Source of the DNA: an uncultured Arenicella sp. | GTDB taxonomy: Bacteria > Pseudomonadota > Gammaproteobacteria > Arenicellales > Arenicellaceae | Assembly (NCBI GenBank): GCA_937922925.1 | Contig: CALAKU010000002.1 | Location: 62,001 to 126,000, forward strand | Length of the DNA stretch: 64,000 nt | Reading direction: 5' to 3' | Shown here: positions 1 through 64,000 of the stretch, one piece after another | How the letters are laid out: the number at the start of each line of letters is the position of its first letter | Position numbering within the stretch: the stretch's first letter is position 1 | The notes under the pieces: model-generated | The model's input: the letters and a program-made list of their open reading frames with translations, nothing else | Databases searched by the model: none | Told to the model about the DNA's origin: nothing | Program-made: the position numbers and the translations under genes

Positions 1-457
1 GTATACCTAAGTCAGCTTCTTTTAAAAAGGCAATCACCTGCTGTAGATCATCGCGCTTTTTGCCAGTTACTCGCAATTGGTTACCCTGGATTGCTGTCTG
101 GACTTTCAATTTCTTTGCCTTAATTTGTTTAACAATTGATCGACCTAGGTCGGAGTCAATACCTTCTTTTAATTCTATAATCTGGCGGGCTTTGCCGCCG
201 CCAACTTCTTCGATGTCTTTATAGTGCAGACATGCTAAATCGACCGATCTTTTGGCTAATTTCTGACATAAAACATCGACCGCCTGTTTTACCTGAAAGT
301 CGTTATCAGCGAAAACAGTCAATGCACTCTGGCTCACTTCAACACGAGCATCTGTGCCTTTAAAATCAAAGCGAGTACTCAGCTCTTTGTTTGCTTGATG
401 GACGGCATTGTTTAACTCAGGATGGTCAATTTCAGAAACAATATCGAATGACGGCAT
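1..457 (-). CDS. yajQ: YajQ family nucleotide-binding protein (3' end cut by window)
   Basis: The minus strand reads an open frame from ATG at 457 to the window edge, about 152 codons, beginning MPSFDIVSEIDHPELNNAV, which is the typical YajQ N-terminus. The family is usually about 160 residues, so only the last few residues are missing. The pattern STRFDFKGTDA and the later KKLKVQTAIQGNQLRVTGKKRDDLQ are family hallmarks. YajQ proteins are small cytoplasmic two-lobed proteins that bind nucleotides; some homologues bind cyclic di-GMP and act with a transcription factor (family knowledge). Here it stands alone, divergent from the lytic transglycosylase gene. Which ligand this copy binds cannot be told. 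Confidence 0.93.
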   Translation of the reverse strand, partial: MPSFDIVSEIDHPELNNAVHQANKELSTRFDFKGTDARVEVSQSALTVFADNDFQVKQAVDVLCQKLAKRSVDLACLHYKDIEEVGGGKARQIIELKEGIDSDLGRSIVKQIKAKKLKVQTAIQGNQLRVTGKKRDDLQQVIAFLKEADLGI

Positions 458-666
458 GATAACTGGCCTTGGCTTAACCAAAGATTAACGAATATTACTA
501 AATGTAACATAGGCAAGTGAGGTTTTATCGCACGCTTTGGCGTAAAATCTCGTTAACTAATGCGGCAGTCTGTGTGCTTATCGGCTACAACTAGGCCCGT
601 TTGACTATATAAGAGATTTAAATGTATCGCGTTTTCACCCAAACATTTACCCGCATAGGTTTTTGA

Positions 667-1287
667 ATGCGCTATTTCTGGCGACAACTTAGCGTATTGC
701 TCATTACGTGCTTTGTTATTGGCTTCGTAGCCCAGAGCTATGCGCGCGTGTACGTGTATGAAACACCTAGCGGCGGTAGCTTGATCACTGACACAAAGAT
801 TCGTAAAAAGGGTTATCGCCTCAAACGTAGTTACAACACGAAACCATATCGATCAGGCGCAACAAGCGCGCCCTATTTCGCAAAGACGATTCGCTCACAG
901 TACGATGCGCTGATTGTTAACACCGCACTTAAATACGATTTAGAACCCAGCTTTGTTAAAGCAGTAGTGCATGTCGAATCCTCTTTTGATAAAGATGCCG
1001 TATCCAAAGCGGGCGCAATGGGGTTAATGCAATTAATGCCGGCCACTGCAGCAATTTATCAACTGAATCAAGACCACTTTAATGCCGAAAAAAATGTCGA
1101 AGTTGGCGTGCAACACTTACGCGAGTTATCCGATAGATATGGCGGCAATAAGCGACTTTCATTGGCGGCATATAATGCAGGAGAAGGCGCAGTAGCTCGC
1201 TATCAAGGCGTGCCGCCTTTCGACGAAACACGCGATTACATCAAGAAAGTAATGCGGCTTTATAACCTCTATAAAAAGGAAATATAA
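667..1287 (+). CDS. Small lytic transglycosylase (SLT domain)
   Basis: 206 residues. Residues 6-26 form a signal peptide ending near SYA-RVY, so the protein is exported. Residues 27-70 are a short basic region resembling the DUF4124-like N-terminus often found in front of SLT domains. The SLT domain spans about 78-205: the catalytic glutamate is E104 in VHVESSFD, followed by GAMGLMQLMPATA (116-128) and AAYNAGEGAV (167-176). Such enzymes cleave the MurNAc-GlcNAc bond of peptidoglycan to give 1,6-anhydro ends. An in-frame TGA (664-666) directly abuts the ATG, so the start cannot lie further upstream; no good Shine-Dalgarno is visible. Confidence 0.9.
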   Translation: MRYFWRQLSVLLITCFVIGFVAQSYARVYVYETPSGGSLITDTKIRKKGYRLKRSYNTKPYRSGATSAPYFAKTIRSQYDALIVNTALKYDLEPSFVKAVVHVESSFDKDAVSKAGAMGLMQLMPATAAIYQLNQDHFNAEKNVEVGVQHLRELSDRYGGNKRLSLAAYNAGEGAVARYQGVPPFDETRDYIKKVMRLYNLYKKEI

Positions 1288-1294
1288 GGCTAAA

Positions 1295-1343
1295 CTAAGA
1301 ATTGCGTAGTGGGTTGCGCAGTTGACTAAGAGTTGCGCAGTTT
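1295..1343. repeat. Imperfect short tandem repeat behind the transglycosylase gene
   Basis: The unit containing CTAAGA-TTGCG(C/T)AG recurs: CTAAGAATTGCGTAG, GGTTGCGCAGTTGA, CTAAGAGTTGCGCAGTTTG. It lies in the gap between two convergent genes. It does not form a clear hairpin. It is one of several unrelated small repeats found between genes in this window. Confidence 0.6.
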
Positions 1344-1373
1344 GCCAGTGGTTAACAAGGTCTAACTATAGGA

Positions 1374-2132
1374 CTACAAACCTTGCCCTTCGGACTCAAG
1401 TCTTGCGCCATTGAGTATTTGTTTCATAGCAAAAACGGCTTCGTACATACCGGTCATCGAGGCACGCGCAATAATGGCATGGCCAATATTCAAACAAACG
1501 ATTTCAGGTATGGCAGCGATAGCACTCGTATTTTGATAGTGCAAGCCGTGACCGGCATTGACTTGCATGCCTAGCTTGTTGGCTAAGGTGGCAGCGTCTT
1601 TTAGCCTTTTTAGCTCTTGTTCTTGCAGCTCATCTTGCGCCTGTGCGTAGTTGCCCGTGTGTAATTCAACTATGTCTGCACCAATTTTTTTACTCGCTTG
1701 AATTTGCTCAGCATCGGGATCGATAAATAAAGAAACCAATGCGCCTGATTGTCTAATAGTGCTTACAGCGTCAGCCAGCGCGGATACTTGTGACACCACA
1801 TCCAGGCCTCCTTCGGTGGTGAGCTCTTCGCGTTTTTCAGGCACCAAACAACACTCGTGCGGGCGAACTTTAAGTGCAATCTCTATCATTTCATCGCTTG
1901 CGGCCATTTCAAAATTCAATGGCAGAGCAATCTCATTCTTTATGTTGAAAACATCATAGTCTTGAATGTGTCGCCGATCCTCGCGCAGGTGCACCGTTAC
2001 CCCATCGGCCCCGGCTGTGCGCGCTATATCAGCCGCTTGCAGTGGGTCTGGGTAAGTGGTGCCACGCGCTTGTCGAAGTGTGGCGATATGATCAACGTTT
2101 ACGCCTAAGTGAACGCATTGGTGTTCAGACAT
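1374..2132 (-). CDS. pdxJ: Pyridoxine 5'-phosphate synthase
   Basis: 252 residues, usual length about 240-250. PdxJ condenses 1-deoxy-xylulose 5-phosphate with 3-amino-2-oxopropyl phosphate to pyridoxine 5'-phosphate, the last ring-forming step of DXP-dependent vitamin B6 synthesis, in the cytoplasm. Visible motifs are LGVNVDHIATLRQARG near residues 9-24, TVHLREDRRHIQDYD at 46-60, and GHGLHYQN near the C-terminus, all characteristic of this TIM-barrel family. The ATG at 2132 lies inside the end of recO (8-bp overlap), so the two are translationally coupled as in many gammaproteobacteria. It is the last gene of the lepA-to-pdxJ operon. Confidence 0.97.
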   Translation of the reverse strand: MSEHQCVHLGVNVDHIATLRQARGTTYPDPLQAADIARTAGADGVTVHLREDRRHIQDYDVFNIKNEIALPLNFEMAASDEMIEIALKVRPHECCLVPEKREELTTEGGLDVVSQVSALADAVSTIRQSGALVSLFIDPDAEQIQASKKIGADIVELHTGNYAQAQDELQEQELKRLKDAATLANKLGMQVNAGHGLHYQNTSAIAAIPEIVCLNIGHAIIARASMTGMYEAVFAMKQILNGARLESEGQGL

Positions 2133-2868
2133 TTCTGGCTAATGACCGTGGATAAAAAAGTGAGCGGCTGACAATACTGCTATGGTTTAAATTTTGTTGC
2201 AAGATTAAGCGCATGAGATCTCGTGCTTGAGCGCGTTCAACCGCACTCAGATTAGCGGGGGGCTGTTCACTCAGTGATAAAACGATACGGCCAGTGACCG
2301 TTTTCTCTGAGTGATAAGACTGAGCCACAAAACCCTGCCCCGCGATAAATAAATAGGCGTTCTCTTTGCCGATGGCAGTTGCACCATCCGCTTCGGTTAC
2401 AAAGTCCACCGCGTAGCCCGACTCTCGCATTAAACACTGTTCGAACTCTCTAAGAATCAACGAATGTTGCTGACTATTTAATGGTTTCGATAAGGCCTTG
2501 ATCGTTGTGTCATAGACATCGAACAACTTGGCATGGGGGTCGTGGCGGTGAAGGAACTTTACTAACAGCTCATTGCAATAAAAGCCGCAAATCAAGGCAT
2601 CACCCTGCAGTTCTTGATCGATAATCGAATAGTCAGCTTGGTTAATCTCGGCCTGAGTTAAGGTAGGCACCTCGCCTTTGCCAGTCCAGCCCAGCAATAA
2701 AGGTTTGAAGGGCATCAAAACCCCTCGCAATGGCGACTTTAGGCGACGCGCTCCTTTGGCCATCAAAGACAATCGGCCGTGCTGCTTTGAAAAAATTTCA
2801 GTGATCCAAGAGCTCTCGCTGTAGGCACGGTTGACCAATACGTAAGCCGTTTGTTGATGTACTCGCAT
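2125..2868 (-). CDS. recO: DNA repair protein RecO
   Basis: 247 residues. RecO helps load RecA on SSB-coated single-stranded DNA in the RecFOR recombination pathway and anneals complementary strands. The N-terminal OB-fold is recognisable (QTAYVLVNRAYSESSWITEIFSKQHGR, then MAKGARR at 36-42). A helical C-terminal region follows. The zinc cysteines found in some RecO proteins are absent, as in enterobacterial forms. It lies between era and pdxJ, its standard location in gammaproteobacteria, and overlaps pdxJ by 8 bp. Confidence 0.93.
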   Translation of the reverse strand: MRVHQQTAYVLVNRAYSESSWITEIFSKQHGRLSLMAKGARRLKSPLRGVLMPFKPLLLGWTGKGEVPTLTQAEINQADYSIIDQELQGDALICGFYCNELLVKFLHRHDPHAKLFDVYDTTIKALSKPLNSQQHSLILREFEQCLMRESGYAVDFVTEADGATAIGKENAYLFIAGQGFVAQSYHSEKTVTGRIVLSLSEQPPANLSAVERAQARDLMRLILQQNLNHSSIVSRSLFYPRSLARNV

Positions 2869-2905
2869 AGCGGTCGCCCACTTCAGGCCAGGCTAAACGC
2901 CACGG

Positions 2906-3832
2906 CTAAGAGTCAATGCTTTCATCGTAACCCAAACTATAGAGATCACGAGCATTGTCCGACCACCCAGTTCTCACTTTGACAAACAGCTCAAGAAATA
3001 CTTTTTTCTCTAATAATTGCTCGCAATTTTTACGAGCCGCGGTACCAATCGCCTTTAAGGATTCGCCCGACTTGCCTATCACCATCGATTTATGCGAGTT
3101 TTTTTCCACCCAAATATCAGCGCTGATCTGTACCGGCGTTGATTGCATATCAAAATTAGTCACTTCCACCGCGGTCGCATAAGGCAGTTCATCGCCTAAG
3201 CGGCGAAATAATTGTTCTCGAACTAATTCAGACACCAAAAATCGAAAACTGCGGTCGGTAATTTGATCTTCATCGAAGCCGGCAGGTTCACTAGGTAAAT
3301 AGCGAGTTAACACATCAAGCAGATGCTCCACATTGTCTTGCTTACCTCGCCCTAAGGCGCTAGTTGGTACGATGTCGCTAAACTCAAACAGCTGGCTGGA
3401 TTGTTCTATCAAAGGTAATAACGCGTTAACCGATTTCAATTGATCAAGCTTATTGATGACAAGCAACACCGGCGCACCGGTATTACGCAGAGATTCAAGC
3501 ACCAGCTTATCGTCGTCGGTCCAACCCTTGGCCGTAATCATGAAACACACCACGTCAACACCTTCGATACTGCTGATGGCCGTTTTATTGATAACGCGAT
3601 TAATCGTCTTACGATTAGATTTACGCTTTACCGAATGAATTCCGGGAGTATCAACAAAGACGATCTGTCGGGCTTTATCCGTATAAATTCCTAAGATTCG
3701 GTGACGAGTAGTCTGCGGCCTTTTCGAGGTGATACTGATCTTGTGGCCAATCAATCGATTCATCAATGTCGACTTACCCACGTTGGGCTTACCTACAATG
3801 GTCACAAAACCAAATTTAAAGTCTGAGCTCAT
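2906..3832 (-). CDS. era: GTPase Era (ribosome assembly)
   Basis: 308 residues. Era is an essential GTPase that binds the 3' end of 16S rRNA and assists 30S maturation. The G-domain motifs are G1 GKPNVGKST (14-22), G3 DTPG (61-64) and G4 NKLD (127-130). A type II KH RNA-binding domain occupies the C-terminal third, with the IGKSGESLKAIG loop. The ATG overlaps the end of rnc by 4 bp, indicating translational coupling. Confidence 0.98.
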   Translation of the reverse strand: MSSDFKFGFVTIVGKPNVGKSTLMNRLIGHKISITSKRPQTTRHRILGIYTDKARQIVFVDTPGIHSVKRKSNRKTINRVINKTAISSIEGVDVVCFMITAKGWTDDDKLVLESLRNTGAPVLLVINKLDQLKSVNALLPLIEQSSQLFEFSDIVPTSALGRGKQDNVEHLLDVLTRYLPSEPAGFDEDQITDRSFRFLVSELVREQLFRRLGDELPYATAVEVTNFDMQSTPVQISADIWVEKNSHKSMVIGKSGESLKAIGTAARKNCEQLLEKKVFLELFVKVRTGWSDNARDLYSLGYDESIDS

Positions 3833-4536
3833 ATAGCCTGCTTAAACTTTTTAGGATCTAATTCACGCAACTTGTGCAATACCTTTTCGGCCGCCGACTG
3901 TTCGGCACGACGTCGCGAGCGATCCTTAGCAGAGGCACTCAAACTAAGTTCACTCAGCTCACATAGCACAGTGAATTGTTGATCATGCTGTTCGCCTTCA
4001 ATATCGATAACGTCGTAGTTGGGTAGATCGTAACCTTGTTTTTGCATGGCTTCCTGCAGACGGCTTTTGGGGTCTTTGTGAGATGATTTTTGCCCCACGC
4101 TCAACATTTGCTCACGGAAATGCCGATGGATGAAGTCTCTAGCCTGTTCTAAACCACTGTCTAGATACAAAGCGCCGATAATGCTTTCAATGGTGTCCGA
4201 TAATATGGAATCTCGATTAAAACCGCCGCTTTTCAGCTCGCCTTCCCCTAGGATCAAATAATTGGAAAGTTCGAGCGTGCGTGCAACCTCGGCCAAGGTT
4301 TCTTTTCGCACCAGGCTAGAGCGCATACGGCTCAGGCGACCCTCTGTTAGGTCGGGAAACTCAAGGTACAACCAGTTAGCTATAACGAAACCCAAAATGC
4401 TGTCGCCAAGAAACTCTAAGCGCTCATAATTAACTGCACCGCGACTTCGATGAGTTAGCGCTAACTCAAGCAAATTACTATCTGAAAATTCGTAGCCTAG
4501 CCGACGTTGCAGGCTAGCTGCTCTGGAAGAATCCAT
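3829..4536 (-). CDS. rnc: Ribonuclease III
   Basis: 235 residues, close to the usual 226. RNase III cleaves double-stranded RNA and processes rRNA precursors and some mRNAs. The family signature is ERLEFLGDSILGF at residues 38-50 and includes the metal-binding acidic residues. A double-stranded RNA-binding domain fills about residues 155-228 (DPKSRLQEAMQKQG onward). It sits between the DUF4845 gene and era, the conserved arrangement. Confidence 0.98.
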   Translation of the reverse strand: MDSSRAASLQRRLGYEFSDSNLLELALTHRSRGAVNYERLEFLGDSILGFVIANWLYLEFPDLTEGRLSRMRSSLVRKETLAEVARTLELSNYLILGEGELKSGGFNRDSILSDTIESIIGALYLDSGLEQARDFIHRHFREQMLSVGQKSSHKDPKSRLQEAMQKQGYDLPNYDVIDIEGEQHDQQFTVLCELSELSLSASAKDRSRRRAEQSAAEKVLHKLRELDPKKFKQAI

Positions 4537-4573
4537 GAATCAAAACACCTGTTGAAAATTCAGACGTCGCCGT

Positions 4574-5065
4574 CTAATTTTTGAAGATGTTCTGTTTAGT
4601 GACGCATTGACCACCTAATTCACACTCAACCATGGGCGTGAAATCAACTTTAATGCCTAAGTTAAAAAACAGTGGAACCAGACGCTCGTAGTCGGCTTGA
4701 ACAGTAAGCGTGTTTTTATCACGTTTTATGATGATGTCGTCTTTGTAATTGAGCAATTTATGGCTGCCGTCAAGATAAAGTTGATTATCAATTTTACGGA
4801 TAATTTCTCGGCGCGACACTCGGCGTAGATCAAGTTCTTGCACACTGAGTTCCATCGCGTTCACTACATTGCCATTGGCCGAATAAATAGGTATCAATTG
4901 AAAAATGCAATAGGAGAAGAATACAACCACACCTAACACAAAGGTCAAGCTCCAAAATGTCCAGCCCTGTTGCTGACGAATATTTTGCATCGGCCTGCTT
5001 CTATTGATGCGAGGGTTTTGTGTCATTACGCTATTCTCTTTGATCGTTTGCGGTTGAGTCATCAT
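4574..5065 (-). CDS. DUF4845 inner-membrane protein
   Basis: 163 residues. It has one hydrophobic segment (about 33-54, WTFWSLTFVLGVVVFFSYCIF) after a basic N-terminus, then a small soluble domain containing a conserved-looking VDFTP near the C-terminus. Proteins of this family commonly lie between lepB and rnc in gammaproteobacteria and beta-proteobacteria, as here; their function is not known. The first ATG (5065) has GGAG eight bases upstream, which favours it over the in-frame ATG at codon 14. Genomic position supports a real, co-transcribed gene. Confidence 0.88.
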   Translation of the reverse strand: MMTQPQTIKENSVMTQNPRINRSRPMQNIRQQQGWTFWSLTFVLGVVVFFSYCIFQLIPIYSANGNVVNAMELSVQELDLRRVSRREIIRKIDNQLYLDGSHKLLNYKDDIIIKRDKNTLTVQADYERLVPLFFNLGIKVDFTPMVECELGGQCVTKQNIFKN

Positions 5066-5146
5066 CTTTGCACTCCAAACAATTACTAAACTATGGATTA
5101 TGTAGAATCAGGCCCCTAAGAATCTGAATCTTAGGCTCACTTTAAA

Positions 5147-5947
5147 CTAATTTGCCGTCAAATCCACTGTCTTAGCCGTAATACTATTCCCGATTCTCTC
5201 AAAATCGGGTCCGTTGCCAGTCTCGGTTCCAAAGCTCAGCCAGATGAAAAACGCACGGCCCACTAAGTTTTCGTCAGGAACATAACCCCAAGAACGACTG
5301 TCTTGGCTGTTGTCTCGATTATCTCCCATTACAAAATAGTGATTTTCTGGCACCACCCAGCGTCGCCAGCCTCGGCCTTGGCGACGGCTATCATGCAAGA
5401 TCGAAAACTGCGCAGCTTGCTTGCCAGTTTGATTGGGCAGAGTTTGAAGATAACGCGGCTGAGCTAAGGTTGTGCCTTCTTGTATGTAATTGGCTTCTTG
5501 ATCCATAGAAACTTCGGCACCATTGACAAACAATTGCTTATTTCGGTATTCAATTTCGTCACCGGGCAAGCCAATTAGACGCTTGATGTAGTTTTGGCTT
5601 GGATCGGGCGGAAAGCGAAACACCACGATATCGCCTCGCTCAGGCTGGTTAATTTCAACGACCTTTTTATTGATGATTGGCAGTCTCAAACCATAGGTGT
5701 ATTTATTCACTAAAATAAAATCTTTAAGTTCCAAGGTCGGCAACATTGAACCGGACGGAATTCGAAAAGGTTCGGCTACAAAAGCTCTGAGCAAAAACAC
5801 CAATACCAAGACGGGCAAGATCGACTTTGATATGTCCAGAGCCCACGGCATAGCATCATCAGTATTAAACGCTGGCTTAGCAAGCCGGTAATACAAAACC
5901 ACCAACGCACACAAGCAAATCAAGCCAAATAAAATCATCATAAACAT
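5147..5947 (-). CDS. lepB: Signal peptidase I
   Basis: Type I signal peptidase of 266 residues, which removes signal peptides from exported proteins at the outer face of the inner membrane. Two membrane segments (about 2-20 and 40-57) are followed by the catalytic serine S67 in RIPSGSMLP and the general-base lysine K122 in YIKRLIGLPGD; the C-terminal GDNRDNSQDSR box is also present. The frame is open further upstream to 6010, but ATG 5947 is chosen because AAGGGGA sits 7 bases before it and the usual N-terminal hydrophobic helix starts there. It begins 2 bases after the lepA stop, so it is co-translated with lepA. Confidence 0.96.
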   Translation of the reverse strand: MFMMILFGLICLCALVVLYYRLAKPAFNTDDAMPWALDISKSILPVLVLVFLLRAFVAEPFRIPSGSMLPTLELKDFILVNKYTYGLRLPIINKKVVEINQPERGDIVVFRFPPDPSQNYIKRLIGLPGDEIEYRNKQLFVNGAEVSMDQEANYIQEGTTLAQPRYLQTLPNQTGKQAAQFSILHDSRRQGRGWRRWVVPENHYFVMGDNRDNSQDSRSWGYVPDENLVGRAFFIWLSFGTETGNGPDFERIGNSITAKTVDLTAN

Positions 5948-5948
5948 A

Positions 5949-7754
5949 TTAATCCCCTTGAGTCTTAAGTACAGCAAGAAAGGCTTCCTGCGGGATTTCA
6001 ACCGAGCCAATTTGCTTCATTCTCTTTTTTCCTTCTTTTTGTTTTTCAAGCAATTTACGTTTACGCGAGATATCTCCGCCATAACACTTTGCGGTTACAT
6101 TCTTACGCAAGGCTTTGACAGTTTCGCGGGCAATCACTTTAGAACCAATCGCGGCTTGAATAGCGACGTCAAACATCTGTCGTGGGATAAGCTCACGCAT
6201 CCGTTTAACCAATTCACGACCACGATAAATAGATTGTTCACGGTGCACTAAAATCGCCAGAGGATCAACCGGATCGCCATTTATAAGTACGTCAACCTTA
6301 ACCATATCGCTGACCCGTTTTTCTTTAACATCATAGTCTAACGACGCATACCCCCGGCTTACCGATTTGAGCCGATCAAAAAAGTCCATGACCACCTCGT
6401 TCAACGGTAACTCAAAATGCAACATCACTTGACGACCCAAGTATTGGATGTTTTTTTGTATGCCCCGCTTTTCGATACACAAAGTCATCACCGCCCCAAT
6501 GAACTCCTCGGGCATGAGCATATTAGCGTCGATAATCGGCTCTCTTATCTCTTCTATTTTAGATAGATCGGGTAACGCCGACGGATTATCAACATCGATA
6601 ACCTCGCCTGATTTCAAGAGTACCTCATAGACAACCGTCGGCGCGGTGGTGATTAAGTCCATGTCGTATTCTCGTTCTAAGCGCTCTTGGATGATCTCCA
6701 TATGCAGCATGCCTAAGAAACCACAGCGAAACCCTAAGCCCAAGGCATCGGACACTTCGGGCTCGTATACCAGCGATGCGTCGTTGAGACTTAACTTACC
6801 GAGCGCATCTCGAAACGAATCGTAGTCGGCTGAGTTTATTGGGTAAAGCCCAGCGAAGACACGAGGCTGTACCTCCTGAAAACCGTCTAATGCTTGTTCG
6901 ACGCCGTGTTTTGCCAAGGTAATCGTGTCGCCAACTTTCGCCCCCGTAATATCCTTAACACCTGAGATTAGATAGCCCACCTCACCCACAAGCAACTCAG
7001 TTTTGGGTAAACGTTTGGGCGTAAAAACACCAAGATCTTCTACGTTATATTCCATGCCTGACGACATCATCTTGATACGGTCGCGCTTTCTAATCGCGCC
7101 TTGCACGATCCGAATAAGAGAAACGGTGCCGAGATAATTGTCAAACCATGAATCCATAATCAAAGCTTGCAGCGGCGCGTCAAGATCACCCTCCGGAGCG
7201 GGCAACTCTCTGACGATTTGCTCGAGCAAATCGTCAATACCTATGCCGCTTTTAGCACTCACGTGTAAAGACCCTGAGCAATCAATGCCGATAACGTCTT
7301 CAATTTCTTCCGCGACTCGGTCGACATCTGCCGCGGGCAAATCAATTTTGTTCAAAACCGGTATGACTTCAAGGCCCAAGTCCACTGCGGTATAACAATT
7401 AGCGACCGTTTGAGCTTCTACGCCTTGTGACGCGTCAACAACCAACAACGCTCCTTCGCAAGCCGTTAAGGATCGGGAAACCTCGTAGGAAAAATCGACG
7501 TGGCCCGGTGTATCAATCATATTAAGCTGATAGGTCTCGCCATCTCGGGCTTGATAGTTTAAGGCGACGCTTTGAGCCTTAATGGTAATACCTCGTTCAC
7601 GTTCAATATCCATTGAATCGAGTACTTGATTTTCCATTTCGCGCGCGCTCAAACCGTCACAGGTTTGTATGAAGCGATCGGCCAGCGTCGACTTGCCGTG
7701 ATCAATATGAGCGATGATCGAAAAGTTACGAATTTTAGAAAGTTGATGTTCCAT
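5949..7754 (-). CDS. lepA: Translation elongation factor 4
   Basis: 601 residues, the usual length (about 599). EF4 is a ribosome-associated GTPase that affects elongation and initiation under stress. G1 is AHIDHGKST near residues 15-23, G3 is DTPGH near 81-85, and NKID is G4; the LepA-specific C-terminal domain ends [21 protein letters not shown]. First gene of the operon with lepB. The ATG is preceded by a region of about 180 bp shared with the divergent nadB gene, where promoters for both should lie. Confidence 0.98.
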
Positions 7755-7908
7755 CAGAGGTTTGCAACCAGGCCAGCATTTGCTGCGATGATATTAACAG
7801 GTTGCGAATCAACCTAAAGTGCGATTTTAGCAAACCCCATGCTTTAAAATAAGCTTTATCGTAACGACATGATGCTTCTCTTACCGAGCCGACAGCAGTG
7901 TGATCGGC

Positions 7909-7914
7909 TATACT
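7909..7914 (+). promoter_or_regulatory. Candidate -10 box for nadB
   Basis: TATACT lies 25-30 bases before the preferred nadB start. No convincing -35 hexamer is found at 16-18 bp upstream, so this is weak. If correct, transcription would start near 7921, which rules out the upstream in-frame start at 7900. Confidence 0.25.
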
Positions 7915-7938
7915 CTGGCAACAAAAAACAATTATTGC

Positions 7939-9594
7939 ATGGCTATGAGCACGCATATCTCTGACGTATTAATTATTGGTGGCGGTGCTGCGGGCCTTAG
8001 TTTGGCATTGCGCTTGGCGGAAGCAGATTTAAAGATCACGCTTTTATCAAAGTGCGAACTCACTGAAGGCTCCAGTCTCTACGCGCAAGGCGGGATTGCA
8101 GCCGTACTCGACGGCGATGATAACTTCGAGGCTCATGTTAAAGACACTCACGTTGCCGGGGCCGATTTATGTAAAGACGCGGCGGTGCGCAAGGTGGTTG
8201 AAGGGGCACCCAAAGCAATCAACTGGCTGATTGAAAAAGGAGTCAAGTTCACGCTGGTTGATGGAGCCGAATACGACGGCGAAGACAGTGCCTACCATTT
8301 AACCAAAGAAGGTGGGCATTCACACCGGCGCGTGATTCATGCCAAAGACGCCACTGGCCGAGAAGTGGAAACCACACTCGAAGAACACGTTCGCCAGCTA
8401 GACAATGTGGAAATACTTGAAAACCACATTGCCATCGATTTGATCACCTCTCGTCGATTAGACAATCATCAAGGCTTCAGATGCTTTGGTGCCTACGCCT
8501 TAGATATCAACAACAATCAAGTAAACACCTATGGCGCCCGGGCCGTGGTGTTGTCGACAGGCGGCGCCTCCAAAGCCTATTTGTACACCACCAATCCAGA
8601 CACCTCGACGGGCGATGGCATCGCCATGGCATGGCGCTCGGGCTGCCGTATCGCGAATATGGAATTCGTGCAGTTCCACCCAACCTGTTTGTATCACCCA
8701 TATGCCAAGGGTTCTCTTATTTCTGAGGCGGTTCGTGGCGAAGGTGGTTTACTGAAGCTGCCCAATGGCGAGCGTTTTATGGATGGTCATCACGAGCAGG
8801 CTGAATTAGCGCCGCGCGATATTGTTGCGCGAGCGATTGACTACGAAATGAAAAAAGGCGGTTTTGATTCGGTTTATCTGGACATAAGCCACAAAGATCC
8901 TGAGTTTGTTTTAGATCATTTCCCCAATATTGCCGCCAGTTGCAAGGAGTATGGCTATGACATGACTCAACAGCCGATCCCAGTGGTTCCGGCTGCCCAT
9001 TATACTTGCGGCGGTATTTTAACCGATCTACGCGGGCGCACCGACCTTAAACGACTTTATGCCGTCGGCGAAAGCAGTTGCACGGGCTTGCATGGGGCCA
9101 ACCGTTTAGCGAGCAACTCTTTGCTTGAATGCTTAGTGATCGCCGAGTCAGCCGCAGACGACATCGCGGCCCGATTAGCCAAAAAACAAGACAGCCTGCC
9201 TGAGCTGCCTCAATGGGATGAAAGCCGCGTTAGCGACCCGGATGAGCGCATTGTCGTGTCACATAACTGGGACGAAATTCGTCGTTTCATGTGGGACTAT
9301 GTGGGCATTGTTCGCACCAATAAACGACTTCAACGGGCGCGTAACCGTATTGCCCTATTACAAGAAGAGATCGTTGAATACTACGGCAATTTTAGGGTTA
9401 ACAATGATCTTATAGAACTGCGGAATTTGGCGACGATTGCCGAACTTACGATTGAATGCGCGCTAACCCGTAAAGAAAGCCGAGGCTTACACTTTACGCG
9501 AGACTACCCTGAAAAACGCGACTACGCGGTTGATACGATTTTAACGCCCAACAACTTTGTCGGGCATGCACCGATACCAGAATGGCATTCCTAG
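7939..9594 (+). CDS. nadB: L-aspartate oxidase
   Basis: About 551 residues. NadB oxidises L-aspartate to iminoaspartate, using FAD, as the first step of de novo NAD synthesis. The N-terminal dinucleotide-binding motif is VLIIGGGAAGLSLALRLAE; SLYAQGGIAAVL and GANRLASNSLLECLV are typical of the succinate dehydrogenase/fumarate reductase/aspartate oxidase flavoprotein family. Moderate length and lack of an SdhA-type covalent-FAD histidine motif favour NadB over SdhA. The start is ATG 7939 (or 7945); a longer frame from 7900 exists but would begin upstream of the family N-terminus and lies over the candidate promoter. Confidence 0.95.
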   Translation: MAMSTHISDVLIIGGGAAGLSLALRLAEADLKITLLSKCELTEGSSLYAQGGIAAVLDGDDNFEAHVKDTHVAGADLCKDAAVRKVVEGAPKAINWLIEKGVKFTLVDGAEYDGEDSAYHLTKEGGHSHRRVIHAKDATGREVETTLEEHVRQLDNVEILENHIAIDLITSRRLDNHQGFRCFGAYALDINNNQVNTYGARAVVLSTGGASKAYLYTTNPDTSTGDGIAMAWRSGCRIANMEFVQFHPTCLYHPYAKGSLISEAVRGEGGLLKLPNGERFMDGHHEQAELAPRDIVARAIDYEMKKGGFDSVYLDISHKDPEFVLDHFPNIAASCKEYGYDMTQQPIPVVPAAHYTCGGILTDLRGRTDLKRLYAVGESSCTGLHGANRLASNSLLECLVIAESAADDIAARLAKKQDSLPELPQWDESRVSDPDERIVVSHNWDEIRRFMWDYVGIVRTNKRLQRARNRIALLQEEIVEYYGNFRVNNDLIELRNLATIAELTIECALTRKESRGLHFTRDYPEKRDYAVDTILTPNNFVGHAPIPEWHS

Positions 9595-9721
9595 ATCTAA
9601 CGTCGCCACTCGAGACGAATACTTTGGTTTGTCTTAACCGTCATCAGCCAAGAACAAAACTTAGCTAAGATCTGGCATTTAAAACACCCACTGATCAAGC
9701 TCTTTGTTTTAGCTATACGCC

Positions 9722-9765
9722 AACCTTAACTGCTTGAACTTAACTGCTTATAAACCAACTGCTTA
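9722..9765. repeat. Imperfect short tandem repeat before the LysR gene
   Basis: Three copies of a unit containing (T)AACTGCTT(A/G): CCTTAACTGCTTGAA, CTTAACTGCTTATAA, ACCAACTGCTTAGG. The last copy runs into the Shine-Dalgarno of the next gene, so the array lies in its 5' untranslated region. Confidence 0.6.
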
Positions 9766-9775
9766 GGAGCTACTT

Positions 9776-10726
9776 GTGCAGGACCCGCTTTCCAGAATTG
9801 ATCTAAACCTATTGGTCGCCTTGCAAGTATTGATGCAAGAGAAAAACGTCACGCGTGCTGCCGAACGCTTATTCGTAACACAACCAGCCATGAGCAAGAC
9901 GCTCAATCGTTTGCGTAATTTACTGGACGACGAGTTGTTTGTAAGGTCATCGCACGGCTTAATACCCACGCCAAAAACCTTGGAACTGGAAAAGCCAGTC
10001 AGCGACATCTTAAGCCAGCTCACTGAATTGATGGTTAGCAACCGCGAATTCGACCCAGCCAATACCGCAGCCACCATTTCACTGGCTACTTTGGGGACCT
10101 CTGCCAGCGTTGGCATGCCCGCGTTTTTAGATAGACTGCGTTTTGAGGCCCCTAAATTACTGTTGATTAGTCAACACATAGATCAGCGTTGGGAAGAGCG
10201 TTTGCGTTCGGGCAATCTGGATTTCGCGATTGTTGCCAAAAACAAATTCAGCGACGATTTTGTTACGCATAGGCTGATGAATATTCGCCCGGTTTTGTAC
10301 ATGCGTAAGGATCATCCTTTGGCTAAGGTCGAGCGCATCACCTTGGAGAAACGACGCGAGTTTCAACACATGGCGGTATACTTTCCCAACTTTGAGTCCA
10401 CTCGCGAAGAAATGCAAAAACTCTTTGCCTCATTTGGCATTCTCTCGAACGTGCCGTTTCTTACCACTAACTTAATGATGTGTCTCGAAACATTACGCAC
10501 CACCGATATGTTAATGATCGGTTCGGATCGGCTTATGGAATCGAGCCTGGTGCATGAGAACTTTATCTCAAAGCCATTGGAGGACAACATCAACCTTAAG
10601 ATTGATGCCTTATCATTGGTACAGCACGTTCGAACCCAAAACTCACCGCTGCATCAATGGCTAACAAATCTGATTATTGAGAGTTTTGCAGAAGATGACA
10701 TTGCTTCGCAGATCACCAACGACTAA
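9776..10726 (+). CDS. LysR-family transcriptional regulator
   Basis: 316 residues. A winged helix-turn-helix occupies about residues 5-64 (LNLLVALQVLMQEKNVTRAA, then TQPAMSKTLNRLRNLL and DELFVRSSHGLIPT), followed by a periplasmic-binding-type effector domain. The start is GTG 9776, with AGGAG about six bases upstream; no in-frame ATG gives the full DNA-binding domain. Neighbours are nadB upstream (same strand) and the sdh operon converging from downstream; neither pinpoints a target. Ligand unknown. Confidence 0.9.
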   Translation: MQDPLSRIDLNLLVALQVLMQEKNVTRAAERLFVTQPAMSKTLNRLRNLLDDELFVRSSHGLIPTPKTLELEKPVSDILSQLTELMVSNREFDPANTAATISLATLGTSASVGMPAFLDRLRFEAPKLLLISQHIDQRWEERLRSGNLDFAIVAKNKFSDDFVTHRLMNIRPVLYMRKDHPLAKVERITLEKRREFQHMAVYFPNFESTREEMQKLFASFGILSNVPFLTTNLMMCLETLRTTDMLMIGSDRLMESSLVHENFISKPLEDNINLKIDALSLVQHVRTQNSPLHQWLTNLIIESFAEDDIASQITND

Positions 10727-10813
10727 CCCTAGGCCGCACTGAGGCGCTTGGTGAACCCAACGCAACTTCACCGCGCTCGGCGATTAGGCCAAGCATTAGT
10801 TAGAACTCAATCT

Positions 10814-11062
10814 CTATTTAGACAATCCTGAAATAAGCCTTAGTTGATCAATAATTTCTTGCAATTGCTCGTCATCGGCAGGCAGTTTCCCAAATAACCA
10901 GTCCATGATGGTCGGGTCTTGAATCTCAAGTAAGCGCTGAAAGGTGTTTTGGCCTTGCTCATCAAGACGCGGATAGACTTCGTCCAAAAAACGCGTCAGC
11001 AATACGTCGAGCTCACGAACTCCACGCCGGCAGCGCCACTGAAGTTGTTTAGCACTTAACAT
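10814..11062 (-). CDS. sdhE: FAD assembly factor SdhE
   Basis: 82 residues, usual size. The RRGVRELDVLLTRFL motif at about 12-26 contains the RGxxE signature of the SdhE/SDHAF2/YgfY family, which promotes covalent attachment of FAD to the SdhA flavoprotein. It is the last gene of the sdhCDAB-sdhE run, 50 bp after sdhB, consistent with acting on the SdhA made from the same transcript. The GRDPTIM-like region (DPTIMDWLFG) is also typical. Confidence 0.95.
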   Translation of the reverse strand: MLSAKQLQWRCRRGVRELDVLLTRFLDEVYPRLDEQGQNTFQRLLEIQDPTIMDWLFGKLPADDEQLQEIIDQLRLISGLSK

Positions 11063-11112
11063 GATCAGCCGAGGCCTTTAAACAACCATGCGCTCGGCAA
11101 TCGAATCGCAAT

Positions 11113-11904
11113 TTATAGAGATCGCTCCGCGATCATCTTTTTGATTTCGCCGATCGCCTTGCCTGGGTTTAAACCTTTGGGGCACGTGTTAGTGCAATTC
11201 ATTATTGTGTGACAGCGATACAATTTGAACGGGTCTTCTAAGGCGTCGAGTCGCTCACCTTTGGCCTCATCGCGACTATCCGCTAACCAACGATACGATT
11301 GCAGCAAAATGGCCGGGCCTAAATACTTATCGCTATTCCACCAATAGCTTGGGCATGAGGTAGAGCAACAAGCGCACAAAATGCACTCGTAAAGGCCATC
11401 AAGCTTTTCGCGATCTTCTTTAGACTGCAATCTTTCGGCCGACTGCGATACCGGAGTCTTGGCTTTCAACCAAGGTTCTACCGAAGCATATTGCGCGTAA
11501 AAATGAGTCATGTCTGGTACCAAATCTTTGATCACCGACATGTGAGGTAATGGATAAACTTTGACGTCTTTCTTACCGCCACCACATTCTTCAACCGATT
11601 TAGTGCAGGCCAAAGTGTTCGTGCCATCAATGTTCATCGCACACGAACCACAAATGCCCTCTCTGCACGAGCGTCGGAAGGTCAAGCTCGGGTCGATCTC
11701 ATTTTTGATCTTCAGTAAGGCGTCCAAGACCATGGGGCCGCAGTTATCCATATCGACCTCATAGGTATCGATATGGGGGTTTTGATCGTCGTCAGGCGAC
11801 CAACGATAGACGCTAAAGGTGCGCACATTACTCGTGCCCTCGGCGGCTGGAAAGTGCTTGCCTTGTTTGATCTTTGAATTCTTAGGTAAAGTGAACTCAG
11901 CCAT
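11113..11904 (-). CDS. sdhB: Succinate dehydrogenase iron-sulfur subunit
   Basis: 263 residues. SdhB carries the [2Fe-2S], [4Fe-4S] and [3Fe-4S] clusters that pass electrons from SdhA to quinone. The plant-type ferredoxin cysteines are in [13 protein letters not shown], and the C-terminal cluster ligands in [16 protein letters not shown] and [17 protein letters not shown]. The N-terminus is about 25 residues longer than in E. coli (which starts near the FSVYRW motif), an arrangement common outside enterobacteria. Gap to sdhA is 82 bp and carries a small direct repeat. Confidence 0.98.
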
Positions 11905-11924
11905 AATTTCGTCTCGATGCTTTG

Positions 11925-11957
11925 TTTTTAATACAACGTTTTAATACAGCGATTTTT
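11925..11957. repeat. Direct repeat between sdhA and sdhB
   Basis: TTTTTAATACAACG is followed directly by TTTTAATACAGCG and then a third partial TTTTTAGTAACGCG, a period of about 13 bp. It lies in the gap between the sdhA stop and the sdhB start. Confidence 0.55.
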
Positions 11958-11986
11958 AGTAACGCGTTTATGTCATGCCAGTCGAT

Positions 11987-13774
11987 TTAGTAAACCCGTG
12001 GCTTGGGCTTAATGTATTCGACGTCGTCTGTCATGGTATAAGAGTGCACGGGCCGATAATCAACCGTAGTCTTGTGCGCGTCATCACACCACATTAGGGT
12101 GTGTTTCATCCAATTTTCGTCATCACGATCTTCGATGTCATCACGCGCATGTGCGCCCCGGCTCTCATCTCGATTTGCCGCTGAATTCATTGTCACAACC
12201 GCCTGTGACAACAAGTTTTCTAGCTCCAGCGTTTCAATCAAATCGGTATTCCAAATTAGGCCCCGATCAACGGTTTTAACATCGCTAAAGGTCGAGGCGG
12301 TTGCCGCCATTTTATCAACTCCTTGATTCATGGATTCGCCGGTTCTAAACACGGCACAATGTGCTTGCATCGCGCGTTGCATTTCCAAACGAATTTCCGA
12401 GGTAGCCCGCTCGCCGTCGCTGTAACGAAGCTTGTCTAAGCGTTCGAGCGTGGCTTCTCCTGCATTGTCTTTAATCGAAGGAATGGGGGAACTCGGGTCG
12501 ATAATATCTTTGGCCCGCAAGGCCGCTGCCCGGCCAAATACAACCAAGTCTAAGAGTGAGTTCGAGCCTAAGCGGTTGGCGCCATGAACAGAAACACACG
12601 CCGCTTCACCGATTGCCATCAGCCCGGGAACCACGCTGTCAGGGTCGCCGTCTTTGAGCGTAACAACTTCACCGTGATAATTGGTGGGTATACCGCCCAT
12701 GTTGTAATGCACCGTTGGCAATACAGGAATCGGTGCTTTGGTGACGTCTACGCCAGCAAAAATTTGCGCCGATTCTGAAATTCCCGGCAGGCGTTCATCT
12801 AACAAATCTGCGCCTAAATGTTCAAGGTGCAAATAAATATGATCTGAATCTGGGCCAACGCCTCGGCCCTCGTTAATCTCCATGGTCATGGAGCGAGAGA
12901 CCACGTCGCGCGACGCTAAGTCTTTGGCATTAGGTGCGTAGCGCTCCATAAAACGTTCGCCTTCAGAGTTAGTAAGATAACCACCTTCACCTCTAGCGCC
13001 TTCAGTAATCAAACAGCCCGCGCCGTAGATTCCGGTAGGATGGAACTGCACAAACTCCATGTCCTGAAGCGGCAAACCAGCGCGCAACACCATGGCATTA
13101 CCATCACCAGTACAAGTGTGCGCCGACGTACATGAAAAGTAAGCTCGGCCATAACCACCAGTTGCGAGTACAACCATTTTCGCCCGATAGCGATGGATGA
13201 GGCCAGTCGCCATATCAATGGCAATCACACCACGGCACTCGCCGTCCTCCATGATTAAATCGAGTGCGAAGTACTCTATGAAAAATTGAGCATCGTGTTT
13301 TAAAGCCTGTTGATAGAGCGTGTGCAGAATCGCATGACCTGTGCGGTCGGCGGCTGCACACGTTCGCATGGCTTGGCCTTCGCCATAATGGGTTGTCATC
13401 CCGCCAAACGCACGCTGATAGATTTTGCCTTCTTCGGTGCGAGAGAACGGCACTCCGTAATGCTCTAGCTCATACACCGCGGCTGGTGCATTACGGCACA
13501 TGTATTCAATGGCATCTTGGTCGCCCAACCAGTCCGACCCTTTGACCGTGTCGTACATGTGGAAACGCCAATTGTCTTCGCCCATATTACCCAATGCAGC
13601 AGACATGCCGCCTTGAGCTGCAACCGTATGGCTGCGAGTTGGGAACACTTTGGTTAAACACGCAGTCGATAGACCTGCACTCGCCATTCCGAAAGTAGCA
13701 CGCAGACCTGCCCCGCCAGCGCCTACGACAACCACATCAAATGAATGATCAACAATTTTATAATCGCCGTTCAC
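11987..13774 (-). CDS. sdhA: Succinate dehydrogenase flavoprotein subunit
   Basis: 595 residues, usual length 588-600. SdhA oxidises succinate to fumarate at the inner face of the membrane in the TCA cycle. The FAD-binding motif is [13 protein letters not shown] (14-26) and the covalent FAD histidine is H49 in [31 protein letters not shown] and the C-terminal [12 protein letters not shown] are hallmarks. The start is a GTG at 13774 with GGAG seven bases upstream; sdhD ends two bases before it, so the two genes are translationally coupled. Confidence 0.98.
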
Positions 13775-13776
13775 AA

Positions 13777-14157
13777 TTACGCTCCAACTGAAATTTTAAG
13801 TACAGCAATAACACTCATCACCGCCATCGCGGCAGCAAGAAATTTAACGCCGATTAGCATTACCAAGTTCAACCATTTGGTATGAACGTAGTCTTCGATC
13901 ACAACTTGTAAGCCTGTTTGCGCGTGATACAAGGCCGTTAACACAAACAACAACATAAGCGTGGCATTCAAAGGCGATTGCAACCAACTCACCGCAGCCA
14001 AATAACCACCGCCAAGCAAGCTCAGAACCGAGACCATAAACCAAATCGACAAAGGAATTAGTGCAATGGCCGTCACGCGTTGCCACCACCAATGGCTGAA
14101 ACCGTGCTTGGCACTGCCAAGCCCTACGGCTTTAGAAAGCGGGCTTCTCAAACTCAT
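13777..14157 (-). CDS. sdhD: Succinate dehydrogenase membrane anchor subunit SdhD
   Basis: 126 residues with three predicted membrane helices (about 25-47, 58-80, 97-120). Together with SdhC it forms the cytochrome b556 membrane part of complex II and the quinone site. The second helix region contains [20 protein letters not shown], with the histidine expected to be a haem ligand. The ATG overlaps the sdhC stop by one base (TAATG), indicating coupling. Confidence 0.95.
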
Positions 14158-14546
14158 TACACACCTCCCTTGCTGATCGCGAAAACAACAGTGATAACGG
14201 TCAAAATAACGGCACTGGCGACCACCATGTAACCAGATCGATATAGACTTTGCATTTCAAAGCCATGACCCGCATCCCAAAAGAGGTGACGAATGCCATT
14301 GCTGAGGTGATAAAAAAGCGCAAAGGTCCATCCCAGAAAAAGCAATTTAACAAAGCCGTTAGAAGCAAAGCTTTGCCACGCTTCATAGCTTTGAGGGCCG
14401 CTGGCTAAACTAACAAGCCAAAAAACCAGCACCGGCGTAAAGAAACTCAATACAACACCGCAGCCCCGGTGTGCGATCGACAATAGAGAAGTCATTTGTG
14501 GTCGATAGACCTGCAAATGCGGAGATAAAGGTCTTTCTTTTTGCAT
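14157..14546 (-). CDS. sdhC: Succinate dehydrogenase cytochrome b556 subunit SdhC
   Basis: 129 residues with three membrane helices. The N-terminal RPLSPHLQVYRPQMTSLLSI is the SdhC signature and the segment LFYHLSNGIRHLFWD carries the haem-ligand histidine. First gene of the minus-strand sdhCDAB-sdhE operon; its promoter should lie in the 14547-14760 gap, in which no clear operator is visible. Confidence 0.96.
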   Translation of the reverse strand: MQKERPLSPHLQVYRPQMTSLLSIAHRGCGVVLSFFTPVLVFWLVSLASGPQSYEAWQSFASNGFVKLLFLGWTFALFYHLSNGIRHLFWDAGHGFEMQSLYRSGYMVVASAVILTVITVVFAISKGGV

Positions 14547-14759
14547 ATCAACGAACTCTTTCGCTATTTTTCATTTTATTTTTTTAGTCAATTCCAAACC
14601 ACTGTGCCCGAAATCGACTGGATTTTACCCTAATACGACGTGCAAATTGTGCGTTTCAGGTAAGAATAGATCGCTTTAGAGTAATGCTCGATATAACACC
14701 AAAGCATATCTAATGAGACTCGAAGGCATAATTCTAAGCAGATACAAGGTGATCAGGCG

Positions 14760-15011
14760 CTAAAAATCGTAGCAGCGACCTTTGGCTTCCCAGTCGCCAT
14801 AGCGGGTTGGCTCAAGGCCTTTGGGGCCACCGATCTCTTTGGGCGGCTGGTTTTTTGCCGTCTTTTTAGAGACAGAGCCTTTGGTTTGACTTGGCGTGAT
14901 TGAGGATTCGCTTACTTGCCTTGCTGGCTTTTTATCAACCGTCATAGTTTCGTGAGTCATATCTTGAGAAAACGACATTAGTGGAACGCGCAAATACAGC
15001 TTAGCCGTCAT
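14760..15011 (-). CDS. SDHAF4-like succinate dehydrogenase assembly factor (DUF1674)
   Basis: Up to 83 residues. The C-terminal block EIGGPKGLEPTRYGDWEAKG plus RCYDF is the DUF1674 signature shared with the mitochondrial assembly factor SDHAF4, which binds FAD-loaded SdhA and protects it before joining SdhB. The first 50 residues are polar, low-complexity and poorly conserved; in-frame ATGs at codons 12 and 18 are alternative starts. It lies 213 bp upstream of sdhC on the same strand. Function in this bacterium is inferred from family and position; the C-terminal motif is convincing. Confidence 0.85.
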   Translation of the reverse strand: MTAKLYLRVPLMSFSQDMTHETMTVDKKPARQVSESSITPSQTKGSVSKKTAKNQPPKEIGGPKGLEPTRYGDWEAKGRCYDF

Positions 15012-15200
15012 AAAACTAGAGCCGCCAAAACCTAAATAAAACCTTGAAAAGGCCCTATAACGAAAGCGCAGCTATCAACTGACCAAGTTATCTAAAACCG
15101 GCGTTCAAACGAGCCTGCACAACACCAATTTACGCACTTCTTAACGCGCCGGATGGTAGCATGCGTCTGATCGATTTGTTTCACATCTGTGGTAATCAAC

Positions 15201-16061
15201 ATGGAACAACAAAGCCATTTGGGCCTTCTTAAATTCAGCGGCGACGACGCGGTAGATTTTTTGCAAGGTCAATTAACGAATGATGTCCGCCTTGCCAATT
15301 TAGCATGGCAATTTAGCGCCTATTGCAACCCCAAGGGCCGTGCCTTGGCCTTATTTTATGTGTGGCGTAACGATGAGGAAATTTTTGCGATATTGCATAG
15401 GGATTTACTCGACTCGATTCGCAAACGATTGACCATGTACGTCATGCGCAGCAAAGTCTCGATAGAGGAAGTCAGCAACGCCACTTTTATTGCGACCGAG
15501 CACCCTAAGGAAATGGGGTCATTGGAACAAACAGAGGATTCAGCCATATTAGGTTTTGCTAATTCCACCTTGACGGTGCATTTCTCTGGTGCGCGTTCTG
15601 AAACCGACACAGGCGATGTGTGGCGCAGCCAATTAATCAAGGCAGGCTTGCCACAAATAGAAGCGGTAAGCAGTGAGCTGTTCATTCCGCAGATGATCAA
15701 CCTTGATCTTCTCGGTGGCATCAACTTCAAAAAAGGCTGTTACACCGGCCAAGAGATTGTGGCCCGGATGCACTATTTAGGTAAGCTCAAACAACGCATG
15801 ATGCTACTTGAGATTAGTGGCGCGAATAAAGCGTCTGAGCTAAGCGTCGGGGACAAATTGACCTTGGAGGACAAAAGCATTGGAAACGTAGTCAACGTGT
15901 CTACAATCACTCAGCAATGCTTGGCTGTTCTAAGGCTAGAGACGGCAAGCCAGATGAGCCAAACGCAAGGTTCTAGCATCACCAGCGCCAATGGCGTTCA
16001 GTTGACTATTTCTGAAGAGCAACCCTACGAATTGCCCGTATTGCAAGACCCGCCGACCTAG
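15201..16061 (+). CDS. ygfZ: Folate-binding protein YgfZ
   Basis: 286 residues from ATG 15201 (an in-frame GTG at 15189 would add four). YgfZ is related to the GcvT fold and helps make or repair certain iron-sulfur enzymes with tetrahydrofolate bound. The diagnostic motif KGCYTGQE, with its conserved cysteine, lies at about residues 178-185 and is followed by ARMHYLGKLKQRM. The N-terminal KFSGDDAVDFLQGQLTNDV is also typical. It lies head-to-head with the SDHAF4-like gene across a 177-bp gap. Confidence 0.95.
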   Translation: MEQQSHLGLLKFSGDDAVDFLQGQLTNDVRLANLAWQFSAYCNPKGRALALFYVWRNDEEIFAILHRDLLDSIRKRLTMYVMRSKVSIEEVSNATFIATEHPKEMGSLEQTEDSAILGFANSTLTVHFSGARSETDTGDVWRSQLIKAGLPQIEAVSSELFIPQMINLDLLGGINFKKGCYTGQEIVARMHYLGKLKQRMMLLEISGANKASELSVGDKLTLEDKSIGNVVNVSTITQQCLAVLRLETASQMSQTQGSSITSANGVQLTISEEQPYELPVLQDPPT

Positions 16062-16144
16062 GGCCTTTGGCCGTTCTGAGCTAATGCCAGCAGCCTAGAC
16101 CCAGCGGATTAATAGCTGTTTAATTAAGGTGCGCGGCTGCTACC

Positions 16145-16993
16145 TTAGCCAAACGTTTGGCAAGACTGAATATCGCCAGACTGCATTCCGCGTTGGAACC
16201 ATTGCATTCGCTCTTGTGAACTGCCATGCGTGAAGTTTTCACGGCGCGGCGCGCGACCAGCTGAGCGCATGATTCGATCATCGCCCACTGCAGCGGCCGC
16301 TTCCATCCCTTCTTGAATGTCTCCTGCTTCAAGAATGGCGTTGCGCTTCTCAGTATGGTTTATCCAGACACCAGCAAAACAGTCGGCCTGCAATTCCATT
16401 TTGACTTGCAAACCATTGGACTGAGTTTTGCTGGACGCTCGCGCTTGTTGTTGGCGAACATCGCGGGCTATCCCAACCAAGTTTTGTACGTGGTGCCCTA
16501 CTTCATGGGCTATCACGTAGGCAAAAGCAAAGTCTCCCGGTGCGCCCATGCGTCGAAGCTCTTGCATGAAACTCAAATCGATGTAGATTTTATAATCTCC
16601 AGGGCAATAAAACGGCCCCGAGGCGGCCGAACCAACACCGCATGCAGATTGTACTTGATTTTCGTAAAGCACCAGCACTGGCGCCTGATAACGTTGCCCA
16701 GAATTGGCGAAGATACCTTCCCAGGTATCCTCTGTTTCCGCTAAGACGGTCGCCACGAACTGACTTAGTTCGTCATTTTGTTGTGATGAATTTGCTGGTG
16801 CGGTTTGAACTTGTGATTGCCCGCCCCCGCCGACAAATAGCGATAAGATCTTTTGAACGTCTTCACCAAAAAATAGGCCCGCCAAGATTAAAAGAATCAT
16901 CGCCCCGCCGCCCGCACCGCGCTTGCTGCGTATGAAGCCTTGACCTCGACGGTCTTCGATGTTGCTACTTTGTCTTCTTCCGCGCCAGCGCAT
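16145..16993 (-). CDS. YpfJ-type neutral zinc metallopeptidase
   Basis: 282 residues. A basic N-terminus (MRWRGRRQSSNIEDRRG) and one membrane segment (about 30-43, AMILLILAGLFFG) anchor the protein, followed by a linker and a zinc peptidase domain with HEVGHHVQN at 163-171 (HExxH). Further conserved blocks are LELQADCFAG-like MELQADCFAGVW and the C-terminal FTHGSSQERMQWF. This matches the neutral zinc metallopeptidase family that includes E. coli YpfJ. Substrate unknown. It converges with ygfZ. Confidence 0.92.
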   Translation of the reverse strand: MRWRGRRQSSNIEDRRGQGFIRSKRGAGGGAMILLILAGLFFGEDVQKILSLFVGGGGQSQVQTAPANSSQQNDELSQFVATVLAETEDTWEGIFANSGQRYQAPVLVLYENQVQSACGVGSAASGPFYCPGDYKIYIDLSFMQELRRMGAPGDFAFAYVIAHEVGHHVQNLVGIARDVRQQQARASSKTQSNGLQVKMELQADCFAGVWINHTEKRNAILEAGDIQEGMEAAAAVGDDRIMRSAGRAPRRENFTHGSSQERMQWFQRGMQSGDIQSCQTFG

Positions 16994-17060
16994 AATGCCC
17001 CCTGAAGTTAATCGCTCACTCTAGCTTGTTTGCCTTAGAGTATTTCTTTCAAGTCTACCG

Positions 17061-17360
17061 CTAAGCGTATTCGGTGAGCAAGGCTTGTACCTGTTCTAGG
17101 CTTCGCGCTAGATTTGTATCGTTGCCAGATTCAATAGCCGCCATCGCCTCTCGGCAAACTTGGCTCAAATCACTATAGCCATACATCCCAGACGAGCCCG
17201 CGAGTTTATGAAGGTACTCATTTAGCTCTGATTCTGGGTTTTCGCCGCGCCCTTCTAACAAGGCGCTTTGAAGCGCACCGAGTTCACTCGCTTTGTCGCT
17301 AAAGCTCTGTTGATAACGCGCCCGAATCGCTCGAACTTGTGGTGAGTCTTGCTTTGACAT
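17061..17360 (-). CDS. Stand-alone histidine phosphotransfer (Hpt) protein
   Basis: 99 residues, a typical Hpt four-helix size. The phosphorylatable histidine is H51 in YLHKLAGSSGMYG, the classical HxLxG(S/A)S pattern. It would accept phosphate from the receiver of the hybrid kinase encoded 20 bp upstream and pass it to another receiver, most likely that of the OmpR-type regulator at the start of this locus. This partner choice is inferred from gene order. Confidence 0.92.
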   Translation of the reverse strand: MSKQDSPQVRAIRARYQQSFSDKASELGALQSALLEGRGENPESELNEYLHKLAGSSGMYGYSDLSQVCREAMAAIESGNDTNLARSLEQVQALLTEYA

Positions 17361-17380
17361 AAACGTTTTAAAGTGCCGCC

Positions 17381-18925
17381 TTAGGCTTCGCTGGTGAGTT
17401 GATTTGCCAGCAGTAATATTTCTTCTATTTCTACTGGCTTAGTTAAATAGGCTGCACATCCATACTGCTGCGCTTGCAATCGATCTTCGCTGAGATTTGA
17501 CGCACTCATGACAGCAACCGGTACGGTATTACCGCCTTTTTGCATGGCCTCCATAGCCTGATAACCATCCATTACGGGCATGTGCAAATCCATTAGTATG
17601 AGATCAAACTGTTCGTGTTCTGACGCTTCAAGTGCAAGCGCCCCATTGCTTACGTGTGTGACTTCAATGTTTTGCTCATCTAGCAGCATCACCAGTAAAT
17701 CGGCGATATCGCTATCGTCTTCGGCCAGCAGCACTTTCAATTGATCAATGTCAATCGACGGCTCAGGCATGGCAAGCGCTTCGGCTTCAAGTAATGGCAT
17801 GGGCAGTTCAAATGACACCTGTGTGCCTTGATGCAACTCTGAACGGATCACCAGTTCACCTCCCATGAGCTCAATCAGACCTTCGGTGATTGTTAAGCCC
17901 AAACCGGTGCCCGCTTTACCTGTATCCGCAACCTGAAAAAACGGGATACGGATTTTGGCGAGATTATCTTTGCTAATGCCTTCGCCGGTATCGATGACTT
18001 CGATGCTTAATAGCTCGCGATTTAGCTCGGCCTTTAAGGTCACCGAGCCTTTGTCGGTAAACTTGACGGCATTCCCGACAATGTTTAACAGACATTGACG
18101 CAATCGACTGTCGTCGGCAATCACCATGCAGCCTGGTTCAAAATTAGTTTGAAGAGTAAACTCAACGTTCTTGGTGCCGGCTAAGGGGCTCAACAATAAG
18201 CGGATATCATCAAACACCTCATGCAGATCGCAAGGCTTAGGCCGAATCACAATTTGATCGGCATCGAGCTTTCCATGATCCAGCAAGTTTTCCACCAGAC
18301 TCAGAATGTGTTTGCTCGATCTTTTCACAGCTCGCAAATAGGATCGGCAATTTGCATAGGCCTCAGGATTTTTATCAGGGTTATGAGTTTCACGCTCTAG
18401 AAGGTTGGTGTAACCAATGATCGAGCTTAAAGGCGTTCTAAACTCATGTGACACGCCAGATAAAAAACTGTTCTGTAGTCGGGCCGCTTCACGCAGCGCC
18501 TCGTTCTTACCTTCCAGTTCTTTGGAGGCTTGCTCAAGTCGATGAGTTAGTATGCGTTGCTGGCGTAAGAGAAGCTCATTTTCATTGGCTTTTTGCTGCA
18601 ACAGCTGACGTTGTTCAGCTAGATGAGATGCGTTTGAGAAAACAATCGCCAAACCTCTTTTAGACGGTATCAAATTTACCGCGACGGTGATGCCTGAGGG
18701 GCTTTCGACGAGTGGCAAATCTACTCGGGTTGATGCATCAAACCCCACCATAAAATCGACATAATCTTCGACTTCGCAACCTAAAGGAATCTCTGGGTAG
18801 CCATAAAGGGTAAGGCCGTCTGATACTTCGACAACCTTTAAGTTTTTATCGGTGTACAAATAAGCCAAATCCCACTTATCGTAGAGTTGCTTATTTATGT
18901 GTTTTTGCAGAGAAAGGGCCGCCAT
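17381..18925 (-). CDS. Hybrid sensor histidine kinase with C-terminal receiver
   Basis: 514 residues, no membrane segment, so cytoplasmic. A PAS-like N-terminus (about 15-100, with YTDKNLKVVEVSDGLTLYGY) leads into a coiled coil (102-150), a DHp domain with H160 in VSHEFRTPLSSIIGYT, an ATPase domain (N box N285 in NIVGNAVKFT, DTGEGI at 312-317, GTGLGLTI at 339-346) and a receiver with D446 in LILMDLHMP and K496. The signal is unknown. Downstream Hpt and upstream GTPase, membrane and coiled-coil genes suggest a four-step phosphorelay coupled to the GTPase module. Confidence 0.93.
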   Translation of the reverse strand: MAALSLQKHINKQLYDKWDLAYLYTDKNLKVVEVSDGLTLYGYPEIPLGCEVEDYVDFMVGFDASTRVDLPLVESPSGITVAVNLIPSKRGLAIVFSNASHLAEQRQLLQQKANENELLLRQQRILTHRLEQASKELEGKNEALREAARLQNSFLSGVSHEFRTPLSSIIGYTNLLERETHNPDKNPEAYANCRSYLRAVKRSSKHILSLVENLLDHGKLDADQIVIRPKPCDLHEVFDDIRLLLSPLAGTKNVEFTLQTNFEPGCMVIADDSRLRQCLLNIVGNAVKFTDKGSVTLKAELNRELLSIEVIDTGEGISKDNLAKIRIPFFQVADTGKAGTGLGLTITEGLIELMGGELVIRSELHQGTQVSFELPMPLLEAEALAMPEPSIDIDQLKVLLAEDDSDIADLLVMLLDEQNIEVTHVSNGALALEASEHEQFDLILMDLHMPVMDGYQAMEAMQKGGNTVPVAVMSASNLSEDRLQAQQYGCAAYLTKPVEIEEILLLANQLTSEA

Positions 18926-18986
18926 CGTTGATTACCTAATCTTGTTTTTTAAAACACACTCAAGGGATGCTGTGGTCAAACCGAAC

Positions 18987-19463
18987 TCACTGTATAAGCC
19001 GACAAAGTTGAGTAAACAACCCTTCGACCTCGACCCCCTCTTTTGCACTGGTTTCAAAAACAATCCAACCTCTTTCTTTTAGTGACTGGATTTGCTCAGG
19101 GGTCACTGACCACTCTGGCAAATCTCGCTTATTTAAGGCAACGACCGTCGGCACTTTACCTATTCTTTTTTCAACGGTGTCCCATATGCTGTGTAAATCA
19201 TCAACGGTTTCAGGGCGCGTTCCGTCAGCAACTAAAGCGATGCCTGACGCGCCAACCAAGTAACTTAGGTTGATTGGGGAGAGAGAATCACGCCCTGCAA
19301 CATCCCAAACTATTAACTTGGTTTCATCAACAATTGCAGTATCGATCTTAACGCCGATCGTCGTCAGATACTGTTCGGAGAAAACATTGTTTACAAATTT
19401 TTGCGTTAGGCTTGTTTTGCCGACTGAAAAATCACCGACCATGCAGACTTTTTTCTTATCCAT
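18987..19463 (-). CDS. Rab/Ras-like small GTPase
   Basis: 158 residues of a compact Ras-superfamily G domain. G1 is GDFSVGKTS (10-18), the switch I threonine lies in YLTTIGVKI (32-40), G3 is WDVAGRDS (53-60), G4 is NKRD (111-114) and G5 is ETSAKEG (137-143). The layout, including WDxAGxD, resembles eukaryotic Rab and bacterial Rab-like proteins much more than Era/EngA GTPases. The residue matching catalytic Gln61 of Ras is R58, suggesting slow intrinsic hydrolysis or an unusual activation mode. There is no C-terminal lipid-anchor cysteine motif. It lies 5 bp after the gene for the 508-residue membrane protein and likely works with it. Confidence 0.92.
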   Translation of the reverse strand: MDKKKVCMVGDFSVGKTSLTQKFVNNVFSEQYLTTIGVKIDTAIVDETKLIVWDVAGRDSLSPINLSYLVGASGIALVADGTRPETVDDLHSIWDTVEKRIGKVPTVVALNKRDLPEWSVTPEQIQSLKERGWIVFETSAKEGVEVEGLFTQLCRLIQ

Positions 19464-19468
19464 AGAGC

Positions 19469-20995
19469 TTAACTTTCTGACTTTAGAGGACGGGGCTGGA
19501 CATTGAGACGAACCCAGTCACTGTTGGCAAACATCACTTGTAATATGGTCAAGCTCTGAATATCCAATTGGCCGCCTACGACCAACACAGACTGTTCATC
19601 AACGACTAGGCTGCTCATTTTCAATCTGGCCAAATCCTCTTTACTAAAACTTTGCTCAAGTAAGTCTGACACCGACTCATAAGAAGGGCTTAACTGAGAG
19701 ATATTAAGGCGTCGATCAGCGGCGAGCTGTCGAATTCGATTGTTATTGTGTTGTAGCCAAAGAAATGGGGCCTCTCCATATAAATAAATGGAACCTTCTC
19801 GCTCCGATAAGTACACGCCCGAAGGAAGCTCTAGTTCTTCGGTAAAACGCTGCAATTCCATGCCGACTTCTAATGAACGAAAAGGAATGGTGCGAAGGTC
19901 AATTTGAGACTCCGAGATACCGTAGCTTTCAAGCGTTGCAAATGGGATTTTGGCATCGGGGTCACGCAAACCCTGAACGACAATTTTGTCATCCTCCCAA
20001 AACAAGTGGGTAGTGGCTATGCCAGGCTGGTTATCGAGCAAATGATTAGCGGTGTCTAGTAAGGTTTTTCGCTCAAACCAATGGTAGCCGACGAATAATA
20101 AGACGGCAGCGAGTATCAAGAACGGCCATAAGGGAACCTTACTTTTACGCGCGGCTTGCTTCTCATCAATGTCTTTTAATCGCACTTGCAGGAGATTACT
20201 CATGGCAAGATCGGCGCCATCAAACGAACTTGAATCGCCTTGGAAACGGGCGATTTCTATCGAATAGTCCGTTCGTATTTGATCTAAGGTGTCGTATAAA
20301 TCTTGTTTCAATGCCTCAGGCGCATCCCCAGTGATAACGCAAGCGAGCATAGTTTGAGCGCCATGAGCAACCCAAACATTGTATTCACCTACTTTTAAGT
20401 CGGTTAAGCGCGAATCGTTGCCTGCGGTAAATGAATCCTGCACGAAGGATTGAATGGCACTAAACATCGCGCCAATGGCATCGGAATCGAGTGTTTGCGT
20501 GTCGCTGGAGCTGATCTCTTTAATTAACAGCCCAGTGTCTCGATGGATAAGGTAAACGTGCTCTACTCGGTAAACCAACGATTGGCGCAGAGCCAGCTCA
20601 GCGTAGGGCACTCCAGTTCGCCAAGACTGCATGCGTAGCTTCCAAGCACTGACGGAGGTCGCCGAGTCGATCGACCGATTAATCGTTAATAACAACGAAG
20701 AAATAGCTTGCGAGATGGCGCGCCGAATAGAAGGCGCCATAACCGGATATAGAATCTCTGCGTATTCTGCTGGCTCAGTGCGAATGGCTTGCTTTAACGA
20801 ACGAGATACGGGCTCTTTGAACGACTCTACTAAACGATCGCCACCACTGGCTAATTCTTTATCAATCGCAGGCGACAGAACCTCAGCCACATCATTGGTT
20901 CGATGTTCAAGGCTCTCAATACGATTTTTAAGATCGGCCAGTTGATCGGCGTTACCACCAACAATAATGCGCCGCAATTCATCTAGTTGACTCAT
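19469..20995 (-). CDS. Membrane-anchored 508-residue protein of the GTPase locus
   Basis: One central membrane helix (about 288-305, PLWPFLILAAVLLFVGYHWF) divides the protein. The cytoplasm-facing part (1-285) has a charged helical N-terminus and a domain at about 140-235 (VEHVYLIHRDTGLLIKEISS, AIQSFVQDSF, GEYNVWVAHGAQTMLACVI) that recalls the roadblock/longin folds used by bacterial and eukaryotic proteins to bind small GTPases. The other side (306-508) may hold small BON- or OmpA-like alpha/beta repeats. I recognise the pattern only loosely; no firm family name can be given. Tight spacing with the GTPase gene (5 bp) suggests it is the GTPase partner or membrane platform. Confidence 0.85.
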   Translation of the reverse strand: MSQLDELRRIIVGGNADQLADLKNRIESLEHRTNDVAEVLSPAIDKELASGGDRLVESFKEPVSRSLKQAIRTEPAEYAEILYPVMAPSIRRAISQAISSLLLTINRSIDSATSVSAWKLRMQSWRTGVPYAELALRQSLVYRVEHVYLIHRDTGLLIKEISSSDTQTLDSDAIGAMFSAIQSFVQDSFTAGNDSRLTDLKVGEYNVWVAHGAQTMLACVITGDAPEALKQDLYDTLDQIRTDYSIEIARFQGDSSSFDGADLAMSNLLQVRLKDIDEKQAARKSKVPLWPFLILAAVLLFVGYHWFERKTLLDTANHLLDNQPGIATTHLFWEDDKIVVQGLRDPDAKIPFATLESYGISESQIDLRTIPFRSLEVGMELQRFTEELELPSGVYLSEREGSIYLYGEAPFLWLQHNNNRIRQLAADRRLNISQLSPSYESVSDLLEQSFSKEDLARLKMSSLVVDEQSVLVVGGQLDIQSLTILQVMFANSDWVRLNVQPRPLKSES

Positions 20996-21039
20996 GACTG
21001 CTTAGTACGCCATTCAATCGTGCCTAAAAAAATCTACAA

Positions 21040-21579
21040 TTAACTGCTACGTAACTTTACCGCGACTTCATCCAGCATCAGCGCCAAGGTTTGGCGGCTA
21101 ACTTTGTCGGATTGTAATTCTTCGCGTTGCAGATTTAATTGCTTATTAAGTTCATCTTGCGCGACTTTAGATTGCCCGAGCAGTTCTTCATGACTCTCTT
21201 GCAGCGCCGCTTTCACCGCAGCCAAATCTTGATTTGCCTGATCTTCCATCAAAGAGATTGAATGCTGTAGCGTAGTGCGCGCATCCTCCAGCGTTTTATG
21301 CAGGGCATTCATCTCGGCGTCGCGCTTCTTTTGTTCTTGGCCAATCATTTTGTCCAAGCGCGATAAGGATTCATTGACGGCGTCGTCCATGCCCGCCATT
21401 TTCTCAGTTAAGCGATCCTTAATTTGCTCAACGTCTTGCTCTAAACGCGCTTCGAGTTGAGCAAAACGGTGCTCAAAGTCGCTTACGTATTTGCCGAATA
21501 AAATATCTCGGACTTTGTCTATTTCACCTAAGCCCGGGTTAATCACTTCGGCTTTACTTCGTTTTGTCGAGTCGTTCAT
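21040..21579 (-). CDS. Coiled-coil protein of the GTPase locus
   Basis: 179 residues, highly charged, no signal peptide or membrane segment. After a short head (VRDILFGKYVSDFEHRFAQLE at about 23-43) the rest is a continuous heptad-rich helix to about residue 170, so it probably forms a rod or oligomer. The head motif, a hydrophobic LFG followed by a charged helix, looks conserved. It lies between the OmpR-type regulator and the membrane protein gene and may link GTPase and membrane protein or act as a scaffold. Function unknown. Confidence 0.82.
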   Translation of the reverse strand: MNDSTKRSKAEVINPGLGEIDKVRDILFGKYVSDFEHRFAQLEARLEQDVEQIKDRLTEKMAGMDDAVNESLSRLDKMIGQEQKKRDAEMNALHKTLEDARTTLQHSISLMEDQANQDLAAVKAALQESHEELLGQSKVAQDELNKQLNLQREELQSDKVSRQTLALMLDEVAVKLRSS

Positions 21580-21592
21580 ACTGCACCTCTGC

Positions 21593-22282
21593 CTAGTTGA
21601 TTTGTTCTAAACGATAACCGTGTCTGTACACTGATATTAGTTGCCAATTTTCTTGTTTGTCTAACTCAAGCTTGGTACGCAAGCGGCTGATATGTGTATC
21701 AACCGTTCGCGTATTCAATTTAGCACTAGTGCCCCACACCATTTCAAGCAAATGGCCTCGGGAAATCACCCTACCTAAATTTTTAAACAAAAACAAAGCC
21801 AACTCATATTCTTTTTGAGTCATTTCGACATGCTCATCGTTATAGAACATGCGCCGTAACTTTGTATCGATTTTGTACGGAGGAAAGTCGTAGGCGTCCG
21901 ACGTATTTTCATCGCCGAAACCCATGCGTCGAGCAATAGCATTTACCCGCGCCATCGTCTCTGCTTCACGTACAGGTTTGGTCATGTAGTCGTCGGCCCC
22001 GGCTTCCAAGGCCGCAACAATGTCTTGTTCTGCGTCGCGTTGAGTAATAAACACCACCGGCACCACCGCATCAAGATGAGCTCTGAGATGGGCTAACACT
22101 TCTATCCCAGAAACTTTTGGTACATTCCAGTCGAGTAAGACGAGGTCAAAACTGTCTTGCTTGTACGCTCTTATAAAACTATTGCCGTCTTTGTAGACAG
22201 CGCATTGGTGACCGGCCTCTTCTAACCAGGCAACTAGCAGGTCTGCCTGATCTTGATCGTCCTCTAAGATTACAATTCTCAT
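21593..22282 (-). CDS. OmpR/PhoB-family response regulator
   Basis: 229 residues: receiver domain 1-120 with D51 in LLDWNVP, acidic pocket EDD at 7-9, K102 in MTKPV; and a winged-helix DNA-binding domain at about 130-228 (EMTQKEYELALFLFKN, VDTHISRLRTKLE, YRHGYRLE). First gene of the six-gene minus-strand locus, 13 bp before the coiled-coil gene. It is the likely output of the kinase-Hpt relay encoded downstream. No recognition site could be identified in its own upstream region. Confidence 0.94.
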   Translation of the reverse strand: MRIVILEDDQDQADLLVAWLEEAGHQCAVYKDGNSFIRAYKQDSFDLVLLDWNVPKVSGIEVLAHLRAHLDAVVPVVFITQRDAEQDIVAALEAGADDYMTKPVREAETMARVNAIARRMGFGDENTSDAYDFPPYKIDTKLRRMFYNDEHVEMTQKEYELALFLFKNLGRVISRGHLLEMVWGTSAKLNTRTVDTHISRLRTKLELDKQENWQLISVYRHGYRLEQIN

Positions 22283-22612
22283 TTTCCCCTCGACGTGTGG
22301 CTAAGTCTTACCATCATTCTGTCTTAAAATATTGTTTTTAAATAGACTGTTGTCGCAATTCTTACAATATGTCACACAATAGTGTACCTCTAAAGCGAAT
22401 AAAATGCGGATAAAAATACGAGGATGATACAAATAGTTACGATCATGAGAGTATGTTAAGTTTGCGGTTCAGGTCAGGTTCTAACTTAAACTTGAGCGCT
22501 GTTTTGGTCGAAGACAAACCACTTGGCAGTCTCTACGGCGTTGCGTAACTCTGGTCTTAACTAAGCAAAAAGACAAAAAACAATCGACGATACGAAAAAG
22601 ACGACAGATTAT
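22283..22612. other. Intergenic region between the response regulator and the HerA-like gene
   Basis: A 330-bp AT-rich gap separating divergent transcription units. It must hold both promoters. I see no clear terminator, strong inverted repeat, small gene with a good ribosome-binding site, or RNA structure. Confidence 0.6.
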
Positions 22613-24100
22613 ATGAGCCCAACAGAAAAATTATTAATTGGCGGCAACGGTGCGCAGACCGTTTTTATGGACCCTAGAATGGCTAATCGTCATGGCATGG
22701 TCTCTGGCGCAACCGGCACGGGAAAAACCGTGACACTACAAATATTGGCTGAAAATTTTTCGCGCATCGGCGTACCGGTATTCTTAGCCGACGTCAAAGG
22801 TGATGTATCCGGCATTGGCAAAGAGGCCAAGCCACATCCTAAAATTGACGAACGGATCGACACCATCGGCATTGAAGAGTATGAAATGCAGGCCAGCCCG
22901 GTCGTGTTCTGGGATTTGTTTGGTAAAAAGGGCCACCCTATCCGCACCACCGTCAGCGAGATTGGCCCCTTGTTGCTTGCCAACCTGCTGGAGTTGAACG
23001 AGACCCAAACGGGCATACTCTATTCGTGTTTCAAAATAGCTGACGATCAGGGTTTATTAATCCTTGATTTGAAAGACTTGCGCAGCATGCTGACATGGAT
23101 GAGTGACAATCGCGCCGACTTGAAAAGCGAATACGGAAATGTCTCCAGCGCCAGTGTTGGCGCTATTCAACGAGGCTTATTAGTGCTCGAAGAACAAGGT
23201 GCGGAGTTTTTGCTTGGCGAACCAGCGATTGAGCTAGATGATTTAATGAGCCAAGATTTTTCAGGGCGCGGCGTTATTAACATCTTAGATGCGAGCAAAC
23301 TTATACAAAAATCACCAAAGTTATACGCCACTTTTTTGCTTTGGTTGCTCTCAGAGCTGTTCGAAACCCTACCCGAAGTTGGCGACCCAGAGAAACCTAA
23401 ATTTGTATTGTTTTTCGACGAAGCTCATCTTTTATTCAATGACGCGCCAAAGGTATTGGTCGATAAGATAGAACAAGTAGTCAGGCTAATTCGCTCCAAA
23501 GGTGTGGGCGTCTATTTTATTTCGCAAAGCCCCTTAGATGTACCCGAAGAAATACTCGGGCAGCTGGGCCTTAAAGTGCAACACGCTTTGAGAGCGTTTA
23601 CACCCAAAGATCAAAAAGCGGTGCGCACTGTCGCCGAAACGTTTCGCAGCAACGAGAACATCGATACCGCCGAGGTAATTACGCAGCTTGGTGTTGGCGA
23701 AGCATTGGTGTCTAGCTTAGACGCCGATGGCATACCTACTCCAGTCGAGCGTGTATTAATTCGCCCGCCTGAATCGCGCATTGGCCCAATGAACGACGAA
23801 GAGCGCAGCGAACAGATCAAGCGATCTCCATTTCGTGGGCGTTACGACGACGCTCTAGACCGCGAAAGTGCCTATGAGATGCTGAATCAGAGAGCCGAGC
23901 GTCAAGCCGCAGATGAACAAGCGCTTGAACGCGAAGAAGCCGTGAGAGCGGCAAGCGAAAAGTCATCTAAGAGCCGGGGCCGACGCTCAACTCGACAGAC
24001 CCCTACCGAGGCATTTGTAAAAAGCGCAGCTCGAGCAATCGGCTCACAACTGGGCAGAAGAGTGATTCGCGGTATTTTAGGGTCTTTGTTTAAAGGATAA
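22613..24100 (+). CDS. HerA/FtsK-like ATPase of the YjgR (DUF853) family
   Basis: 495 residues. Walker A is GATGTGKT (32-39) and Walker B FVLFFDEAH (264-272), with the arginine-rich sensor region FISQSPLDVPEEILGQLGLKVQHALRAF split across about 300-325. This arrangement, and the ending in a basic, Ser/Arg-rich tail (KSSKSRGRRSTRQT), match the DUF853/YjgR group of HerA-like ATPases. Their cellular role is not settled; hexameric DNA or nucleic-acid translocation is inferred from relatives. It is not next to a nurA gene or defence genes, so a NurA-HerA system is not supported. Confidence 0.92.
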   Translation: MSPTEKLLIGGNGAQTVFMDPRMANRHGMVSGATGTGKTVTLQILAENFSRIGVPVFLADVKGDVSGIGKEAKPHPKIDERIDTIGIEEYEMQASPVVFWDLFGKKGHPIRTTVSEIGPLLLANLLELNETQTGILYSCFKIADDQGLLILDLKDLRSMLTWMSDNRADLKSEYGNVSSASVGAIQRGLLVLEEQGAEFLLGEPAIELDDLMSQDFSGRGVINILDASKLIQKSPKLYATFLLWLLSELFETLPEVGDPEKPKFVLFFDEAHLLFNDAPKVLVDKIEQVVRLIRSKGVGVYFISQSPLDVPEEILGQLGLKVQHALRAFTPKDQKAVRTVAETFRSNENIDTAEVITQLGVGEALVSSLDADGIPTPVERVLIRPPESRIGPMNDEERSEQIKRSPFRGRYDDALDRESAYEMLNQRAERQAADEQALEREEAVRAASEKSSKSRGRRSTRQTPTEAFVKSAARAIGSQLGRRVIRGILGSLFKG

Positions 24101-24152
24101 ATGACTGGGCAAAATAGCGCGGGTTATTGTTTTTCCGGTCGAAGCTTTGGGC

Positions 24153-24158
24153 TATAAT
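24153..24158 (+). promoter_or_regulatory. Candidate -10 box for the cytochrome c gene
   Basis: A perfect TATAAT lies 165 bp before the cytochrome c gene. A T-rich -35-like hexamer is present 17-20 bp upstream but is poor. The transcript would include the tandem repeats at 24207-24302 as a leader. Confidence 0.3.
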
Positions 24159-24206
24159 CGCGCCCAATTTGGTGCCAGTGACAAGCTTTATCGCTTTGGC
24201 TGTGCA

Positions 24207-24302
24207 ACAAACACAACGTCTTTAAACACAACGACAAATACAACGACAAACACAACGACTTCTAATTAGTTCAGTTTTAGTCTAGTTAGTTAAGTTTTAG
24301 TC
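24207..24302. repeat. Two adjacent short tandem-repeat arrays in a 5' leader
   Basis: From 24207 to about 24260 a 12-bp unit close to AACACAACGACA recurs four times (with small differences: ...AACACAACGTCTTT, AACACAACGACA, AATACAACGACA, AACACAACGACT). From about 24265 to 24302 a 19-20-bp unit TTAGTT(C/A)AGTTTTAGTC recurs twice. Both lie just upstream of the cytochrome c gene. Confidence 0.7.
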
Positions 24303-24323
24303 CAAGCCGCATTAGGTGAGAGT

Positions 24324-24803
24324 ATGAGTGACGAGCAAATGAATGATTCGACCTTTGGTCGACTGTTTATCATTATGATAATCGCAATGACAATAATGAC
24401 TGTGATTATTGTCGCATTAGCCATCTGGGCTGCTAGCGACGTCAATTCACGCTTAGACGAACGCTCAAGCCTTGAAAACACAAATGCGGTCGCTGAGCGG
24501 ATATCACCAGTAGGCCAATTTTCTGCGACCACTGTAGCCGCTGCACCAGCGGTAGCTGCTGCGCCGCTAAGCGGCGAACAAGCTTATGCCAGTTGCGCCG
24601 CTTGCCATGCCAATGGCACATTAAATGCCCCCATTGTTGGCGACCAGGCCGCTTGGTCGCAGCGCTTAGCCAAAGGCATTGAGACGCTTTACACCAATGC
24701 CATTGGCGGTATCGGCAGCATGCCAGCCAAAGGCGGTAATAGTGCCTTGAGTGACGACGATGTGCGCAAAGCAGTCGACTACATGTTGGAGCAATCTAAA
24801 TAG
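24324..24803 (+). CDS. Membrane-anchored cytochrome c5-like protein
   Basis: 159 residues. One N-terminal membrane helix (about 13-36) anchors the protein facing the periplasm, followed by an Ala/Pro-rich linker and a single cytochrome c domain. Haem is attached at CAACH (91-95); the axial methionine is most likely M133 in IGSMPAKGG, the cytochrome c5 pattern (SMPxKGG). It probably carries electrons between respiratory complexes, but its partners are not encoded nearby. Confidence 0.92.
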   Translation: MSDEQMNDSTFGRLFIIMIIAMTIMTVIIVALAIWAASDVNSRLDERSSLENTNAVAERISPVGQFSATTVAAAPAVAAAPLSGEQAYASCAACHANGTLNAPIVGDQAAWSQRLAKGIETLYTNAIGGIGSMPAKGGNSALSDDDVRKAVDYMLEQSK

Positions 24804-24837
24804 AGATAGACTCTAAAGCCCGTTAAGCCAAGGTAGC

Positions 24838-24900
24838 GTGTCGATTCGACAGAAATACGTCGATTCATAGTACTTCGGCTTAATAATACTTCGGCTTATA
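24838..24900. repeat. Short direct repeats behind the cytochrome c gene
   Basis: GTCGATTC occurs twice, and (A)TACTTCGGCTTA occurs twice at a spacing of 15 bp (TACTTCGGCTTAATAATACTTCGGCTTATA). They lie directly before the terminator shared with mdh. Confidence 0.6.
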
Positions 24901-24931
24901 AAGCCAAGATAAAACCAAAGCTGAACAAATA

Positions 24932-24957
24932 AAAAAACCCGCTTAAGCGGGTTTTTT
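24932..24957. terminator. Bidirectional intrinsic terminator between cytochrome c and mdh
   Basis: AAAAAACCCGCTTAAGCGGGTTTTTT: a perfect GC-rich palindrome CCCGCTTAAGCGGG flanked by A and T runs. It can serve the cytochrome c gene (plus) and mdh (minus), which converge on it. Confidence 0.93.
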
Positions 24958-24981
24958 GATCTTGAATTAGGGCTAATTCAA

Positions 24982-25962
24982 CTAGCCAAGCAAGTGCTCA
25001 ATGGCGGCTCGCTCTTCGCGTAATTCGTTTTCGGTAATATCCATACGCGAGCGGCTGAACTCGCTAATCTCCAATCCTTGAACAATTTCATATTCGCCAT
25101 CACGACAGGTGACTGGGTATGAATACATGATGCCCGGTTCAATGTCGTAACTGCCGTCACTAGGAATAGCCATACTAACCCAATCACCATCAGCAGTGCC
25201 CAAGGCCCACGTGCGCATATGATCGATAGCCGCCGCTGCCGCCGAAGCCGCACTGGAGGCGCCTCGAGCTTTGATGATGGCTGCGCCGCGCTCTTGCACC
25301 GTTGGAATAAAGTCGCTTTCTAACCAGTTTTGATCAACCAGAGTCGACGCGGCCTTGCCTTCAACCTCGGCATTAGAAATGTCAGGATATTGCGTATTAG
25401 AGTGATTGCCCCAAATAGTCATGCGCTTAATATTTGCGCTGTGTGAACCCGTTTTCTCAGCCAACTGACTAAGTGCGCGGTTATGGTCTAGGCGCGTCAT
25501 TGCGGTGAACTGTTTAGCATCCAAATCAGGTGCATTAGCTGAAGCAATTAGGGCGTTGGTATTGGCCGGATTACCGACCACCAAAACTCGAATGTCTCGG
25601 CTGGCAACTTTGTTAATCGCCTTGCCTTGTGTCGAAAAGATGGCTGCGTTCGCCTCGAGCAAATCTTTGCGCTCCATACCAGGCCCACGCGGGCGAGCAC
25701 CAACGAGTAAAGCATAGTCGGTGTCTTTGAATGCGACCTCAGGATCATCTGAAATAACGACGTCTTCTAACAAAGGAAAGGCGCAATCATTTAGCTCCAT
25801 CACCACTCCCTCAAGGGCACCCATGGCCGGAGTTATTTCTAGGAGTTGCAATATCACTGGTTGATCGGGGCCGAGCATCGATCCCGAAGCGATACGAAAT
25901 AGTAATGCGTAACTAATTTGGCCTGCAGCACCAGTCACGGTAACGCGAACTGCTTTTTTCAT
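24982..25962 (-). CDS. mdh: Malate dehydrogenase (NAD)
   Basis: 326 residues. It interconverts malate and oxaloacetate in the TCA cycle. The nucleotide-binding loop is [19 protein letters not shown] (9-27); [33 protein letters not shown] and [11 protein letters not shown] (proton-relay histidine) are diagnostic of the longer Mdh group found in beta- and some gammaproteobacteria and many other bacteria, distinct from the 312-residue E. coli type. Its upstream region (25963-26360) is shared with the divergent LuxR-hydrolase gene and contains two inverted repeats. Confidence 0.97.
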
Positions 25963-26082
25963 GGTGTGTCCTCAATAAAAAGGGCTTGTGAGATTAAAAG
26001 AAAGTCGTGGAAGCTAAAGCATTGCAAGTCTATCAAAAAATAAGTCAGAGGCGCCATTTTTATGGGCCAAGGAGGTGGTGTC

Positions 26083-26106
26083 TTAAATTGATACAGCTCA
26101 ATTTAA
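26083..26106. promoter_or_regulatory. Candidate operator: perfect 9-bp inverted repeat
   Basis: TTAAATTGA-TACAGC-TCAATTTAA, a perfect dyad of 24 bp suited to a dimeric regulator. It lies between divergent promoters of mdh and the LuxR-hydrolase gene. Which protein binds it is unknown; autoregulation by the LuxR-type protein is one possibility. Confidence 0.5.
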
Positions 26107-26145
26107 CAATAATCTGAACGAATTAAAATTTTGTCTCAGGCGATT

Positions 26146-26168
26146 CAAATCCGCCGGAATTGGATTTG
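26146..26168. promoter_or_regulatory. Second inverted repeat in the mdh / LuxR-hydrolase gap
   Basis: CAAATCC-GCCGGAATT-GGATTTG, perfect 7-bp arms and a 9-bp spacer. Unrelated in sequence to the first dyad. Confidence 0.4.
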
Positions 26169-26259
26169 CCAGCCCAGTAGCAACAGACTATGATTATGCA
26201 AAAGCGACGCGCTAACTCACGTTGAAAGGCTCATAAACCACGCCTAAAGACTCTACGAA

Positions 26260-26283
26260 CGTGGTTGGTTCCGTGGTTGGTTC
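26260..26283. repeat. Perfect 12-bp tandem duplication
   Basis: CGTGGTTGGTTC occurs twice head to tail with no mismatch, about 80 bp before the LuxR-hydrolase gene. A recent local duplication is the simplest reading. Confidence 0.85.
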
Positions 26284-26360
26284 CATAGTTAAGATCGCAA
26301 AAGACAATAAGAATGGGAAAGAAAGTCGTCACAGCTCTTGGCTAGACCTTGTGACCCTCT

Positions 26361-28034
26361 TTGACGGGTATGGCAAATTCTAATTTTAGTACGTTGATAT
26401 ATCGCATCATTGGCAAACCTGAGGTTTGGCATGAAGATTATATCGACATGATGCACCAGGTTTTGGATGAAACCGACTCTTTTGACGACCCTCAAAATTT
26501 TTCCGAACTTGCGATCGGAGACCAAATCCTAAGTCGCATATCCAACACGAATGAAGCCTTAACCGCGTTCGGCTCTTTACTTGATCGCAGCCGCTTCAAA
26601 ATGATTATCTTGGACGATGGCTTCGCCCCCATCTATCACAACGCGAACGCCAAAGAGCTGCTTGCGCATGTGATAGACAAAGAGGCACAAACGGCCTTAG
26701 ACACGAAGATATTAGCGAAGGTTCGATGCGCAACAGATCAAAGAGATCAAAAAAAGAGCCTTGGTGACCACTCCAACCTCTGCGCTTTGGACTACTTTGA
26801 CAATCACGGCGACCAAGTTTATCTGCGAACCATTGAAAATCAAAATAAGACCGACGATTTGATCTCGCGGTTTTATCTGCTGTTGGTGCTAGATCAAAGC
26901 CGTGATAGCAATCAATTAAACCAAGAATTAATCGAGCGCTATGACATCACTGAAAAAGAACACAAGGTACTAGTAAACCTAGTCCATGGCAAAACCATCA
27001 AGGAAATTGCCGACTTGTGTTTTGTGTCCGACAACACCGTTAAGTCGCATCTAAAAGCCCTTTTTCGTAAGACGCAGACCAAGGGTCAAGCCGACATTAT
27101 TCGCTTGGTTTTGACGCATGAATCGCAAGTATTGGATTCGTATTTTGGCACCTCTCTCGCAAGTGGGCCAGAAGCCTTAGACACTAGCACAGAACGCAGC
27201 GTAGTCTTATCGGACGGTTTAGAAATAGCGTATCGAGAATACGGCCCCGAAGACGGCGACCCCATTATAGTTTGCCACAATGGCTATGGTTGCCGCTTGT
27301 CGATCCCGAACAATTACGAAACAGCGTGTTTAGCGTCCAATAAACGTGTGATCATTCCAGATCGACCGGGCTACGGTAAAACGCCATTTCTAAATCAAAA
27401 ACCGGATACGTGGATCGAATCTCTCAACGAGTTTGTCGAAAAACTTGAACTAGACTCCTACGAAATTTTAGGCAGCGTCTTAGGCAGTTGCATTGCTTTG
27501 GTGTTTGCCGAGCAGGCCGATCGGCGCTTAAAAGCAGTTCGGCTTGCAAGCCCTGTTTTCGTTAACACACGTAAAGATGGTGAATATTTAACCGGTATTT
27601 TTGCGCCCAGCGTGCGCTTGGTTCGCGCGTCAAAACGATTTGCTCGCGAGATTTACGAACTCTGGTTAAAGAGTGTCACGATGAACTTATCAACTCATTA
27701 CCGCAGCATGCTTGAACGCAGCTTAGGTGACGCCGAAGTCGAGCTATTCGAAAAAGACGGCACTATCGATCTGATGATCAAAACGTTTCACGAAGGCAGT
27801 AGTCGGTCGTTACAGGGGATCTCAGGTGAGATGGTGTACTGCATCTCACCGCGTAATATTGATTTAAGCAAAATCAGCGTTCCAGTTGATCTTTGGTGGG
27901 GCACGCAGGACAATCGCGTCTCCAAGCAAGGGGTTGAGAATCTTGCTTCACAACTGCCAAACGCCAAGATCCACATCCGAGAGGGTTACAGCGAACACAT
28001 ATATTATTCCCTATTTAAGGAAATCATCGCCTAA
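26361..28034 (+). CDS. LuxR-type HTH regulator fused to a degenerate alpha/beta hydrolase
   Basis: 557 residues. Residues 1-185 form a poorly recognisable sensor-like region (possibly PAS-like, around 75-180). A LuxR/NarL helix-turn-helix lies at about 193-252 (YDITEKEHKVLVNLVHGKTI, then FVSDNTVKSHLKALFRKT). Residues 280-557 are an alpha/beta hydrolase fold (IIPDRPGYGKT, WWGTQDNRVS, GYSEHIYY). The acid D517 and histidine H546 of the triad seem present, but the nucleophile elbow reads G371-S-V-L-G, placing valine (V373) where serine is expected. The domain may therefore bind, not cleave, a ligand. It is convergent with relA, with overlapping stop codons. Confidence 0.85.
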   Translation: MTGMANSNFSTLIYRIIGKPEVWHEDYIDMMHQVLDETDSFDDPQNFSELAIGDQILSRISNTNEALTAFGSLLDRSRFKMIILDDGFAPIYHNANAKELLAHVIDKEAQTALDTKILAKVRCATDQRDQKKSLGDHSNLCALDYFDNHGDQVYLRTIENQNKTDDLISRFYLLLVLDQSRDSNQLNQELIERYDITEKEHKVLVNLVHGKTIKEIADLCFVSDNTVKSHLKALFRKTQTKGQADIIRLVLTHESQVLDSYFGTSLASGPEALDTSTERSVVLSDGLEIAYREYGPEDGDPIIVCHNGYGCRLSIPNNYETACLASNKRVIIPDRPGYGKTPFLNQKPDTWIESLNEFVEKLELDSYEILGSVLGSCIALVFAEQADRRLKAVRLASPVFVNTRKDGEYLTGIFAPSVRLVRASKRFAREIYELWLKSVTMNLSTHYRSMLERSLGDAEVELFEKDGTIDLMIKTFHEGSSRSLQGISGEMVYCISPRNIDLSKISVPVDLWWGTQDNRVSKQGVENLASQLPNAKIHIREGYSEHIYYSLFKEIIA

Positions 28035-30256
28035 CGACGGCGCTTGACCGACAAAACATTTGGGAGCTGTTCCAATTTCGAAAGCAGTCGACTCATCGCC
28101 TCAATACCCGAGACTTCTACGACGACATCCATCTTCACTGATTGATCTTGTGGGTCAGTACGGGTATTTAGCTCAAGCACATTGGTTTTCTCGTCGGCCA
28201 ACACAGTCGAGACATCACGCAGTAAGCCTTTGCGATCAAAAGCGGTAACCAAAATCGACATCGGATACACACGCTCTTGATTTTTACCCCAATCAACCTG
28301 CACGACACGTTCGCTGGCTTTGTGTTGCTGATACAAAATATTAGGGCAGCTTTCTCTATGAATGGTGATGCCCGCGCCGCGAGTCACGTAACCCAATACG
28401 GTGTCTCCGGGCACTGGCTGGCAACACTGGGCCAATTGCGTCATTAAGTCACTGACGCCTTCTACCGACAAATCCGCGGGCCGACTGTCATCATTGGCGG
28501 CGGTTGAAGATTTAAAGCGAAGCTCCAATTGTTCATCGCTTTGATCGACTTCAGGGCGAATCAACTTTTGAGCCGTCGCCGCGGCTCTGCCTGGTTTGAT
28601 CGAACCGTCAACCAATTTAAAAAATAATTCGTCGGCGTCGTGCGCACCTAGCTGCTTGGCGAGTTGTTCATAACTCACGTCGCTGAGGCTCATACGATCT
28701 AATTCTCGATCAAGAATACTGCGCCCATGAGCCAAGGTTTGCTCTCTGTTTTCGTGACGGAACCAATGCTGTATGCGCCCCCGCGCACGCCGGCTGCGGG
28801 TATATCCTTTGTGCGGGTCTAGCCAATCTAAGCTTGGACCACCCGTTTTAGACGTAACGATGCTGACTTGCTCGCCATTTCTGAGTTTGTACGTCAGCGG
28901 CACCATTTTGCCATTTATCTTTGCCCCGCGGCAACGATGCCCCACTTCGGTGTGGATTGCGTAGGCAAAATCAATCGGCGTACTGCCAAAGGCCAAATCG
29001 ACTACGCGCCCTTGTGGGCTGAATACGTAAACTCGATCTTCAAAAACTTCGTCCTTGACTCGATCAACAAACTCGCTGGCGTCGGCCACCTCATCTTTCC
29101 ACTCGAGTAATTGACGCAGCCATGCAATTTTATTGTTAACCGCATCGTCGGTTGAGCGACCACCCTCTTTGTAACGCCAATGCGCAGCAATACCAAGCTC
29201 GTTGTACTCATGCATTTCGTGAGTACGAATCTGTACTTCAACGATTTTTCCAGACGGGCCAATAACGGCCGTATGTATAGACCGATAATTATTTTCTTTA
29301 GGCGTCGCGATGTAATCGTCAAATTCACCGGGAATGTATTTCCAAGCTGTATGAATTGCACCGAGTGCCGCATAACAGTCTTGCACAGAATCGACCAGAA
29401 TGCGCACCGCACGAACGTCAAAGAGCTGTTCGAACTCCAGCCCCTTTTTCTGCATTTTGCTCCAAATGCTATAGATGTGCTTTGCGCGCCCGCGAATCTC
29501 GGCGTTAACATTAACCGCCGTGAGTTGCTCAGTCAGTTGGCCAATAAACTCATCAATAAACTGTTGACGGTCTACTCGGCGCTCTGACAGCTTCTGGGCA
29601 ATGCTCTTATAAATTTCAGGCTCGATATATCGAAAGGATAAATCCTCTAGCTCCCATTTGAGTTGCCAAACCCCCAAACGATTAGCCAAGGGCGAGAATA
29701 TCTCAATGGTTTCGGAGGCAATGCGTTTGCGTTTTTCCTCGCTCATTGCTCCGAGAGTACGCATATTGTGCAAACGGTCGCAGAGCTTTATGAGTACAAC
29801 ACGCACATCGTCGACCATGGCCAACATCATTTTACGCAAGCTCTCGGCCTTTGCGTTTTGGTTAGACTTATTACCTTGATCGGCGAACTCTTGAATCACC
29901 TCCATTTTGGTAACGCCATCAACCAATTTAGCGACGTCTAGACCAAACTCTTTTTGCAACTGCGTCACGGTCACGGAGGTGTCCTCCACGGTATCGTGCA
30001 GCAAAGCGCCAATCAGAGTGTCGCTGTCCATGCCAAGCTCATGGGCAATCGCAGCGACCGCAAAGGTATGGTTTACGTAGTCTTCTCCAGAGCGTCTCTT
30101 TTGGCCGGCATGCGCTTTGATCGCGAAATGAGCAGCGCGTTCTATGCGTTTGAGCTGTTCATCACTGCGGCCACTCGCTACCCCTTGCAACCATGCGGCC
30201 ACATTTTCTGCGGGAAGTTCCATCTCTGAGATGGATTTAAGAGCAGCTAAAACCAT
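28031..30256 (-). CDS. relA: RelA/SpoT-family (p)ppGpp synthetase with intact hydrolase motifs
   Basis: 741 residues, RelA-like length. Domains in order: HD hydrolase (about 40-190), synthetase (about 255-365), TGS (about 405-465), helical region, ACT (about 665-740). The HD residues are complete: H63, HDTVED at 87-92 and D160 in LCDRLHNMRTL, as in bifunctional Rel/SpoT; gammaproteobacterial RelA normally has lost them. The synthetase domain reads IPGEFDDYIATPK, the acidic EFDD (311-314) that is the RelA-type ExDD motif, not the RxKD motif of bifunctional enzymes. It makes the stringent-response alarmone from ATP and GTP/GDP. RelA is the closer match overall; activity balance is uncertain. 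Confidence 0.9.
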   Translation of the reverse strand: MVLAALKSISEMELPAENVAAWLQGVASGRSDEQLKRIERAAHFAIKAHAGQKRRSGEDYVNHTFAVAAIAHELGMDSDTLIGALLHDTVEDTSVTVTQLQKEFGLDVAKLVDGVTKMEVIQEFADQGNKSNQNAKAESLRKMMLAMVDDVRVVLIKLCDRLHNMRTLGAMSEEKRKRIASETIEIFSPLANRLGVWQLKWELEDLSFRYIEPEIYKSIAQKLSERRVDRQQFIDEFIGQLTEQLTAVNVNAEIRGRAKHIYSIWSKMQKKGLEFEQLFDVRAVRILVDSVQDCYAALGAIHTAWKYIPGEFDDYIATPKENNYRSIHTAVIGPSGKIVEVQIRTHEMHEYNELGIAAHWRYKEGGRSTDDAVNNKIAWLRQLLEWKDEVADASEFVDRVKDEVFEDRVYVFSPQGRVVDLAFGSTPIDFAYAIHTEVGHRCRGAKINGKMVPLTYKLRNGEQVSIVTSKTGGPSLDWLDPHKGYTRSRRARGRIQHWFRHENREQTLAHGRSILDRELDRMSLSDVSYEQLAKQLGAHDADELFFKLVDGSIKPGRAAATAQKLIRPEVDQSDEQLELRFKSSTAANDDSRPADLSVEGVSDLMTQLAQCCQPVPGDTVLGYVTRGAGITIHRESCPNILYQQHKASERVVQVDWGKNQERVYPMSILVTAFDRKGLLRDVSTVLADEKTNVLELNTRTDPQDQSVKMDVVVEVSGIEAMSRLLSKLEQLPNVLSVKRRR

Positions 30257-30525
30257 AGTTCATTAACATCAGCAAATTGAACTAAACACTCAACTGCTTG
30301 AATATCTATTGAGTGCTTATTGAATACCTAGTCGAATCAAGCAAAGACGCGTTATAAGCATCCTCAGAAGTAGTAATTTGTTTTTACGCTGTTTTGTAAT
30401 TTAAGACAAGGCGTAAACGTCTCTTTAATAAGCTACGGTGTGACGAATGGGATGAATAATTCTGTGCAAAGAATAAGGCTTAGAGAAGATAACAACCCAA
30501 TAAGGCGGGGCTGATGTGACGCTGC
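30257..30525. other. Gap between pabB and relA with an imperfect hairpin
   Basis: Contains TTTACGC (30383-30389) and GCGTAAA (30411-30417) as perfect inverted arms with an inner TTGT/ACAA pair. No T run follows on the minus strand, so it is not a clear terminator. It lies in the presumed upstream region of relA; it may be an operator or leader element. Confidence 0.4.
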
Positions 30526-31959
30526 TTATTCAACTCGTTTATTTTTGAACACGGCTTCGGTCATCATACTGGCTTTGTCGAGCAACTCTTGATACTCGTC
30601 CTCGACCTTAGAATCGATCACTAAGCCACCGCCTGCTGAGTAGCGAGCCATGCCGTCCTTGACTACGATCGTGCGTATCGCAATGTTAGTTTCCATGTTG
30701 CCATCGGCTCCGATGTAGGCAATTGAACCACAATACAGCCCACGCCGATGTGGCTCGAGTTCTTCGATAATTTGCATCGCGCGAATCTTAGGTGCGCCAG
30801 TCACCGAGCCACCAGGAAAACAACTTCGAAGTAAATCCAAGACATGAAGATCTTTTTTTAGCACCCCGGTCACGGTACTAATCAAGTGATGAACGTTTGC
30901 AAAACTGTGCAACTCGAACAGTTCAGGCACCTCGACACTACCCAACTCGCAACATCGCCCAAGATCGTTGCGCATCAAATCAACGATCATCACGTTTTCG
31001 GCTCTGTCTTTAGGCGAGTTTTTCAATGACTTTGCAACGGCTTTATCGACAGCTTTATTGTGGTGCGCACGAGGTCGAGTGCCCTTGATCGGGCTGGTTG
31101 TTACCTTTCTGCCCCATGAGTGAATAAAGCTCTCCGGCGAATTAGACAAAACCTGGGCAAACGGAAAGTTCATGTAAGCTCCGTATGGCGCTGGGCTACG
31201 GCGTCTTAAGTAGCGATAAGTCGGCCAAGGATCACCAACGACTTGCGCTGCAAAACGCTTGGTTAGATTGACTTGATAACAGTCTCCCTCAATCGTGTAA
31301 TCGCGCACTGTTTTAAACAGCTGACGATATAAATCACGATCTAAGTTTTCCTCCAACATGGCACTTAAAAGGCCCAGCCCAGCTTCTTCATCGTCAAGGT
31401 CAGCAAATTCGTCATTGATCGCCAATTGCGATTCAATAATGCCCAGCCACTCTTCAACAATATTAAGAGTTGTTGGGCACTCGCCTTGATAAACAATAAA
31501 ACTGCATTCCTGCTGGTGATCAATCACTAAGACAACGTCATAAATCCCCATCGCCATCAATGGTAACGCTTCGTCATCAGAGGCCAAATTTGGTAATTGT
31601 TCGTACAAGCGAACTAGGTCGTATGAAAAGTAACCCAAGGCGCCGGGCACATAAGGGCTTTGCAGATCTTTGTCTTTTATTGATTTACCTAAGGCCGCCT
31701 GCAAAATAGCGAGTGGGTCTCCATAAAGCTTTTCATCGACAGCGGCTTTTCTGAATTTTGTAAACTCTCCGTTATGCACCAATGTGCTGGTCGGTTTAAT
31801 GGCTAGTACGTCGTAATTGGCATGCGCGCTGTGTTCATCTTTGTCTGCGATAACACCGCTGTCGAGAAAGATAGCCCACGGCTGATCTGCCACTTTCTCA
31901 AACAAAGCAGCGCTATCAAGGTAGGGCTGCATGATTTCAGTGATGGTTAGTGTCGTCAT
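30526..31959 (-). CDS. pabB: Aminodeoxychorismate synthase component I
   Basis: 477 residues. PabB aminates chorismate to 4-amino-4-deoxychorismate in p-aminobenzoate/folate synthesis, using ammonia from PabA. The chorismate-binding domain shows TTSPIKGTRPRA (PIKGTxPR, with the PabB lysine rather than TrpE alanine-glycine pattern), RAENVMIVDLMRNDLGR and CFPGGSVTGAPKIRAMQIIEELEP. Together they favour PabB over TrpE. A pabA gene is not in the window. Confidence 0.94.
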   Translation of the reverse strand: MTTLTITEIMQPYLDSAALFEKVADQPWAIFLDSGVIADKDEHSAHANYDVLAIKPTSTLVHNGEFTKFRKAAVDEKLYGDPLAILQAALGKSIKDKDLQSPYVPGALGYFSYDLVRLYEQLPNLASDDEALPLMAMGIYDVVLVIDHQQECSFIVYQGECPTTLNIVEEWLGIIESQLAINDEFADLDDEEAGLGLLSAMLEENLDRDLYRQLFKTVRDYTIEGDCYQVNLTKRFAAQVVGDPWPTYRYLRRRSPAPYGAYMNFPFAQVLSNSPESFIHSWGRKVTTSPIKGTRPRAHHNKAVDKAVAKSLKNSPKDRAENVMIVDLMRNDLGRCCELGSVEVPELFELHSFANVHHLISTVTGVLKKDLHVLDLLRSCFPGGSVTGAPKIRAMQIIEELEPHRRGLYCGSIAYIGADGNMETNIAIRTIVVKDGMARYSAGGGLVIDSKVEDEYQELLDKASMMTEAVFKNKRVE

Positions 31960-32144
31960 TACTAAAGCCGAGGTAAAAATTGAGGTTCAAACGCACATTC
32001 ATTGTCGATGGGATTAAACAATGTTGGTGTTTTTGTGCTGGGCTTATTGAATTCAAAATAAATGAACATGGCTAGGAAGGCTCGGTATTCACGACACTCT
32101 TGTTATGGATTACTTTATTGTTGATTCTGTTAGCGGGCCTTAGT

Positions 32145-33329
32145 TTACTCAATGCTGGCTTTCTCAGTACTGGCTTTCTGAATACTGTCTTTTTCAATAT
32201 TGGCAAGCTCACTATTGGCAAGCCCACTGCGATAGTCTACAAGCTCTCGCAAGACAGACGTTGCAAACTCGCCCGACGGCAAGGCAAAAGATAGAATAAG
32301 GTTCTCGCTGTCAAAACGCCAAGTCATGTCTCGCGGCAAACACCGAGTACTTCGTCGTTTATATTCTAAACCAAGTTGCTCAAGACCATCTTGTAAATCA
32401 ACACAACTAGACATTGCTCGTTGCTCGTAGCCCAATAAGTCAGGGTCAAGATTTTTACTCGCAGCGTCAAGCCTGCGCCCCCATAATGGTGCACTAGGAT
32501 GAATATCTCCTGCGAGTAGACGACTCGTAAGATCCTCATTTGAATCGGTAATGAAGAAGGATTGACTCCCATTTAGTATGGCTGGCTCCGCCACCTCAAG
32601 ATTAGCCCACCGCTGGTCGCCAACTCTTTGAGACACCACACAATTAAACAGCCAACTGCGAGCCGCCGATACCCACATTGCCTCTTTGTCTTTTAGCCTT
32701 TTTTTTGACCTTCCGTGTTTTGATCTTGCAGGCTGTTGTGTTACCCGTTTGAGAAATTGCGCGGCCTTAATAATATTGCTCGCTTGAAAACCAAAACGCT
32801 GCTCACCGAAATAGTTTGGCACACCCTTTTCGCTAAGCAGTTTGAGGCATTTTTTTAAACCGCTTAGGTCGCCGCTTAAATCGCGTATGGTGATTTCAAA
32901 ATGGTTATTGCCGTGTGCACCAAGCCTTAACTTTTTTGCGTGCCTGGTTAGTTCTAGTATCTCTACGCCTTCACATTCAAACTCTTCCCAGTTGAGCGCA
33001 TCGCCTGTTGGCCGATAGATGCTGAACCATTGCTCTGTCGATGCAAAGAAATCTTTACGACCACAATAGGCGACATCACGGCGGCGAACATGAGCAAAAC
33101 GTGCCAACTCGGCAGCGACTTTGGCCGTATGATTTAACGTCTTACGCAGACGCACGCAGATGTGTTCACCTTCTCCACTGAGTTCAAAGCCGAGGTTCTC
33201 TACTACCTTGAAATCATCCGGCTTTGATTTCACTAGCCCAGTGTTTGCCGGGCGGCCATAAGCATAGGCCCAGGCCTGCATAAGAGACTGCCAATTTGCG
33301 GCCTGCGAGTTCGCACCTTGAATTAGCAC
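32145..33329 (-). CDS. truD: tRNA pseudouridine(13) synthase TruD
   Basis: 394 residues (E. coli about 349). TruD converts U13 of tRNA-Glu to pseudouridine. The catalytic aspartate is in VAYCGRKDFFA; FEVVENLGFELSGEGEHICVRL-type N-terminus (split in the protein around 35-60) and NYFGEQRFG are diagnostic. The start is a GTG at 33329; ATG at 33281 is possible. The extra length is partly a C-terminal tail (GLANSELANIEKDSIQKAST and so on) made of five-residue quasi-repeats matching a 15-bp DNA repeat; this tail is not part of the family fold. Confidence 0.94.
   Translation of the reverse strand: MLIQGANSQAANWQSLMQAWAYAYGRPANTGLVKSKPDDFKVVENLGFELSGEGEHICVRLRKTLNHTAKVAAELARFAHVRRRDVAYCGRKDFFASTEQWFSIYRPTGDALNWEEFECEGVEILELTRHAKKLRLGAHGNNHFEITIRDLSGDLSGLKKCLKLLSEKGVPNYFGEQRFGFQASNIIKAAQFLKRVTQQPARSKHGRSKKRLKDKEAMWVSAARSWLFNCVVSQRVGDQRWANLEVAEPAILNGSQSFFITDSNEDLTSRLLAGDIHPSAPLWGRRLDAASKNLDPDLLGYEQRAMSSCVDLQDGLEQLGLEYKRRSTRCLPRDMTWRFDSENLILSFALPSGEFATSVLRELVDYRSGLANSELANIEKDSIQKASTEKASIE
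32150..32226. repeat. Imperfect 15-bp tandem repeats in the truD 3' end
   Basis: Units such as GCTTTCTCAGTACTG, GCTTTCTGAATACTG, TCTTTTTCAATATTG, GCAAGCTCACTATTG recur in register with the reading frame, adding about 25 residues to the TruD C-terminus in five-residue steps. Confidence 0.7.
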
Positions 33330-33374
33330 AAGTTTGCCTGCATATTTAAGATAAGTTTAGTTAGGGAGTCGATT

Positions 33375-34298
33375 ATGGAACCCATTTTTGTTGGCGGCAT
33401 TCTTGTTGTATTAGCATTCATTATTCTTCGATCAACAGTGATCATCGTTCCTCAGGGGTTCGAGTATACGGTTGAAAACTTCGGACGTTATACCAAAACT
33501 CTTAGCCCGGGGTTATCGTTTTTAGTACCCATTTGGCAGCGAATTGGTCACAAGCAAAACATGATGGAACGCGTTCTTGACGTGATGTCTCAAGAAGTCA
33601 TTACCCGCGATAACGCCGTTGTGCGCGTAGACGGAGTCGTGTTTTTTCAAGTCATTGACGCGGCTAAGGCGTCCTACGAAGTTAACCAGCTCGAGCTGGC
33701 AATTCTAAATTTAACCATGACTAATATCCGTACGGTGCTAGGCTCGATGGATTTGGATGAATCGCTGTCAAAACGCGATACCATTAACTCGTCACTATTA
33801 ACCGTGGTCGATGAAGCTACCACCCCTTGGGGCATTAAAGTAACCCGAATCGAGATTAAAGACATCGCCCCGCCTCAGGATTTGGTTGACGCCATGGCTC
33901 GGCAAATGAAGGCCGAGCGTGAAAAACGAGCGACGGTGCTCGAGGCAGAAGGTTTCAAACAATCCGAAATCTTACGCGCCGAAGGTGAAAAACAATCCGT
34001 GGTTCTCGAGGCAGAAGGCCGGCGCGAAGCGGCGTTTAGAGATGCTGAAGCGCGTGAACGAGAAGCTCAAGCCGAGGCCAAGGCGACCAACATGGTGTCC
34101 ACCGCGATCTCTGAGGGCAATGTACAAGCGATTAACTACTTTGTCGCTCAAGAGTATATGCAGGCTCTCAAGGCCATTGGCGGCGCAGACAATCAAAAAG
34201 TCATCTTTATGCCTTTGGAAGCCTCGAATGTGATTGGCTCAATCGGCGGCATCACGGAGTTGGCAAAAGAAGCGTTTAACAAAGACGAAAAGGCTTAA
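33375..34298 (+). CDS. qmcA: SPFH/stomatin-like membrane protein (QmcA type)
   Basis: 307 residues. One N-terminal hydrophobic helix (4-26) anchors an SPFH/band-7 domain (VPQGFEYTVENFGRYTKTLSPG) followed by a long Ala/Glu-rich helical region (ERKAT-like, EAEGFKQSEILRAEGEKQ). Such proteins form large membrane rings and are linked to membrane-protein quality control. A GGGAG seven bases before the ATG supports this start. The NfeD-like partner follows 13 bp later, the standard SPFH-NfeD pair. Confidence 0.93.
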   Translation: MEPIFVGGILVVLAFIILRSTVIIVPQGFEYTVENFGRYTKTLSPGLSFLVPIWQRIGHKQNMMERVLDVMSQEVITRDNAVVRVDGVVFFQVIDAAKASYEVNQLELAILNLTMTNIRTVLGSMDLDESLSKRDTINSSLLTVVDEATTPWGIKVTRIEIKDIAPPQDLVDAMARQMKAEREKRATVLEAEGFKQSEILRAEGEKQSVVLEAEGRREAAFRDAEAREREAQAEAKATNMVSTAISEGNVQAINYFVAQEYMQALKAIGGADNQKVIFMPLEASNVIGSIGGITELAKEAFNKDEKA

Positions 34299-34311
34299 AG
34301 GAGGCCAGCTA

Positions 34312-34761
34312 ATGCAAGAACTATTATCCGTCAGCTACTGGCACTGGTTCGCGCTCGCCTTTATTCTGCTCGCGCTTGAGATTACCGCGCCCGTTACGTT
34401 TTTCTTATGGCTGTGCTTTGCCGCTCTTGCCTCGGCTATTGTGAGTTTGATGTTTCCAGAGCTTGGCTTGGCCACTCAATTGTTTTTGTTTTCCTTGTTT
34501 TGCGTTTTATCTATCGGCCTTTGGTGGCGATTTGGTTTTACCGGGCGCGAAAAGCAAACCGACAATCCAACCCTCAACCGCCGTAACGAGCGTTATCTGG
34601 GCCGAGTGGTCAAACTCAGCCAAGCAATTGAAGGCGGAACCGGCAAAGTGACGGTAGAAGACAGCCAATGGAAAGTAACTGGTCCAGACCTGGATGCTGG
34701 CACCATGGTTAGAGTCACTAAAGTTGATGGCAGTTTATTCCACGTAGAACCCGTAAGCTGA
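34312..34761 (+). CDS. NfeD-family membrane protein
   Basis: 149 residues from ATG 34312, chosen because an ideal AAAGGAGG stands 6 bases before it; an in-frame start at 34234 would overlap qmcA and lacks this. Two or three membrane helices fill about residues 8-75; a small OB-fold (NfeD C-terminal) domain follows, with YLGRVVKLSQAIEGGTGKV and VEPV at the end. It is the short NfeD form that partners SPFH proteins, probably acting in the inner membrane. Confidence 0.92.
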   Translation: MQELLSVSYWHWFALAFILLALEITAPVTFFLWLCFAALASAIVSLMFPELGLATQLFLFSLFCVLSIGLWWRFGFTGREKQTDNPTLNRRNERYLGRVVKLSQAIEGGTGKVTVEDSQWKVTGPDLDAGTMVRVTKVDGSLFHVEPVS

Positions 34762-34987
34762 TCTGGTCATTTATGGTTTTGACGGGCCAATAACGCCAGC
34801 TAACTTGATTCCTGTGGTGATCTGGAGTCGGCTAACTGACAAGTTTGGCAAAGCTGAAATTGACGGATCGTGACAGATCGATCGATGACTCAAAGGTCTG
34901 TGCCCTTATAGCCTTCGAACACCTAAGTTGCCCAAACCTTCGGGTATACTCGCGACACGTTTCGACTCCTTATCAATAAGATTAAGC

Positions 34988-36055
34988 ATGAATAAACCTC
35001 AAACCCTCTTGTTTGTGGCTGTAGCCTTAGTCGCGATCGGCATTGGGCTGTTTGTGCAATCAGGGCAACGCACTGCCCCCACAGATTTGTCTTTAGACAA
35101 AATCATACTATTGCCGCAACCCAAAGAAATAGGCGACGTCAGGTTTACCAATCATCTGGGAAAACCCTTTAGCAAAGAAAACTTGCTTGGTAAATGGAGC
35201 ATTTTGTTTTTTGGATTTACCAATTGTCCAGACATATGCCCCACGACCTTGCAAACCCTCGCACAAGTTAAGGCCACATTAGAAGCTCAACAAGCGTGGA
35301 AACCCTATCAAGTAATTATGATTTCAGTCGACCCCGAACGTGATTCGATTGAACGCATGAATAGCTACGTTCCTTGGTTCGATAATAGCTTTATCGGCTT
35401 GGCTGGCGAGCTGGAATACACGCGACAATTCGCCAAAAATTTAGGGGTTTTGTTTTTCAAAAGTCAGCAAAGCAGTGACACCGTTTATGAAGTCGACCAT
35501 AGCGCCTCGCTTATTTTAGTTAATCCGCAAGGCCAATACGCTGGTGCGATTACGGCGCCGCACAAACACGAAGTAATCGCCAACGATTTAAAGCGTTTGG
35601 CACAAACGGTCGCGTTAGCCAACGACTCATCAATAGCTGACGCCGTTGACTTAACTAAACCAGACACGTCTGCATCGCAAATTACGTCTGCGCTCTCCTT
35701 TAGCCAAGCTTGGATTCGACCTGCACCGCCAAGTGCTTCGAGCCTAGCCGCCTATATGATCTTAGAGAATCGATCAGAGCAAGACATCGTCATTGTCGAC
35801 GTCGAAGCCCCAGATTTCGCAATGGCAATGATCCATGATACGGTTTTTGAAGAGGATATTGCCAGCATGCGCCATCTGGACGAACTTCGCATCCCGGCTG
35901 GTCAACAAGTAAAGCTCACGCCCTTGAGCACCCATATGATGCTAATGCGCCCAGCCAAGCCCTTTCCAGAAGGTAGCTTTACTCGAATCACCTTGATTGA
36001 TGAAGATGATCGCTCTTACCCGCTTTTAGTCGAGGTTAAAAAAACGAGCGAATAA
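34988..36055 (+). CDS. SCO1/SenC copper protein fused to a PCu(A)C domain
   Basis: 355 residues from ATG 34988. An N-terminal membrane helix (7-23) anchors the protein in the inner membrane facing the periplasm. The SCO1 domain (about 40-210) has the copper cysteines C80 and C84 in NCPDICPTT and H171 in VDHSAS. The C-terminal domain (about 235-350) has H283, M294, H316 and M318, an exact match to the PCu(A)C pattern H-x10-M-x21-H-x-M. Separate SCO1 and PCu(A)C proteins deliver copper to the CuA site of cytochrome c oxidase; here both steps seem combined in one chain. No oxidase genes are nearby. Confidence 0.94.
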   Translation: MNKPQTLLFVAVALVAIGIGLFVQSGQRTAPTDLSLDKIILLPQPKEIGDVRFTNHLGKPFSKENLLGKWSILFFGFTNCPDICPTTLQTLAQVKATLEAQQAWKPYQVIMISVDPERDSIERMNSYVPWFDNSFIGLAGELEYTRQFAKNLGVLFFKSQQSSDTVYEVDHSASLILVNPQGQYAGAITAPHKHEVIANDLKRLAQTVALANDSSIADAVDLTKPDTSASQITSALSFSQAWIRPAPPSASSLAAYMILENRSEQDIVIVDVEAPDFAMAMIHDTVFEEDIASMRHLDELRIPAGQQVKLTPLSTHMMLMRPAKPFPEGSFTRITLIDEDDRSYPLLVEVKKTSE

Positions 36056-36127
36056 ATCTGTAAACCTCTTAGGTTTTATCAAACTCTATTGGGTTTTGTA
36101 GCGGCTCAAATTAAAGGAGCCAGAAAC

Positions 36128-36176
36128 AAAAAAGCCGCCAACATTAGCCCAATGGCTATATGTTGACGGCTTTTGT
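36128..36176. terminator. Bidirectional intrinsic terminator
   Basis: AAAAAGCCGCCAACAT is paired with ATGTTGACGGCTTTT around a short loop (one mismatch), with flanking A and T runs. It lies between the SCO1-PCuAC gene (plus) and the anti-sigma gene (minus). Confidence 0.9.
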
Positions 36177-36215
36177 ATTAGTGCTTCTAAACTAGTTTGC
36201 TGCTTATATTAAGCA

Positions 36216-37004
36216 CTAGATATCCCAATACATCGCATCTTCTAACTGGTCGTTCGCTTGTTGCAAACCCTTGTTAGTACGACTCATGATAATCAAATTA
36301 CCGCCGCGAACGGGCTTAACTCGGCTAACATAACCTTCATAGCCTGCATCTAGCATTTCGCCCACGGGAGCGCCTTTGATGTAAGCAAACGTCACCTGAC
36401 CATCGTCCGTTTCAAGGCTGGCATGCAGGCCTTTGTACTGACCCATTGGGCAGATGCGGCTGAACTGAAGGTTACTTAGAAACTTAAGCTTCATTTCGCC
36501 ATCGTAACTGGCTAATAAGGTATTGGCCGACTTGTTGGCCTTATTGGCATCCCAAATCGGTGTCACCGCTTGCTCATTCATATGCTCAACGACGCCAGAT
36601 AACAAGGCTTCGTAATCGCTACCAATATCTTGGTTGAACGAAAACTGACCGCTGGCTAAAAACCCACCAACAAACAGCGACAACGCTAGGCAAGCCGCGA
36701 TAGCATAACGACGCATGGGTTGAAATGCGACGACGTTACCTGAGCCAGTACTGGCATCAAAGTCGTCTTGTTGACCAGCGTCTTCTTCCATCATTTCTTG
36801 ATTTAGCTGCAAACGAGCAATCAAATCGCTCGGCATCGACACATCAAGACTGCGGGAAAGATCGTTGTCCATACGGCGAACACCAGCGACATACTTTAAG
36901 CAGTCGGGGCAATCTTTACTGTGCCTTACAAAGCCATGATCACCACTATTGGGATCTGAGAGTGCGAGACGTTTAAATTCTAGACAATTCATATTGATAC
37001 TCAT
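36216..37004 (-). CDS. DUF3379-type zinc-finger anti-sigma factor
   Basis: 262 residues. The N-terminal cytoplasmic domain has C7, H28, C32 and C35 (H-x3-C-x2-C preceded by C), as in zinc anti-sigma factors. One membrane helix lies at about 98-120, followed by a periplasmic region (VVEHMNEQAVTPIWD, KLKFLSNLQFSRICPMGQYKG). This matches DUF3379 proteins paired with ECF sigma factors. The neighbouring upstream gene encodes such a sigma factor (37-bp gap). The in-frame ATG at 36992 (MNCLEFKR) is an equally good start. Confidence 0.9.
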   Translation of the reverse strand: MSINMNCLEFKRLALSDPNSGDHGFVRHSKDCPDCLKYVAGVRRMDNDLSRSLDVSMPSDLIARLQLNQEMMEEDAGQQDDFDASTGSGNVVAFQPMRRYAIAACLALSLFVGGFLASGQFSFNQDIGSDYEALLSGVVEHMNEQAVTPIWDANKANKSANTLLASYDGEMKLKFLSNLQFSRICPMGQYKGLHASLETDDGQVTFAYIKGAPVGEMLDAGYEGYVSRVKPVRGGNLIIMSRTNKGLQQANDQLEDAMYWDI

Positions 37005-37041
37005 TTTTTCATTTGAAACGCTTAGGTGTTCCCGCTGTCAG

Positions 37042-37608
37042 CTAGTCTCCGACCACACCGAGTTGAGGCGCAGATTCGTGCCCCAAAATTTGTCGCATCT
37101 TTTTGCGCGCTCTGAACAGCCGAGTCATGACAGCACTCGAGCTGATATCTAAAATGGTTGCGATTTCATCGCACGAAAATCCGCCAAGCACCTGCATTTC
37201 AAGTGGCTCGCGGTAGTCCTGCGGCAAGCGCTTCAGAGCATTACGCAAAGCAAATGCTTCGGGACGGTCGTCGTACCCCATCGTGGCATCGGCTAACGTA
37301 TCCATCTCTTCAACATCTTGGTACTGGAATTGTTTGCGCTCAAATTGACGGGCGTGTTCGCGTCTAAAGATAGTAAATAACCAACCTTTAGCTGCCTTGG
37401 CCTCGCGCAAGCTATCAAGCGACTTCCACGCACGCAAAAAGGCCTCTTGCATTACGTCTTCAGCCATGTTTTTGTCTTTACACAGCCATAACGCATACTT
37501 GTAGAGGTCTTGCGAGTGCGCCTCAATAAGGAGCGCATATTTTCGTTTTTTATCCATGATGTCATAATTGACCTGTCCTTGATCATTTTCATTGCTTGAA
37601 TCAGTCAT
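37042..37608 (-). CDS. ECF-type RNA polymerase sigma factor
   Basis: 188 residues. Region 2 is seen at about 25-90 (LYKYALWLCKDKNMAEDVMQ, AFLRAWKSL) and region 4 at about 125-180 (RLPQDYREPLEMQVLGGFSC, then SSSAVMTRLFRARKKM). No region 3, so it is an ECF (group 4) sigma. It is encoded between an alpha/beta hydrolase (8-bp overlap) and its likely anti-sigma; the signal sensed is unknown. Confidence 0.95.
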   Translation of the reverse strand: MTDSSNENDQGQVNYDIMDKKRKYALLIEAHSQDLYKYALWLCKDKNMAEDVMQEAFLRAWKSLDSLREAKAAKGWLFTIFRREHARQFERKQFQYQDVEEMDTLADATMGYDDRPEAFALRNALKRLPQDYREPLEMQVLGGFSCDEIATILDISSSAVMTRLFRARKKMRQILGHESAPQLGVVGD

Positions 37609-38407
37609 TTTTTTTCAGTTTTTTCACAAATTTGTCCAGCCTCGCCAAAACCGCATCGGCTTGCTCTATGTGCAGCCAATGGCCCGCGTCTTCAATGGCG
37701 GAGACCTCCAGCTCTTTGAATAAGCTTTTAGTCAATAAAATATCGTCTTCCTCAACATACTCGGAGTTCGCGCCATATACCAATAGGCTCGGTCTATCAA
37801 AACGACGGTTTTTAACATCGCCACTAGGAAAGCCACTAATCTGCGGCATAAATTGCGATAGCACCGGTAAATTCAATCGCCAATAAAAGGCGCCTTGACG
37901 GCCCGCTAAGCTTTGCAAAAGGAACATCCTGGTAGAGACATCGGGGATATCACTTTTTAGTAATTCGTCAGCCTCTTTACGAGATTGTAAACCAGCAAGG
38001 TCAAGAGACAGTAGTGCCTCGATGTAAGGCGCATGGCTGGACGGATACTCTTTGGGCACTATATCTAAGATAGCCAGCCCCGCTACCCTCGACGGATTCA
38101 ACAAGCTAAACAGCATCGCGGTTTTGCCGCCCATACTATGGCCACACAAAATAACGTGCTCGTAAGCCAGAGAGTCAAAGAGCGCAAGCAAATCTTCTGC
38201 GAGATCAAAGTATGTGTTCGAGCCATAATGCGGCGAGCGACCATGATTACGTTGATCGACGACCATCACGGAGTGATCTTGCGATAAGCGCTTAGCAAAC
38301 GATCGCCAATTAACGGTAGAACCAAACAAGCCCGGGATGATCACCACCGGCGGCGCGTTGGCCGCTACAGGCTGCGACTCAAATAATTGTTCAATATGAA
38401 GGCTCAT
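37601..38407 (-). CDS. YbfF-type alpha/beta hydrolase
   Basis: 268 residues. Alpha/beta hydrolase with oxyanion motif VIIPGLFGSTVNW, DQRNHGRSPH and a nucleophile elbow CGHSMGGKTAM (serine nucleophile present); the catalytic histidine is in EDAGHWLHIEQ near the C-terminus. This resembles the esterase YbfF family. Its stop overlaps the sigma factor start by 8 bp, so it is the first gene of a three-gene hydrolase-sigma-anti-sigma operon. Confidence 0.93.
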   Translation of the reverse strand: MSLHIEQLFESQPVAANAPPVVIIPGLFGSTVNWRSFAKRLSQDHSVMVVDQRNHGRSPHYGSNTYFDLAEDLLALFDSLAYEHVILCGHSMGGKTAMLFSLLNPSRVAGLAILDIVPKEYPSSHAPYIEALLSLDLAGLQSRKEADELLKSDIPDVSTRMFLLQSLAGRQGAFYWRLNLPVLSQFMPQISGFPSGDVKNRRFDRPSLLVYGANSEYVEEDDILLTKSLFKELEVSAIEDAGHWLHIEQADAVLARLDKFVKKLKKND

Positions 38408-38473
38408 AAAATGGGTTTAATGGCGTCTGTAAAAACCTCGAGATCATATCTCGCTTTGACTTAAAATTAGGAG

Positions 38474-39220
38474 ATGTTAGAGATATTACTATTAGTGGTT
38501 ACGGGCGTCGCCACCGGTTTTTTAAACACCATGGCCGGTGGCGGTTCTATGCTTTCGGTGCCAATTATGATCTTTTTGGGCGTTCCCGGAACGATTGCCA
38601 ATGGTACCAACCGAATTGCAATCTTGCCGCAGAATATCGCCGCCGTCTGGGCTTTTTATCGCAAAGGCGTGGCGAACTTTAGCTTAAGTTTGAGCCTGGC
38701 CGCGTGCACGATTCCCGGCACCTTGATCGGCGCTTGGCTGGCTACTCGAATACCAAATGACAACTTTAATGTTGTTCTGGCGGTGATTATGGTGGTGGTG
38801 CTAATTGTAATGGCCCTTCCTGATACTAAATCGGTGCAAGACAGAGCCGATGCCTCGCTTAGCCGTCAAAGAATGGTCGCCGGCCATGTCTGCATGTTGG
38901 CGATTGGTTTTTGGGGCGGATTCATTCATATTGGGGTTGGCTTTTTACTCATGCCGGTTCTGAACCGCGTAATGCAACTCGACTTAGTAACCACCAATGC
39001 GCATAAAGTGTTTATCGTATTGTGCTACACCGTTGTCGCGCTGATCGTATTCTCATCACAATTAGAGCTTATTTGGGCCTACGGCATTGCCCTTGGGGTC
39101 GGAACATGGACAGGCGCTTGGCTAGCCGCCAATATGCAAATAAAACATGGCATTGGCCCAATAAAAGTCACGCTCAATGTCGTGATCGTCGCTTTTATAA
39201 TTAAGCTCTTGTTTTTCTAG
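38474..39220 (+). CDS. TauE/SafE family permease
   Basis: 248 residues with eight predicted membrane helices. FLNTMAGGGSMLSVPIMIFLG at the N-terminus is the TauE/SafE signature (GGGS-like motif), with a related second repeat (IGFWGGFIHIGVGFLLMPVL). Family members export sulfite or related organosulfur anions, but substrates vary and none can be assigned here. AGGAG lies directly against the ATG (zero spacing), an unusual arrangement for initiation. Confidence 0.92.
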   Translation: MLEILLLVVTGVATGFLNTMAGGGSMLSVPIMIFLGVPGTIANGTNRIAILPQNIAAVWAFYRKGVANFSLSLSLAACTIPGTLIGAWLATRIPNDNFNVVLAVIMVVVLIVMALPDTKSVQDRADASLSRQRMVAGHVCMLAIGFWGGFIHIGVGFLLMPVLNRVMQLDLVTTNAHKVFIVLCYTVVALIVFSSQLELIWAYGIALGVGTWTGAWLAANMQIKHGIGPIKVTLNVVIVAFIIKLLFF

Positions 39221-39235
39221 TGTCTAATAAGCAGT

Positions 39236-39306
39236 ACCTAGGATAGTAATACCAAGGATAGTAGTCAGTGGCACCTAGGATAACCTAGGATAATAGTTCT
39301 AGGATT
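39236..39306. repeat. Repeats of CCTAGGATA between convergent genes
   Basis: CCTAGGATA or a close variant occurs five to six times with spacings of 9-25 bp between the TauE gene and cinA. No stable terminator-like hairpin is evident; it is one of the local repeat arrays. Confidence 0.7.
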
Positions 39307-40579
39307 TTTTACGCTTTAGCTCGGCGAAATAATCAACCGAGGTAGGCAAACCCATGACCTCTCGACGGAGTAAGTCCATTGCGATAGCCGTTGCCGTTCG
39401 TTGAAAGGCTAAGCGCGGCATGGGTAGGAAAAAACGCCGTGCACTCGGCGATTCAAGGCTTCCCCACGCCATCCAAACCGTCCCCACCGGTTTGTCAGGG
39501 CTGCCACCTTTTGGCCCGGCGATACCAGATATGGCCAAACCGACATCGGCTTGCGTTCGCTGCAAAGCGCCGTTTAGCATTTCTCTGACGGTGGCTTCGC
39601 TGACCGCACCATGATCATTTAGTGTGTCTTCGCTCACGCCAAGTAGTGATTTTTTCATTGCATTGGAATAAACCACAAAGCCACCATCAAAAACGTCGGA
39701 AGCGCCAGATTCACTGGTAACGCCAGCCGCAATTGCGCCACCTGTGCAGGATTCGGCCGTCACGAGGCGTTTATTGGCGGCCAGCAATGCGCGATTTAAA
39801 GCCTGTGATAGACGAGTATTGTCTTTACCAATTACATAATCGGAGAACAAAGACGCAACCTTCGCCGACCACCGCTGATTCAAGGCGTCAAACTCTTCGC
39901 CAAGTGTTCTAAGCTTGACTTCGATTACTGGCATTTGCACTCGAAACCCAAGTTCAACCTCGTTTGGCCAATCAGGAAACTGTTTATCGATAATGTCTTG
40001 CAGACCCGACTCGGTAATACCAAAAAGCCGCAGCCGCGTGATCATTCCCTTATCACTTAGGTTCCCGTGATTACGAATCAGTGGCAACAGCTGTTCCTGC
40101 ACCATTCGTTTTAACTCGCTAGGCACGCCTGGCGTGCACATCACCAGACACTTGCCATGCAGACAATGAAAGCCGACTGCGGAACCCACGGGATTCTCAA
40201 TAATCTCGCAACCTTGTGGCAACTGGGCTTGAGTCAAATTCGATTGCGTAATGGTAAACCCGCGTTGCTCGGCCCATTGCTCTAGGTGCGCCAATGCCTT
40301 TGGATGCTGTTCCAACGGGGTTTGCATCGCCTCAGCCAAAGCTTGAGCGGTCAAATCATCTTGCGTTGGGCCTAGGCCCCCATTAATGATGAGCACATCG
40401 GATTCGCGGGCCAAACCATTAATCGCATCAATTAAAAGACGTTTATCATCGCCAACCACCAACTTCTTAAATGGCATTACGCCTAGGTCTTTCAATGCCT
40501 GTGAAAGCAGCGACGAATTACTATCAACGGTATCTCCCGACATGAGTTCATTGCCGGTGAGTAAGTAGCTTATTTTCAT
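39299..40579 (-). CDS. cinA: CinA/PncC competence-damage protein (NMN deamidase type)
   Basis: 426 residues: N-terminal MoaB/Mog-like domain (about 1-170, INGGLGPTQDDLTAQALA), a short linker, and a C-terminal CinA domain (about 255-415, TAESCTGGAIAAGVTSESGA, GIAGPKGGSPDKPVGTVWMAW). The CinA domain in such proteins deamidates nicotinamide mononucleotide in the pyridine nucleotide cycle; the N-terminal part in full-length forms acts as an ADP-ribose pyrophosphatase in some species. No recA neighbour. Confidence 0.95.
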   Translation of the reverse strand: MKISYLLTGNELMSGDTVDSNSSLLSQALKDLGVMPFKKLVVGDDKRLLIDAINGLARESDVLIINGGLGPTQDDLTAQALAEAMQTPLEQHPKALAHLEQWAEQRGFTITQSNLTQAQLPQGCEIIENPVGSAVGFHCLHGKCLVMCTPGVPSELKRMVQEQLLPLIRNHGNLSDKGMITRLRLFGITESGLQDIIDKQFPDWPNEVELGFRVQMPVIEVKLRTLGEEFDALNQRWSAKVASLFSDYVIGKDNTRLSQALNRALLAANKRLVTAESCTGGAIAAGVTSESGASDVFDGGFVVYSNAMKKSLLGVSEDTLNDHGAVSEATVREMLNGALQRTQADVGLAISGIAGPKGGSPDKPVGTVWMAWGSLESPSARRFFLPMPRLAFQRTATAIAMDLLRREVMGLPTSVDYFAELKRKKS

Positions 40580-40670
40580 AATGCGGCCTGCCCTAGAAGG
40601 TTTGGGCGTATCAAATTAAGAAATTGGTAAACCAAGAAACAAGTATAGACGATTTACCCGTTTTCCTTAT

Positions 40671-40718
40671 TTGTTGGGCTTAGTTGTTAGGGCTTGGGTT
40701 GGTTAGGCTTGCTTGGCG
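40671..40718. repeat. Imperfect repeats of a G/T-rich unit upstream of cinA
   Basis: TTGTTGGGCTTAG, TTGTTAGGGCTTGGG, TTGGTTAGGCTTGCTTGG: a degenerate unit of about 14 bp in the gap between the SGNH gene and cinA. Confidence 0.5.
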
Positions 40719-40736
40719 AAACTCAGGTTACGGCCT

Positions 40737-41609
40737 CTAATCATCGTCAAGTAAAAGAAGGATAATAGGCGCAACTTGAAAATCAGATCTCACCGGCACA
40801 GCGGAAATTTGCCCTTGAAGGAAATCGCTAAACCAAGTTTCAGCGATGACTAAATAACCTGGATCGGTAGGATGCAGTTGATCGGGGTCTAACAAGCTTA
40901 AGAACCCGCCCGGCTCATTGATAAAACGCGCGTGTAAATCCACTTTGTCGGCATTTCTATTGGCTATAGCGGAATTAATCGCAGCATTGTATTCAGCCAG
41001 ATTTTGCGACTGACCTTGGCTGACGCCCGGCGCTCGCGGGATTAAGGTCGACACAATAGGTACGTAATTTTGGCTTCGAGCGATATCGATCATGACTTCA
41101 ATATTCGCGCGTGTTACATCCGACGATATTCCAAAATTAAAGTCATTGGTGCCATACAAAATCAGGGCAAACTTTTGTTGCGCTGCGATAGTGCTTGCTG
41201 CGGAACTAAGATCACCGCTCATACGCTGCACTCCGGCCATTGAGCTAGACCCACCATTACCCCAGTTTTGCACGATGGCATTGGCTTGCATCTCATTGCT
41301 ATCGCGAATAGTCGAATCGCCCTCAACAACTCGACACTCGTCTGGCGGGCCATCGTCTCGGTCTTCTTGCTTGTTTAAAATATTGGCTAAGTAAATCGCC
41401 GGGCACCCCCGATCGGTGCGACCATTGCCAACACTGTCACTAAAACGATTACTGAGGTTTCCGTTAAACCCATGACTAATGCTATCGCCGAACAGCACTA
41501 CTAGCGATAAATCGGCTTCCTGCGATTGAGCTGTCATTGTAGTCGCCACGCAAGCGATAAGCGCCAAAACCAGTGTGAGTGCTTTTGTTTGCCTAGCCAA
41601 GAAATTCAT
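40737..41609 (-). CDS. Secreted SGNH/GDSL hydrolase (copy 3)
   Basis: 290 residues. A signal peptide (about 1-30, LVLALIACVATTMTAQSQ) indicates export. SGNH blocks: LFGDSISHGFNG with catalytic S43, block II N/G at NWGNGGSS, block III GTND at 153-156, and block V D243 and H246 in DPDQLHPTDPGY. It ends VAPIILLLLDDD, a hydrophobic-acidic tail shared in pattern with the two other SGNH proteins nearby. Substrate unknown; likely a lipase/esterase or deacetylase. The start ATG overlaps the stop of the propeller gene upstream by one base. Confidence 0.92.
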   Translation of the reverse strand: MNFLARQTKALTLVLALIACVATTMTAQSQEADLSLVVLFGDSISHGFNGNLSNRFSDSVGNGRTDRGCPAIYLANILNKQEDRDDGPPDECRVVEGDSTIRDSNEMQANAIVQNWGNGGSSSMAGVQRMSGDLSSAASTIAAQQKFALILYGTNDFNFGISSDVTRANIEVMIDIARSQNYVPIVSTLIPRAPGVSQGQSQNLAEYNAAINSAIANRNADKVDLHARFINEPGGFLSLLDPDQLHPTDPGYLVIAETWFSDFLQGQISAVPVRSDFQVAPIILLLLDDD

Positions 41610-42463
41610 TAGCGTTCATTCAATCTTATAGATTGCGACAATTCATTGTTTGGGAAAAATAGAGTAACTGGTAAATCATCAGGCGCAAAGTTCGGTAGCG
41701 TGATGTCGCCAAGCGTTAATTCAGCGCTCTCTGAGATTGTTGATTCAAAAATATTTGGCGCTTGGTCTGCACTAGTTGGCAAAGAGGAGACATCAGTTGC
41801 TATAAAAGGCGCTTTTGATATTTCTAGAGTAGCGAAATCTAATTGCCTGGAAACTGTTTCGTAACGCAAGGCTTGTTTATTAAGTTGCTGCCACGATACG
41901 CGGGCTTGGGTTTGAGAGATAAGGTCTACTTGCGGCCTGAAATCGGGCACCTCATTGGGCGTATTAACGCGGCTGATATCTGACCAACCCGCCCCTTCAG
42001 ATTGGTTCATCATTATCACGTCGGTCTTGCCACTCAAGGACGAATCCCAAAATAACCACGCTCCATAGAGCCGTGAGTAAACAATAACTGGGTTCATATT
42101 AGAACCACCTTGATCAAATAAACTGCGCGCTTTCGACCAAGTAGACGTGCGTAAATCAAAGAAGGCACTTTTTAAATCGACTCTGCCCGAATCCCGCTCA
42201 CTCCAAACCGCTGCAATGGTGTATTGATTTAACTTGCCAAGAGTCGAGGTTGCAATCGCGTGGTCTGTTTCAACGATCACCTCGGGCTCTTGCCACTGAT
42301 CATCGATCAAAATAGATACCATTACTCGATTCAAACCAGACGTTTGCTGCTTCCAAGTTAACATGGCTTGCGGCCCAGACTGAGCGATTACCTTGCCAGC
42401 CAGCCCCATTGTTGCAAACAACAAGATGCTATAAAGGAATCCTTGTCTCACAGAACGCATCAT
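41609..42463 (-). CDS. Secreted predicted beta-propeller protein (copy B)
   Basis: 284 residues with a signal peptide (about 1-30). The body shows repeated W/F-rich strands with Asp-box-like and W(S/K)xA motifs (AAVWSERDSGRVDLKSAFFD, STWSKARSLFDQGGSNMNP) suggesting a six- or seven-bladed sialidase-like propeller; no catalytic motif is identifiable. It ends with the block LGDITLPNF, APDD, FFPNNELSQSIRL. Homologous to the product at 43527-44306. Function unknown; pairing with the next SGNH gene suggests a shared task, e.g. substrate or surface binding. Confidence 0.85.
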   Translation of the reverse strand: MMRSVRQGFLYSILLFATMGLAGKVIAQSGPQAMLTWKQQTSGLNRVMVSILIDDQWQEPEVIVETDHAIATSTLGKLNQYTIAAVWSERDSGRVDLKSAFFDLRTSTWSKARSLFDQGGSNMNPVIVYSRLYGAWLFWDSSLSGKTDVIMMNQSEGAGWSDISRVNTPNEVPDFRPQVDLISQTQARVSWQQLNKQALRYETVSRQLDFATLEISKAPFIATDVSSLPTSADQAPNIFESTISESAELTLGDITLPNFAPDDLPVTLFFPNNELSQSIRLNER

Positions 42464-42488
42464 CGGAAATGGTTACTCTATTGGTCTT

Positions 42489-43523
42489 CTAGTCTTCGTT
42501 AAGCAGAAAATTGATCACCGGCACCAACACTGTGTCAGCCGACAAAGAGCCAGTCACTGGCACGGCGTCGCGCAAAAACAAATCAAACCAACGTTCAGCC
42601 AAAAACAAATAACCTTGGTCGGTCGGATGAATCCTCAACCGATTTCCGGAATTGGTGGTCTCCAACCGCATAAGCTGAGGCCAACCGCCAGGAAAGTTAA
42701 CAAACTCGGCGAACAAGTCCACCATAACGAGTTGTGGATCAGCCGCCGCAAGCTGGCGAATTTGATCGTTTATTGTAAACACTCGTGAATCGATCACGTT
42801 ACTGGCGTCGCTACGCGGCAGAATGGTAGTGATAATCGGTTGAAAACCGGCGCGCGAGCGCGTGAGGCGCACAATCTCTTGCAAATTAAAGCGAGTCGTT
42901 GAGGTTCCGATTCCGTTGTTGATGTCATTGGTTCCGTAATTGATCAAGGAAAACCGACGAGTGGCGTCAGGAAATTGATTTCTCGACTGAGTCAAATTTG
43001 CGACAACGCGGCTGACTCCATTGGATGAATCTGAACTGGTCACGCCCCAATTAACAACAACGGCATCACGAATCTCGCGGCTACGCGCATTGGCATCAAG
43101 CACCGGAGAATTTAGATTAGCGGTTGGGCATTCTTGACCGGCTTGGCGCTCTGTTTCGTTGCGGAGCATGTGCCCAAGATAAATATCAGGGCAGCCCAAA
43201 TTAGTATTACCATTACCGTTAAGAGGGCCTGGGACACCGATTTGGAAGCCAACACTGATGCTGTCACCATAGAGCGCAATCAGAGCGCCTGCATCAGCCT
43301 CTGTGGATTGTTGTGCTAAAGATGTAGATGAATAGGAAAGTAGGCAAAGAAACGTAAAGCCTTTAGCCAGTAAAGAGCCTTTAGCCAATGAAGAGCCCTT
43401 AGCTAATGAAGAGCCCTTAGCCAATGAAGAGCCCTTAGCCAATAAAAAGTCTTTAGCTGACAAAAGGCAAAAGCCATTGGCTAGCACCTTTTTAAACCTC
43501 TGCTTGTTATAAGAAGCGAACAT
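42489..43523 (-). CDS. Secreted SGNH/GDSL hydrolase (copy 2) with repeat-expanded signal peptide
   Basis: 344 residues. The signal peptide is unusual: a basic head (MFASYNKQRFKKVLANG) is followed by five copies of the six-residue unit (S/L)LAKGS (about 27-56) before the hydrophobic core FTFLCLLSYSSTSLAQ. SGNH blocks: YGDSISVGF with S88, NWGVTSSDSS (block II), YGTNDINNG (block III), HPTDQGY with the catalytic H (block V). The C-terminus is LVPVINFLLNED. Otherwise like the other two SGNH copies; substrate unknown. Confidence 0.9.
   Translation of the reverse strand: MFASYNKQRFKKVLANGFCLLSAKDFLLAKGSSLAKGSSLAKGSSLAKGSLLAKGFTFLCLLSYSSTSLAQQSTEADAGALIALYGDSISVGFQIGVPGPLNGNGNTNLGCPDIYLGHMLRNETERQAGQECPTANLNSPVLDANARSREIRDAVVVNWGVTSSDSSNGVSRVVANLTQSRNQFPDATRRFSLINYGTNDINNGIGTSTTRFNLQEIVRLTRSRAGFQPIITTILPRSDASNVIDSRVFTINDQIRQLAAADPQLVMVDLFAEFVNFPGGWPQLMRLETTNSGNRLRIHPTDQGYLFLAERWFDLFLRDAVPVTGSLSADTVLVPVINFLLNED
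43359..43448. repeat. In-frame 18-bp tandem repeat in an SGNH gene
   Basis: On the plus strand TTAGCCAATGAAGAGCCC (and TTAGCTAATGAAGAGCCC, TTTAGCCAGTAAAGAGCC) repeats about five times with few differences. Codons stay in frame, adding Lys/Ser/Gly-rich LAKGS(S) copies to the N-region of the signal peptide. Confidence 0.85.
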
Positions 43524-43526
43524 GCT

Positions 43527-44306
43527 CTAGTCTAAGCGTATCGCTTGTGCAGCTTGATTAGTGGGAAACAGCAGTGAGACAGCTGAATCGCGCGGTAAAT
43601 AGTCGGGCAAGGTTATATCCTCTAACTTCATATCTGCTTTGGCTTTGCTTAACCATTGCGAGTCAGCTGGCTCGGTGGCAATCACTTTTCGCGCCTCGAT
43701 ATACTGCCCAGACAGAAAATCATAGGTTTGCCAACGCACCAAAATATCCCCAAACTCGTCAAGCTCAGCAACGGGCCGATAGTCGGGAACCTCGTTAGGA
43801 TCATTGAGCTGAACTTTCTCAGACCACTGGTTCTCATCAAGGCGGCGCGTCTTATAGAAAACGTCGTCTAAACCACCATCGTTACCCGACCAAAACATCC
43901 ACAATGTGCCTCGCCCGTCATTAACTAAATTGGGGTTTAGATTCTCAACGCCATCTTCAATCAAGGGCTCGGCCTTACTCCATTTGCCGCTGTTACCATT
44001 TCTAGATGACTGGTATATCTGTGATTTGCCCTTGTCGAATTCGCTCCAAACAGCCAATGTTGTTGATGTCGAGAGCTTGACCAAGGTCGGTGTAACAATT
44101 TGATTCTCAGAACGGTAAATTATTTCTGGTTCGCTCCAAATCGCATCAGAGCCTTTACCAGATAATGAGGTCGACACCAAGTTATGTTCGCCATTAAAGG
44201 CTGACCAAATCAAAACAGCTTGGGTCTCTTGTGCATAAGCCAAGGTTGAAACCAAGCTTACGTTTAGCGAGATACTCAGCAAGAAAAAAAAGCGTAGAGG
44301 CTGCAT
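43527..44306 (-). CDS. Secreted predicted beta-propeller protein (copy A)
   Basis: 259 residues from ATG 44306, which begins a proper signal peptide (MQPLRFFFLLSISLNVSLVS, then TLAYA). An open frame extends further upstream to 44420 but would overlap hflD without a signal sequence. The body has Asp-box-like repeats (AVWSEFDKGKSQIYQSSRNG, LWMFWSGNDGGLDDVFYKTR) and the NDPNEVPDYRPVAELD block shared with copy B (NTPNEVPDFRPQVDL). C-terminal block KLEDITLPDYLPRD, SLLFPTNQAAQAIRL. Four bp before the SGNH copy 2 gene. Function unknown. Confidence 0.85.
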   Translation of the reverse strand: MQPLRFFFLLSISLNVSLVSTLAYAQETQAVLIWSAFNGEHNLVSTSLSGKGSDAIWSEPEIIYRSENQIVTPTLVKLSTSTTLAVWSEFDKGKSQIYQSSRNGNSGKWSKAEPLIEDGVENLNPNLVNDGRGTLWMFWSGNDGGLDDVFYKTRRLDENQWSEKVQLNDPNEVPDYRPVAELDEFGDILVRWQTYDFLSGQYIEARKVIATEPADSQWLSKAKADMKLEDITLPDYLPRDSAVSLLFPTNQAAQAIRLD

Positions 44307-44329
44307 ATAAATGATGTCTGGCTGGTTAT

Positions 44330-44932
44330 TTAAACGTTTGCGCTTAAGGATTTGGCGGCATTTTGCATACGCGTTCGCTCCCAGATCAAACGAAAACGGT
44401 TGCCGCCTTTTTGCTGCCACAAAACGGCTGATCGGATACCCGCAAGCAGCATCCCTCGGATTCGATCGGGCACTCCGTCAGTTTGCAGGTGAACTTCTTC
44501 GCCTTGAACAATAATTCGCGGCGACAGTGGGCTGATAAACCTCTGATAAAGCTCAGAACATGCAGTGACAAAATCGTCTTCAGACACGCCAGATAAACGC
44601 TCTACTTCCTGAGCAAATTCAGCGAAGGTGTGTTGGTCTCGATACAGATTGGCCTGCAGTCGTAACAAACCATTTGCGTAGTTCAAGACTTCCAAATGCT
44701 GACTGGCAGTATTAACCAAAGCACCTGTGGCAATGGTTTCTAGGCCTGAACTCAATTCGCTTAAGCCTCCGTAAACCGAAGGAGTATTGACCGCATCTAA
44801 TACCGAAATAGATTTCAGTAAAGCGAGTTCTTCGCGCTCAATACAGGCGCCCGAACGCGCCAGCGACTGAACCGATGAGCACGCTTGTAGGATTGCCGCC
44901 AAGGCAATAGTTCTCTCGTCAAGCAGATTCAT
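44330..44932 (-). CDS. hflD: HflD-like protein (high-frequency lysogenisation regulator homologue)
   Basis: 200 residues from ATG 44932 (the frame is open to 44938 but only TTG lies there). The all-helical sequence with RTIALAAILQACSSVQSLAR, YGGLSELSSGLETIATG and AGIRSAVLWQQKGGNRFRLI is characteristic of HflD, a peripheral inner-membrane protein in gammaproteobacteria; in E. coli it binds lambda CII, and a general role in the cell is unclear. Usually hflD sits between mnmA and purB; here it is within a run of SGNH genes, an unusual location. Confidence 0.9.
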   Translation of the reverse strand: MNLLDERTIALAAILQACSSVQSLARSGACIEREELALLKSISVLDAVNTPSVYGGLSELSSGLETIATGALVNTASQHLEVLNYANGLLRLQANLYRDQHTFAEFAQEVERLSGVSEDDFVTACSELYQRFISPLSPRIIVQGEEVHLQTDGVPDRIRGMLLAGIRSAVLWQQKGGNRFRLIWERTRMQNAAKSLSANV

Positions 44933-45020
44933 TTTCAAGTCGTCAGCGTTTTACCAATTTACAACTGATTTAGACAAGAGCGTAGCAATGCGCATCAGCA
45001 GTGGACAATCGAACACTAAC

Positions 45021-45953
45021 TTATTCGTCCAACAAAAGATTGATAATCGGCGCTATGGTAATGTCTCGAATTGCCGGGATGGCGTCTTCCAAAAACTCAT
45101 CAAACCATCTCTCGGCCATTAATACATAGCCCTGATCGTTTGGATGAAGACGCGTAGTGACAATCACGCCCCCGCCAATACCAAAAGTTTCGATTGGTAA
45201 CAAGTTTGACGCGCCGCCCTGGCTACCGGCTCTACCGGCCAAACGAACGGCGCTACTTGGCGAACCGGGGAAATTCAAAAAGGCATTAAACATGTCGACA
45301 ACCGGCACATTTTGCGAGCTGCCAATTCCGCGGATAGCATTGGTCAAGGGTTCGGTATCAAAACCGGATCTTGGCAACAAGGTAGACAGTGCTGGCGTGT
45401 AACCTAAAGACCTCGCTTGTGAGACCATTCGGGTCAAATTAAACGACGTTTGACTCCTCGAAACACCCTGGCCGGGGTCATTGGTGCCGTAGTGAATTAG
45501 CACAAACCGTTGAGCGGCATTCGGGAAACGTGCCGATTGGTTATTCAAATCTCTGGCAAGACGGCCAACGCCAACGAATGTGGTCGAGCCTCCTTCGCCC
45601 CAATTTACGACTCTCGAGTTTCTAAACTGACGCTCCCGCTCGACTCTGTCTCTGACTGGGGTATTCAAAATAGTGGTTGGGCATGGCACTGGCGGCGGGC
45701 CAAAGTCTAGCGGTCTATCGCCTTCGTTGCGTAGGATGTTTCGCAAAAAAATAGGCGGGCACCCAAAGAACTCAAGGCCCATTCCATCAAACGCAGTAAA
45801 ACCGGTTGAAAACTGTACGCCCGTTATAATGCTGTCGCCAAACAGTGCGATTGATGATAGCGGTGTTTCATCCAAATTATCTACCGCCCAAGCTGGCTGG
45901 ATAAAACAAACCAAGATTAGGCAAATAGAAAGAAAGTTCCTAACTTTTCTCAT
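45021..45953 (-). CDS. Secreted SGNH/GDSL hydrolase (copy 1)
   Basis: 310 residues with a signal peptide (about 1-23, ending AWA). SGNH blocks: LFGDSIITGVQ with S41, block II NWGEGGSTTFV, YGTNDPGQG (block III), RLHPNDQGY with the catalytic His. It ends ITIAPIINLLLDE. Related to SGNH copies 2 and 3 but without a propeller gene directly upstream; hflD is downstream. Like them it is probably exported; substrate unknown. Confidence 0.91.
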   Translation of the reverse strand: MRKVRNFLSICLILVCFIQPAWAVDNLDETPLSSIALFGDSIITGVQFSTGFTAFDGMGLEFFGCPPIFLRNILRNEGDRPLDFGPPPVPCPTTILNTPVRDRVERERQFRNSRVVNWGEGGSTTFVGVGRLARDLNNQSARFPNAAQRFVLIHYGTNDPGQGVSRSQTSFNLTRMVSQARSLGYTPALSTLLPRSGFDTEPLTNAIRGIGSSQNVPVVDMFNAFLNFPGSPSSAVRLAGRAGSQGGASNLLPIETFGIGGGVIVTTRLHPNDQGYVLMAERWFDEFLEDAIPAIRDITIAPIINLLLDE

Positions 45954-46045
45954 GACAAAAATAGGCCGACTAAAAAAATTGGGCTAGATAATATAAAAGA
46001 AGCCGCTCAGCGTATAGCGCTTAAAGCCAACTTATAACCGAAATT

Positions 46046-48127
46046 TTAACTTGGCCTTGGACTCTGGCTTAGGATGCGTTGATAAAAGGCAAGTTCTCGA
46101 GCCCAAGCGTCAATATTATTGCTCAACTGTTTGAAACCATGGGCTTCATCTTCATACTCGACATATTCGAAGGCTTGTTGTTGTTGCTGTAATACACCAA
46201 CCAATTCTTGGGCGACGGTAGGCGGCACCACTTTGTCGAGCAAACCTTGAAACACAATCATGGCGCTCTTAAGTTGGCCAATTTTGTTGATCGGTGATCG
46301 CGTATAGAAATTAGAACTCTGTTGCTGGCTGGATTCAGCGCTGAATGATTCGCCGATTAATCGATCGACATAGAATTTTTCAAACTTGTGTGTTGCCTCG
46401 GCAAGGGTCACTAAATTGCCTATGCCATAGTACGATGCGCCGGCCTTAAAATAGTCAGGATACTCAGTGAGCGCACGCAGTACAGCGTAACCACCGGCAC
46501 TTTTACCTCTAATGCACACTCGGTCAATATCTATCCAGCCTCGCTTCGCTAAATCATCGATGCCGTCGATGATATCTTTTGTGTCAATCTCGCCCCATTG
46601 CTCATACAAAGCATCGCGAAAGCGTCGGCCATAACCGCTGCTACCTCGGTGATTAACGTCAAAGATGGCAAAGCCACGATTCGTCCAAAATTGTTTTTGC
46701 AGATCAAAGTGGCCATAGGCTCTTGCCGTCGGCCCACCGTGCACCATCACTAACAATGGCGGTTTTGCTTTTTCGGACGTTTTGGCTTGGAACTCTTGAT
46801 TCGTCGGCGGGTAGAAAAAACCGTATGCCTTGCAGCCATCCGAGCATTGATAACTAAAATGGCGAGCTTGACTTACCTCGAGCGTCGGCGTTTTCGATGC
46901 TCTAATGGTTCGATAATTTGACAGCCTATTTGACGACACGCTGATGCTCGCCAGCGCTGAAGACTCGACTTTAGACAAGGCGATAAATGTCACATTGCCA
47001 GCGCCATCAGTGCAAAGATGCTCGATTGTTCCACCGAACTCGAACCGCGAAACCACTTGCCGCGCCTTAGTATCAATCGCGATTAGAGAATCGTATTCTG
47101 GTCGGCTTTGGATCGCCACAATGCACTGATCTGTGACTTGCAGGACTCGACAATCGCCGTAAACCCAATGAGGGTAACCGTGTTCTGCTTCCTCTTGAGT
47201 AAGCTCGAAGAGTTTATTTTCCTCCAAGCTGAACTGATAGATATTCCAAAAATTTCGTGCTGGTTTAATCTGAGTATTCGAGGCGCCAGCGGCAAGATCA
47301 TCTGCAAAGTCGGCAGAAAATATAAGTTCGCCGCCCGCGCTAAACATTAGCTGACATACGCTCGCCGCGCCTGCGCTCAAGCTTTGTAAAGGCACTTCTT
47401 GCAAGTTTGTTATCTTGGCTGATGACGTGGCATCCGACAGTGCTAAATCAGCGATCATTAATTGGGTATCGTCCCAAGGCATATTCGGATGCTGCCATTG
47501 AACCCAAGCCACCTTGCCCTGCTTTAAATCAACAACGAGATTAGAGTAAAAATCACTGCCATCAACCAAAGTTTGCGGCTCGCCGGCGGTTGTATCAATG
47601 ACAACTAAAGCCATTGGGTTTGCACTGTGGTCTGATGAATCTTGCCGTTCCGCAATACACAAAACACAGTCATTACTTAGCCGATGCACATCCGTATACA
47701 TCCATAAACTGTTTTGCGGTTTGCTGAGTTGCACCGGGCTATCCATACCCGGCATAGCTGAGTCGTAATCAGCCTGGTTGTTAACAGCCTTAGTGGATTG
47801 CGCCAAGCTAGGTTCAAGCAAAACACTCAAATCTTGCGAATACAAGCACTGGTCACTCTTGTTGGCAAATATAATCTGATTACCGCAGACCCAATAGGGT
47901 TTGCCGCCGTACTCATTGACCCTTGTTTGCAAATCAAATGGCGCGGGCGTAATGACCTGCTCTTGCCCTTCATGCAAACGCACCAAGACTGACCGACGCT
48001 TAGGTTCGTTTACAGCGCTTAAGAAAACAATCGAGCCATCGGCCAAGATACTGGGGTACGCAATTTTATCTGAACCTTTGAAAACAAGCTCAGCAGAGAG
48101 TAGCGATTCCCACTGTAAATAATCCAT
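46046..48127 (-). CDS. S9 family prolyl oligopeptidase-like serine peptidase
   Basis: About 693 residues from ATG 48127; a TTG in the same frame at 48157 is embedded in a 15-bp repeat and is an unlikely start. N-terminal two thirds form a WD-like beta-propeller; the C-terminal alpha/beta hydrolase domain holds GKSAGGYAV (nucleophile elbow), the acid in FQGLLDKVVPP, and the histidine in DEAHGF (EDEAHGFKQL). This is the S9C acylaminoacyl-peptidase type. No signal peptide is seen, so it is probably cytoplasmic. It follows the DUF192 gene. Confidence 0.93.
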   Translation of the reverse strand: MDYLQWESLLSAELVFKGSDKIAYPSILADGSIVFLSAVNEPKRRSVLVRLHEGQEQVITPAPFDLQTRVNEYGGKPYWVCGNQIIFANKSDQCLYSQDLSVLLEPSLAQSTKAVNNQADYDSAMPGMDSPVQLSKPQNSLWMYTDVHRLSNDCVLCIAERQDSSDHSANPMALVVIDTTAGEPQTLVDGSDFYSNLVVDLKQGKVAWVQWQHPNMPWDDTQLMIADLALSDATSSAKITNLQEVPLQSLSAGAASVCQLMFSAGGELIFSADFADDLAAGASNTQIKPARNFWNIYQFSLEENKLFELTQEEAEHGYPHWVYGDCRVLQVTDQCIVAIQSRPEYDSLIAIDTKARQVVSRFEFGGTIEHLCTDGAGNVTFIALSKVESSALASISVSSNRLSNYRTIRASKTPTLEVSQARHFSYQCSDGCKAYGFFYPPTNQEFQAKTSEKAKPPLLVMVHGGPTARAYGHFDLQKQFWTNRGFAIFDVNHRGSSGYGRRFRDALYEQWGEIDTKDIIDGIDDLAKRGWIDIDRVCIRGKSAGGYAVLRALTEYPDYFKAGASYYGIGNLVTLAEATHKFEKFYVDRLIGESFSAESSQQQSSNFYTRSPINKIGQLKSAMIVFQGLLDKVVPPTVAQELVGVLQQQQQAFEYVEYEDEAHGFKQLSNNIDAWARELAFYQRILSQSPRPS

Positions 48128-48204
48128 GCCCAAGTCGTTCAAGTCATAGCCGTTCAAATTTTAGCCGTTGAAACCATAGCCGTTAAAGCCCTAGTCATTT
48201 AAAT
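48128..48204. repeat. 15-bp tandem repeats bridging DUF192 stop and S9 peptidase start
   Basis: On the minus strand TTTAACGGCTATGG, TTTCAACGGCTAAAA, TTTGAACGGCTATGA, CTTGAACGACTTGGG recur at 15-bp steps, beginning at the last codons of the DUF192 gene (AATTTAAATGAC, stop) and ending at the peptidase ATG. The repeat determines the intergenic sequence and adds possible start codons (TTG) in frame. Confidence 0.75.
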
Positions 48205-48715
48205 TTTTGTCGACCAACTCCCACGTAACTTTGGCCTTTGTATCTATTTTGTGTTTGGCGTAGAAGCCATCGTGCGCTTCCAGCGCAGCCACAATTGGTC
48301 GAGCTGGTCCATACCTGGGCTTGTCAATAAGCAATAATGAGTACGTCTGCATTAACTGCACGCTTTCTATCCGCCCTTCTTTATCAATAAAGGCAATATC
48401 AAGGGGAGCCACCACGTTATTCATATGAAACTGAGGTGTTGTGTCGGTGTCAAAGGTAAACAAGATCAAGGTTGTGGCGATACGCTCGGCGCAGACACGT
48501 TGAAATCCAGCTGCACGCGTAACAACGTCACTTGCGTGCTTGGCTTCAACCGTCATGGTGGTGTCATCGGCCCGCTCAAACGTCACCTTAACCTTGCCCA
48601 TCGCTTGCAAGGCAGGATTGTCGTTTTCACAGTTGATTTGCGCGCTGAGCAAACTTGGCGTCACCATACTCAGCAAAACAACCAGAGATAGATGTCTTAT
48701 GATGGATAATGTCAT
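48191..48715 (-). CDS. DUF192 secreted protein
   Basis: 174 residues. A signal peptide (about 1-25, LVVLLSMVTPSLLSAQ) leads to a DUF192 domain with the usual RAAGFQRV, ILFTFD, FHMNNVVAPLDIAFID blocks. The family is small and of unknown function, found in bacteria and archaea. ATG overlaps the stop of the Gfo/Idh gene by 4 bp (ATGA), so the two are coupled. Confidence 0.88.
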   Translation of the reverse strand: MTLSIIRHLSLVVLLSMVTPSLLSAQINCENDNPALQAMGKVKVTFERADDTTMTVEAKHASDVVTRAAGFQRVCAERIATTLILFTFDTDTTPQFHMNNVVAPLDIAFIDKEGRIESVQLMQTYSLLLIDKPRYGPARPIVAALEAHDGFYAKHKIDTKAKVTWELVDKNLND

Positions 48716-49662
48716 ACCTGCAAAGAATCCTTTAATATAGACTGAATTTGATCGGCTAACTGCAAGGCTCTAAGCCCTTGTAGGCCCGTGACCATCGGCA
48801 TCGCCTGGCCTTGGGCAACTTCGATAAAATGCCCTAACTCAACCTGCAAAGGCTGCTCCGCGTCAAAGGAAACATGCTCGACTTCAAGACTTGGAAAGTT
48901 ACCGTCCTCCGGCGTATCGCCTTTGGTAACAATGTCCAGCTCTTGATCCATCAAGTTGATACCGTAATAACCCTCGGGGCCGAAAATACGAAAACGCCGA
49001 AAACGCTTATTCGACACACGGCTGGCGGTAATGTTGGCTACCGCGCCGCCAGGAAAGGCCAATCTAACATTAGCCAAATCAACGTGATCGGTAATCACCG
49101 AGGCTCCTATCGCCTGCACATCCACTGGCTCTTCATCCACCAGTGAGAGCACTAAGTCCAAGTCGTGAATCATTAAGTCGGTAATCACATCCACGTCGGT
49201 AGCACGCTCAACAAAGGTACCTAAACGATGTACCTCGATGTATTTGGGTTCGGCTACTTTGGCGGCTACCGCACGCAGAGCCGGGTTGTATCGCTCTAAA
49301 TGCCCTATCAAAAACGGCGCTTCGTTTTGCGCGGCCAGATCAACTAGTTTGCGCGCTTCGTCTACCGTAGCCGCAATCGGCTTTTCTATGAGTGTGGCAA
49401 TACCTGCCTCAAGAAAGGGCTGTGCCACATCGTAGTGAGCTGACGTGGGCACAACAATACTCACCGCATCCACTAGATCGAGCATCTCCAGATGGTTGCT
49501 CGTTGCTTTGCATCCGTATTTTTCGGCGACGGCCGAGATTTCGTCGAGGCGAGTGTCCGCCAACATGACCAAGTCTACATTTGGCATCTGGTCGTAAATT
49601 CGAGCGTGGATTTGGCCAAGATAGCCCACCCCGACTACCCCAACTCGGGTCTTTTTAGTCAT
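48712..49662 (-). CDS. Gfo/Idh/MocA-family oxidoreductase
   Basis: 316 residues. The Rossmann motif GVVGVGYLGQIHARIY (8-23) and the EKP motif (EKPIAATV) are typical of this NAD(P)-dependent sugar or inositol dehydrogenase family, which also includes sugar-3-dehydrogenases used in lipid A or surface polysaccharide synthesis. The substrate cannot be assigned. Co-transcribed with the DUF192 and possibly S9 genes; divergent from serB. Confidence 0.92.
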   Translation of the reverse strand: MTKKTRVGVVGVGYLGQIHARIYDQMPNVDLVMLADTRLDEISAVAEKYGCKATSNHLEMLDLVDAVSIVVPTSAHYDVAQPFLEAGIATLIEKPIAATVDEARKLVDLAAQNEAPFLIGHLERYNPALRAVAAKVAEPKYIEVHRLGTFVERATDVDVITDLMIHDLDLVLSLVDEEPVDVQAIGASVITDHVDLANVRLAFPGGAVANITASRVSNKRFRRFRIFGPEGYYGINLMDQELDIVTKGDTPEDGNFPSLEVEHVSFDAEQPLQVELGHFIEVAQGQAMPMVTGLQGLRALQLADQIQSILKDSLQV

Positions 49663-49870
49663 ACCTATTAGAATTTGTGCTTTAGTTTGTAGTAGATGTT
49701 GTATTTGCTGTCGTTTAACAAAACTGGCGACAAATCGTTGCTCAGTGCAAAGATGTGTTTATTCTTGCTCGCACCAAAATCTTTGCTTGCGCGCTGATTA
49801 TACGACAATTTGAGCGCTCGCTTGTGTACACTCTGCAAGCCTAACGAATATTTGAACTCTCAGCGCCAAA

Positions 49871-50794
49871 ATGAGTACTTTAGTAATTGACCCGGTCACG
49901 AAATTAACCATTATCGGCCTGGGCAGTGATAGCGATTTGGTCAAAACAATACATGGGCATTTTGCTGACACCGGCGCATCGGTCACTGAACTGATCTCGC
50001 TGAGCAAGGGAAATAATGGCTTAGCGGCGGCCGCCTGCTTTGATCTTAAAGGCTCCTTCGATAGCGCCGATTTGCCTCTCGTTATTCGCCAAGCACTTGA
50101 AGCGCAAAAGGTAGACTTTGTTTTTCAACGCCAATCTCCACTCCCTATTCGGCTGGCCTGCTTTGATATGGACTCAACCCTAATTCAGATTGAGGTGATT
50201 GATGAGCTGGCTAAATATGCCAAGGTTGGCGACAAAGTTGCGGCGATCACCGAGAGTGCCATGCAAGGCCATTTGGATTTTAATCAGAGCTTTACCGAAC
50301 GCATGCGCTTATTAAAAGGTTTAGATGCAAGCGTGATTGATTCGATTATCCAAACCCTGCCTTTAATGGATGGGGCCGAACGACTATTTAAGAATTTATC
50401 CAAGCACAAGATTCATACCGCTATTCTCTCTGGTGGGTTTGAGGTTTTTGCCAAGAATCTGCAAGAACAATTCGACGTTGACACCGTGGTAGCGAACACA
50501 TTAGAGGTAGATCACGAGGCATTAACCGGACGCGTCATCGCACCTATTGTCAATGCCGATATAAAACGTGAACAACTAGAGCTACTGCAAAAAGATTTAG
50601 GGCTAGAGCCTGAACAAACCCTCGCGGTTGGCGATGGCGCGAATGATTTATTGATGCTGGACGCCGCCCATTTAGGCATCGCTTTTCGCGCAAAACCGCT
50701 GGTTCAACAAAAAGCAAATGCCGCTCTGAACTACCACGGCTTGGATGCCATTTTGTTTTTACTTGGCCTTAATCAGGATGACATTGTTATTTAA
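49871..50794 (+). CDS. serB: Phosphoserine phosphatase
   Basis: 307 residues. The C-terminal HAD phosphatase starts at CFDMDSTLIQIEVIDELA (DxDST motif); GDGANDLLML and the lysine region confirm it. An N-terminal extension of about 100 residues (STLVIDPVTKLTIIGLGSDS) is ACT-like, as in long gammaproteobacterial SerB forms. It removes phosphate from 3-phosphoserine in L-serine biosynthesis. Confidence 0.96.
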   Translation: MSTLVIDPVTKLTIIGLGSDSDLVKTIHGHFADTGASVTELISLSKGNNGLAAAACFDLKGSFDSADLPLVIRQALEAQKVDFVFQRQSPLPIRLACFDMDSTLIQIEVIDELAKYAKVGDKVAAITESAMQGHLDFNQSFTERMRLLKGLDASVIDSIIQTLPLMDGAERLFKNLSKHKIHTAILSGGFEVFAKNLQEQFDVDTVVANTLEVDHEALTGRVIAPIVNADIKREQLELLQKDLGLEPEQTLAVGDGANDLLMLDAAHLGIAFRAKPLVQQKANAALNYHGLDAILFLLGLNQDDIVI

Positions 50795-50856
50795 GTCAAT
50801 GATTCTGAATGACGCAGACAGTGGTTTGCTTATTGCCCGCGTTTGATTGTTTGAAC

Positions 50857-51822
50857 TTAGCTCGTTTTCTCACCGTGGTACAAACGCACGACATGGCGCG
50901 CTTCGGCGAAAAACAACCATCGCTCAACAATTAAGCCAACGTAAAGGCTCAGGAACGCGCACAACCACAATAGCAAAATGCCTGCAGACGTTTGAACCAT
51001 CCCCGCTGACACAATCGCGATGCACAGAATAGGCACCATAAAGGCCATTAACCCAGCGAGCCACCGAAGCCTTTGCAAGCGACGAGCTTCTACTTTAAAC
51101 ACAAACTCTTTGGTTAAAAAGGTATCGGCGTTGTGCCCCGCATCCAGCAACTTAACCTGCGCTTGACTAAAGCCAGTTGCCGTCTCGATGCTTAAACCTT
51201 CGGGGCGACCGATGCTGACAAAATAGGCCAGTTTTACCAGCGCACAAACCACACCCAAAATAAGCGTTAACTGCAGTCCTGAATTCACAAAGGCTGATTC
51301 ACCAGCAATAACCAAGATCAAAACAAACAAAACCAAACCACTAAAAGCGCTGAGCAATAAATAAATCGGCGTGACCAAAGGATGATGCCATTGTCGAATC
51401 GGTTTTAAGCTCGCGTAAATCATACCTGTGCAGTACACCGTTGCCACCGCAATCGCGATCGCAAGCAACGCTAAACCAGTCTGCAACGCATAATCAACAC
51501 TTGAGCTGCTACCGAAATACAAGAGGCCCGCATACGCCAAAATCACCGGGTAAAAAAGCAGAGCGAAGACCCCTTCCCGAGATAACCAAGACGTGCGAAA
51601 GCGGCTGAAGGCGCGCCAAGCATTTTTAGGGTTGGCTAAATGCAATGTAGAGGACAAAAGACCGAGAGTCGCAAACACCAAACCAATAAAAATAATCACT
51701 AAGCTGAGTTCCATCTCGATTGGCTGGCTACCAACCATGTTGTAGCCAAGCAACCACACCAGCAGGCCATAACCGATACCTGAGGTAACGGTAAAAAATA
51801 AAACAGAGAAAGCAGGTTTCAT
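50857..51822 (-). CDS. soeC: Sulfite dehydrogenase membrane anchor subunit (SoeC/DmsC-like)
   Basis: 321 residues with eight or so membrane helices and the DmsC/NrfD-like fold (SVLFFTVTSGIGYGLLVWLL, LHLANPKNAWRAFSRFRTSWLSRE). It would anchor the molybdenum and iron-sulfur subunits to the inner membrane and pass electrons to quinone. The 18-bp gap after soeB supports an operon soeA-soeB-soeC. Confidence 0.88.
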   Translation of the reverse strand: MKPAFSVLFFTVTSGIGYGLLVWLLGYNMVGSQPIEMELSLVIIFIGLVFATLGLLSSTLHLANPKNAWRAFSRFRTSWLSREGVFALLFYPVILAYAGLLYFGSSSSVDYALQTGLALLAIAIAVATVYCTGMIYASLKPIRQWHHPLVTPIYLLLSAFSGLVLFVLILVIAGESAFVNSGLQLTLILGVVCALVKLAYFVSIGRPEGLSIETATGFSQAQVKLLDAGHNADTFLTKEFVFKVEARRLQRLRWLAGLMAFMVPILCIAIVSAGMVQTSAGILLLWLCAFLSLYVGLIVERWLFFAEARHVVRLYHGEKTS

Positions 51823-51840
51823 AAGTGATTCATCCGAGAA

Positions 51841-52587
51841 CTAACGAGCAATGATTTGGTTAGCCCATTGTTTGAGCTTGGCGACAGTTGCCGAGGCTTT
51901 CTTGGCGGCTTGTGGTACTTCGGCTTGCGCCCGCGGTGGCAAATACTGATTGGTTGGTGCATAACCTAATTCAGGCATTAACGGCTGCCCTGCTCGCTCA
52001 ACGACTAATTGACTCACTTTGGAATTAGGGTCATCAAAATCACCAAAAACGCGTGAACTCGTGGGGCAACTTAAAACACAAGCCGGTTGACGTTCGGCTT
52101 CTGGCAAGGCTTCGTCGTAGATGCGATCAACGCACAAGGTGCACTTTTTCATTACACCTTGTGATTCATCCAGTTCGCGCGCTCCGTAAGGGCAGGCCCA
52201 AGCGCAAAGATTACAACCCATGCACTTGTCTTGATCGATCAACACGATGCCGTCTTCCTCGCGCTTATAAGAAGCGCCGGTTGGGCACACGGTGACGCAA
52301 TCTGCGTTTTCGCATTGCATGCATGACATCGGCATGTGCACGGTCTTGCTGGCTGTATCGGTAGCCATTGCGTGCAAATCAAGCGGCGCATCGGAACAGC
52401 CTGAACCGCCCTCGTTGACTTCGAAGGTTCGAATACGATTTAACCACGAGCCATTCGGGTCGCGCCCGTATGCGTCTTGATCAGACAAAGGCCCGATAGT
52501 GCCCGAAGTATTCCATTGCTTGCAGGCAGTGGCGCAGGCATGGCAACCCACACAAGTATCTAAATCAATAACCAGACCTAACTTCAT
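51841..52587 (-). CDS. soeB: Sulfite dehydrogenase iron-sulfur subunit (SoeB)
   Basis: 248 residues. Four cysteine clusters of the DmsB/NrfC type: DTCVGCHACATACKQW near residues 10-25, CMQCENADCVTVCPTG, CMGCNLCAWACPYGAR and CTLCVDR with CVLSCP. They would hold four iron-sulfur clusters carrying electrons from SoeA to SoeC. The ATG overlaps the soeA stop (ATGA). No Tat signal, so it is cytoplasmic like SoeA. Confidence 0.92.
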   Translation of the reverse strand: MKLGLVIDLDTCVGCHACATACKQWNTSGTIGPLSDQDAYGRDPNGSWLNRIRTFEVNEGGSGCSDAPLDLHAMATDTASKTVHMPMSCMQCENADCVTVCPTGASYKREEDGIVLIDQDKCMGCNLCAWACPYGARELDESQGVMKKCTLCVDRIYDEALPEAERQPACVLSCPTSSRVFGDFDDPNSKVSQLVVERAGQPLMPELGYAPTNQYLPPRAQAEVPQAAKKASATVAKLKQWANQIIAR

Positions 52588-55547
52588 GATTGACCTCGAC
52601 CCTTATTTTTTTTGGCAACGGCGCCCTTTGTAAATACGTCGCGCATAGAGCGTTTGATATTGACGTTCTCATGGCTGGTGTAATTTAATGTTTCTGGTGA
52701 CTCGGCTTGATTGGGCGGGCAAGCGAGTTCGTCAAAATTAGGCCAGCTGCCCATCTCAGTTGAAGCACAAGGCGTTATCTTTACGCATAAATCGTACCAA
52801 GCTGCCTGGCCGGTAATCGGGTCGGAGTTAGTAATATCGGCAAAGCTGGCGTCTTCGGGCAATAGTTCCGAAATTAAATGATTTAACAAAAAGGCATCGG
52901 TACTTTCGTTGGCATTCTTTTTAAGGCCCCATGCGCCCGGCGCTTTGGCGATGGCATTCCATGTCCACACGGTTTTGCTTTCAACCCCGTCCATGTGTTT
53001 CACCTGAGCACGAATTTTGCCGTTGTGTGATTCCAACCAAACCCAAGACAAATCAGAGATGCCCCGACGCAGCGCTTCGGCGGTATTCATATACAAATAG
53101 TTTTGCGAGCTAATTTGGCGCAACCAAGCGTTCTGAGAATCCCATGAGTGATACATAAACATGGGTCTTTGAGTAACGGCTCGATAGTCATACTCTTCAA
53201 GCTCAATGCGCTGCTGCTCCAATGGTTGATAGTAAAATGGAAGCGGATCAAACAAAGTGCTCAAGCGCTCTTTATGTTGCGGGTCGCTCGGCATGGGGCC
53301 ATCGTACAAGCCCTGCCCGGCTAGGCGAAATTTTTGTAAGGGTTCGGAGTACACTTCGATCACAATTTGATCGGTGCTACCAACCCAGCCCGCATACTGT
53401 GCTAACTCTAAATAATCACGATTGGCGTGTCGATAAAAGCGCTGCGATGGCTCGAGTTCGTACTTAAAGAAACACTCGTTTTCTATGTACTTTTCCCATT
53501 GTTTGGGATTAGGCGCACCGCGCAAATGTTGGTCACCATTCTCGCCACGCCAGCCTGCCAAGAAACCGATTCCTGGGGCGCGCTCGTGATTGATAATAAA
53601 GTCTTTATAGCCGCTGTAGATGTTCTCGCCCTGCTCATTTTTGAACGCAGGAAAGTCGAGCCGGTTAGCTAAATCGATCAGCACTTCTTGCCACGCACGC
53701 ACGTCTCTGTCTGGTTTTAGAATCGGTTGGCGAATCGAATCACACGCGGCTTCAGGGTCAGAAATAGGCCGATCTAGTAGAGAAATCGTATCGTATCGCT
53801 CTAGATAAGTTGTATCGGGCAAAACCAAATCTGAGAAGTTAACCATCTCAGAATGAAAGGCATCAACATTGACGATAAACGGGATCTTGTACTCACCGTC
53901 TTCTTTTTTCGCTGTCAGCATGTCCATGGTATTGGCCGTGTTCATGCTCGAATTCCACGCCATATTCGCCATAAACAGCATCAGCGTATCGATTTCATAT
54001 GGATCGCCTTTGACGGCGTTACTGATCACCATATGCATTAAGCCATGTGCTGCGATCGGTGCATCCCAAGAGTAAGCCTTGTCGATTCGCAAAGGGTTGC
54101 CATCGTCATCAATCGCGAGATCTTCCGGGCAGGTCGGAAATCCCAGCGGCGGCGAACTCAAAGGCGTATTTGGCGCACTGTGTTTGGCGGGTTTGATACC
54201 CGGTGGAATGTGTTTGGGAAATGGCGGCTTAGCCAAATGCCCGCCCGGACAATCGATGGTACCGAGTAAAACCTGCAATAAATGAATGGCTCGACAGGTT
54301 TGAAAGCCATTCGAATGCGCCGAAATACCGCGCATCGCATGCATCGACACAGGTCGCCCGATAAACTTATCTTGTTTGCGGCCTGCCCAATCTGTCCATT
54401 CGATATCAAGCTCTATGGTTTCTTGAAAAGCGACATGGGCCATTTCTAGAGCCAGTCGTTCGATTGATTTTGCATCCACCCCGCAAACTTTGGCGGCGGC
54501 CTCTGGCGCATAGTCGTCGACTAGATATTTTTCAACCAGTAGGCTAAATGCCGTTCTGAGCTTGCGGCCATCCGGTGCTTGATACTCTCCAAATAGAGCA
54601 GGCGCAATGTCAGCACGATTAGCCGACGTAAATGCATTGGAATGCTGATCCCAAACCTGAGCATTGCCCTCGTCGTCACGCAAGAACAATCCATCGCCTT
54701 GCTCGCCTGGAGTGTCGATCACTAGCTGAGGCGCGTTGGTATAACGCACCAAAAACTCTTGATCGATCAACTCATTTTCCAGCAATACGTGAATCATGCT
54801 AAGCGCCAACATGCCGTCCGTACCGGGCCTTACGGCGATCCATTCATCGGCGATGGCTTGGTAACCGGTTCGTACTGGGTTAATAGCAACAAATTTGGCG
54901 CCGCGTTCCTTGATTTTTTTAAGACCGATCTTAATCGGGTTTGATGCGTGGTCTTCAGCAACGCCCCACATCATAAAGTATTTGGTATTTTCCCAATCTG
55001 GATCACCAAATTCCCAAAACGCATGCCCCATCGTGTACAAACCAGCAGCGGCCATGTTCACCGAACAAAAACCACCGTGCGCAGCCCAATTGAGCGTGCC
55101 AAACTGACTCGCCCAAAAGCCGGTCAGCGCCTGCATTTGATCTCGGCCGGTGAAGAACGCTAATTTGTTTGGATCGGTTGCACGAATATGGCCTAATCGT
55201 TTGCTAAGCATGTCGATGGCTTGATCCCAAGAAATCTCCTCGAACTCACCCGCGCCTCGCTCCGACCCTGGCTTGCGTAACATGGGCGACCGCAGTTTCG
55301 CAGGTGACACTTGTTTCATGATCCCGGAATTGCCTTTAGCGCATAACACCCCTTTGTTAATTGGATGATTGGGGTTGCCTTGGATAAAACGGATTTCGTC
55401 GCCTTCGGTGGTTACTTTAATCCCACAGCGGCAAGCGCACATATAACAAGTGGTAAAGTGAGTCTCTTGCTTCTGATGGTCTTCAAACGCTGGCAGATCA
55501 GCTGCTTGGGTTTTAATAGTCGTATTTGATGACAAAACGGGCTCCAT
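52584..55547 (-). CDS. soeA: Molybdopterin sulfite dehydrogenase catalytic subunit (SoeA-like)
   Basis: 987 residues from ATG 55547; the frame is open to TTG 55580 but ATG is preferred. The start of the domain shows TTCYMCACRCGIKV and KGVLCAKG, ligands for one [4Fe-4S] cluster, then a bis-MGD molybdopterin oxidoreductase domain with FCSVNMAAAGLY and GGHLAKPP. There is no Tat signal at the N-terminus, arguing for the cytoplasmic SoeABC sulfite dehydrogenase (sulfite to sulfate, electrons to quinone) rather than an exported DMSO reductase or formate dehydrogenase. Function assignment rests on overall motif resemblance; other DMSO-reductase-family substrates are possible. Confidence 0.8.
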   Translation of the reverse strand: MEPVLSSNTTIKTQAADLPAFEDHQKQETHFTTCYMCACRCGIKVTTEGDEIRFIQGNPNHPINKGVLCAKGNSGIMKQVSPAKLRSPMLRKPGSERGAGEFEEISWDQAIDMLSKRLGHIRATDPNKLAFFTGRDQMQALTGFWASQFGTLNWAAHGGFCSVNMAAAGLYTMGHAFWEFGDPDWENTKYFMMWGVAEDHASNPIKIGLKKIKERGAKFVAINPVRTGYQAIADEWIAVRPGTDGMLALSMIHVLLENELIDQEFLVRYTNAPQLVIDTPGEQGDGLFLRDDEGNAQVWDQHSNAFTSANRADIAPALFGEYQAPDGRKLRTAFSLLVEKYLVDDYAPEAAAKVCGVDAKSIERLALEMAHVAFQETIELDIEWTDWAGRKQDKFIGRPVSMHAMRGISAHSNGFQTCRAIHLLQVLLGTIDCPGGHLAKPPFPKHIPPGIKPAKHSAPNTPLSSPPLGFPTCPEDLAIDDDGNPLRIDKAYSWDAPIAAHGLMHMVISNAVKGDPYEIDTLMLFMANMAWNSSMNTANTMDMLTAKKEDGEYKIPFIVNVDAFHSEMVNFSDLVLPDTTYLERYDTISLLDRPISDPEAACDSIRQPILKPDRDVRAWQEVLIDLANRLDFPAFKNEQGENIYSGYKDFIINHERAPGIGFLAGWRGENGDQHLRGAPNPKQWEKYIENECFFKYELEPSQRFYRHANRDYLELAQYAGWVGSTDQIVIEVYSEPLQKFRLAGQGLYDGPMPSDPQHKERLSTLFDPLPFYYQPLEQQRIELEEYDYRAVTQRPMFMYHSWDSQNAWLRQISSQNYLYMNTAEALRRGISDLSWVWLESHNGKIRAQVKHMDGVESKTVWTWNAIAKAPGAWGLKKNANESTDAFLLNHLISELLPEDASFADITNSDPITGQAAWYDLCVKITPCASTEMGSWPNFDELACPPNQAESPETLNYTSHENVNIKRSMRDVFTKGAVAKKNKGRGQS

Positions 55548-55640
55548 CAGGGCCAAAAAATGGCTTTTATGAGACTTCAATTATCATAATCTATCAGAAC
55601 AAAAACACATATCCTCATAATTTTTTGTTATAAGCAATTT

Positions 55641-55671
55641 AAAAAAAAACACCTTGAGTTTCCTCAAAGTG
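55641..55671 (-). terminator. Strong intrinsic terminator upstream of soeA
   Basis: Minus strand: CACTTTGAG-GAAA-CTCAAGGTG followed by nine T. A 9-bp stem (one G-T pair) with a GAAA tetraloop and a long T run is a classical terminator. It lies between the small reading frame at 55718-55915 and soeA, 94 bp before the soeA start. It either ends the small gene's transcript or works as an attenuator for soeABC. Confidence 0.88.
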
Positions 55672-55717
55672 CTTATCGTTATTTCGCTGGTGAAAGCCGC
55701 CAGCGAAGCTGTTTTTT

Positions 55718-55915
55718 CTAGCCAGCTAAGCCTGCCAAATCAAAACGTGGTTTAGCGTCTTGGTTGCTTTTATGCCAAGATGCCCGAGCAGAAGACGATG
55801 CCTCCACCAACACTTTAGTCGCAGACGAAACAGGGCGCGACTGCGAGCCACAGGATGCGCTTTGATCCGCTTTGTGTGATTTGTTTAAAACCAGTTCTTC
55901 GCTGTGTGTTGCCAT
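55718..55915 (-). CDS. Small Ser-rich protein of unknown function upstream of soeABC
   Basis: 65 residues from ATG 55915, with GAGGT five bases upstream. Starts MATHSEELVLNKSHKADQSA; Ser-rich (about a fifth), one Cys, ends KPRFDLAGLAG. No signal peptide, membrane helix or known motif. The good ribosome-binding site, intact frame and following terminator support a real gene or leader peptide. It reads toward soeABC. Not recognised; it might be a RiPP-like precursor, regulator, or transcribed leader. Confidence 0.5.
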   Translation of the reverse strand: MATHSEELVLNKSHKADQSASCGSQSRPVSSATKVLVEASSSARASWHKSNQDAKPRFDLAGLAG

Positions 55916-56082
55916 GTCTACCTCGGTATTGTTTGCTCTGCTCCGCACACTTTTCTACAGAAAAACGCGACTGCCTATTTTTGCGGCTCATTTGCCAACG
56001 CTGCAGTAACGGCTCAAAAACAAGGGAGTTTTTAGCCGGTCTTTATCGACTGCCCTAGTAAACCTGACATTTGAAACTTTTG

Positions 56083-56108
56083 ATAAGAACGCTTTGCGCT
56101 TTTCTTAT
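56083..56108. promoter_or_regulatory. Candidate operator upstream of the IclR gene
   Basis: ATAAGAA (56083-56089) and TTCTTAT (56102-56108) form a 7-bp perfect dyad with a 12-bp spacer; TTCTTAT recurs about 10 bp further on. It lies in the region shared between the IclR gene and the small gene. IclR proteins often bind such palindromes near their own promoter. Confidence 0.4.
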
Positions 56109-56187
56109 TACCAATTCTTATATTACTCCACGCAATAACCATCCAAATTGTTATAAACTGGCAAAAAAGAGACCTTGAGCCTCAAAA

Positions 56188-56988
56188 ATGTCGAATACCG
56201 TTGATAAGGCTGATTTGCCGCAAGAAACCGAAAAGAAAAAAACTTCGTCGGCAGCGCGTGTTTTGTCGATTTTAGAGACAGTGGCAAACTCGACGGTGCC
56301 TCTGACAGCCACTGAGATCAATCAACAACTCAAGCTGCCAAAGCCAACGATTCATCGACTTTGCTTAATGCTCGAACACGAGGGTTTTCTTCAAGCGAGG
56401 CTCGATGGCCGAGGTTATTTGCCAGGCCGGCGTTTATCTCGAATGGCGTTGGGCATTTTCAGCAACAATGATCATTGGCGCTCAGAAAGGCACGATATTT
56501 TAAAACGCTTGTCTGAAGACATTGGCGAAACTTGTAATATCTCAGTACCAGATGGCTCCGAAATGATTTATTTCGATCGAGTTGAAACACATTGGCCGCT
56601 GCGAATTCGTCTGAGTAAAAATGATCGGGTACCGATTTACTGTACGGCGAGCGGCAAATTATTTCTAAATCATTTACCAAGTACCAAGCGGACGCGCTTG
56701 CTCAACCGAATAGAATTTGAGCAATACACCGACAATACATTTACCTCGGTGGAATCGCTCAAGGAAGAATTGCGATTTTGGCGAGACCAAGACATCGGCA
56801 TCGATAATGAAGAATTCATGCGTGGTATGGTGGCGGTTGCCGTGCCATTGCGTAATGAAGACGGTGCTTTTTTTGGCTCTTTGGCGATGCATGCACCAAG
56901 CGCGCGCATGACTAAAGAACAAGCTCTAGAGCAGATACCTCGAATGCGCGCGGCGGCTGAAGAATTGCTTGAGCTCATTCACGAATAA
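56188..56988 (+). CDS. IclR-family transcriptional regulator
   Basis: 266 residues. Winged helix-turn-helix at about 22-80 (AARVLSILETVANSTVPLTA, LPKPTIHRLCLMLEHEGFL) and C-terminal GAF-like effector domain (GETCNISVPDGSEMIYFDRV, GMVAVAVPLRNEDG). It probably controls the adjacent soeABC and/or the dimethylglycine dehydrogenase genes; it is divergent from both the small gene/soe unit and convergent with the XRE-cupin gene. Confidence 0.93.
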   Translation: MSNTVDKADLPQETEKKKTSSAARVLSILETVANSTVPLTATEINQQLKLPKPTIHRLCLMLEHEGFLQARLDGRGYLPGRRLSRMALGIFSNNDHWRSERHDILKRLSEDIGETCNISVPDGSEMIYFDRVETHWPLRIRLSKNDRVPIYCTASGKLFLNHLPSTKRTRLLNRIEFEQYTDNTFTSVESLKEELRFWRDQDIGIDNEEFMRGMVAVAVPLRNEDGAFFGSLAMHAPSARMTKEQALEQIPRMRAAAEELLELIHE

Positions 56989-56997
56989 TATCGCTCA

Positions 56998-57591
56998 CTA
57001 ATACTCACCTGAGACAACCCAAAACACCTTGGCTTGTTCAGAGTCAGACGGATTGCGGCACAGATATTGATCTTCAGGCTTGAGCCGAAAACTATCTCCC
57101 TCTTCAAGACTATACAGCTCGCCATTAATGGTGAGTTCCAACGTGCCTTGGGTAACAACACCGGCCTCTTCCGCGCGGCGCTTGCGCACCGCTTCGTCGG
57201 TTTGTGCGTTGGCGGCGAACGTTGTGATCACCATCAAAAGATCACCGGTTAAAGTTGGTGAAAGCAGTTCTTCGTAAATGCCGGTGCCGGCAAAATCCAG
57301 CGCTCTGCGCGCATCGTGGCGAACAATTCTTCCGTACTCGTTTTCTGGCTGTTGTTCGTCACCATGGAAAAACCACGAGATCTTTACATCCAGAAGATCA
57401 CTGATACTTTGCAAAGTTGGCACTGGTAATACCGAGACTCCGCGTTCTATTTGGCTCACATAGCCAACTGAACGGCCAAGTTGATCAGCCATTTGCTGCA
57501 AGGTAATGCCCTTGGCTTTTCGCAAATCGCGAATTTGTCGGCCAAGTCTCAGGCTTTCATTTTGCACGGTTGTTTCTGGCATATCAGGCAT
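56998..57591 (-). CDS. XRE-type regulator with cupin domain
   Basis: 197 residues. Helix-turn-helix XRE domain at about 14-70 (IRDLRKAKGITLQQMADQLG, SVGYVSQIERGVS) followed by a cupin at about 110-195 (LELTINGELYSLEEGDSFRL). Such HTH-cupin proteins often regulate amine or amino-acid catabolism (e.g. PuuR). The gene lies 9 bp downstream of the dimethylglycine dehydrogenase-like gene and probably shares its transcript, suggesting control of it. Confidence 0.92.
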   Translation of the reverse strand: MPDMPETTVQNESLRLGRQIRDLRKAKGITLQQMADQLGRSVGYVSQIERGVSVLPVPTLQSISDLLDVKISWFFHGDEQQPENEYGRIVRHDARRALDFAGTGIYEELLSPTLTGDLLMVITTFAANAQTDEAVRKRRAEEAGVVTQGTLELTINGELYSLEEGDSFRLKPEDQYLCRNPSDSEQAKVFWVVSGEY

Positions 57592-57600
57592 ACCTCGCGT

Positions 57601-60051
57601 CTATATTTTGATGCGCTCCATTTTGGGGTCATACCACGCTCGCAAGCTAGGCTTAACTTTATAGCGAACACACTCGACTTCGATTTCAAACTCGCTGCTG
57701 TCAAGCCAGTCTTTGGTCACGCCCTCGGCGTGCTCGACGTAGCCCATGGCGATAGTCGCGCCCATGGTGTGGCCAAACATACCCGAAGTCACACGGCCAA
57801 CAATCTCTCCATTGGCGTAAATCGGCTCTTCGTGATAACAAAGCGGCTCAGGGTCTTCAAACAAAAATGAGATAAATCGTTTAGGCAGTGGCCCCTGAGC
57901 TTTTTGTGCCAGAACCGCTTCTTTGCCAATAAACCCGCCCTCTTTCTCAAAGTCGCAGGTAAACCCAAGCCCGCCCTCGAGAATGGTGTCGACATCAACG
58001 ATGTCATGGCCCCAGTGACGATAGCCTTTTTCCATGCGCAGCGAATTCATGGTGTGATAGCCATAAGGTCGAATACCGAACTCTGCGCCAGCATCTAAGA
58101 CCGCGTCGAACACGGCAGGAGCAAATTCGGTGGGTATGTAAAGCTCCCAGCCCAGTTCACCGACGTAAGTGATGCGAGATGCGCGCACGATAGCGTAGTG
58201 CATATCAATCTCTTTTGAAGTCGCAAACGGGAAGCCTTCGTGCGACAAATCGGCTTGGCTGAGTTTGCTTAAAGTATCTCTCGATTTCGGCCCCATCACG
58301 GTAACAACGGCATAGGCCGAGGTCACATCATTGATCACGACAAACTCATCGTCTCGTTTGTGTCGACGCATCCACGCCATGTCGCGTGTTTGACAAGCCA
58401 CACCTGAGACCACCAAAAAGCTTTCTTCGCCAATGCGGGTTACCGTGAGGTCAGCCTCGATGCCACCTCGTTCATTAAGCCATTGCGTGTAAACCATTTT
58501 GCCAATCGGTACGGCCACATTATTGCTGCATAAACGATTCAGGAAGCCTTCGGCCGCGGGGCCATCCACTCGATATTTTGAAAAAGAGCTTTGATCCAAA
58601 ACGCCAACCGAGTTGCGTACGGCTTCGTGTTCGGCCTTGTTATTTTCAAACCAATTTTGACGACCAAATGAGTATTCGTATTTTGGCTCTTGGCTGTCTA
58701 CCGCATACCAATTGGGTCGCTCCCAACCATTTTCGACTCCGAATACCGCGCCCAACGAGGCCAATTTATCGTGCAATACTGACCGGCGAACACCACGCGA
58801 GGTTTTAAACTGTTTAAACGGATAATGCGTTTCATACAACAAGCCTAGTGACTCTGTCGTGCGCTCTTGCAAGTAGGCTTGAGTGCCTTGGAACGGCAAA
58901 TTACGGCGAATATCAACATCCCATAAATCGCGCGGCGCGTGACCTTTTTGTATCCACTCGGCCAACATCTTGCCAGCACCGCCAGCCGATTGAATGCCAA
59001 CTGAATTAAAACCAGCGGCCACAAAGTAGTTGCGACACTCTGGTGCCTCGCCTAAGTGATAGCGGTCATCCGGCGTAAATGATTCAGGCCCGTTGAAGAA
59101 TACCTGTAAGCCCGTTTCAGCCATTTGCGGCACCCGATGCATGGCCATTTCTAAATACGGCGCTAAGTGATCGAAGTCTTCGGGTAGCTCATCAAAACAA
59201 AAATCTTCAGGAATGCCCTTCATACCCCAAGGCTTAGCGTCGGGCTCGAACATGCCAACTAAAAGCTTGCCAGTGTCTTCTTTAAAGTAAGAATAGGCGT
59301 CAAAGTCACGCAACGTCGGCACGCCGTGATTCAAACCCTCGATTGGCTCGGTTACTACATAAAAATGCTCAGCAGCGTGCAAGGGAACCGTGACGCCGGC
59401 CTTGCGGCCAAACTCACGCGCCCACATACCTGCACAGTTCACAACATACTCGCAATCGATGTCGCCTTGCTCGGTGACCACGCCAGCCACTTTTTGGCCA
59501 TCTAATTTCATGTCGAGCACTTTGATGCCTTCAAAGATTTGTACGCCGCCTTTACGCGCGCCTACGGCGAGCGCCTGAGTCACATCGACCGGGCTGGTCA
59601 TGCCATCCATCGGTAAATGTACCGCGCCGATTACGTCGTCGATATTAAGTAAGGGCCACAACTCTTTGGCTTGATCTGGGTCTATGACTTCGCAAGGAAA
59701 GCCAGCGACCTTGGCCATCGACGCCCCGCGTTTAAGTTCACGAAAACGTTCTTCGTTCGTCGCCACCGTTAAAGAGCCGTTACGTACAAAACCGGTAGCT
59801 TGACCCGTTTCTTGTTCTAGCGTGTCATAGAGGCTCGCGCTGTAGTTGGCCAACATCGACATGTTGTAACTTGCACGTAAGGTTGGCACCAAGCCTGCCG
59901 CATGCCATGTGGTACCGCAGGTAAGCTGTTTACGCTCAAGTAAGACAACATCAGTGATGCCTAGCTTGCTTAAGTGATAAGCAACGCTGCACCCGATTAC
60001 CCCACCGCCGACGACGACGACTTGAGCCGAAGCTGGAAGCTGTTTGGCCAT
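57601..60051 (-). CDS. Dimethylglycine/sarcosine dehydrogenase-like FAD protein
   Basis: 816 residues. N-terminal FAD domain (VVVVGGGVIGCSVAYHLSKL at 11-30, TCGTTWHAAGLV with H50 as possible covalent FAD site), a central FAO_M region, and a C-terminal GcvT-like tetrahydrofolate domain (about 430-800, ELGWELYIPTEFAPAVF). This layout matches dimethylglycine dehydrogenase and sarcosine dehydrogenase: oxidative demethylation with transfer of the C1 unit to tetrahydrofolate. Which of the N-methylated amines is used cannot be told. Linked to purU and an AGCS symporter. Confidence 0.9.
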   Translation of the reverse strand: MAKQLPASAQVVVVGGGVIGCSVAYHLSKLGITDVVLLERKQLTCGTTWHAAGLVPTLRASYNMSMLANYSASLYDTLEQETGQATGFVRNGSLTVATNEERFRELKRGASMAKVAGFPCEVIDPDQAKELWPLLNIDDVIGAVHLPMDGMTSPVDVTQALAVGARKGGVQIFEGIKVLDMKLDGQKVAGVVTEQGDIDCEYVVNCAGMWAREFGRKAGVTVPLHAAEHFYVVTEPIEGLNHGVPTLRDFDAYSYFKEDTGKLLVGMFEPDAKPWGMKGIPEDFCFDELPEDFDHLAPYLEMAMHRVPQMAETGLQVFFNGPESFTPDDRYHLGEAPECRNYFVAAGFNSVGIQSAGGAGKMLAEWIQKGHAPRDLWDVDIRRNLPFQGTQAYLQERTTESLGLLYETHYPFKQFKTSRGVRRSVLHDKLASLGAVFGVENGWERPNWYAVDSQEPKYEYSFGRQNWFENNKAEHEAVRNSVGVLDQSSFSKYRVDGPAAEGFLNRLCSNNVAVPIGKMVYTQWLNERGGIEADLTVTRIGEESFLVVSGVACQTRDMAWMRRHKRDDEFVVINDVTSAYAVVTVMGPKSRDTLSKLSQADLSHEGFPFATSKEIDMHYAIVRASRITYVGELGWELYIPTEFAPAVFDAVLDAGAEFGIRPYGYHTMNSLRMEKGYRHWGHDIVDVDTILEGGLGFTCDFEKEGGFIGKEAVLAQKAQGPLPKRFISFLFEDPEPLCYHEEPIYANGEIVGRVTSGMFGHTMGATIAMGYVEHAEGVTKDWLDSSEFEIEVECVRYKVKPSLRAWYDPKMERIKI

Positions 60052-60092
60052 ATTTAACCTCTAACCTTTTCTTGTTGTTATTAACTTATTAA

Positions 60093-60947
60093 TTAGCTGA
60101 ACACCACGGTGCTATTACCGTGCACCATGACTCGATCTTCAAGATGTGCTCGCAAACCTTTGGCAAGCACCGTCTTTTCGACATCTCTTCCGAGTCGAAC
60201 CAAATCGTCGACCGTATGCTCATGGTTGATGCGCTGAATACCTTGCTCAATAATTGGGCCTTCGTCCAATTGTTGTGTTACGTAGTGACAGGTCGCGCCA
60301 ATCAGTTTTACACCGCGCTGATGGGCTTGATGATAGGGCTTTGCACCGATAAACGAAGGCAAAAAACTGTGATGGATGTTGATGATTTGGTACTGGTATT
60401 TATCGCATAACGCGGGCGGCACAATTTGCATGTAACGCGCTAAGACAATCGTATCCGCCTGAAGTTCATCGACTAGCCTTTCAACCTCAGCAAAACCTTT
60501 ACCTTTGTTATCTTTTTCGATTGGCACATGATGGTATCGGTAACCATAGAACTCAGAAATGCCACGCATGTCATCATGATTGGAAATAACGCCAGCGATC
60601 TCACAGTTAAATTCTTGGTAGCGCAAACGATCAAATAAGTCGCTTAAACAATGCGAGCCTTTGCTGGCCATCAAGATAACTCGCTTGGGAACTGCGGAAT
60701 CGACAATACGCCAATTCATCTTCAAGGCTTCAGCCAACGGGGTAAATTTTTCTCTTAAGGTCTCGACATCAAAAGGAAGCGAGTCGGCATTGACCACGAT
60801 TCGCGAGAAAAACCGATTGGAGTCTGTGTCTGAGTGATGTCTGGCATCGCAAATCCAGCCGCCATGCTGCGACAAAAAGTCGCCAACCTTGGTGACAATA
60901 CCAATTTGATCAGGGCAATCGAAAATGAGTCGATAAGTATGTTTCAT
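60093..60947 (-). CDS. purU: Formyltetrahydrofolate deformylase
   Basis: 284 residues: ACT domain (1-80, LIFDCPDQIGIVTKVGDFLS) and formyltransferase fold (VISNHDDMRG, NIHHSFLPSFIGAKPYHQAH, then LDEGPIIEQ with the catalytic Asp). PurU releases formate from 10-formyl-THF, recycling folate; it is often next to genes for sarcosine/glycine betaine demethylation, consistent with the previous gene. Confidence 0.96.
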   Translation of the reverse strand: MKHTYRLIFDCPDQIGIVTKVGDFLSQHGGWICDARHHSDTDSNRFFSRIVVNADSLPFDVETLREKFTPLAEALKMNWRIVDSAVPKRVILMASKGSHCLSDLFDRLRYQEFNCEIAGVISNHDDMRGISEFYGYRYHHVPIEKDNKGKGFAEVERLVDELQADTIVLARYMQIVPPALCDKYQYQIINIHHSFLPSFIGAKPYHQAHQRGVKLIGATCHYVTQQLDEGPIIEQGIQRINHEHTVDDLVRLGRDVEKTVLAKGLRAHLEDRVMVHGNSTVVFS

Positions 60948-61369
60948 TTACGTGTATCAATTATGTTGCTGTTTAGCTCAAGCAAGCACTGCCTGCAAAC
61001 CGCCTTACAAAACTGACTAAATCTAACCAGAACACATCTGGAAAGCGTAGTGAGCTACGAAGCGGCACTTTAAGCAATAAAATAGGTTAACTTTTCTCTT
61101 TTTTGTGAAAATTATCGTGTTTTTTTCACCACAGCACCAATTTTAATACGTAACTCGATATTGTCAAGAAAACGGACTTAGTTGAACTGACACCGCCACC
61201 GTAACTAAAAAAACCCGCTCCAAGAAAAAGAAAGCACATTAGGCAAGCACTCATCAACGCGTAAATGATTGGGCATTTTTGCTTTATAAACGCGGCGACC
61301 AACGCTCATTACGCTCAGGCCCTTAAATATGCTACGGTCTGCGTTCCATAGAAAAACACACATCTGCAT
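60948..61369. other. 421-bp intergenic region between purU and the AGCS symporter gene
   Basis: Divergent promoters should lie here. Two small adjacent hairpins are seen: CCAGA-ACACA-TCTGG (61027-61041) and CGTAG-TGAG-CTACG (61046-61059). No glycine riboswitch-like core, terminator or small gene was recognised. Confidence 0.6.
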
Positions 61370-62911
61370 ATGAGCTTGTCATCAAAACAATATAAGCCGT
61401 TTTGGGTATTGTTAGCGACTGTTTACAGCCTTGGCCCTTCGCTTGCTTTTGCCAGTATCGATCAAGCAATAAATGAAGGCTTTAAGCCGATTGCCTCATG
61501 GCTGTCGAAAGTCATTTTCGTTTCAATCCCAATCGGCGCAACCGAAGCTCCCATCGTGGTTTTGTTGCTGGTGGGCTGTGGTTTGTTTTTTACGCTATAT
61601 ATGGGTTTTATAAATATTCGGGGCTTTAAGCATGCCCTGAAAATTGTGCGCGGCGACTTCGATGACCCTAAATCGCCAGGCGAAGTCACGCACTTCCAAG
61701 CGCTGACTACAGCTGTCTCGGGAACAGTGGGAGTCGGCAATGTAGCTCATGTGGCCATTTTAATGTCGCTCGCTGGGCCGGGCGCGGCGTTCTGGATGAT
61801 CATCGCTGGTTTTCTCGGCATGTCGTCTAAGTTTGCTGAGTGCACTTTAGGCGTAAAGTACCGACGCGAGAACCCTGATGGTTCGGTTTTTGGCGGGCCG
61901 ATGTTCTATTTGGAAAAAGGTTTGGCGCAACTAAAATTTGCCACCTTAGGAAAGTTTCTCGCTAAGTACTATGCTTTTTGCATCATCATAGGTGCCTTGG
62001 GCGTGGGTTGCATGTTTCAGTCGAACCAAGCCTATGTTCAATTTGTGAGTGTGACCGGCGCTCAAGAATCGTTTTTTGCCGATAAAGGCTGGTTGGTCGG
62101 CGCGGTTCTGGGCGTATTAACGGCATTAGTTATTGTCGGCGGCATCAAATCTATCGCCGCCGTCACGTCCCGCATGGTGCCTTTCATGGCAGGCTTGTAC
62201 ATCACCACGGCCCTGGTCGTGATTGGCGTCAACGTCGATAAAGTCCCTGGCGCGTTTGCTCTGATCTTCTCCGAGGCATTTAGCCCCACCGGCATGAGCG
62301 GCGGCTTAATTGGCGTGCTGATTTTAGGATTCAAACGGGCGGCATTTTCCAACGAAGCGGGGATAGGCTCGGCGTCAATTGCGCATTCGGCGGTCAAAAC
62401 CAAAGAACCCGTAACCGAAGGCTATGTCGCCATGTTGGAGCCTTTTATCGACACGGTTGTGATCTGCACCATTACCGCCTTAGTAATTTTGGTTACGGTT
62501 TATGAACCCGGGGTTACTAACGCAGGAAGTATTAGCGGAGTTGAATTAACCTCATCGGCCTTTGCGTCGGTACTGCCTTGGTTCCCTTACATTTTGACCG
62601 TGGTCATTATTCTGTTCGCCTATTCAACCATGGTCTCTTGGTCTTATTATGGTTTGGCTGGCTGGGTCTATTTGTTTGGTGATAAAACCGCGACCAAGAT
62701 GATCTACAACATGATCTTCTGCGTGTTCGTTGCCATCGGATGCGCGGTAAAACTTGATGCAGTCATTGAGTTTTCAGACGCCATGTTGTTCGCGATGGGG
62801 CTGGCAAACATTATTGGCCTGGTATGGATGGCGCCCATTGTTCGTGAAGAAGTGCGCGGCTATTGGCAACGCTTTGACGCCGGAGAATCAAGCGCTCAAG
62901 CGAGTAATTAA
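61370..62911 (+). CDS. AGCS-family sodium:alanine/glycine symporter
   Basis: 513 residues with about ten membrane helices. The N-terminus is signal-like (LVLLATVYSLGPSLAFA-type, after MSLSSKQYK), followed by the family motifs GLFFTLYMGFINIRGFKHAL, TALTTAVSGTVGVGNVAHVA-type GTVGVGNVAHVAI, and FKRAAFSNEAGIGSASIAHS. Family members import alanine or glycine with sodium. Close to genes for glycine-methyl metabolism, so glycine is plausible. Its 3' end overlaps the convergent MocR gene by 24 bp. Confidence 0.93.
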   Translation: MSLSSKQYKPFWVLLATVYSLGPSLAFASIDQAINEGFKPIASWLSKVIFVSIPIGATEAPIVVLLLVGCGLFFTLYMGFINIRGFKHALKIVRGDFDDPKSPGEVTHFQALTTAVSGTVGVGNVAHVAILMSLAGPGAAFWMIIAGFLGMSSKFAECTLGVKYRRENPDGSVFGGPMFYLEKGLAQLKFATLGKFLAKYYAFCIIIGALGVGCMFQSNQAYVQFVSVTGAQESFFADKGWLVGAVLGVLTALVIVGGIKSIAAVTSRMVPFMAGLYITTALVVIGVNVDKVPGAFALIFSEAFSPTGMSGGLIGVLILGFKRAAFSNEAGIGSASIAHSAVKTKEPVTEGYVAMLEPFIDTVVICTITALVILVTVYEPGVTNAGSISGVELTSSAFASVLPWFPYILTVVIILFAYSTMVSWSYYGLAGWVYLFGDKTATKMIYNMIFCVFVAIGCAVKLDAVIEFSDAMLFAMGLANIIGLVWMAPIVREEVRGYWQRFDAGESSAQASN

Positions 62912-64000
62912 CTGCGACAATAACTTTATGCCGGGTTCAATGCGCTCGCTCTTTATGGACGAGTAACCCAGCCGAAACTCGTTTGTCGGTGGGTTTTGAG
63001 TAAAGTAGTGTATGTCGCCTGGTTCGAGTATTAGGCTCTCTTGACGTGCTAAGGCTTGCAAGTCTCGGGCGTTGAGTGATTCAGGGCCAGTTAACCAATA
63101 GCTAGAGCCTCCGAAGGTGGGCGCTAAAGACGAGTCAGGTAAATAATGATTCAGCGCTTCACGCATTGCGTTCCAGCGAGTTTCGTAAATACGTGCGGTC
63201 TTTGCAGCCAAGGCATCGTAGTAGCCACGGCTAATAAACAAGGCGACCGAACGCTGATTATTAGACGAAGGATGCCGCACCATGAGCCGACGCAAAGCAC
63301 TGGCCTCAGCAATGACTTCTTTGCTGGCAACCATGTAGCCTAGACGCAAACCGGGCGCCAATATCTTGGAGAAGCTCCCCACGTAAACCACCCGGCCTTG
63401 CTTGTCTAAGCTTTTAAGCGCGGGCGTGTGGGCTGTGGCAAAACTGGTTTCAGCTTCGTAATCGTCTTCGATGATAATAAAGTTGTGCTCGCTGGCTTTA
63501 TCCAGCAATTGCTGACGACGTTCGAGCGGCAAGGTTACGGTGGTCGGCGATTGGTGGCTAGGCGTAGTGTAAACACAAGCGCAGTCATTTAATTCGTCGC
63601 TGACAATCAAGCCGGATTCATCAATGGGTAGCGGTTTGACTGTGGCATCAAACGACAAGGCGATATTGCGAATATCGCGATAGCCCGGGTTTTCTATGCC
63701 AATTTGATTGTGGTTCCAAAGCAGCATTTTGCAGAGCAAATACAAACCTTGCTGCGTGCCGACGGTGATCAAAATTTGATCGTCTTCGGCCCAGATTCCA
63801 CGCCGTGGCAGTATTCGTGTTCGGATTTCTTGGATCAGTAGCGGGTCATCTTCGACAATATGGTCGGGCGCCCAATGTTTGACTTCCATTTCTGAAATTG
63901 AGTCACGCGCGCACTCACGCCAATTCTGAATGGGGAATAAATCGGTATCAAACTGCCCGTAGATAAACGGGTATTGCACCGACTGCCACTCCTGCGGCTT
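62888..64000 (-). CDS. MocR-type PLP-dependent regulator/aminotransferase (5' end cut by window)
   Basis: At least 370 residues; the frame is open to the window edge. The visible part is the aminotransferase class I domain: VGTQQGLYLLCKMLLWN, IIEDDYEAETSF (PLP-binding), YVGSFSKILAPGLRLGYMV with the PLP lysine in SFSKILAPG, and RLGYSS. MocR/GabR-type regulators have an N-terminal GntR winged helix, which would lie beyond the window; it is therefore inferred. Such proteins often control amino-acid or vitamin B6 metabolism. Confidence 0.85.
   Translation of the reverse strand, partial: KPQEWQSVQYPFIYGQFDTDLFPIQNWRECARDSISEMEVKHWAPDHIVEDDPLLIQEIRTRILPRRGIWAEDDQILITVGTQQGLYLLCKMLLWNHNQIGIENPGYRDIRNIALSFDATVKPLPIDESGLIVSDELNDCACVYTTPSHQSPTTVTLPLERRQQLLDKASEHNFIIIEDDYEAETSFATAHTPALKSLDKQGRVVYVGSFSKILAPGLRLGYMVASKEVIAEASALRRLMVRHPSSNNQRSVALFISRGYYDALAAKTARIYETRWNAMREALNHYLPDSSLAPTFGGSSYWLTGPESLNARDLQALARQESLILEPGDIHYFTQNPPTNEFRLGYSSIKSERIEPGIKLLSQLITRLSA

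Follow-up and report, generated by a model that had tools for sequence, protein, structure and literature searches.

What is a Rab-like small GTPase doing among the genes of a His-Asp phosphorelay? The question is raised by six open reading frames at positions 17061-22282 of the window, a 64,000-nucleotide stretch of DNA from an uncultured marine Arenicella sp. An ORF check confirmed the coordinates and strands given in the preliminary description: all six genes lie on the minus strand, and the tiny gaps reported there measure 5-61 bp (13, 44, 5, 61 and 20 bp in order from the response regulator to the Hpt protein). The gene order is kept throughout the genus Arenicella, and all six genes are present in one further genome (G031) in which the flanking genes differ, so that the grouping is not a chance one. 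Scanning the locus returned fewer promoter-like sites than in shuffled sequences and about as many terminator-like sites; the scan thus says nothing about transcript structure. A role in anti-phage defence was considered and rejected, since PADLOC gave only weak matches, of the coiled-coil and receiver-domain kind.

The preliminary description held that bacterial GTPases of this type are not normally paired with such a set of genes. This overlooks the 'group 1 Rup' systems of Wuichet and Søgaard-Andersen (2014; PMC4316618), in which a GTPase is found with a coiled-coil protein, a membrane protein and an output enzyme, the typical outputs named being kinases and c-di-GMP enzymes only. In the judgement of these authors, Rab/Ras/Ran/Rho proteins closely resemble group 1 Rup proteins; they also proposed, independently, a joint complex of the components. 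In 2014 no member of the group had been characterised by experiment (PMC4316618). The Arenicella locus has a single-domain Ras/Rab-like GTPase with a G3 Asp and without the catalytic Gln, a coiled-coil gene as its neighbour, a neighbouring conserved-domain protein with a transmembrane (TM) helix, and an output enzyme whose N-terminus bears an invariant Gln (Q111), which we infer to be the invariant Gln of group 1 Rup outputs in that paper. A TM helix and an OmpA domain are said 'often' to follow the conserved domain (PMC4316618), a wording by which OmpA does not define the group. Judged by its gene set and motifs, the Arenicella locus is a phosphorelay version of a group 1 Rup system.

The GTPase (18987..19463, minus strand; 158 aa) matches Pfam Ras (6.4e-25), and a search of solved structures returned Rab35 and Sec4 as the closest chains (1.6e-20). 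Its G-motifs are conserved; the G3 motif reads WDVAGR, with D54 invariant in 14 aligned sequences, and the catalytic Gln of G3 is absent from the window GTPase and from all 70 parsed homologues. The C-terminus is without a Cys anchor. A coiled-coil gene and a membrane-protein gene lie upstream of the GTPase gene in 61 of 80 loci, bearing out the earlier proposal that these three genes travel together, and the three are found together from Gammaproteobacteria to Cyanobacteria, Acidobacteria and Verrucomicrobia. The coiled-coil protein (21040..21579, minus strand; 179 aa) gave only sub-threshold, coiled-coil-type matches against Pfam. It carries an N-terminal KVRDILFG motif and a conserved C-terminal DKxxRQxLAxMLDEVAxxLR segment (alignment A7). 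Homology between this protein and the N-terminus of the membrane protein, suggested by similar (L/V)RxIL/V-G motifs, was unsupported by hhalign.

The membrane protein (19469..20995, minus strand; 508 aa) has no match in Pfam, OmpA included, while its homologues carry an OmpA domain; the conserved N-terminal region and the TM helix are present. Across the class, 369 genomes were scanned and matches to the N-terminal part counted 30; a figure of 137/369 genomes with the protein was discarded as inflated by OmpA-only matches. In the AlphaFold model, N-terminal helices (1-139) are followed by a longin-like domain (141-274), one TM helix (about 290-321) and a presumably periplasmic C-terminal region (326-501), predicted to form repeated small alpha/beta subdomains. 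The longin fold consists of two strands, a helix, three strands and C-terminal helices, and the predicted order over residues 140-243 is strand-strand-helix-strand-strand-strand-helix with further helices after; the pLDDT is about 68-94 through most of 141-270 and below 60 at the end, and so moderate in parts. Compared with the PDB, the predicted domain matched the longins of TRAPP, Fuzzy, Mon1-Ccz1, VAMP7 and Sec22b (Z about 13; rmsd 2.6-2.8 over 117-126 aligned residues) as well as the roadblock protein MglB (Z 10.7). The structure prediction thus agrees with the roadblock/longin-like domain proposed in the preliminary description, and the conserved domain, previously 'unknown', is predicted to be a longin fold, an assignment new in the searchable literature. 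In other systems, longin and roadblock folds serve as binding partners of small GTPases.

The output enzyme (17381..18925, minus strand; 514 aa) is a soluble hybrid histidine kinase with Pfam HisKA, HATPase_c and Response_reg matches and no TM segment of its own. Pfam, alignments, the model and a fold search give a layout of N-terminal domain and exit helix (1-140), HisKA with H160, HATPase and REC with D446; the N-terminal domain of the output enzymes is predicted to be PAS-like, which is likewise new in the searchable literature. We consider it probable that the locus works as a group 1 Rup system with a complete His-Asp phosphorelay as its output. The transmembrane protein would read a signal at the envelope, and its cytoplasmic longin domain would tether the Rab-like GTPase to the membrane and control its nucleotide state. 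The coiled-coil protein would be a scaffold that joins the complex through its KVRDILFG motif. The GTPase would act on the N-terminal part of the kinase, with its PAS-like domain and its exit helix, in the region of Q111, and shift the balance between kinase and phosphatase activities; phosphate would then pass from H160 to D446, Hpt H51 and regulator D51, and the phosphorylated OmpR-type regulator would change transcription. Within this scheme, we infer the physical contacts, the direction of signalling, the transfer from Hpt to regulator and the nature of the signal.

Which part of the output enzyme the GTPase would act on is suggested by the way these enzymes vary. The output gene follows the GTPase gene and starts with a Q111-type domain whichever catalytic part it encodes, be it a kinase, a SpoIIE phosphatase (the variant of Variovorax) or a class III cyclase, and the domain occurs also alone beside the GTPase; Q111 is invariant in 38 sequences (alignment A5). 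Since the N-terminus is common and the catalytic parts are swapped behind it, the PAS-like domain is likely to be the GTPase-responsive part. Seven proteins have another type of output N-terminus, which aligns only weakly to the Q111 domain (probability 29%). The same complex could also run in reverse, with the kinase and its PAS-like domain acting on the GTPase, for example by supplying Q111 in trans as a GAP, and with the GTPase as the main output. None of the 70 parsed GTPases has the G3 Gln, yet Q111 is invariant, and the 2014 authors both raised a catalytic Gln supplied in trans and viewed the GTPase of the actinobacterial conservons as an output (PMC4316618); the order suggested for the conservons, with the GTPase downstream of the kinase, could apply here. 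We nevertheless regard reversed flow as unlikely, because the Q111-type domain is fused also to phosphatases and cyclases, which have outputs of their own, and because the kinase variants have an OmpR-type regulator encoded alongside.

All acceptors of the multistep phosphorelay lie in expected motifs and are conserved, as named in the preliminary description: H160 and D446 are invariant in 12 kinases (alignment A3), and H51 of the stand-alone Hpt protein (17061..17360, minus strand; 99 aa; Pfam Hpt 1.2e-8) and D51 of the regulator are each found in 25/25 sequences. The OmpR/PhoB-type regulator (21593..22282, minus strand; 229 aa) consists of a REC domain and a winged helix (Pfam Response_reg 8.5e-26, Trans_reg_C 7.2e-21), with 60-83% identity within the genus. 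One might suppose that relay and GTPase module are two separate systems in a common operon, co-regulated only, and indeed the GTPase core is present elsewhere without regulator and Hpt and so does not need them. The kinase itself, however, bears the domain that goes with the GTPase in the other outputs as well, and regulator and Hpt track the kinase outputs: they recur in several gammaproteobacterial families beside kinases only, and neither was found in any of 31 loci whose output is a phosphatase, a cyclase or an HD-domain enzyme, an absence that may partly reflect lineage and not function. This recurrence, which speaks against chance placement of the relay genes, is new in the searchable literature as far as could be shown. 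So is the joint loss of five genes in one nested Arenicella lineage (G006/G015), in which the lost genes include those for regulator, Hpt, GTPase and membrane protein, and in which the retained coiled-coil protein has lost its KVRDILFG motif. Two independent systems sharing an operon thus seem quite improbable. An MglA/MglB-type polarity switch plus phosphorelay, in line with the polarity idea of the preliminary description, would account for a small GTPase beside a partner with MglB among its structural matches, but is very improbable given that G3 has Asp and not the Thr of MglA, that the nearest solved chains are Rabs, that the partner is a TM protein with longins as its best matches, and that no Rup gene was coupled to MglB in the 2014 survey (PMC4316618). 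A role in polarity, surface sensing or stress is speculation.

We tentatively suggest that group 1 Rup may be a widespread signalling architecture of bacteria. In it, a Rab-like GTPase would be under the control of a membrane longin protein and would itself, by way of a PAS-like effector domain, drive outputs that can replace one another: a phosphorelay, a phosphatase, a cyclase and probably HD-domain enzymes. The partnership of Rab and longin is familiar from eukaryotic membrane traffic; if the suggestion holds, it exists in bacteria too, as a signalling switch. Should the membrane partner truly be a longin, the pairing would extend beyond eukaryotes and Asgard archaea, and would bear on the origin of the eukaryotic Rab machinery. 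With its classical, assayable phosphorelay output, this compact locus offers a direct test of group 1 Rup GTPase function.

Eukaryotic Rabs with longin regulators (TRAPP, Mon1-Ccz1, Fuzzy-Inturned) share with the locus a Rab-like GTPase and a longin-fold partner. The Arenicella GTPase differs in being bacterial, without a prenylation site and tied to enzyme outputs instead of vesicle traffic, and a profile search with the N-terminal part of the membrane protein against the sequences of solved structures (PDB) gave no meaningful match and no longin, so that a relation to eukaryotic longins was not detected at the sequence level.

The Myxococcus MglA/MglB polarity switch likewise pairs a small GTPase and a partner of the roadblock/longin fold, and it has links to response regulators. 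MglA belongs to a different GTPase subfamily, with Thr where the invariant Asp of WDVAG stands here, and in place of a separate MglB gene (none of the six proteins matches a roadblock family in Pfam) the Arenicella fold is predicted to lie inside the TM protein. The actinobacterial conservons (cvn; CvnA-CvnD) have a small GTPase, a roadblock-fold partner and a histidine kinase in one operon. There, however, the GTPase is of the MglA type, the roadblock protein is free-standing, the membrane kinase has an LPxR motif and there is no response regulator. In the Arenicella locus, by contrast, the GTPase is Rab-like, the predicted longin domain is part of a TM protein, the kinase is a soluble hybrid, and an Hpt protein and an OmpR regulator are encoded as well. 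The C-terminal LPxR of conservons is absent from the kinase sequence, in which LP occurs only in LPLV and LPMP.

With group 1 Rup systems the locus has in common the Rab-like GTPase without the G3 Gln, the coiled-coil protein, the TM conserved-domain protein, the Gln-bearing output and the neighbourhood. Its membrane protein is without an OmpA match, unlike the group 1 Rup proteins that 'often' carry this domain. Beyond the published description, the conserved domain is here predicted to have a longin-like fold and the N-terminus of the output a PAS-like one, and, unlike group 1 Rup systems as described, the Arenicella locus has a regulator and an Hpt protein that complete a relay.

Between 22282 and 17061 of the window the minus strand carries six open reading frames, separated by gaps of 13, 44, 5, 61 and 20 bp, as the preliminary description of a closely packed six-gene locus had stated. 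The first in this direction encodes an OmpR/PhoB-type regulator and the second a coiled-coil protein; then come a membrane protein of 508 residues that matches nothing in Pfam, a GTPase of the Ras/Rab type, a hybrid histidine kinase and an Hpt protein. The draft genome that contains the window has Arenicella (Gammaproteobacteria) as its nearest named relatives. Scanning the locus for promoters and terminators was uninformative on transcript structure. Elsewhere in the window, a 557-aa open reading frame at 26361-28034 (+) has, by eye, a LuxR-type helix-turn-helix region and an alpha/beta-hydrolase-like region.

Within the genus this gene order is conserved, with a HerA-like gene on one side and a gene for a zinc peptidase on the other, which by itself could be explained by simple inheritance. 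The six genes also occur in identical order with other flanks in G031, a genome of another family, and family f21 shows the same order in three genomes and f143 in one, a second f143 contig stopping before the regulator. The Hpt gene precedes the regulator in three loci (L108, from Woeseiaceae, L081 and L156). We scanned species genomes with the GTPase alignment and retained the 80 best loci, among which close relatives are over-represented. In 67 of these the membrane protein gene precedes the GTPase on the same strand, and in 66 an output gene (the enzyme gene after the GTPase) with the kinase N-terminal domain lies downstream; several of the remaining loci are truncated by contig ends. Coiled-coil and membrane protein genes are both upstream in 61. 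Lineages represented include Variovorax, Mesorhizobium, Cyanobacteria, Acidobacteria, Verrucomicrobia, Bacteroidetes and a Desulfobacterales bin. By our count, which sets OmpA-only matches aside, the N-terminal part of the membrane protein is matched in 30 of 369 genomes drawn from the class, three of them Arenicella. In one locus (L117:3183-9694) two Rup GTPase modules stand back to back on opposite strands, and the output of one of them is a class III cyclase.

In the AlphaFold model of the membrane protein, N-terminal helices are followed by a strand-strand-helix-strand-strand-strand-helix arrangement and additional helices (140-274), then by a long helix at 290-321 taken as the transmembrane segment, and a confidently predicted C-terminal region of small alpha/beta subdomains. 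Foldseek ranks AP sigma subunits, TRAPP subunits and Mon1-Ccz1 highest for it and places Ragulator and MglB further down. Structural alignment of residues 141-274 gave Z of 12.8-13.3 against the longin domains of Fuzzy, VAMP7, TRAPP and Sec22b and 10.7 against MglB, which supports the roadblock/longin-like domain proposed earlier. Ten-residue mean pLDDT in this region is mostly about 68 to 94, falling below 60 at its end, and a profile search of PDB sequences gave no match at sequence level. Elsewhere, longin and roadblock domains serve as binding partners of small GTPases (PMC3521125), so this domain would be the natural platform on which the GTPase could sit. OmpA is not matched in the Arenicella protein; it is present in homologues from Variovorax, Mesorhizobium, cyanobacteria and some gammaproteobacteria. 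The homologue in G084 and G090 is short (about 285 residues) and terminates ahead of the transmembrane segment. Two large homologues stand in tandem ahead of the GTPase in Beggiatoa-type loci (L083:1292-7042, L093:896-7892), and a stop codon splits the gene in G004 (L035:6011-7270), through decay of this copy or a fault in the assembly.

Residues 1-140 of the kinase are predicted, with a mean pLDDT of 90, to form a PAS-like domain (Z 8-9.8 against PAS domains) that leads into a long helix. This helix holds Q111, invariant in 38 sequences. The same domain is fused ahead of SpoIIE phosphatases in Variovorax, and in Mesorhizobium, among others, it precedes class III cyclases. Cyanobacteria and Thiotrichales encode it as a separate protein next to the GTPase; an HD-domain output (L112) has an N-terminus of another kind. 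A simple hydropathy scan found no transmembrane segment in kinase homologues, and the kinase input is therefore probably cytoplasmic. In seven loci (L101, L104, L069, L073, L082, L088 and L113) the gene after the GTPase has a second N-terminus type, which contains a different invariant Gln within LQKAR-like motifs, replaces or accompanies the PAS-like domain, and has a weakly supported kinship to it.

The proposed four-step phosphorelay holds at residue level, H160 and D446 being invariant in 12 kinases, and H51 of Hpt and D51 of the regulator each kept in 25 of 25. When the two sets of loci are combined, the OmpR-type regulator and free Hpt accompany only kinase or unclassifiable outputs. The 31 loci whose output is a phosphatase, a cyclase or an HD protein have neither, a count of loci that share ancestry rather than of independent events.

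A natural deletion was found in two Arenicella genomes, G015 (99% complete) and G006, neither of which has a match to the GTPase, the membrane protein or the orthologous regulator. The syntenic interval, bounded by the HerA-like and zinc-peptidase genes, retains the coiled-coil gene alone (L185:7116-7643, L186:7283-7810). HerA and combined HerA/zinc-peptidase trees place both genomes beside G005, nested inside module-bearing genomes, and a single loss would therefore be the simplest reading. The remaining protein retains the coiled coil and C-terminal segment, the family profile matching only from position 41-42, and lacks the KVRDILFG segment common to module-bearing genomes. Retention of the gene without this motif suggests that the motif is the protein's link to the module, and that the protein also has some other function.

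Taken together, gene order, co-occurrence, predicted fold, output types and the deletion suggest a signalling model in which the GTPase would act upstream of the kinase. The main rival reverses the flow, with Q111 acting on the GTPase.

Among solved chains, the GTPase comes closest to Rab35 and Sec4 (E about 1e-20 to 1e-18). The draft genome has four Ras-profile matches, of which this one is the strongest and the other three are much weaker. Its G3 motif, WDVAGR, has the Asp and lacks the Gln, which is also absent from all 70 parsed homologues; the GTPase is not MglA. The locus corresponds to the group 1 Rup GTPase neighbourhood described by Wuichet and Søgaard-Andersen (2014, PMC4316618): a GTPase that lacks Gln in G3, a coiled-coil partner, a protein whose conserved domain of unknown function is often accompanied by a transmembrane helix and OmpA, and an output enzyme, either a c-di-GMP enzyme or a kinase, with an invariant N-terminal Gln. 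A joint complex was proposed there, no member having been characterised as of 2014 (PMC4316618), and our search, with most subscription journals outside its reach, found no later experimental study under the name Rup. The window locus and group 1 Rup are alike in the GTPase without the G3 Gln, the coiled-coil protein, the transmembrane conserved-domain protein and the output enzyme.

Follow-up and report, generated by a model that had tools for sequence, protein, structure and literature searches.

Acetyl-xylan esterases of family CE2 have the SGNH fold, combine a catalytic domain with a binding part and in many cases lack the block V Asp, a loss that has been described for CE2 esterases carrying carbohydrate-binding modules (CBMs) (PMC9487903). 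The AT3-SGNH O-acyltransferases of the OafA/OafB type have an SGNH domain beyond the cytoplasmic membrane and are linked to glycan acylation (PMC7448272). Beta-propellers with W-rich blades are found in PLL-type lectins, GH33 sialidases and GH43 and GH93 enzymes. Known CTERM tags, at the C-terminus of exported proteins, combine a motif with a transmembrane helix and basic residues (PMC3237569). The Arenicella locus described here shares features with each of these, and our literature search found no description of its propeller-SGNH gene pair or of the C-terminal tail on its SGNH proteins.

The locus lies in a 64,000-nucleotide stretch of DNA (the window) from an Arenicella metagenome-assembled genome (MAG; 2.69 Mb, 104 contigs, 87.6% complete). 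From 45953 to 40737 on the minus strand the genes run in the order SGNH3, hflD, propeller A, SGNH2, propeller B, SGNH1, with a cinA-like gene beyond the last of them:

45021..45953, minus strand: SGNH3, predicted exported SGNH/GDSL hydrolase, 310 aa, orphan (without an adjoining propeller); PF13472 E 1.6e-14
45021..45056, minus strand: C-terminal tail of SGNH3, IAPIINLLLDE and stop
44330..44938, minus strand: hflD homolog (DUF489), PF04356 E 8e-47; conserved upstream flank, outside the module
43527..44306, minus strand: propeller A, predicted small exported beta-propeller, 259 aa, counted from ATG
42489..43523, minus strand: SGNH2, predicted exported SGNH/GDSL hydrolase, 344 aa, partner of propeller A; PF13472 E 2.3e-13
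43358..43457, minus strand: 18-bp tandem repeat at the 5' end of SGNH2, found by TRF and pattern search
42489..42527, minus strand: C-terminal tail of SGNH2, LVPVINFLLNED and stop
41609..42463, minus strand: propeller B, predicted small exported beta-propeller, 284 aa; profile match E 2.5e-79
40737..41609, minus strand: SGNH1, predicted exported SGNH/GDSL hydrolase, 290 aa, partner of propeller B; PF13472 E 1.3e-18
40737..40775, minus strand: C-terminal tail of SGNH1, VAPIILLLLDDD and stop
39299..40579, minus strand: conserved downstream flank, an ORF that we take to be cinA-like from its sequence and general knowledge

The five propeller and SGNH ORFs lie on the minus strand, and their coordinates agree with those in a preliminary description of this DNA, as does the tight spacing within the pairs: a 3 nt gap separates the end of propeller A from the start of SGNH2, and the stop codon of propeller B overlaps the start of SGNH1 by 1 nt (TAATG). 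SGNH2 and propeller B are 25 nt apart. The third SGNH noted upstream is SGNH3, and the hflD homolog stands between it and propeller A. This gene was omitted from the preliminary description, as were the 18-bp repeat of SGNH2 and the C-terminal tail common to the three SGNH proteins. The repeat encodes LAKGSS repeats ahead of the hydrophobic core of the signal peptide. A longer, alternative GTG-start frame of propeller A reaches 44420 and overlaps hflD. Scans for promoters and terminators gave matches at chance level only. All five proteins have a signal-peptide-like segment at the N-terminus, consistent with the export suggested earlier, and we infer from these N-termini that propellers and SGNH proteins leave the cytoplasm by the Sec route.

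The propeller is present in 15 of the 18 Arenicella genomes; most genomes compared are MAGs, and the completeness of two genomes, G005 and G009, is about 80% (G009 78%). The preliminary description suggested that the proteins of each pair cooperate and proposed a survey of other genomes, in which we found the pairing kept. Among the 18 propeller genes of the genus, 16 adjoin an SGNH gene on the same strand in the loci retrieved, 15 with the SGNH directly downstream and one (G007) with it upstream, and in other families of the order an SGNH gene lies directly downstream in five of six propeller loci, at low identity. Two genus propellers and several SGNH genes stand unpaired. The pair follows hflD in eight Arenicella genomes and is located elsewhere in the rest. 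Because the adjacency is conserved across wide divergence and in varied surroundings, these gene neighborhoods provide good evidence that propeller and SGNH form a functional pair.

The preliminary description also regarded the two pairs as duplicates. Propellers A and B are 32% identical (BLAST E 1e-36) and join in the propeller tree, a weak grouping (support 91/63) that upholds this part of the claim. The SGNH half of it fared less well: SGNH1 and SGNH2 are 35% identical (E 3e-48) and SGNH2 and SGNH3 37% (E 7e-57), and in the SGNH tree SGNH2 joins the orphan SGNH3 (99/94), not SGNH1, which is placed elsewhere, unsupported. A clean co-duplication of the pair is thus unsupported by this tree, although topology tests rejected neither an SGNH1 and SGNH2 clade (p-AU 0.069) nor a clade of all three (0.21) at the 0.05 level. 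Duplication of the whole two-gene module as a unit is possible.

An AlphaFold model of propeller A, built with 12 sequences, is a confident small beta-propeller (mean pLDDT 86.6, pTM 0.81), in line with the earlier assignment from sequence. The ring is probably small because four W-containing blade repeats were counted by eye in the sequence. Two sequence patterns reported previously are real, the NEVPD(Y/F)RP block and the DITLP(D/N)(Y/F)xP...FPxN end, and N171, P174 and D175 are invariant in the 18-member propeller alignment together with W87, E89, W109, W139, D148, W192 and Y202. The preliminary description knew no family for these proteins, and no curated family scored above its cutoff, neither in Pfam as a whole nor for the GH43 profile (17.9 bits, cutoff 32.2), the BNR_2 profile (16.2 bits, cutoff 31.4) or the NCBIfam model beta_propeller_lectin (14.4 bits, cutoff 200). 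Among solved structures no sequence relative was found (best E 0.11). In a class-wide search of 369 genomes, matches outside the genus were distant (E 1e-7 to 1e-15) and mostly in longer exported proteins bearing several matching stretches, and the small paired form therefore looks confined to the Arenicellales within this sample.

By VIA-align the model of propeller A resembles sialidases, PLL lectins, GH93 and TolB, with Z of about 13-16 (best 15.8) over about 170-200 residues. Foldseek matches include GH43, and KLHDC2 and clathrin propellers also occur among the matches of the two programs. Such likeness in a predicted fold does not by itself show what the propeller does. One reading is that the propeller is a glycosidase or lyase of the GH43 or sialidase type, so that the pair would be two enzymes acting on one polymer. 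Fold matches to GH33, GH43 and GH93, weak GH43 matches in three propeller members (best E 0.0004) and the invariance of E89, D148 and D175 are in its favor, but the sequence matches are sub-threshold and the propeller is much shorter than GH33, GH43 and GH93 enzymes, and we consider this quite unlikely. Compared with these enzymes and with PLL lectins, the propeller has at most about 18% identity, in addition to its smaller ring and its lack of a family model above cutoff.

The three SGNH proteins match PF13472 with 68.5, 51.5 and 55.2 bits (cutoff 32.9). Across 20 SGNH sequences the GDS, Gly, GTND and His blocks are invariant or close to it, the strictly invariant residues being G25, D26 and S27 (block I), G99 (block II), N138 (block III) and H238 (block V). 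Catalysis is predicted from homology. The block V Asp, three residues before the His, is present in SGNH1 (canonical DxxH) and in 4 of the 19 others. In SGNH2, SGNH3 and most Arenicella relatives it is replaced, and there an insertion precedes the His. Searches of the ORFs found neither a CE2-specific match nor a fused N-terminal CBM. Among NCBIfam models the nearest are TesA-like thioesterase/lysophospholipase and also acetylxylan esterase, each with a score far under its cutoff.

These weak matches bear on the substrate. The SGNH protein could act after export as a lipase, lysophospholipase or polyester esterase, with the propeller as an assembly or stability partner instead of a glycan-binding part. 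Small exported enzymes often have such dedicated partners, and the TesA/lysophospholipase model PRK10528 picks up 14 of the 20 SGNH members, though with scores far under its cutoff. We nevertheless find this unlikely, given that the fold matches of the propeller include lectins and glycosidases and that the AT3 acyltransferase genes found close to the pair in seven genomes fit glycan acylation better. In four of these genomes (G017, G001, G008 and G013) an AT3 gene lies between the pair and cinA; that of G017 is confirmed by Pfam, and the copies in the other three are 57-59% identical to it. Beside it is a gene for protein Y, which has 440 aa, an SGNH-like sequence and an N-terminal hydrophobic segment, and is 68-72% identical between G017 and the other three. 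In relatives the extra genes between the pair and cinA are Z (a second exported family), AT3 and the SGNH-like Y. In G016 and G010 an AT3 gene (42-43% identity) comes immediately after the pair, and in G003 an AT3-SGNH fusion (PF01757 and PF19040) lies two genes upstream of it. No AT3 gene was found near the pair in G011, G012, G014 or the source genome, which has an AT3 homolog on a different contig. The AT3 neighbors point to acylation of glycans, with which an action of the pair on glycans is compatible.

We tentatively favor the possibility that the pair is a split, exported, carbohydrate-esterase-like module for an acylated surface or extracellular glycan. The locus would then comprise two copies of a two-gene exported module and one orphan SGNH. 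Each module would pair a small beta-propeller of sialidase or lectin type, a fold assigned by prediction, with an SGNH enzyme that is an acyl-ester hydrolase (or acyltransferase), and both would be exported by the Sec route. The propeller would bind the glycan, and the SGNH enzyme would remove or move an O-acyl group of the bound glycan. The binding part of the carbohydrate esterase would thus be a protein of its own, and the pair an esterase with a separate propeller as recognition subunit. The glycan substrate, the role of the tail and the cooperation between propeller and SGNH are inferred. Arenicella is marine and has been reported from algae and particles, and the pair would help explain the handling of acylated glycans. 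CE2 enzymes differ from this arrangement: they carry the CBM that serves for binding as an N-terminal fusion (PMC9487903), whereas the propeller is encoded by a separate gene. The locus resembles the OafA/OafB type (PMC7448272) in its AT3 neighbors, but its SGNH is exported as a protein of its own, comes with a propeller, bears a tail and in many cases has no AT3 gene adjoining.

The tail is the most unusual part of the locus. Nearly all SGNH proteins of the set end in 10-12 residues of the form [V/I/L][A/S/T/V]P[I/V][I/L]xLLLx[D/E], that is, about nine hydrophobic residues followed by D or E, with neither a transmembrane helix nor a basic cluster. Of 1537 six-frame ORFs with 60 aa or more, 22 matched a tail pattern, and these encode SGNH proteins or the exported family Z or its fragment. 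The DNA pattern P[IVM]xxLLLx[DE]-stop has 27 matches in the 18 genus genomes, compared with 4 for the reversed pattern; in 91 genomes outside the genus it has 6, which is near background and not above the control. A tail profile (E <=0.3) matched in 16 genus genomes and in only 6 of the 91 others, with 11 matches each in G014 and G015. The patterns were set after the motif had been seen in SGNH proteins, and the independent part of these results is the non-SGNH matches and the reversed-pattern controls.

Hydrophobic C-termini arise by chance, and the model of SGNH1 (pLDDT 61), which we do not use as evidence, is too weak to locate the tail, so the tail might be a chance or purely structural SGNH end with no common role. 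This is most improbable in view of the control counts and the multiple matches per genome, and of the range of proteins concerned. The tail occurs on 59 distinct exported proteins; compared without their last 25 residues, these form 19 unrelated clusters, among them subtilases, matrixin M10, aspzincin M35, GDSL esterases, beta-helix proteins and DUF4350. By a crude rule, signal-peptide-like N-termini are found in 42 of 46 tailed ORFs and in 208 of 454 others. An origin of the tail as a mobile DNA repeat was rejected because its codons vary freely, with all six Leu codons used in the 59-protein set. In DUF1800 proteins the motif also stands directly behind the signal peptide, and a few other proteins carry it between domains; a strictly carboxyl-dependent tag is therefore unlikely, and these sequences indicate that a free carboxyl end is probably unnecessary. 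No NCBIfam or Pfam model matched the tail, and searches with NCBIfam CTERM models gave no match in 10 diverse tailed proteins (E up to 1) or in 20 SGNH proteins (E up to 0.1). Around the genes for tailed proteins we found orthologous surroundings only, with no recurring machinery gene.

The tail may be a sign of a system for protein sorting or docking that is so far undescribed. It would be a genus-wide tag on exported proteins, the SGNH enzyme among them, most likely for docking or retention (or export) via a receptor. TolB, Kelch and clathrin propellers bind short peptides. Since tail and propeller co-occur, and TolB, KLHDC2 and clathrin propellers are among the fold matches of propeller A, it is attractive to regard the propeller itself as a periplasmic or surface receptor that sorts tailed proteins. 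Tail matches (E <=0.3) are found in 14 of the 15 propeller-bearing genus genomes, a count uncorrected for kinship that tracks the genus and partly reflects the SGNH protein's own tail. However, G009 (the 78% complete genome) has tails and G006 has one tail-like motif, with no propeller found in either, and a general receptor need not adjoin an SGNH gene every time, and we judge this role of the propeller improbable. Less doubtful, but still open to considerable reservation, is a sorting or docking system particular to Arenicella, in which a portable motif of about 12 residues, mostly C-terminal, is read by a dedicated receptor. It is conceivable, with similar reservation, that in such a system the propeller-SGNH pair is the most regularly conserved client, or even a component. 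If the tail is such a tag, the search for its receptor in Arenicella becomes a concrete project.

A tag of this kind would form a new class beside PEP-CTERM, GlyGly-CTERM and MYXO-CTERM. Like GlyGly-CTERM/rhombosortase, PEP-CTERM/exosortase and MYXO-CTERM, the tail is a short region of C-terminal homology shared by unrelated exported proteins, present up to about a dozen times per genome and restricted to a lineage (PMC3237569, PMC1569441, PMC11980579). Unlike these, it has no transmembrane helix and no basic cluster, its end is acidic, and the Arenicella motif also stands behind signal peptides and between domains.

An exported protein of 200 aa, here called protein Z, belongs to a second exported family that carries variants of the tail, the motif also found at the C-terminus of the SGNH hydrolases. 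Homologs occur in genomes G008, G014, G015, G002 and G004, the protein starts with FPxDFSDVVFIE, and no Pfam match was found for it. Its gene often lies close to the SGNH pair.

L048 9930-10544: protein Z

The tail motif also occurs in DUF1800 proteins, where it directly follows the signal peptide and is not at the C-terminus. One of these proteins belongs to another family of the order.

L215 9329-11467: DUF1800 protein, motif after signal peptide
L234 3662-5806: the same
L217 2988-5138: the same

In two genomes (L042 3176-6874 and L056 4062-7836), the pair or the SGNH gene adjoins what resembles a glucosylation set of the GtrA/GtrB type, together with a large polytopic protein. These names were assigned by eye from sequence, and a Pfam search with the L056 polytopic protein gave no match.

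At 17381-22282 the window encodes a small GTPase of the Ras-like type (PF00071, E 6e-25), which adjoins a hybrid histidine kinase and two further proteins, one of 508 aa without a Pfam match and one of 229 aa that resembles a response regulator.

A family of tandem repeats with the core GCTRAGGGCTCTT, variable spacers and periods of 17, 18 and 24 bp is dispersed through Arenicella genomes, at both intragenic and intergenic sites.

Window 43358-43457: repeat in SGNH2, the partner of propeller A
G000, contigs C27, C63, C95, C7 and C29 (loci L220-L224): repeats
G007, contig C16 (L058 4892-4984): repeat

In the window, the repeat lengthens the signal peptide of SGNH2. A ferredoxin-like subunit in G007 contains an in-frame insertion of the repeat, whereas its counterpart in the window's genome is repeat-free.
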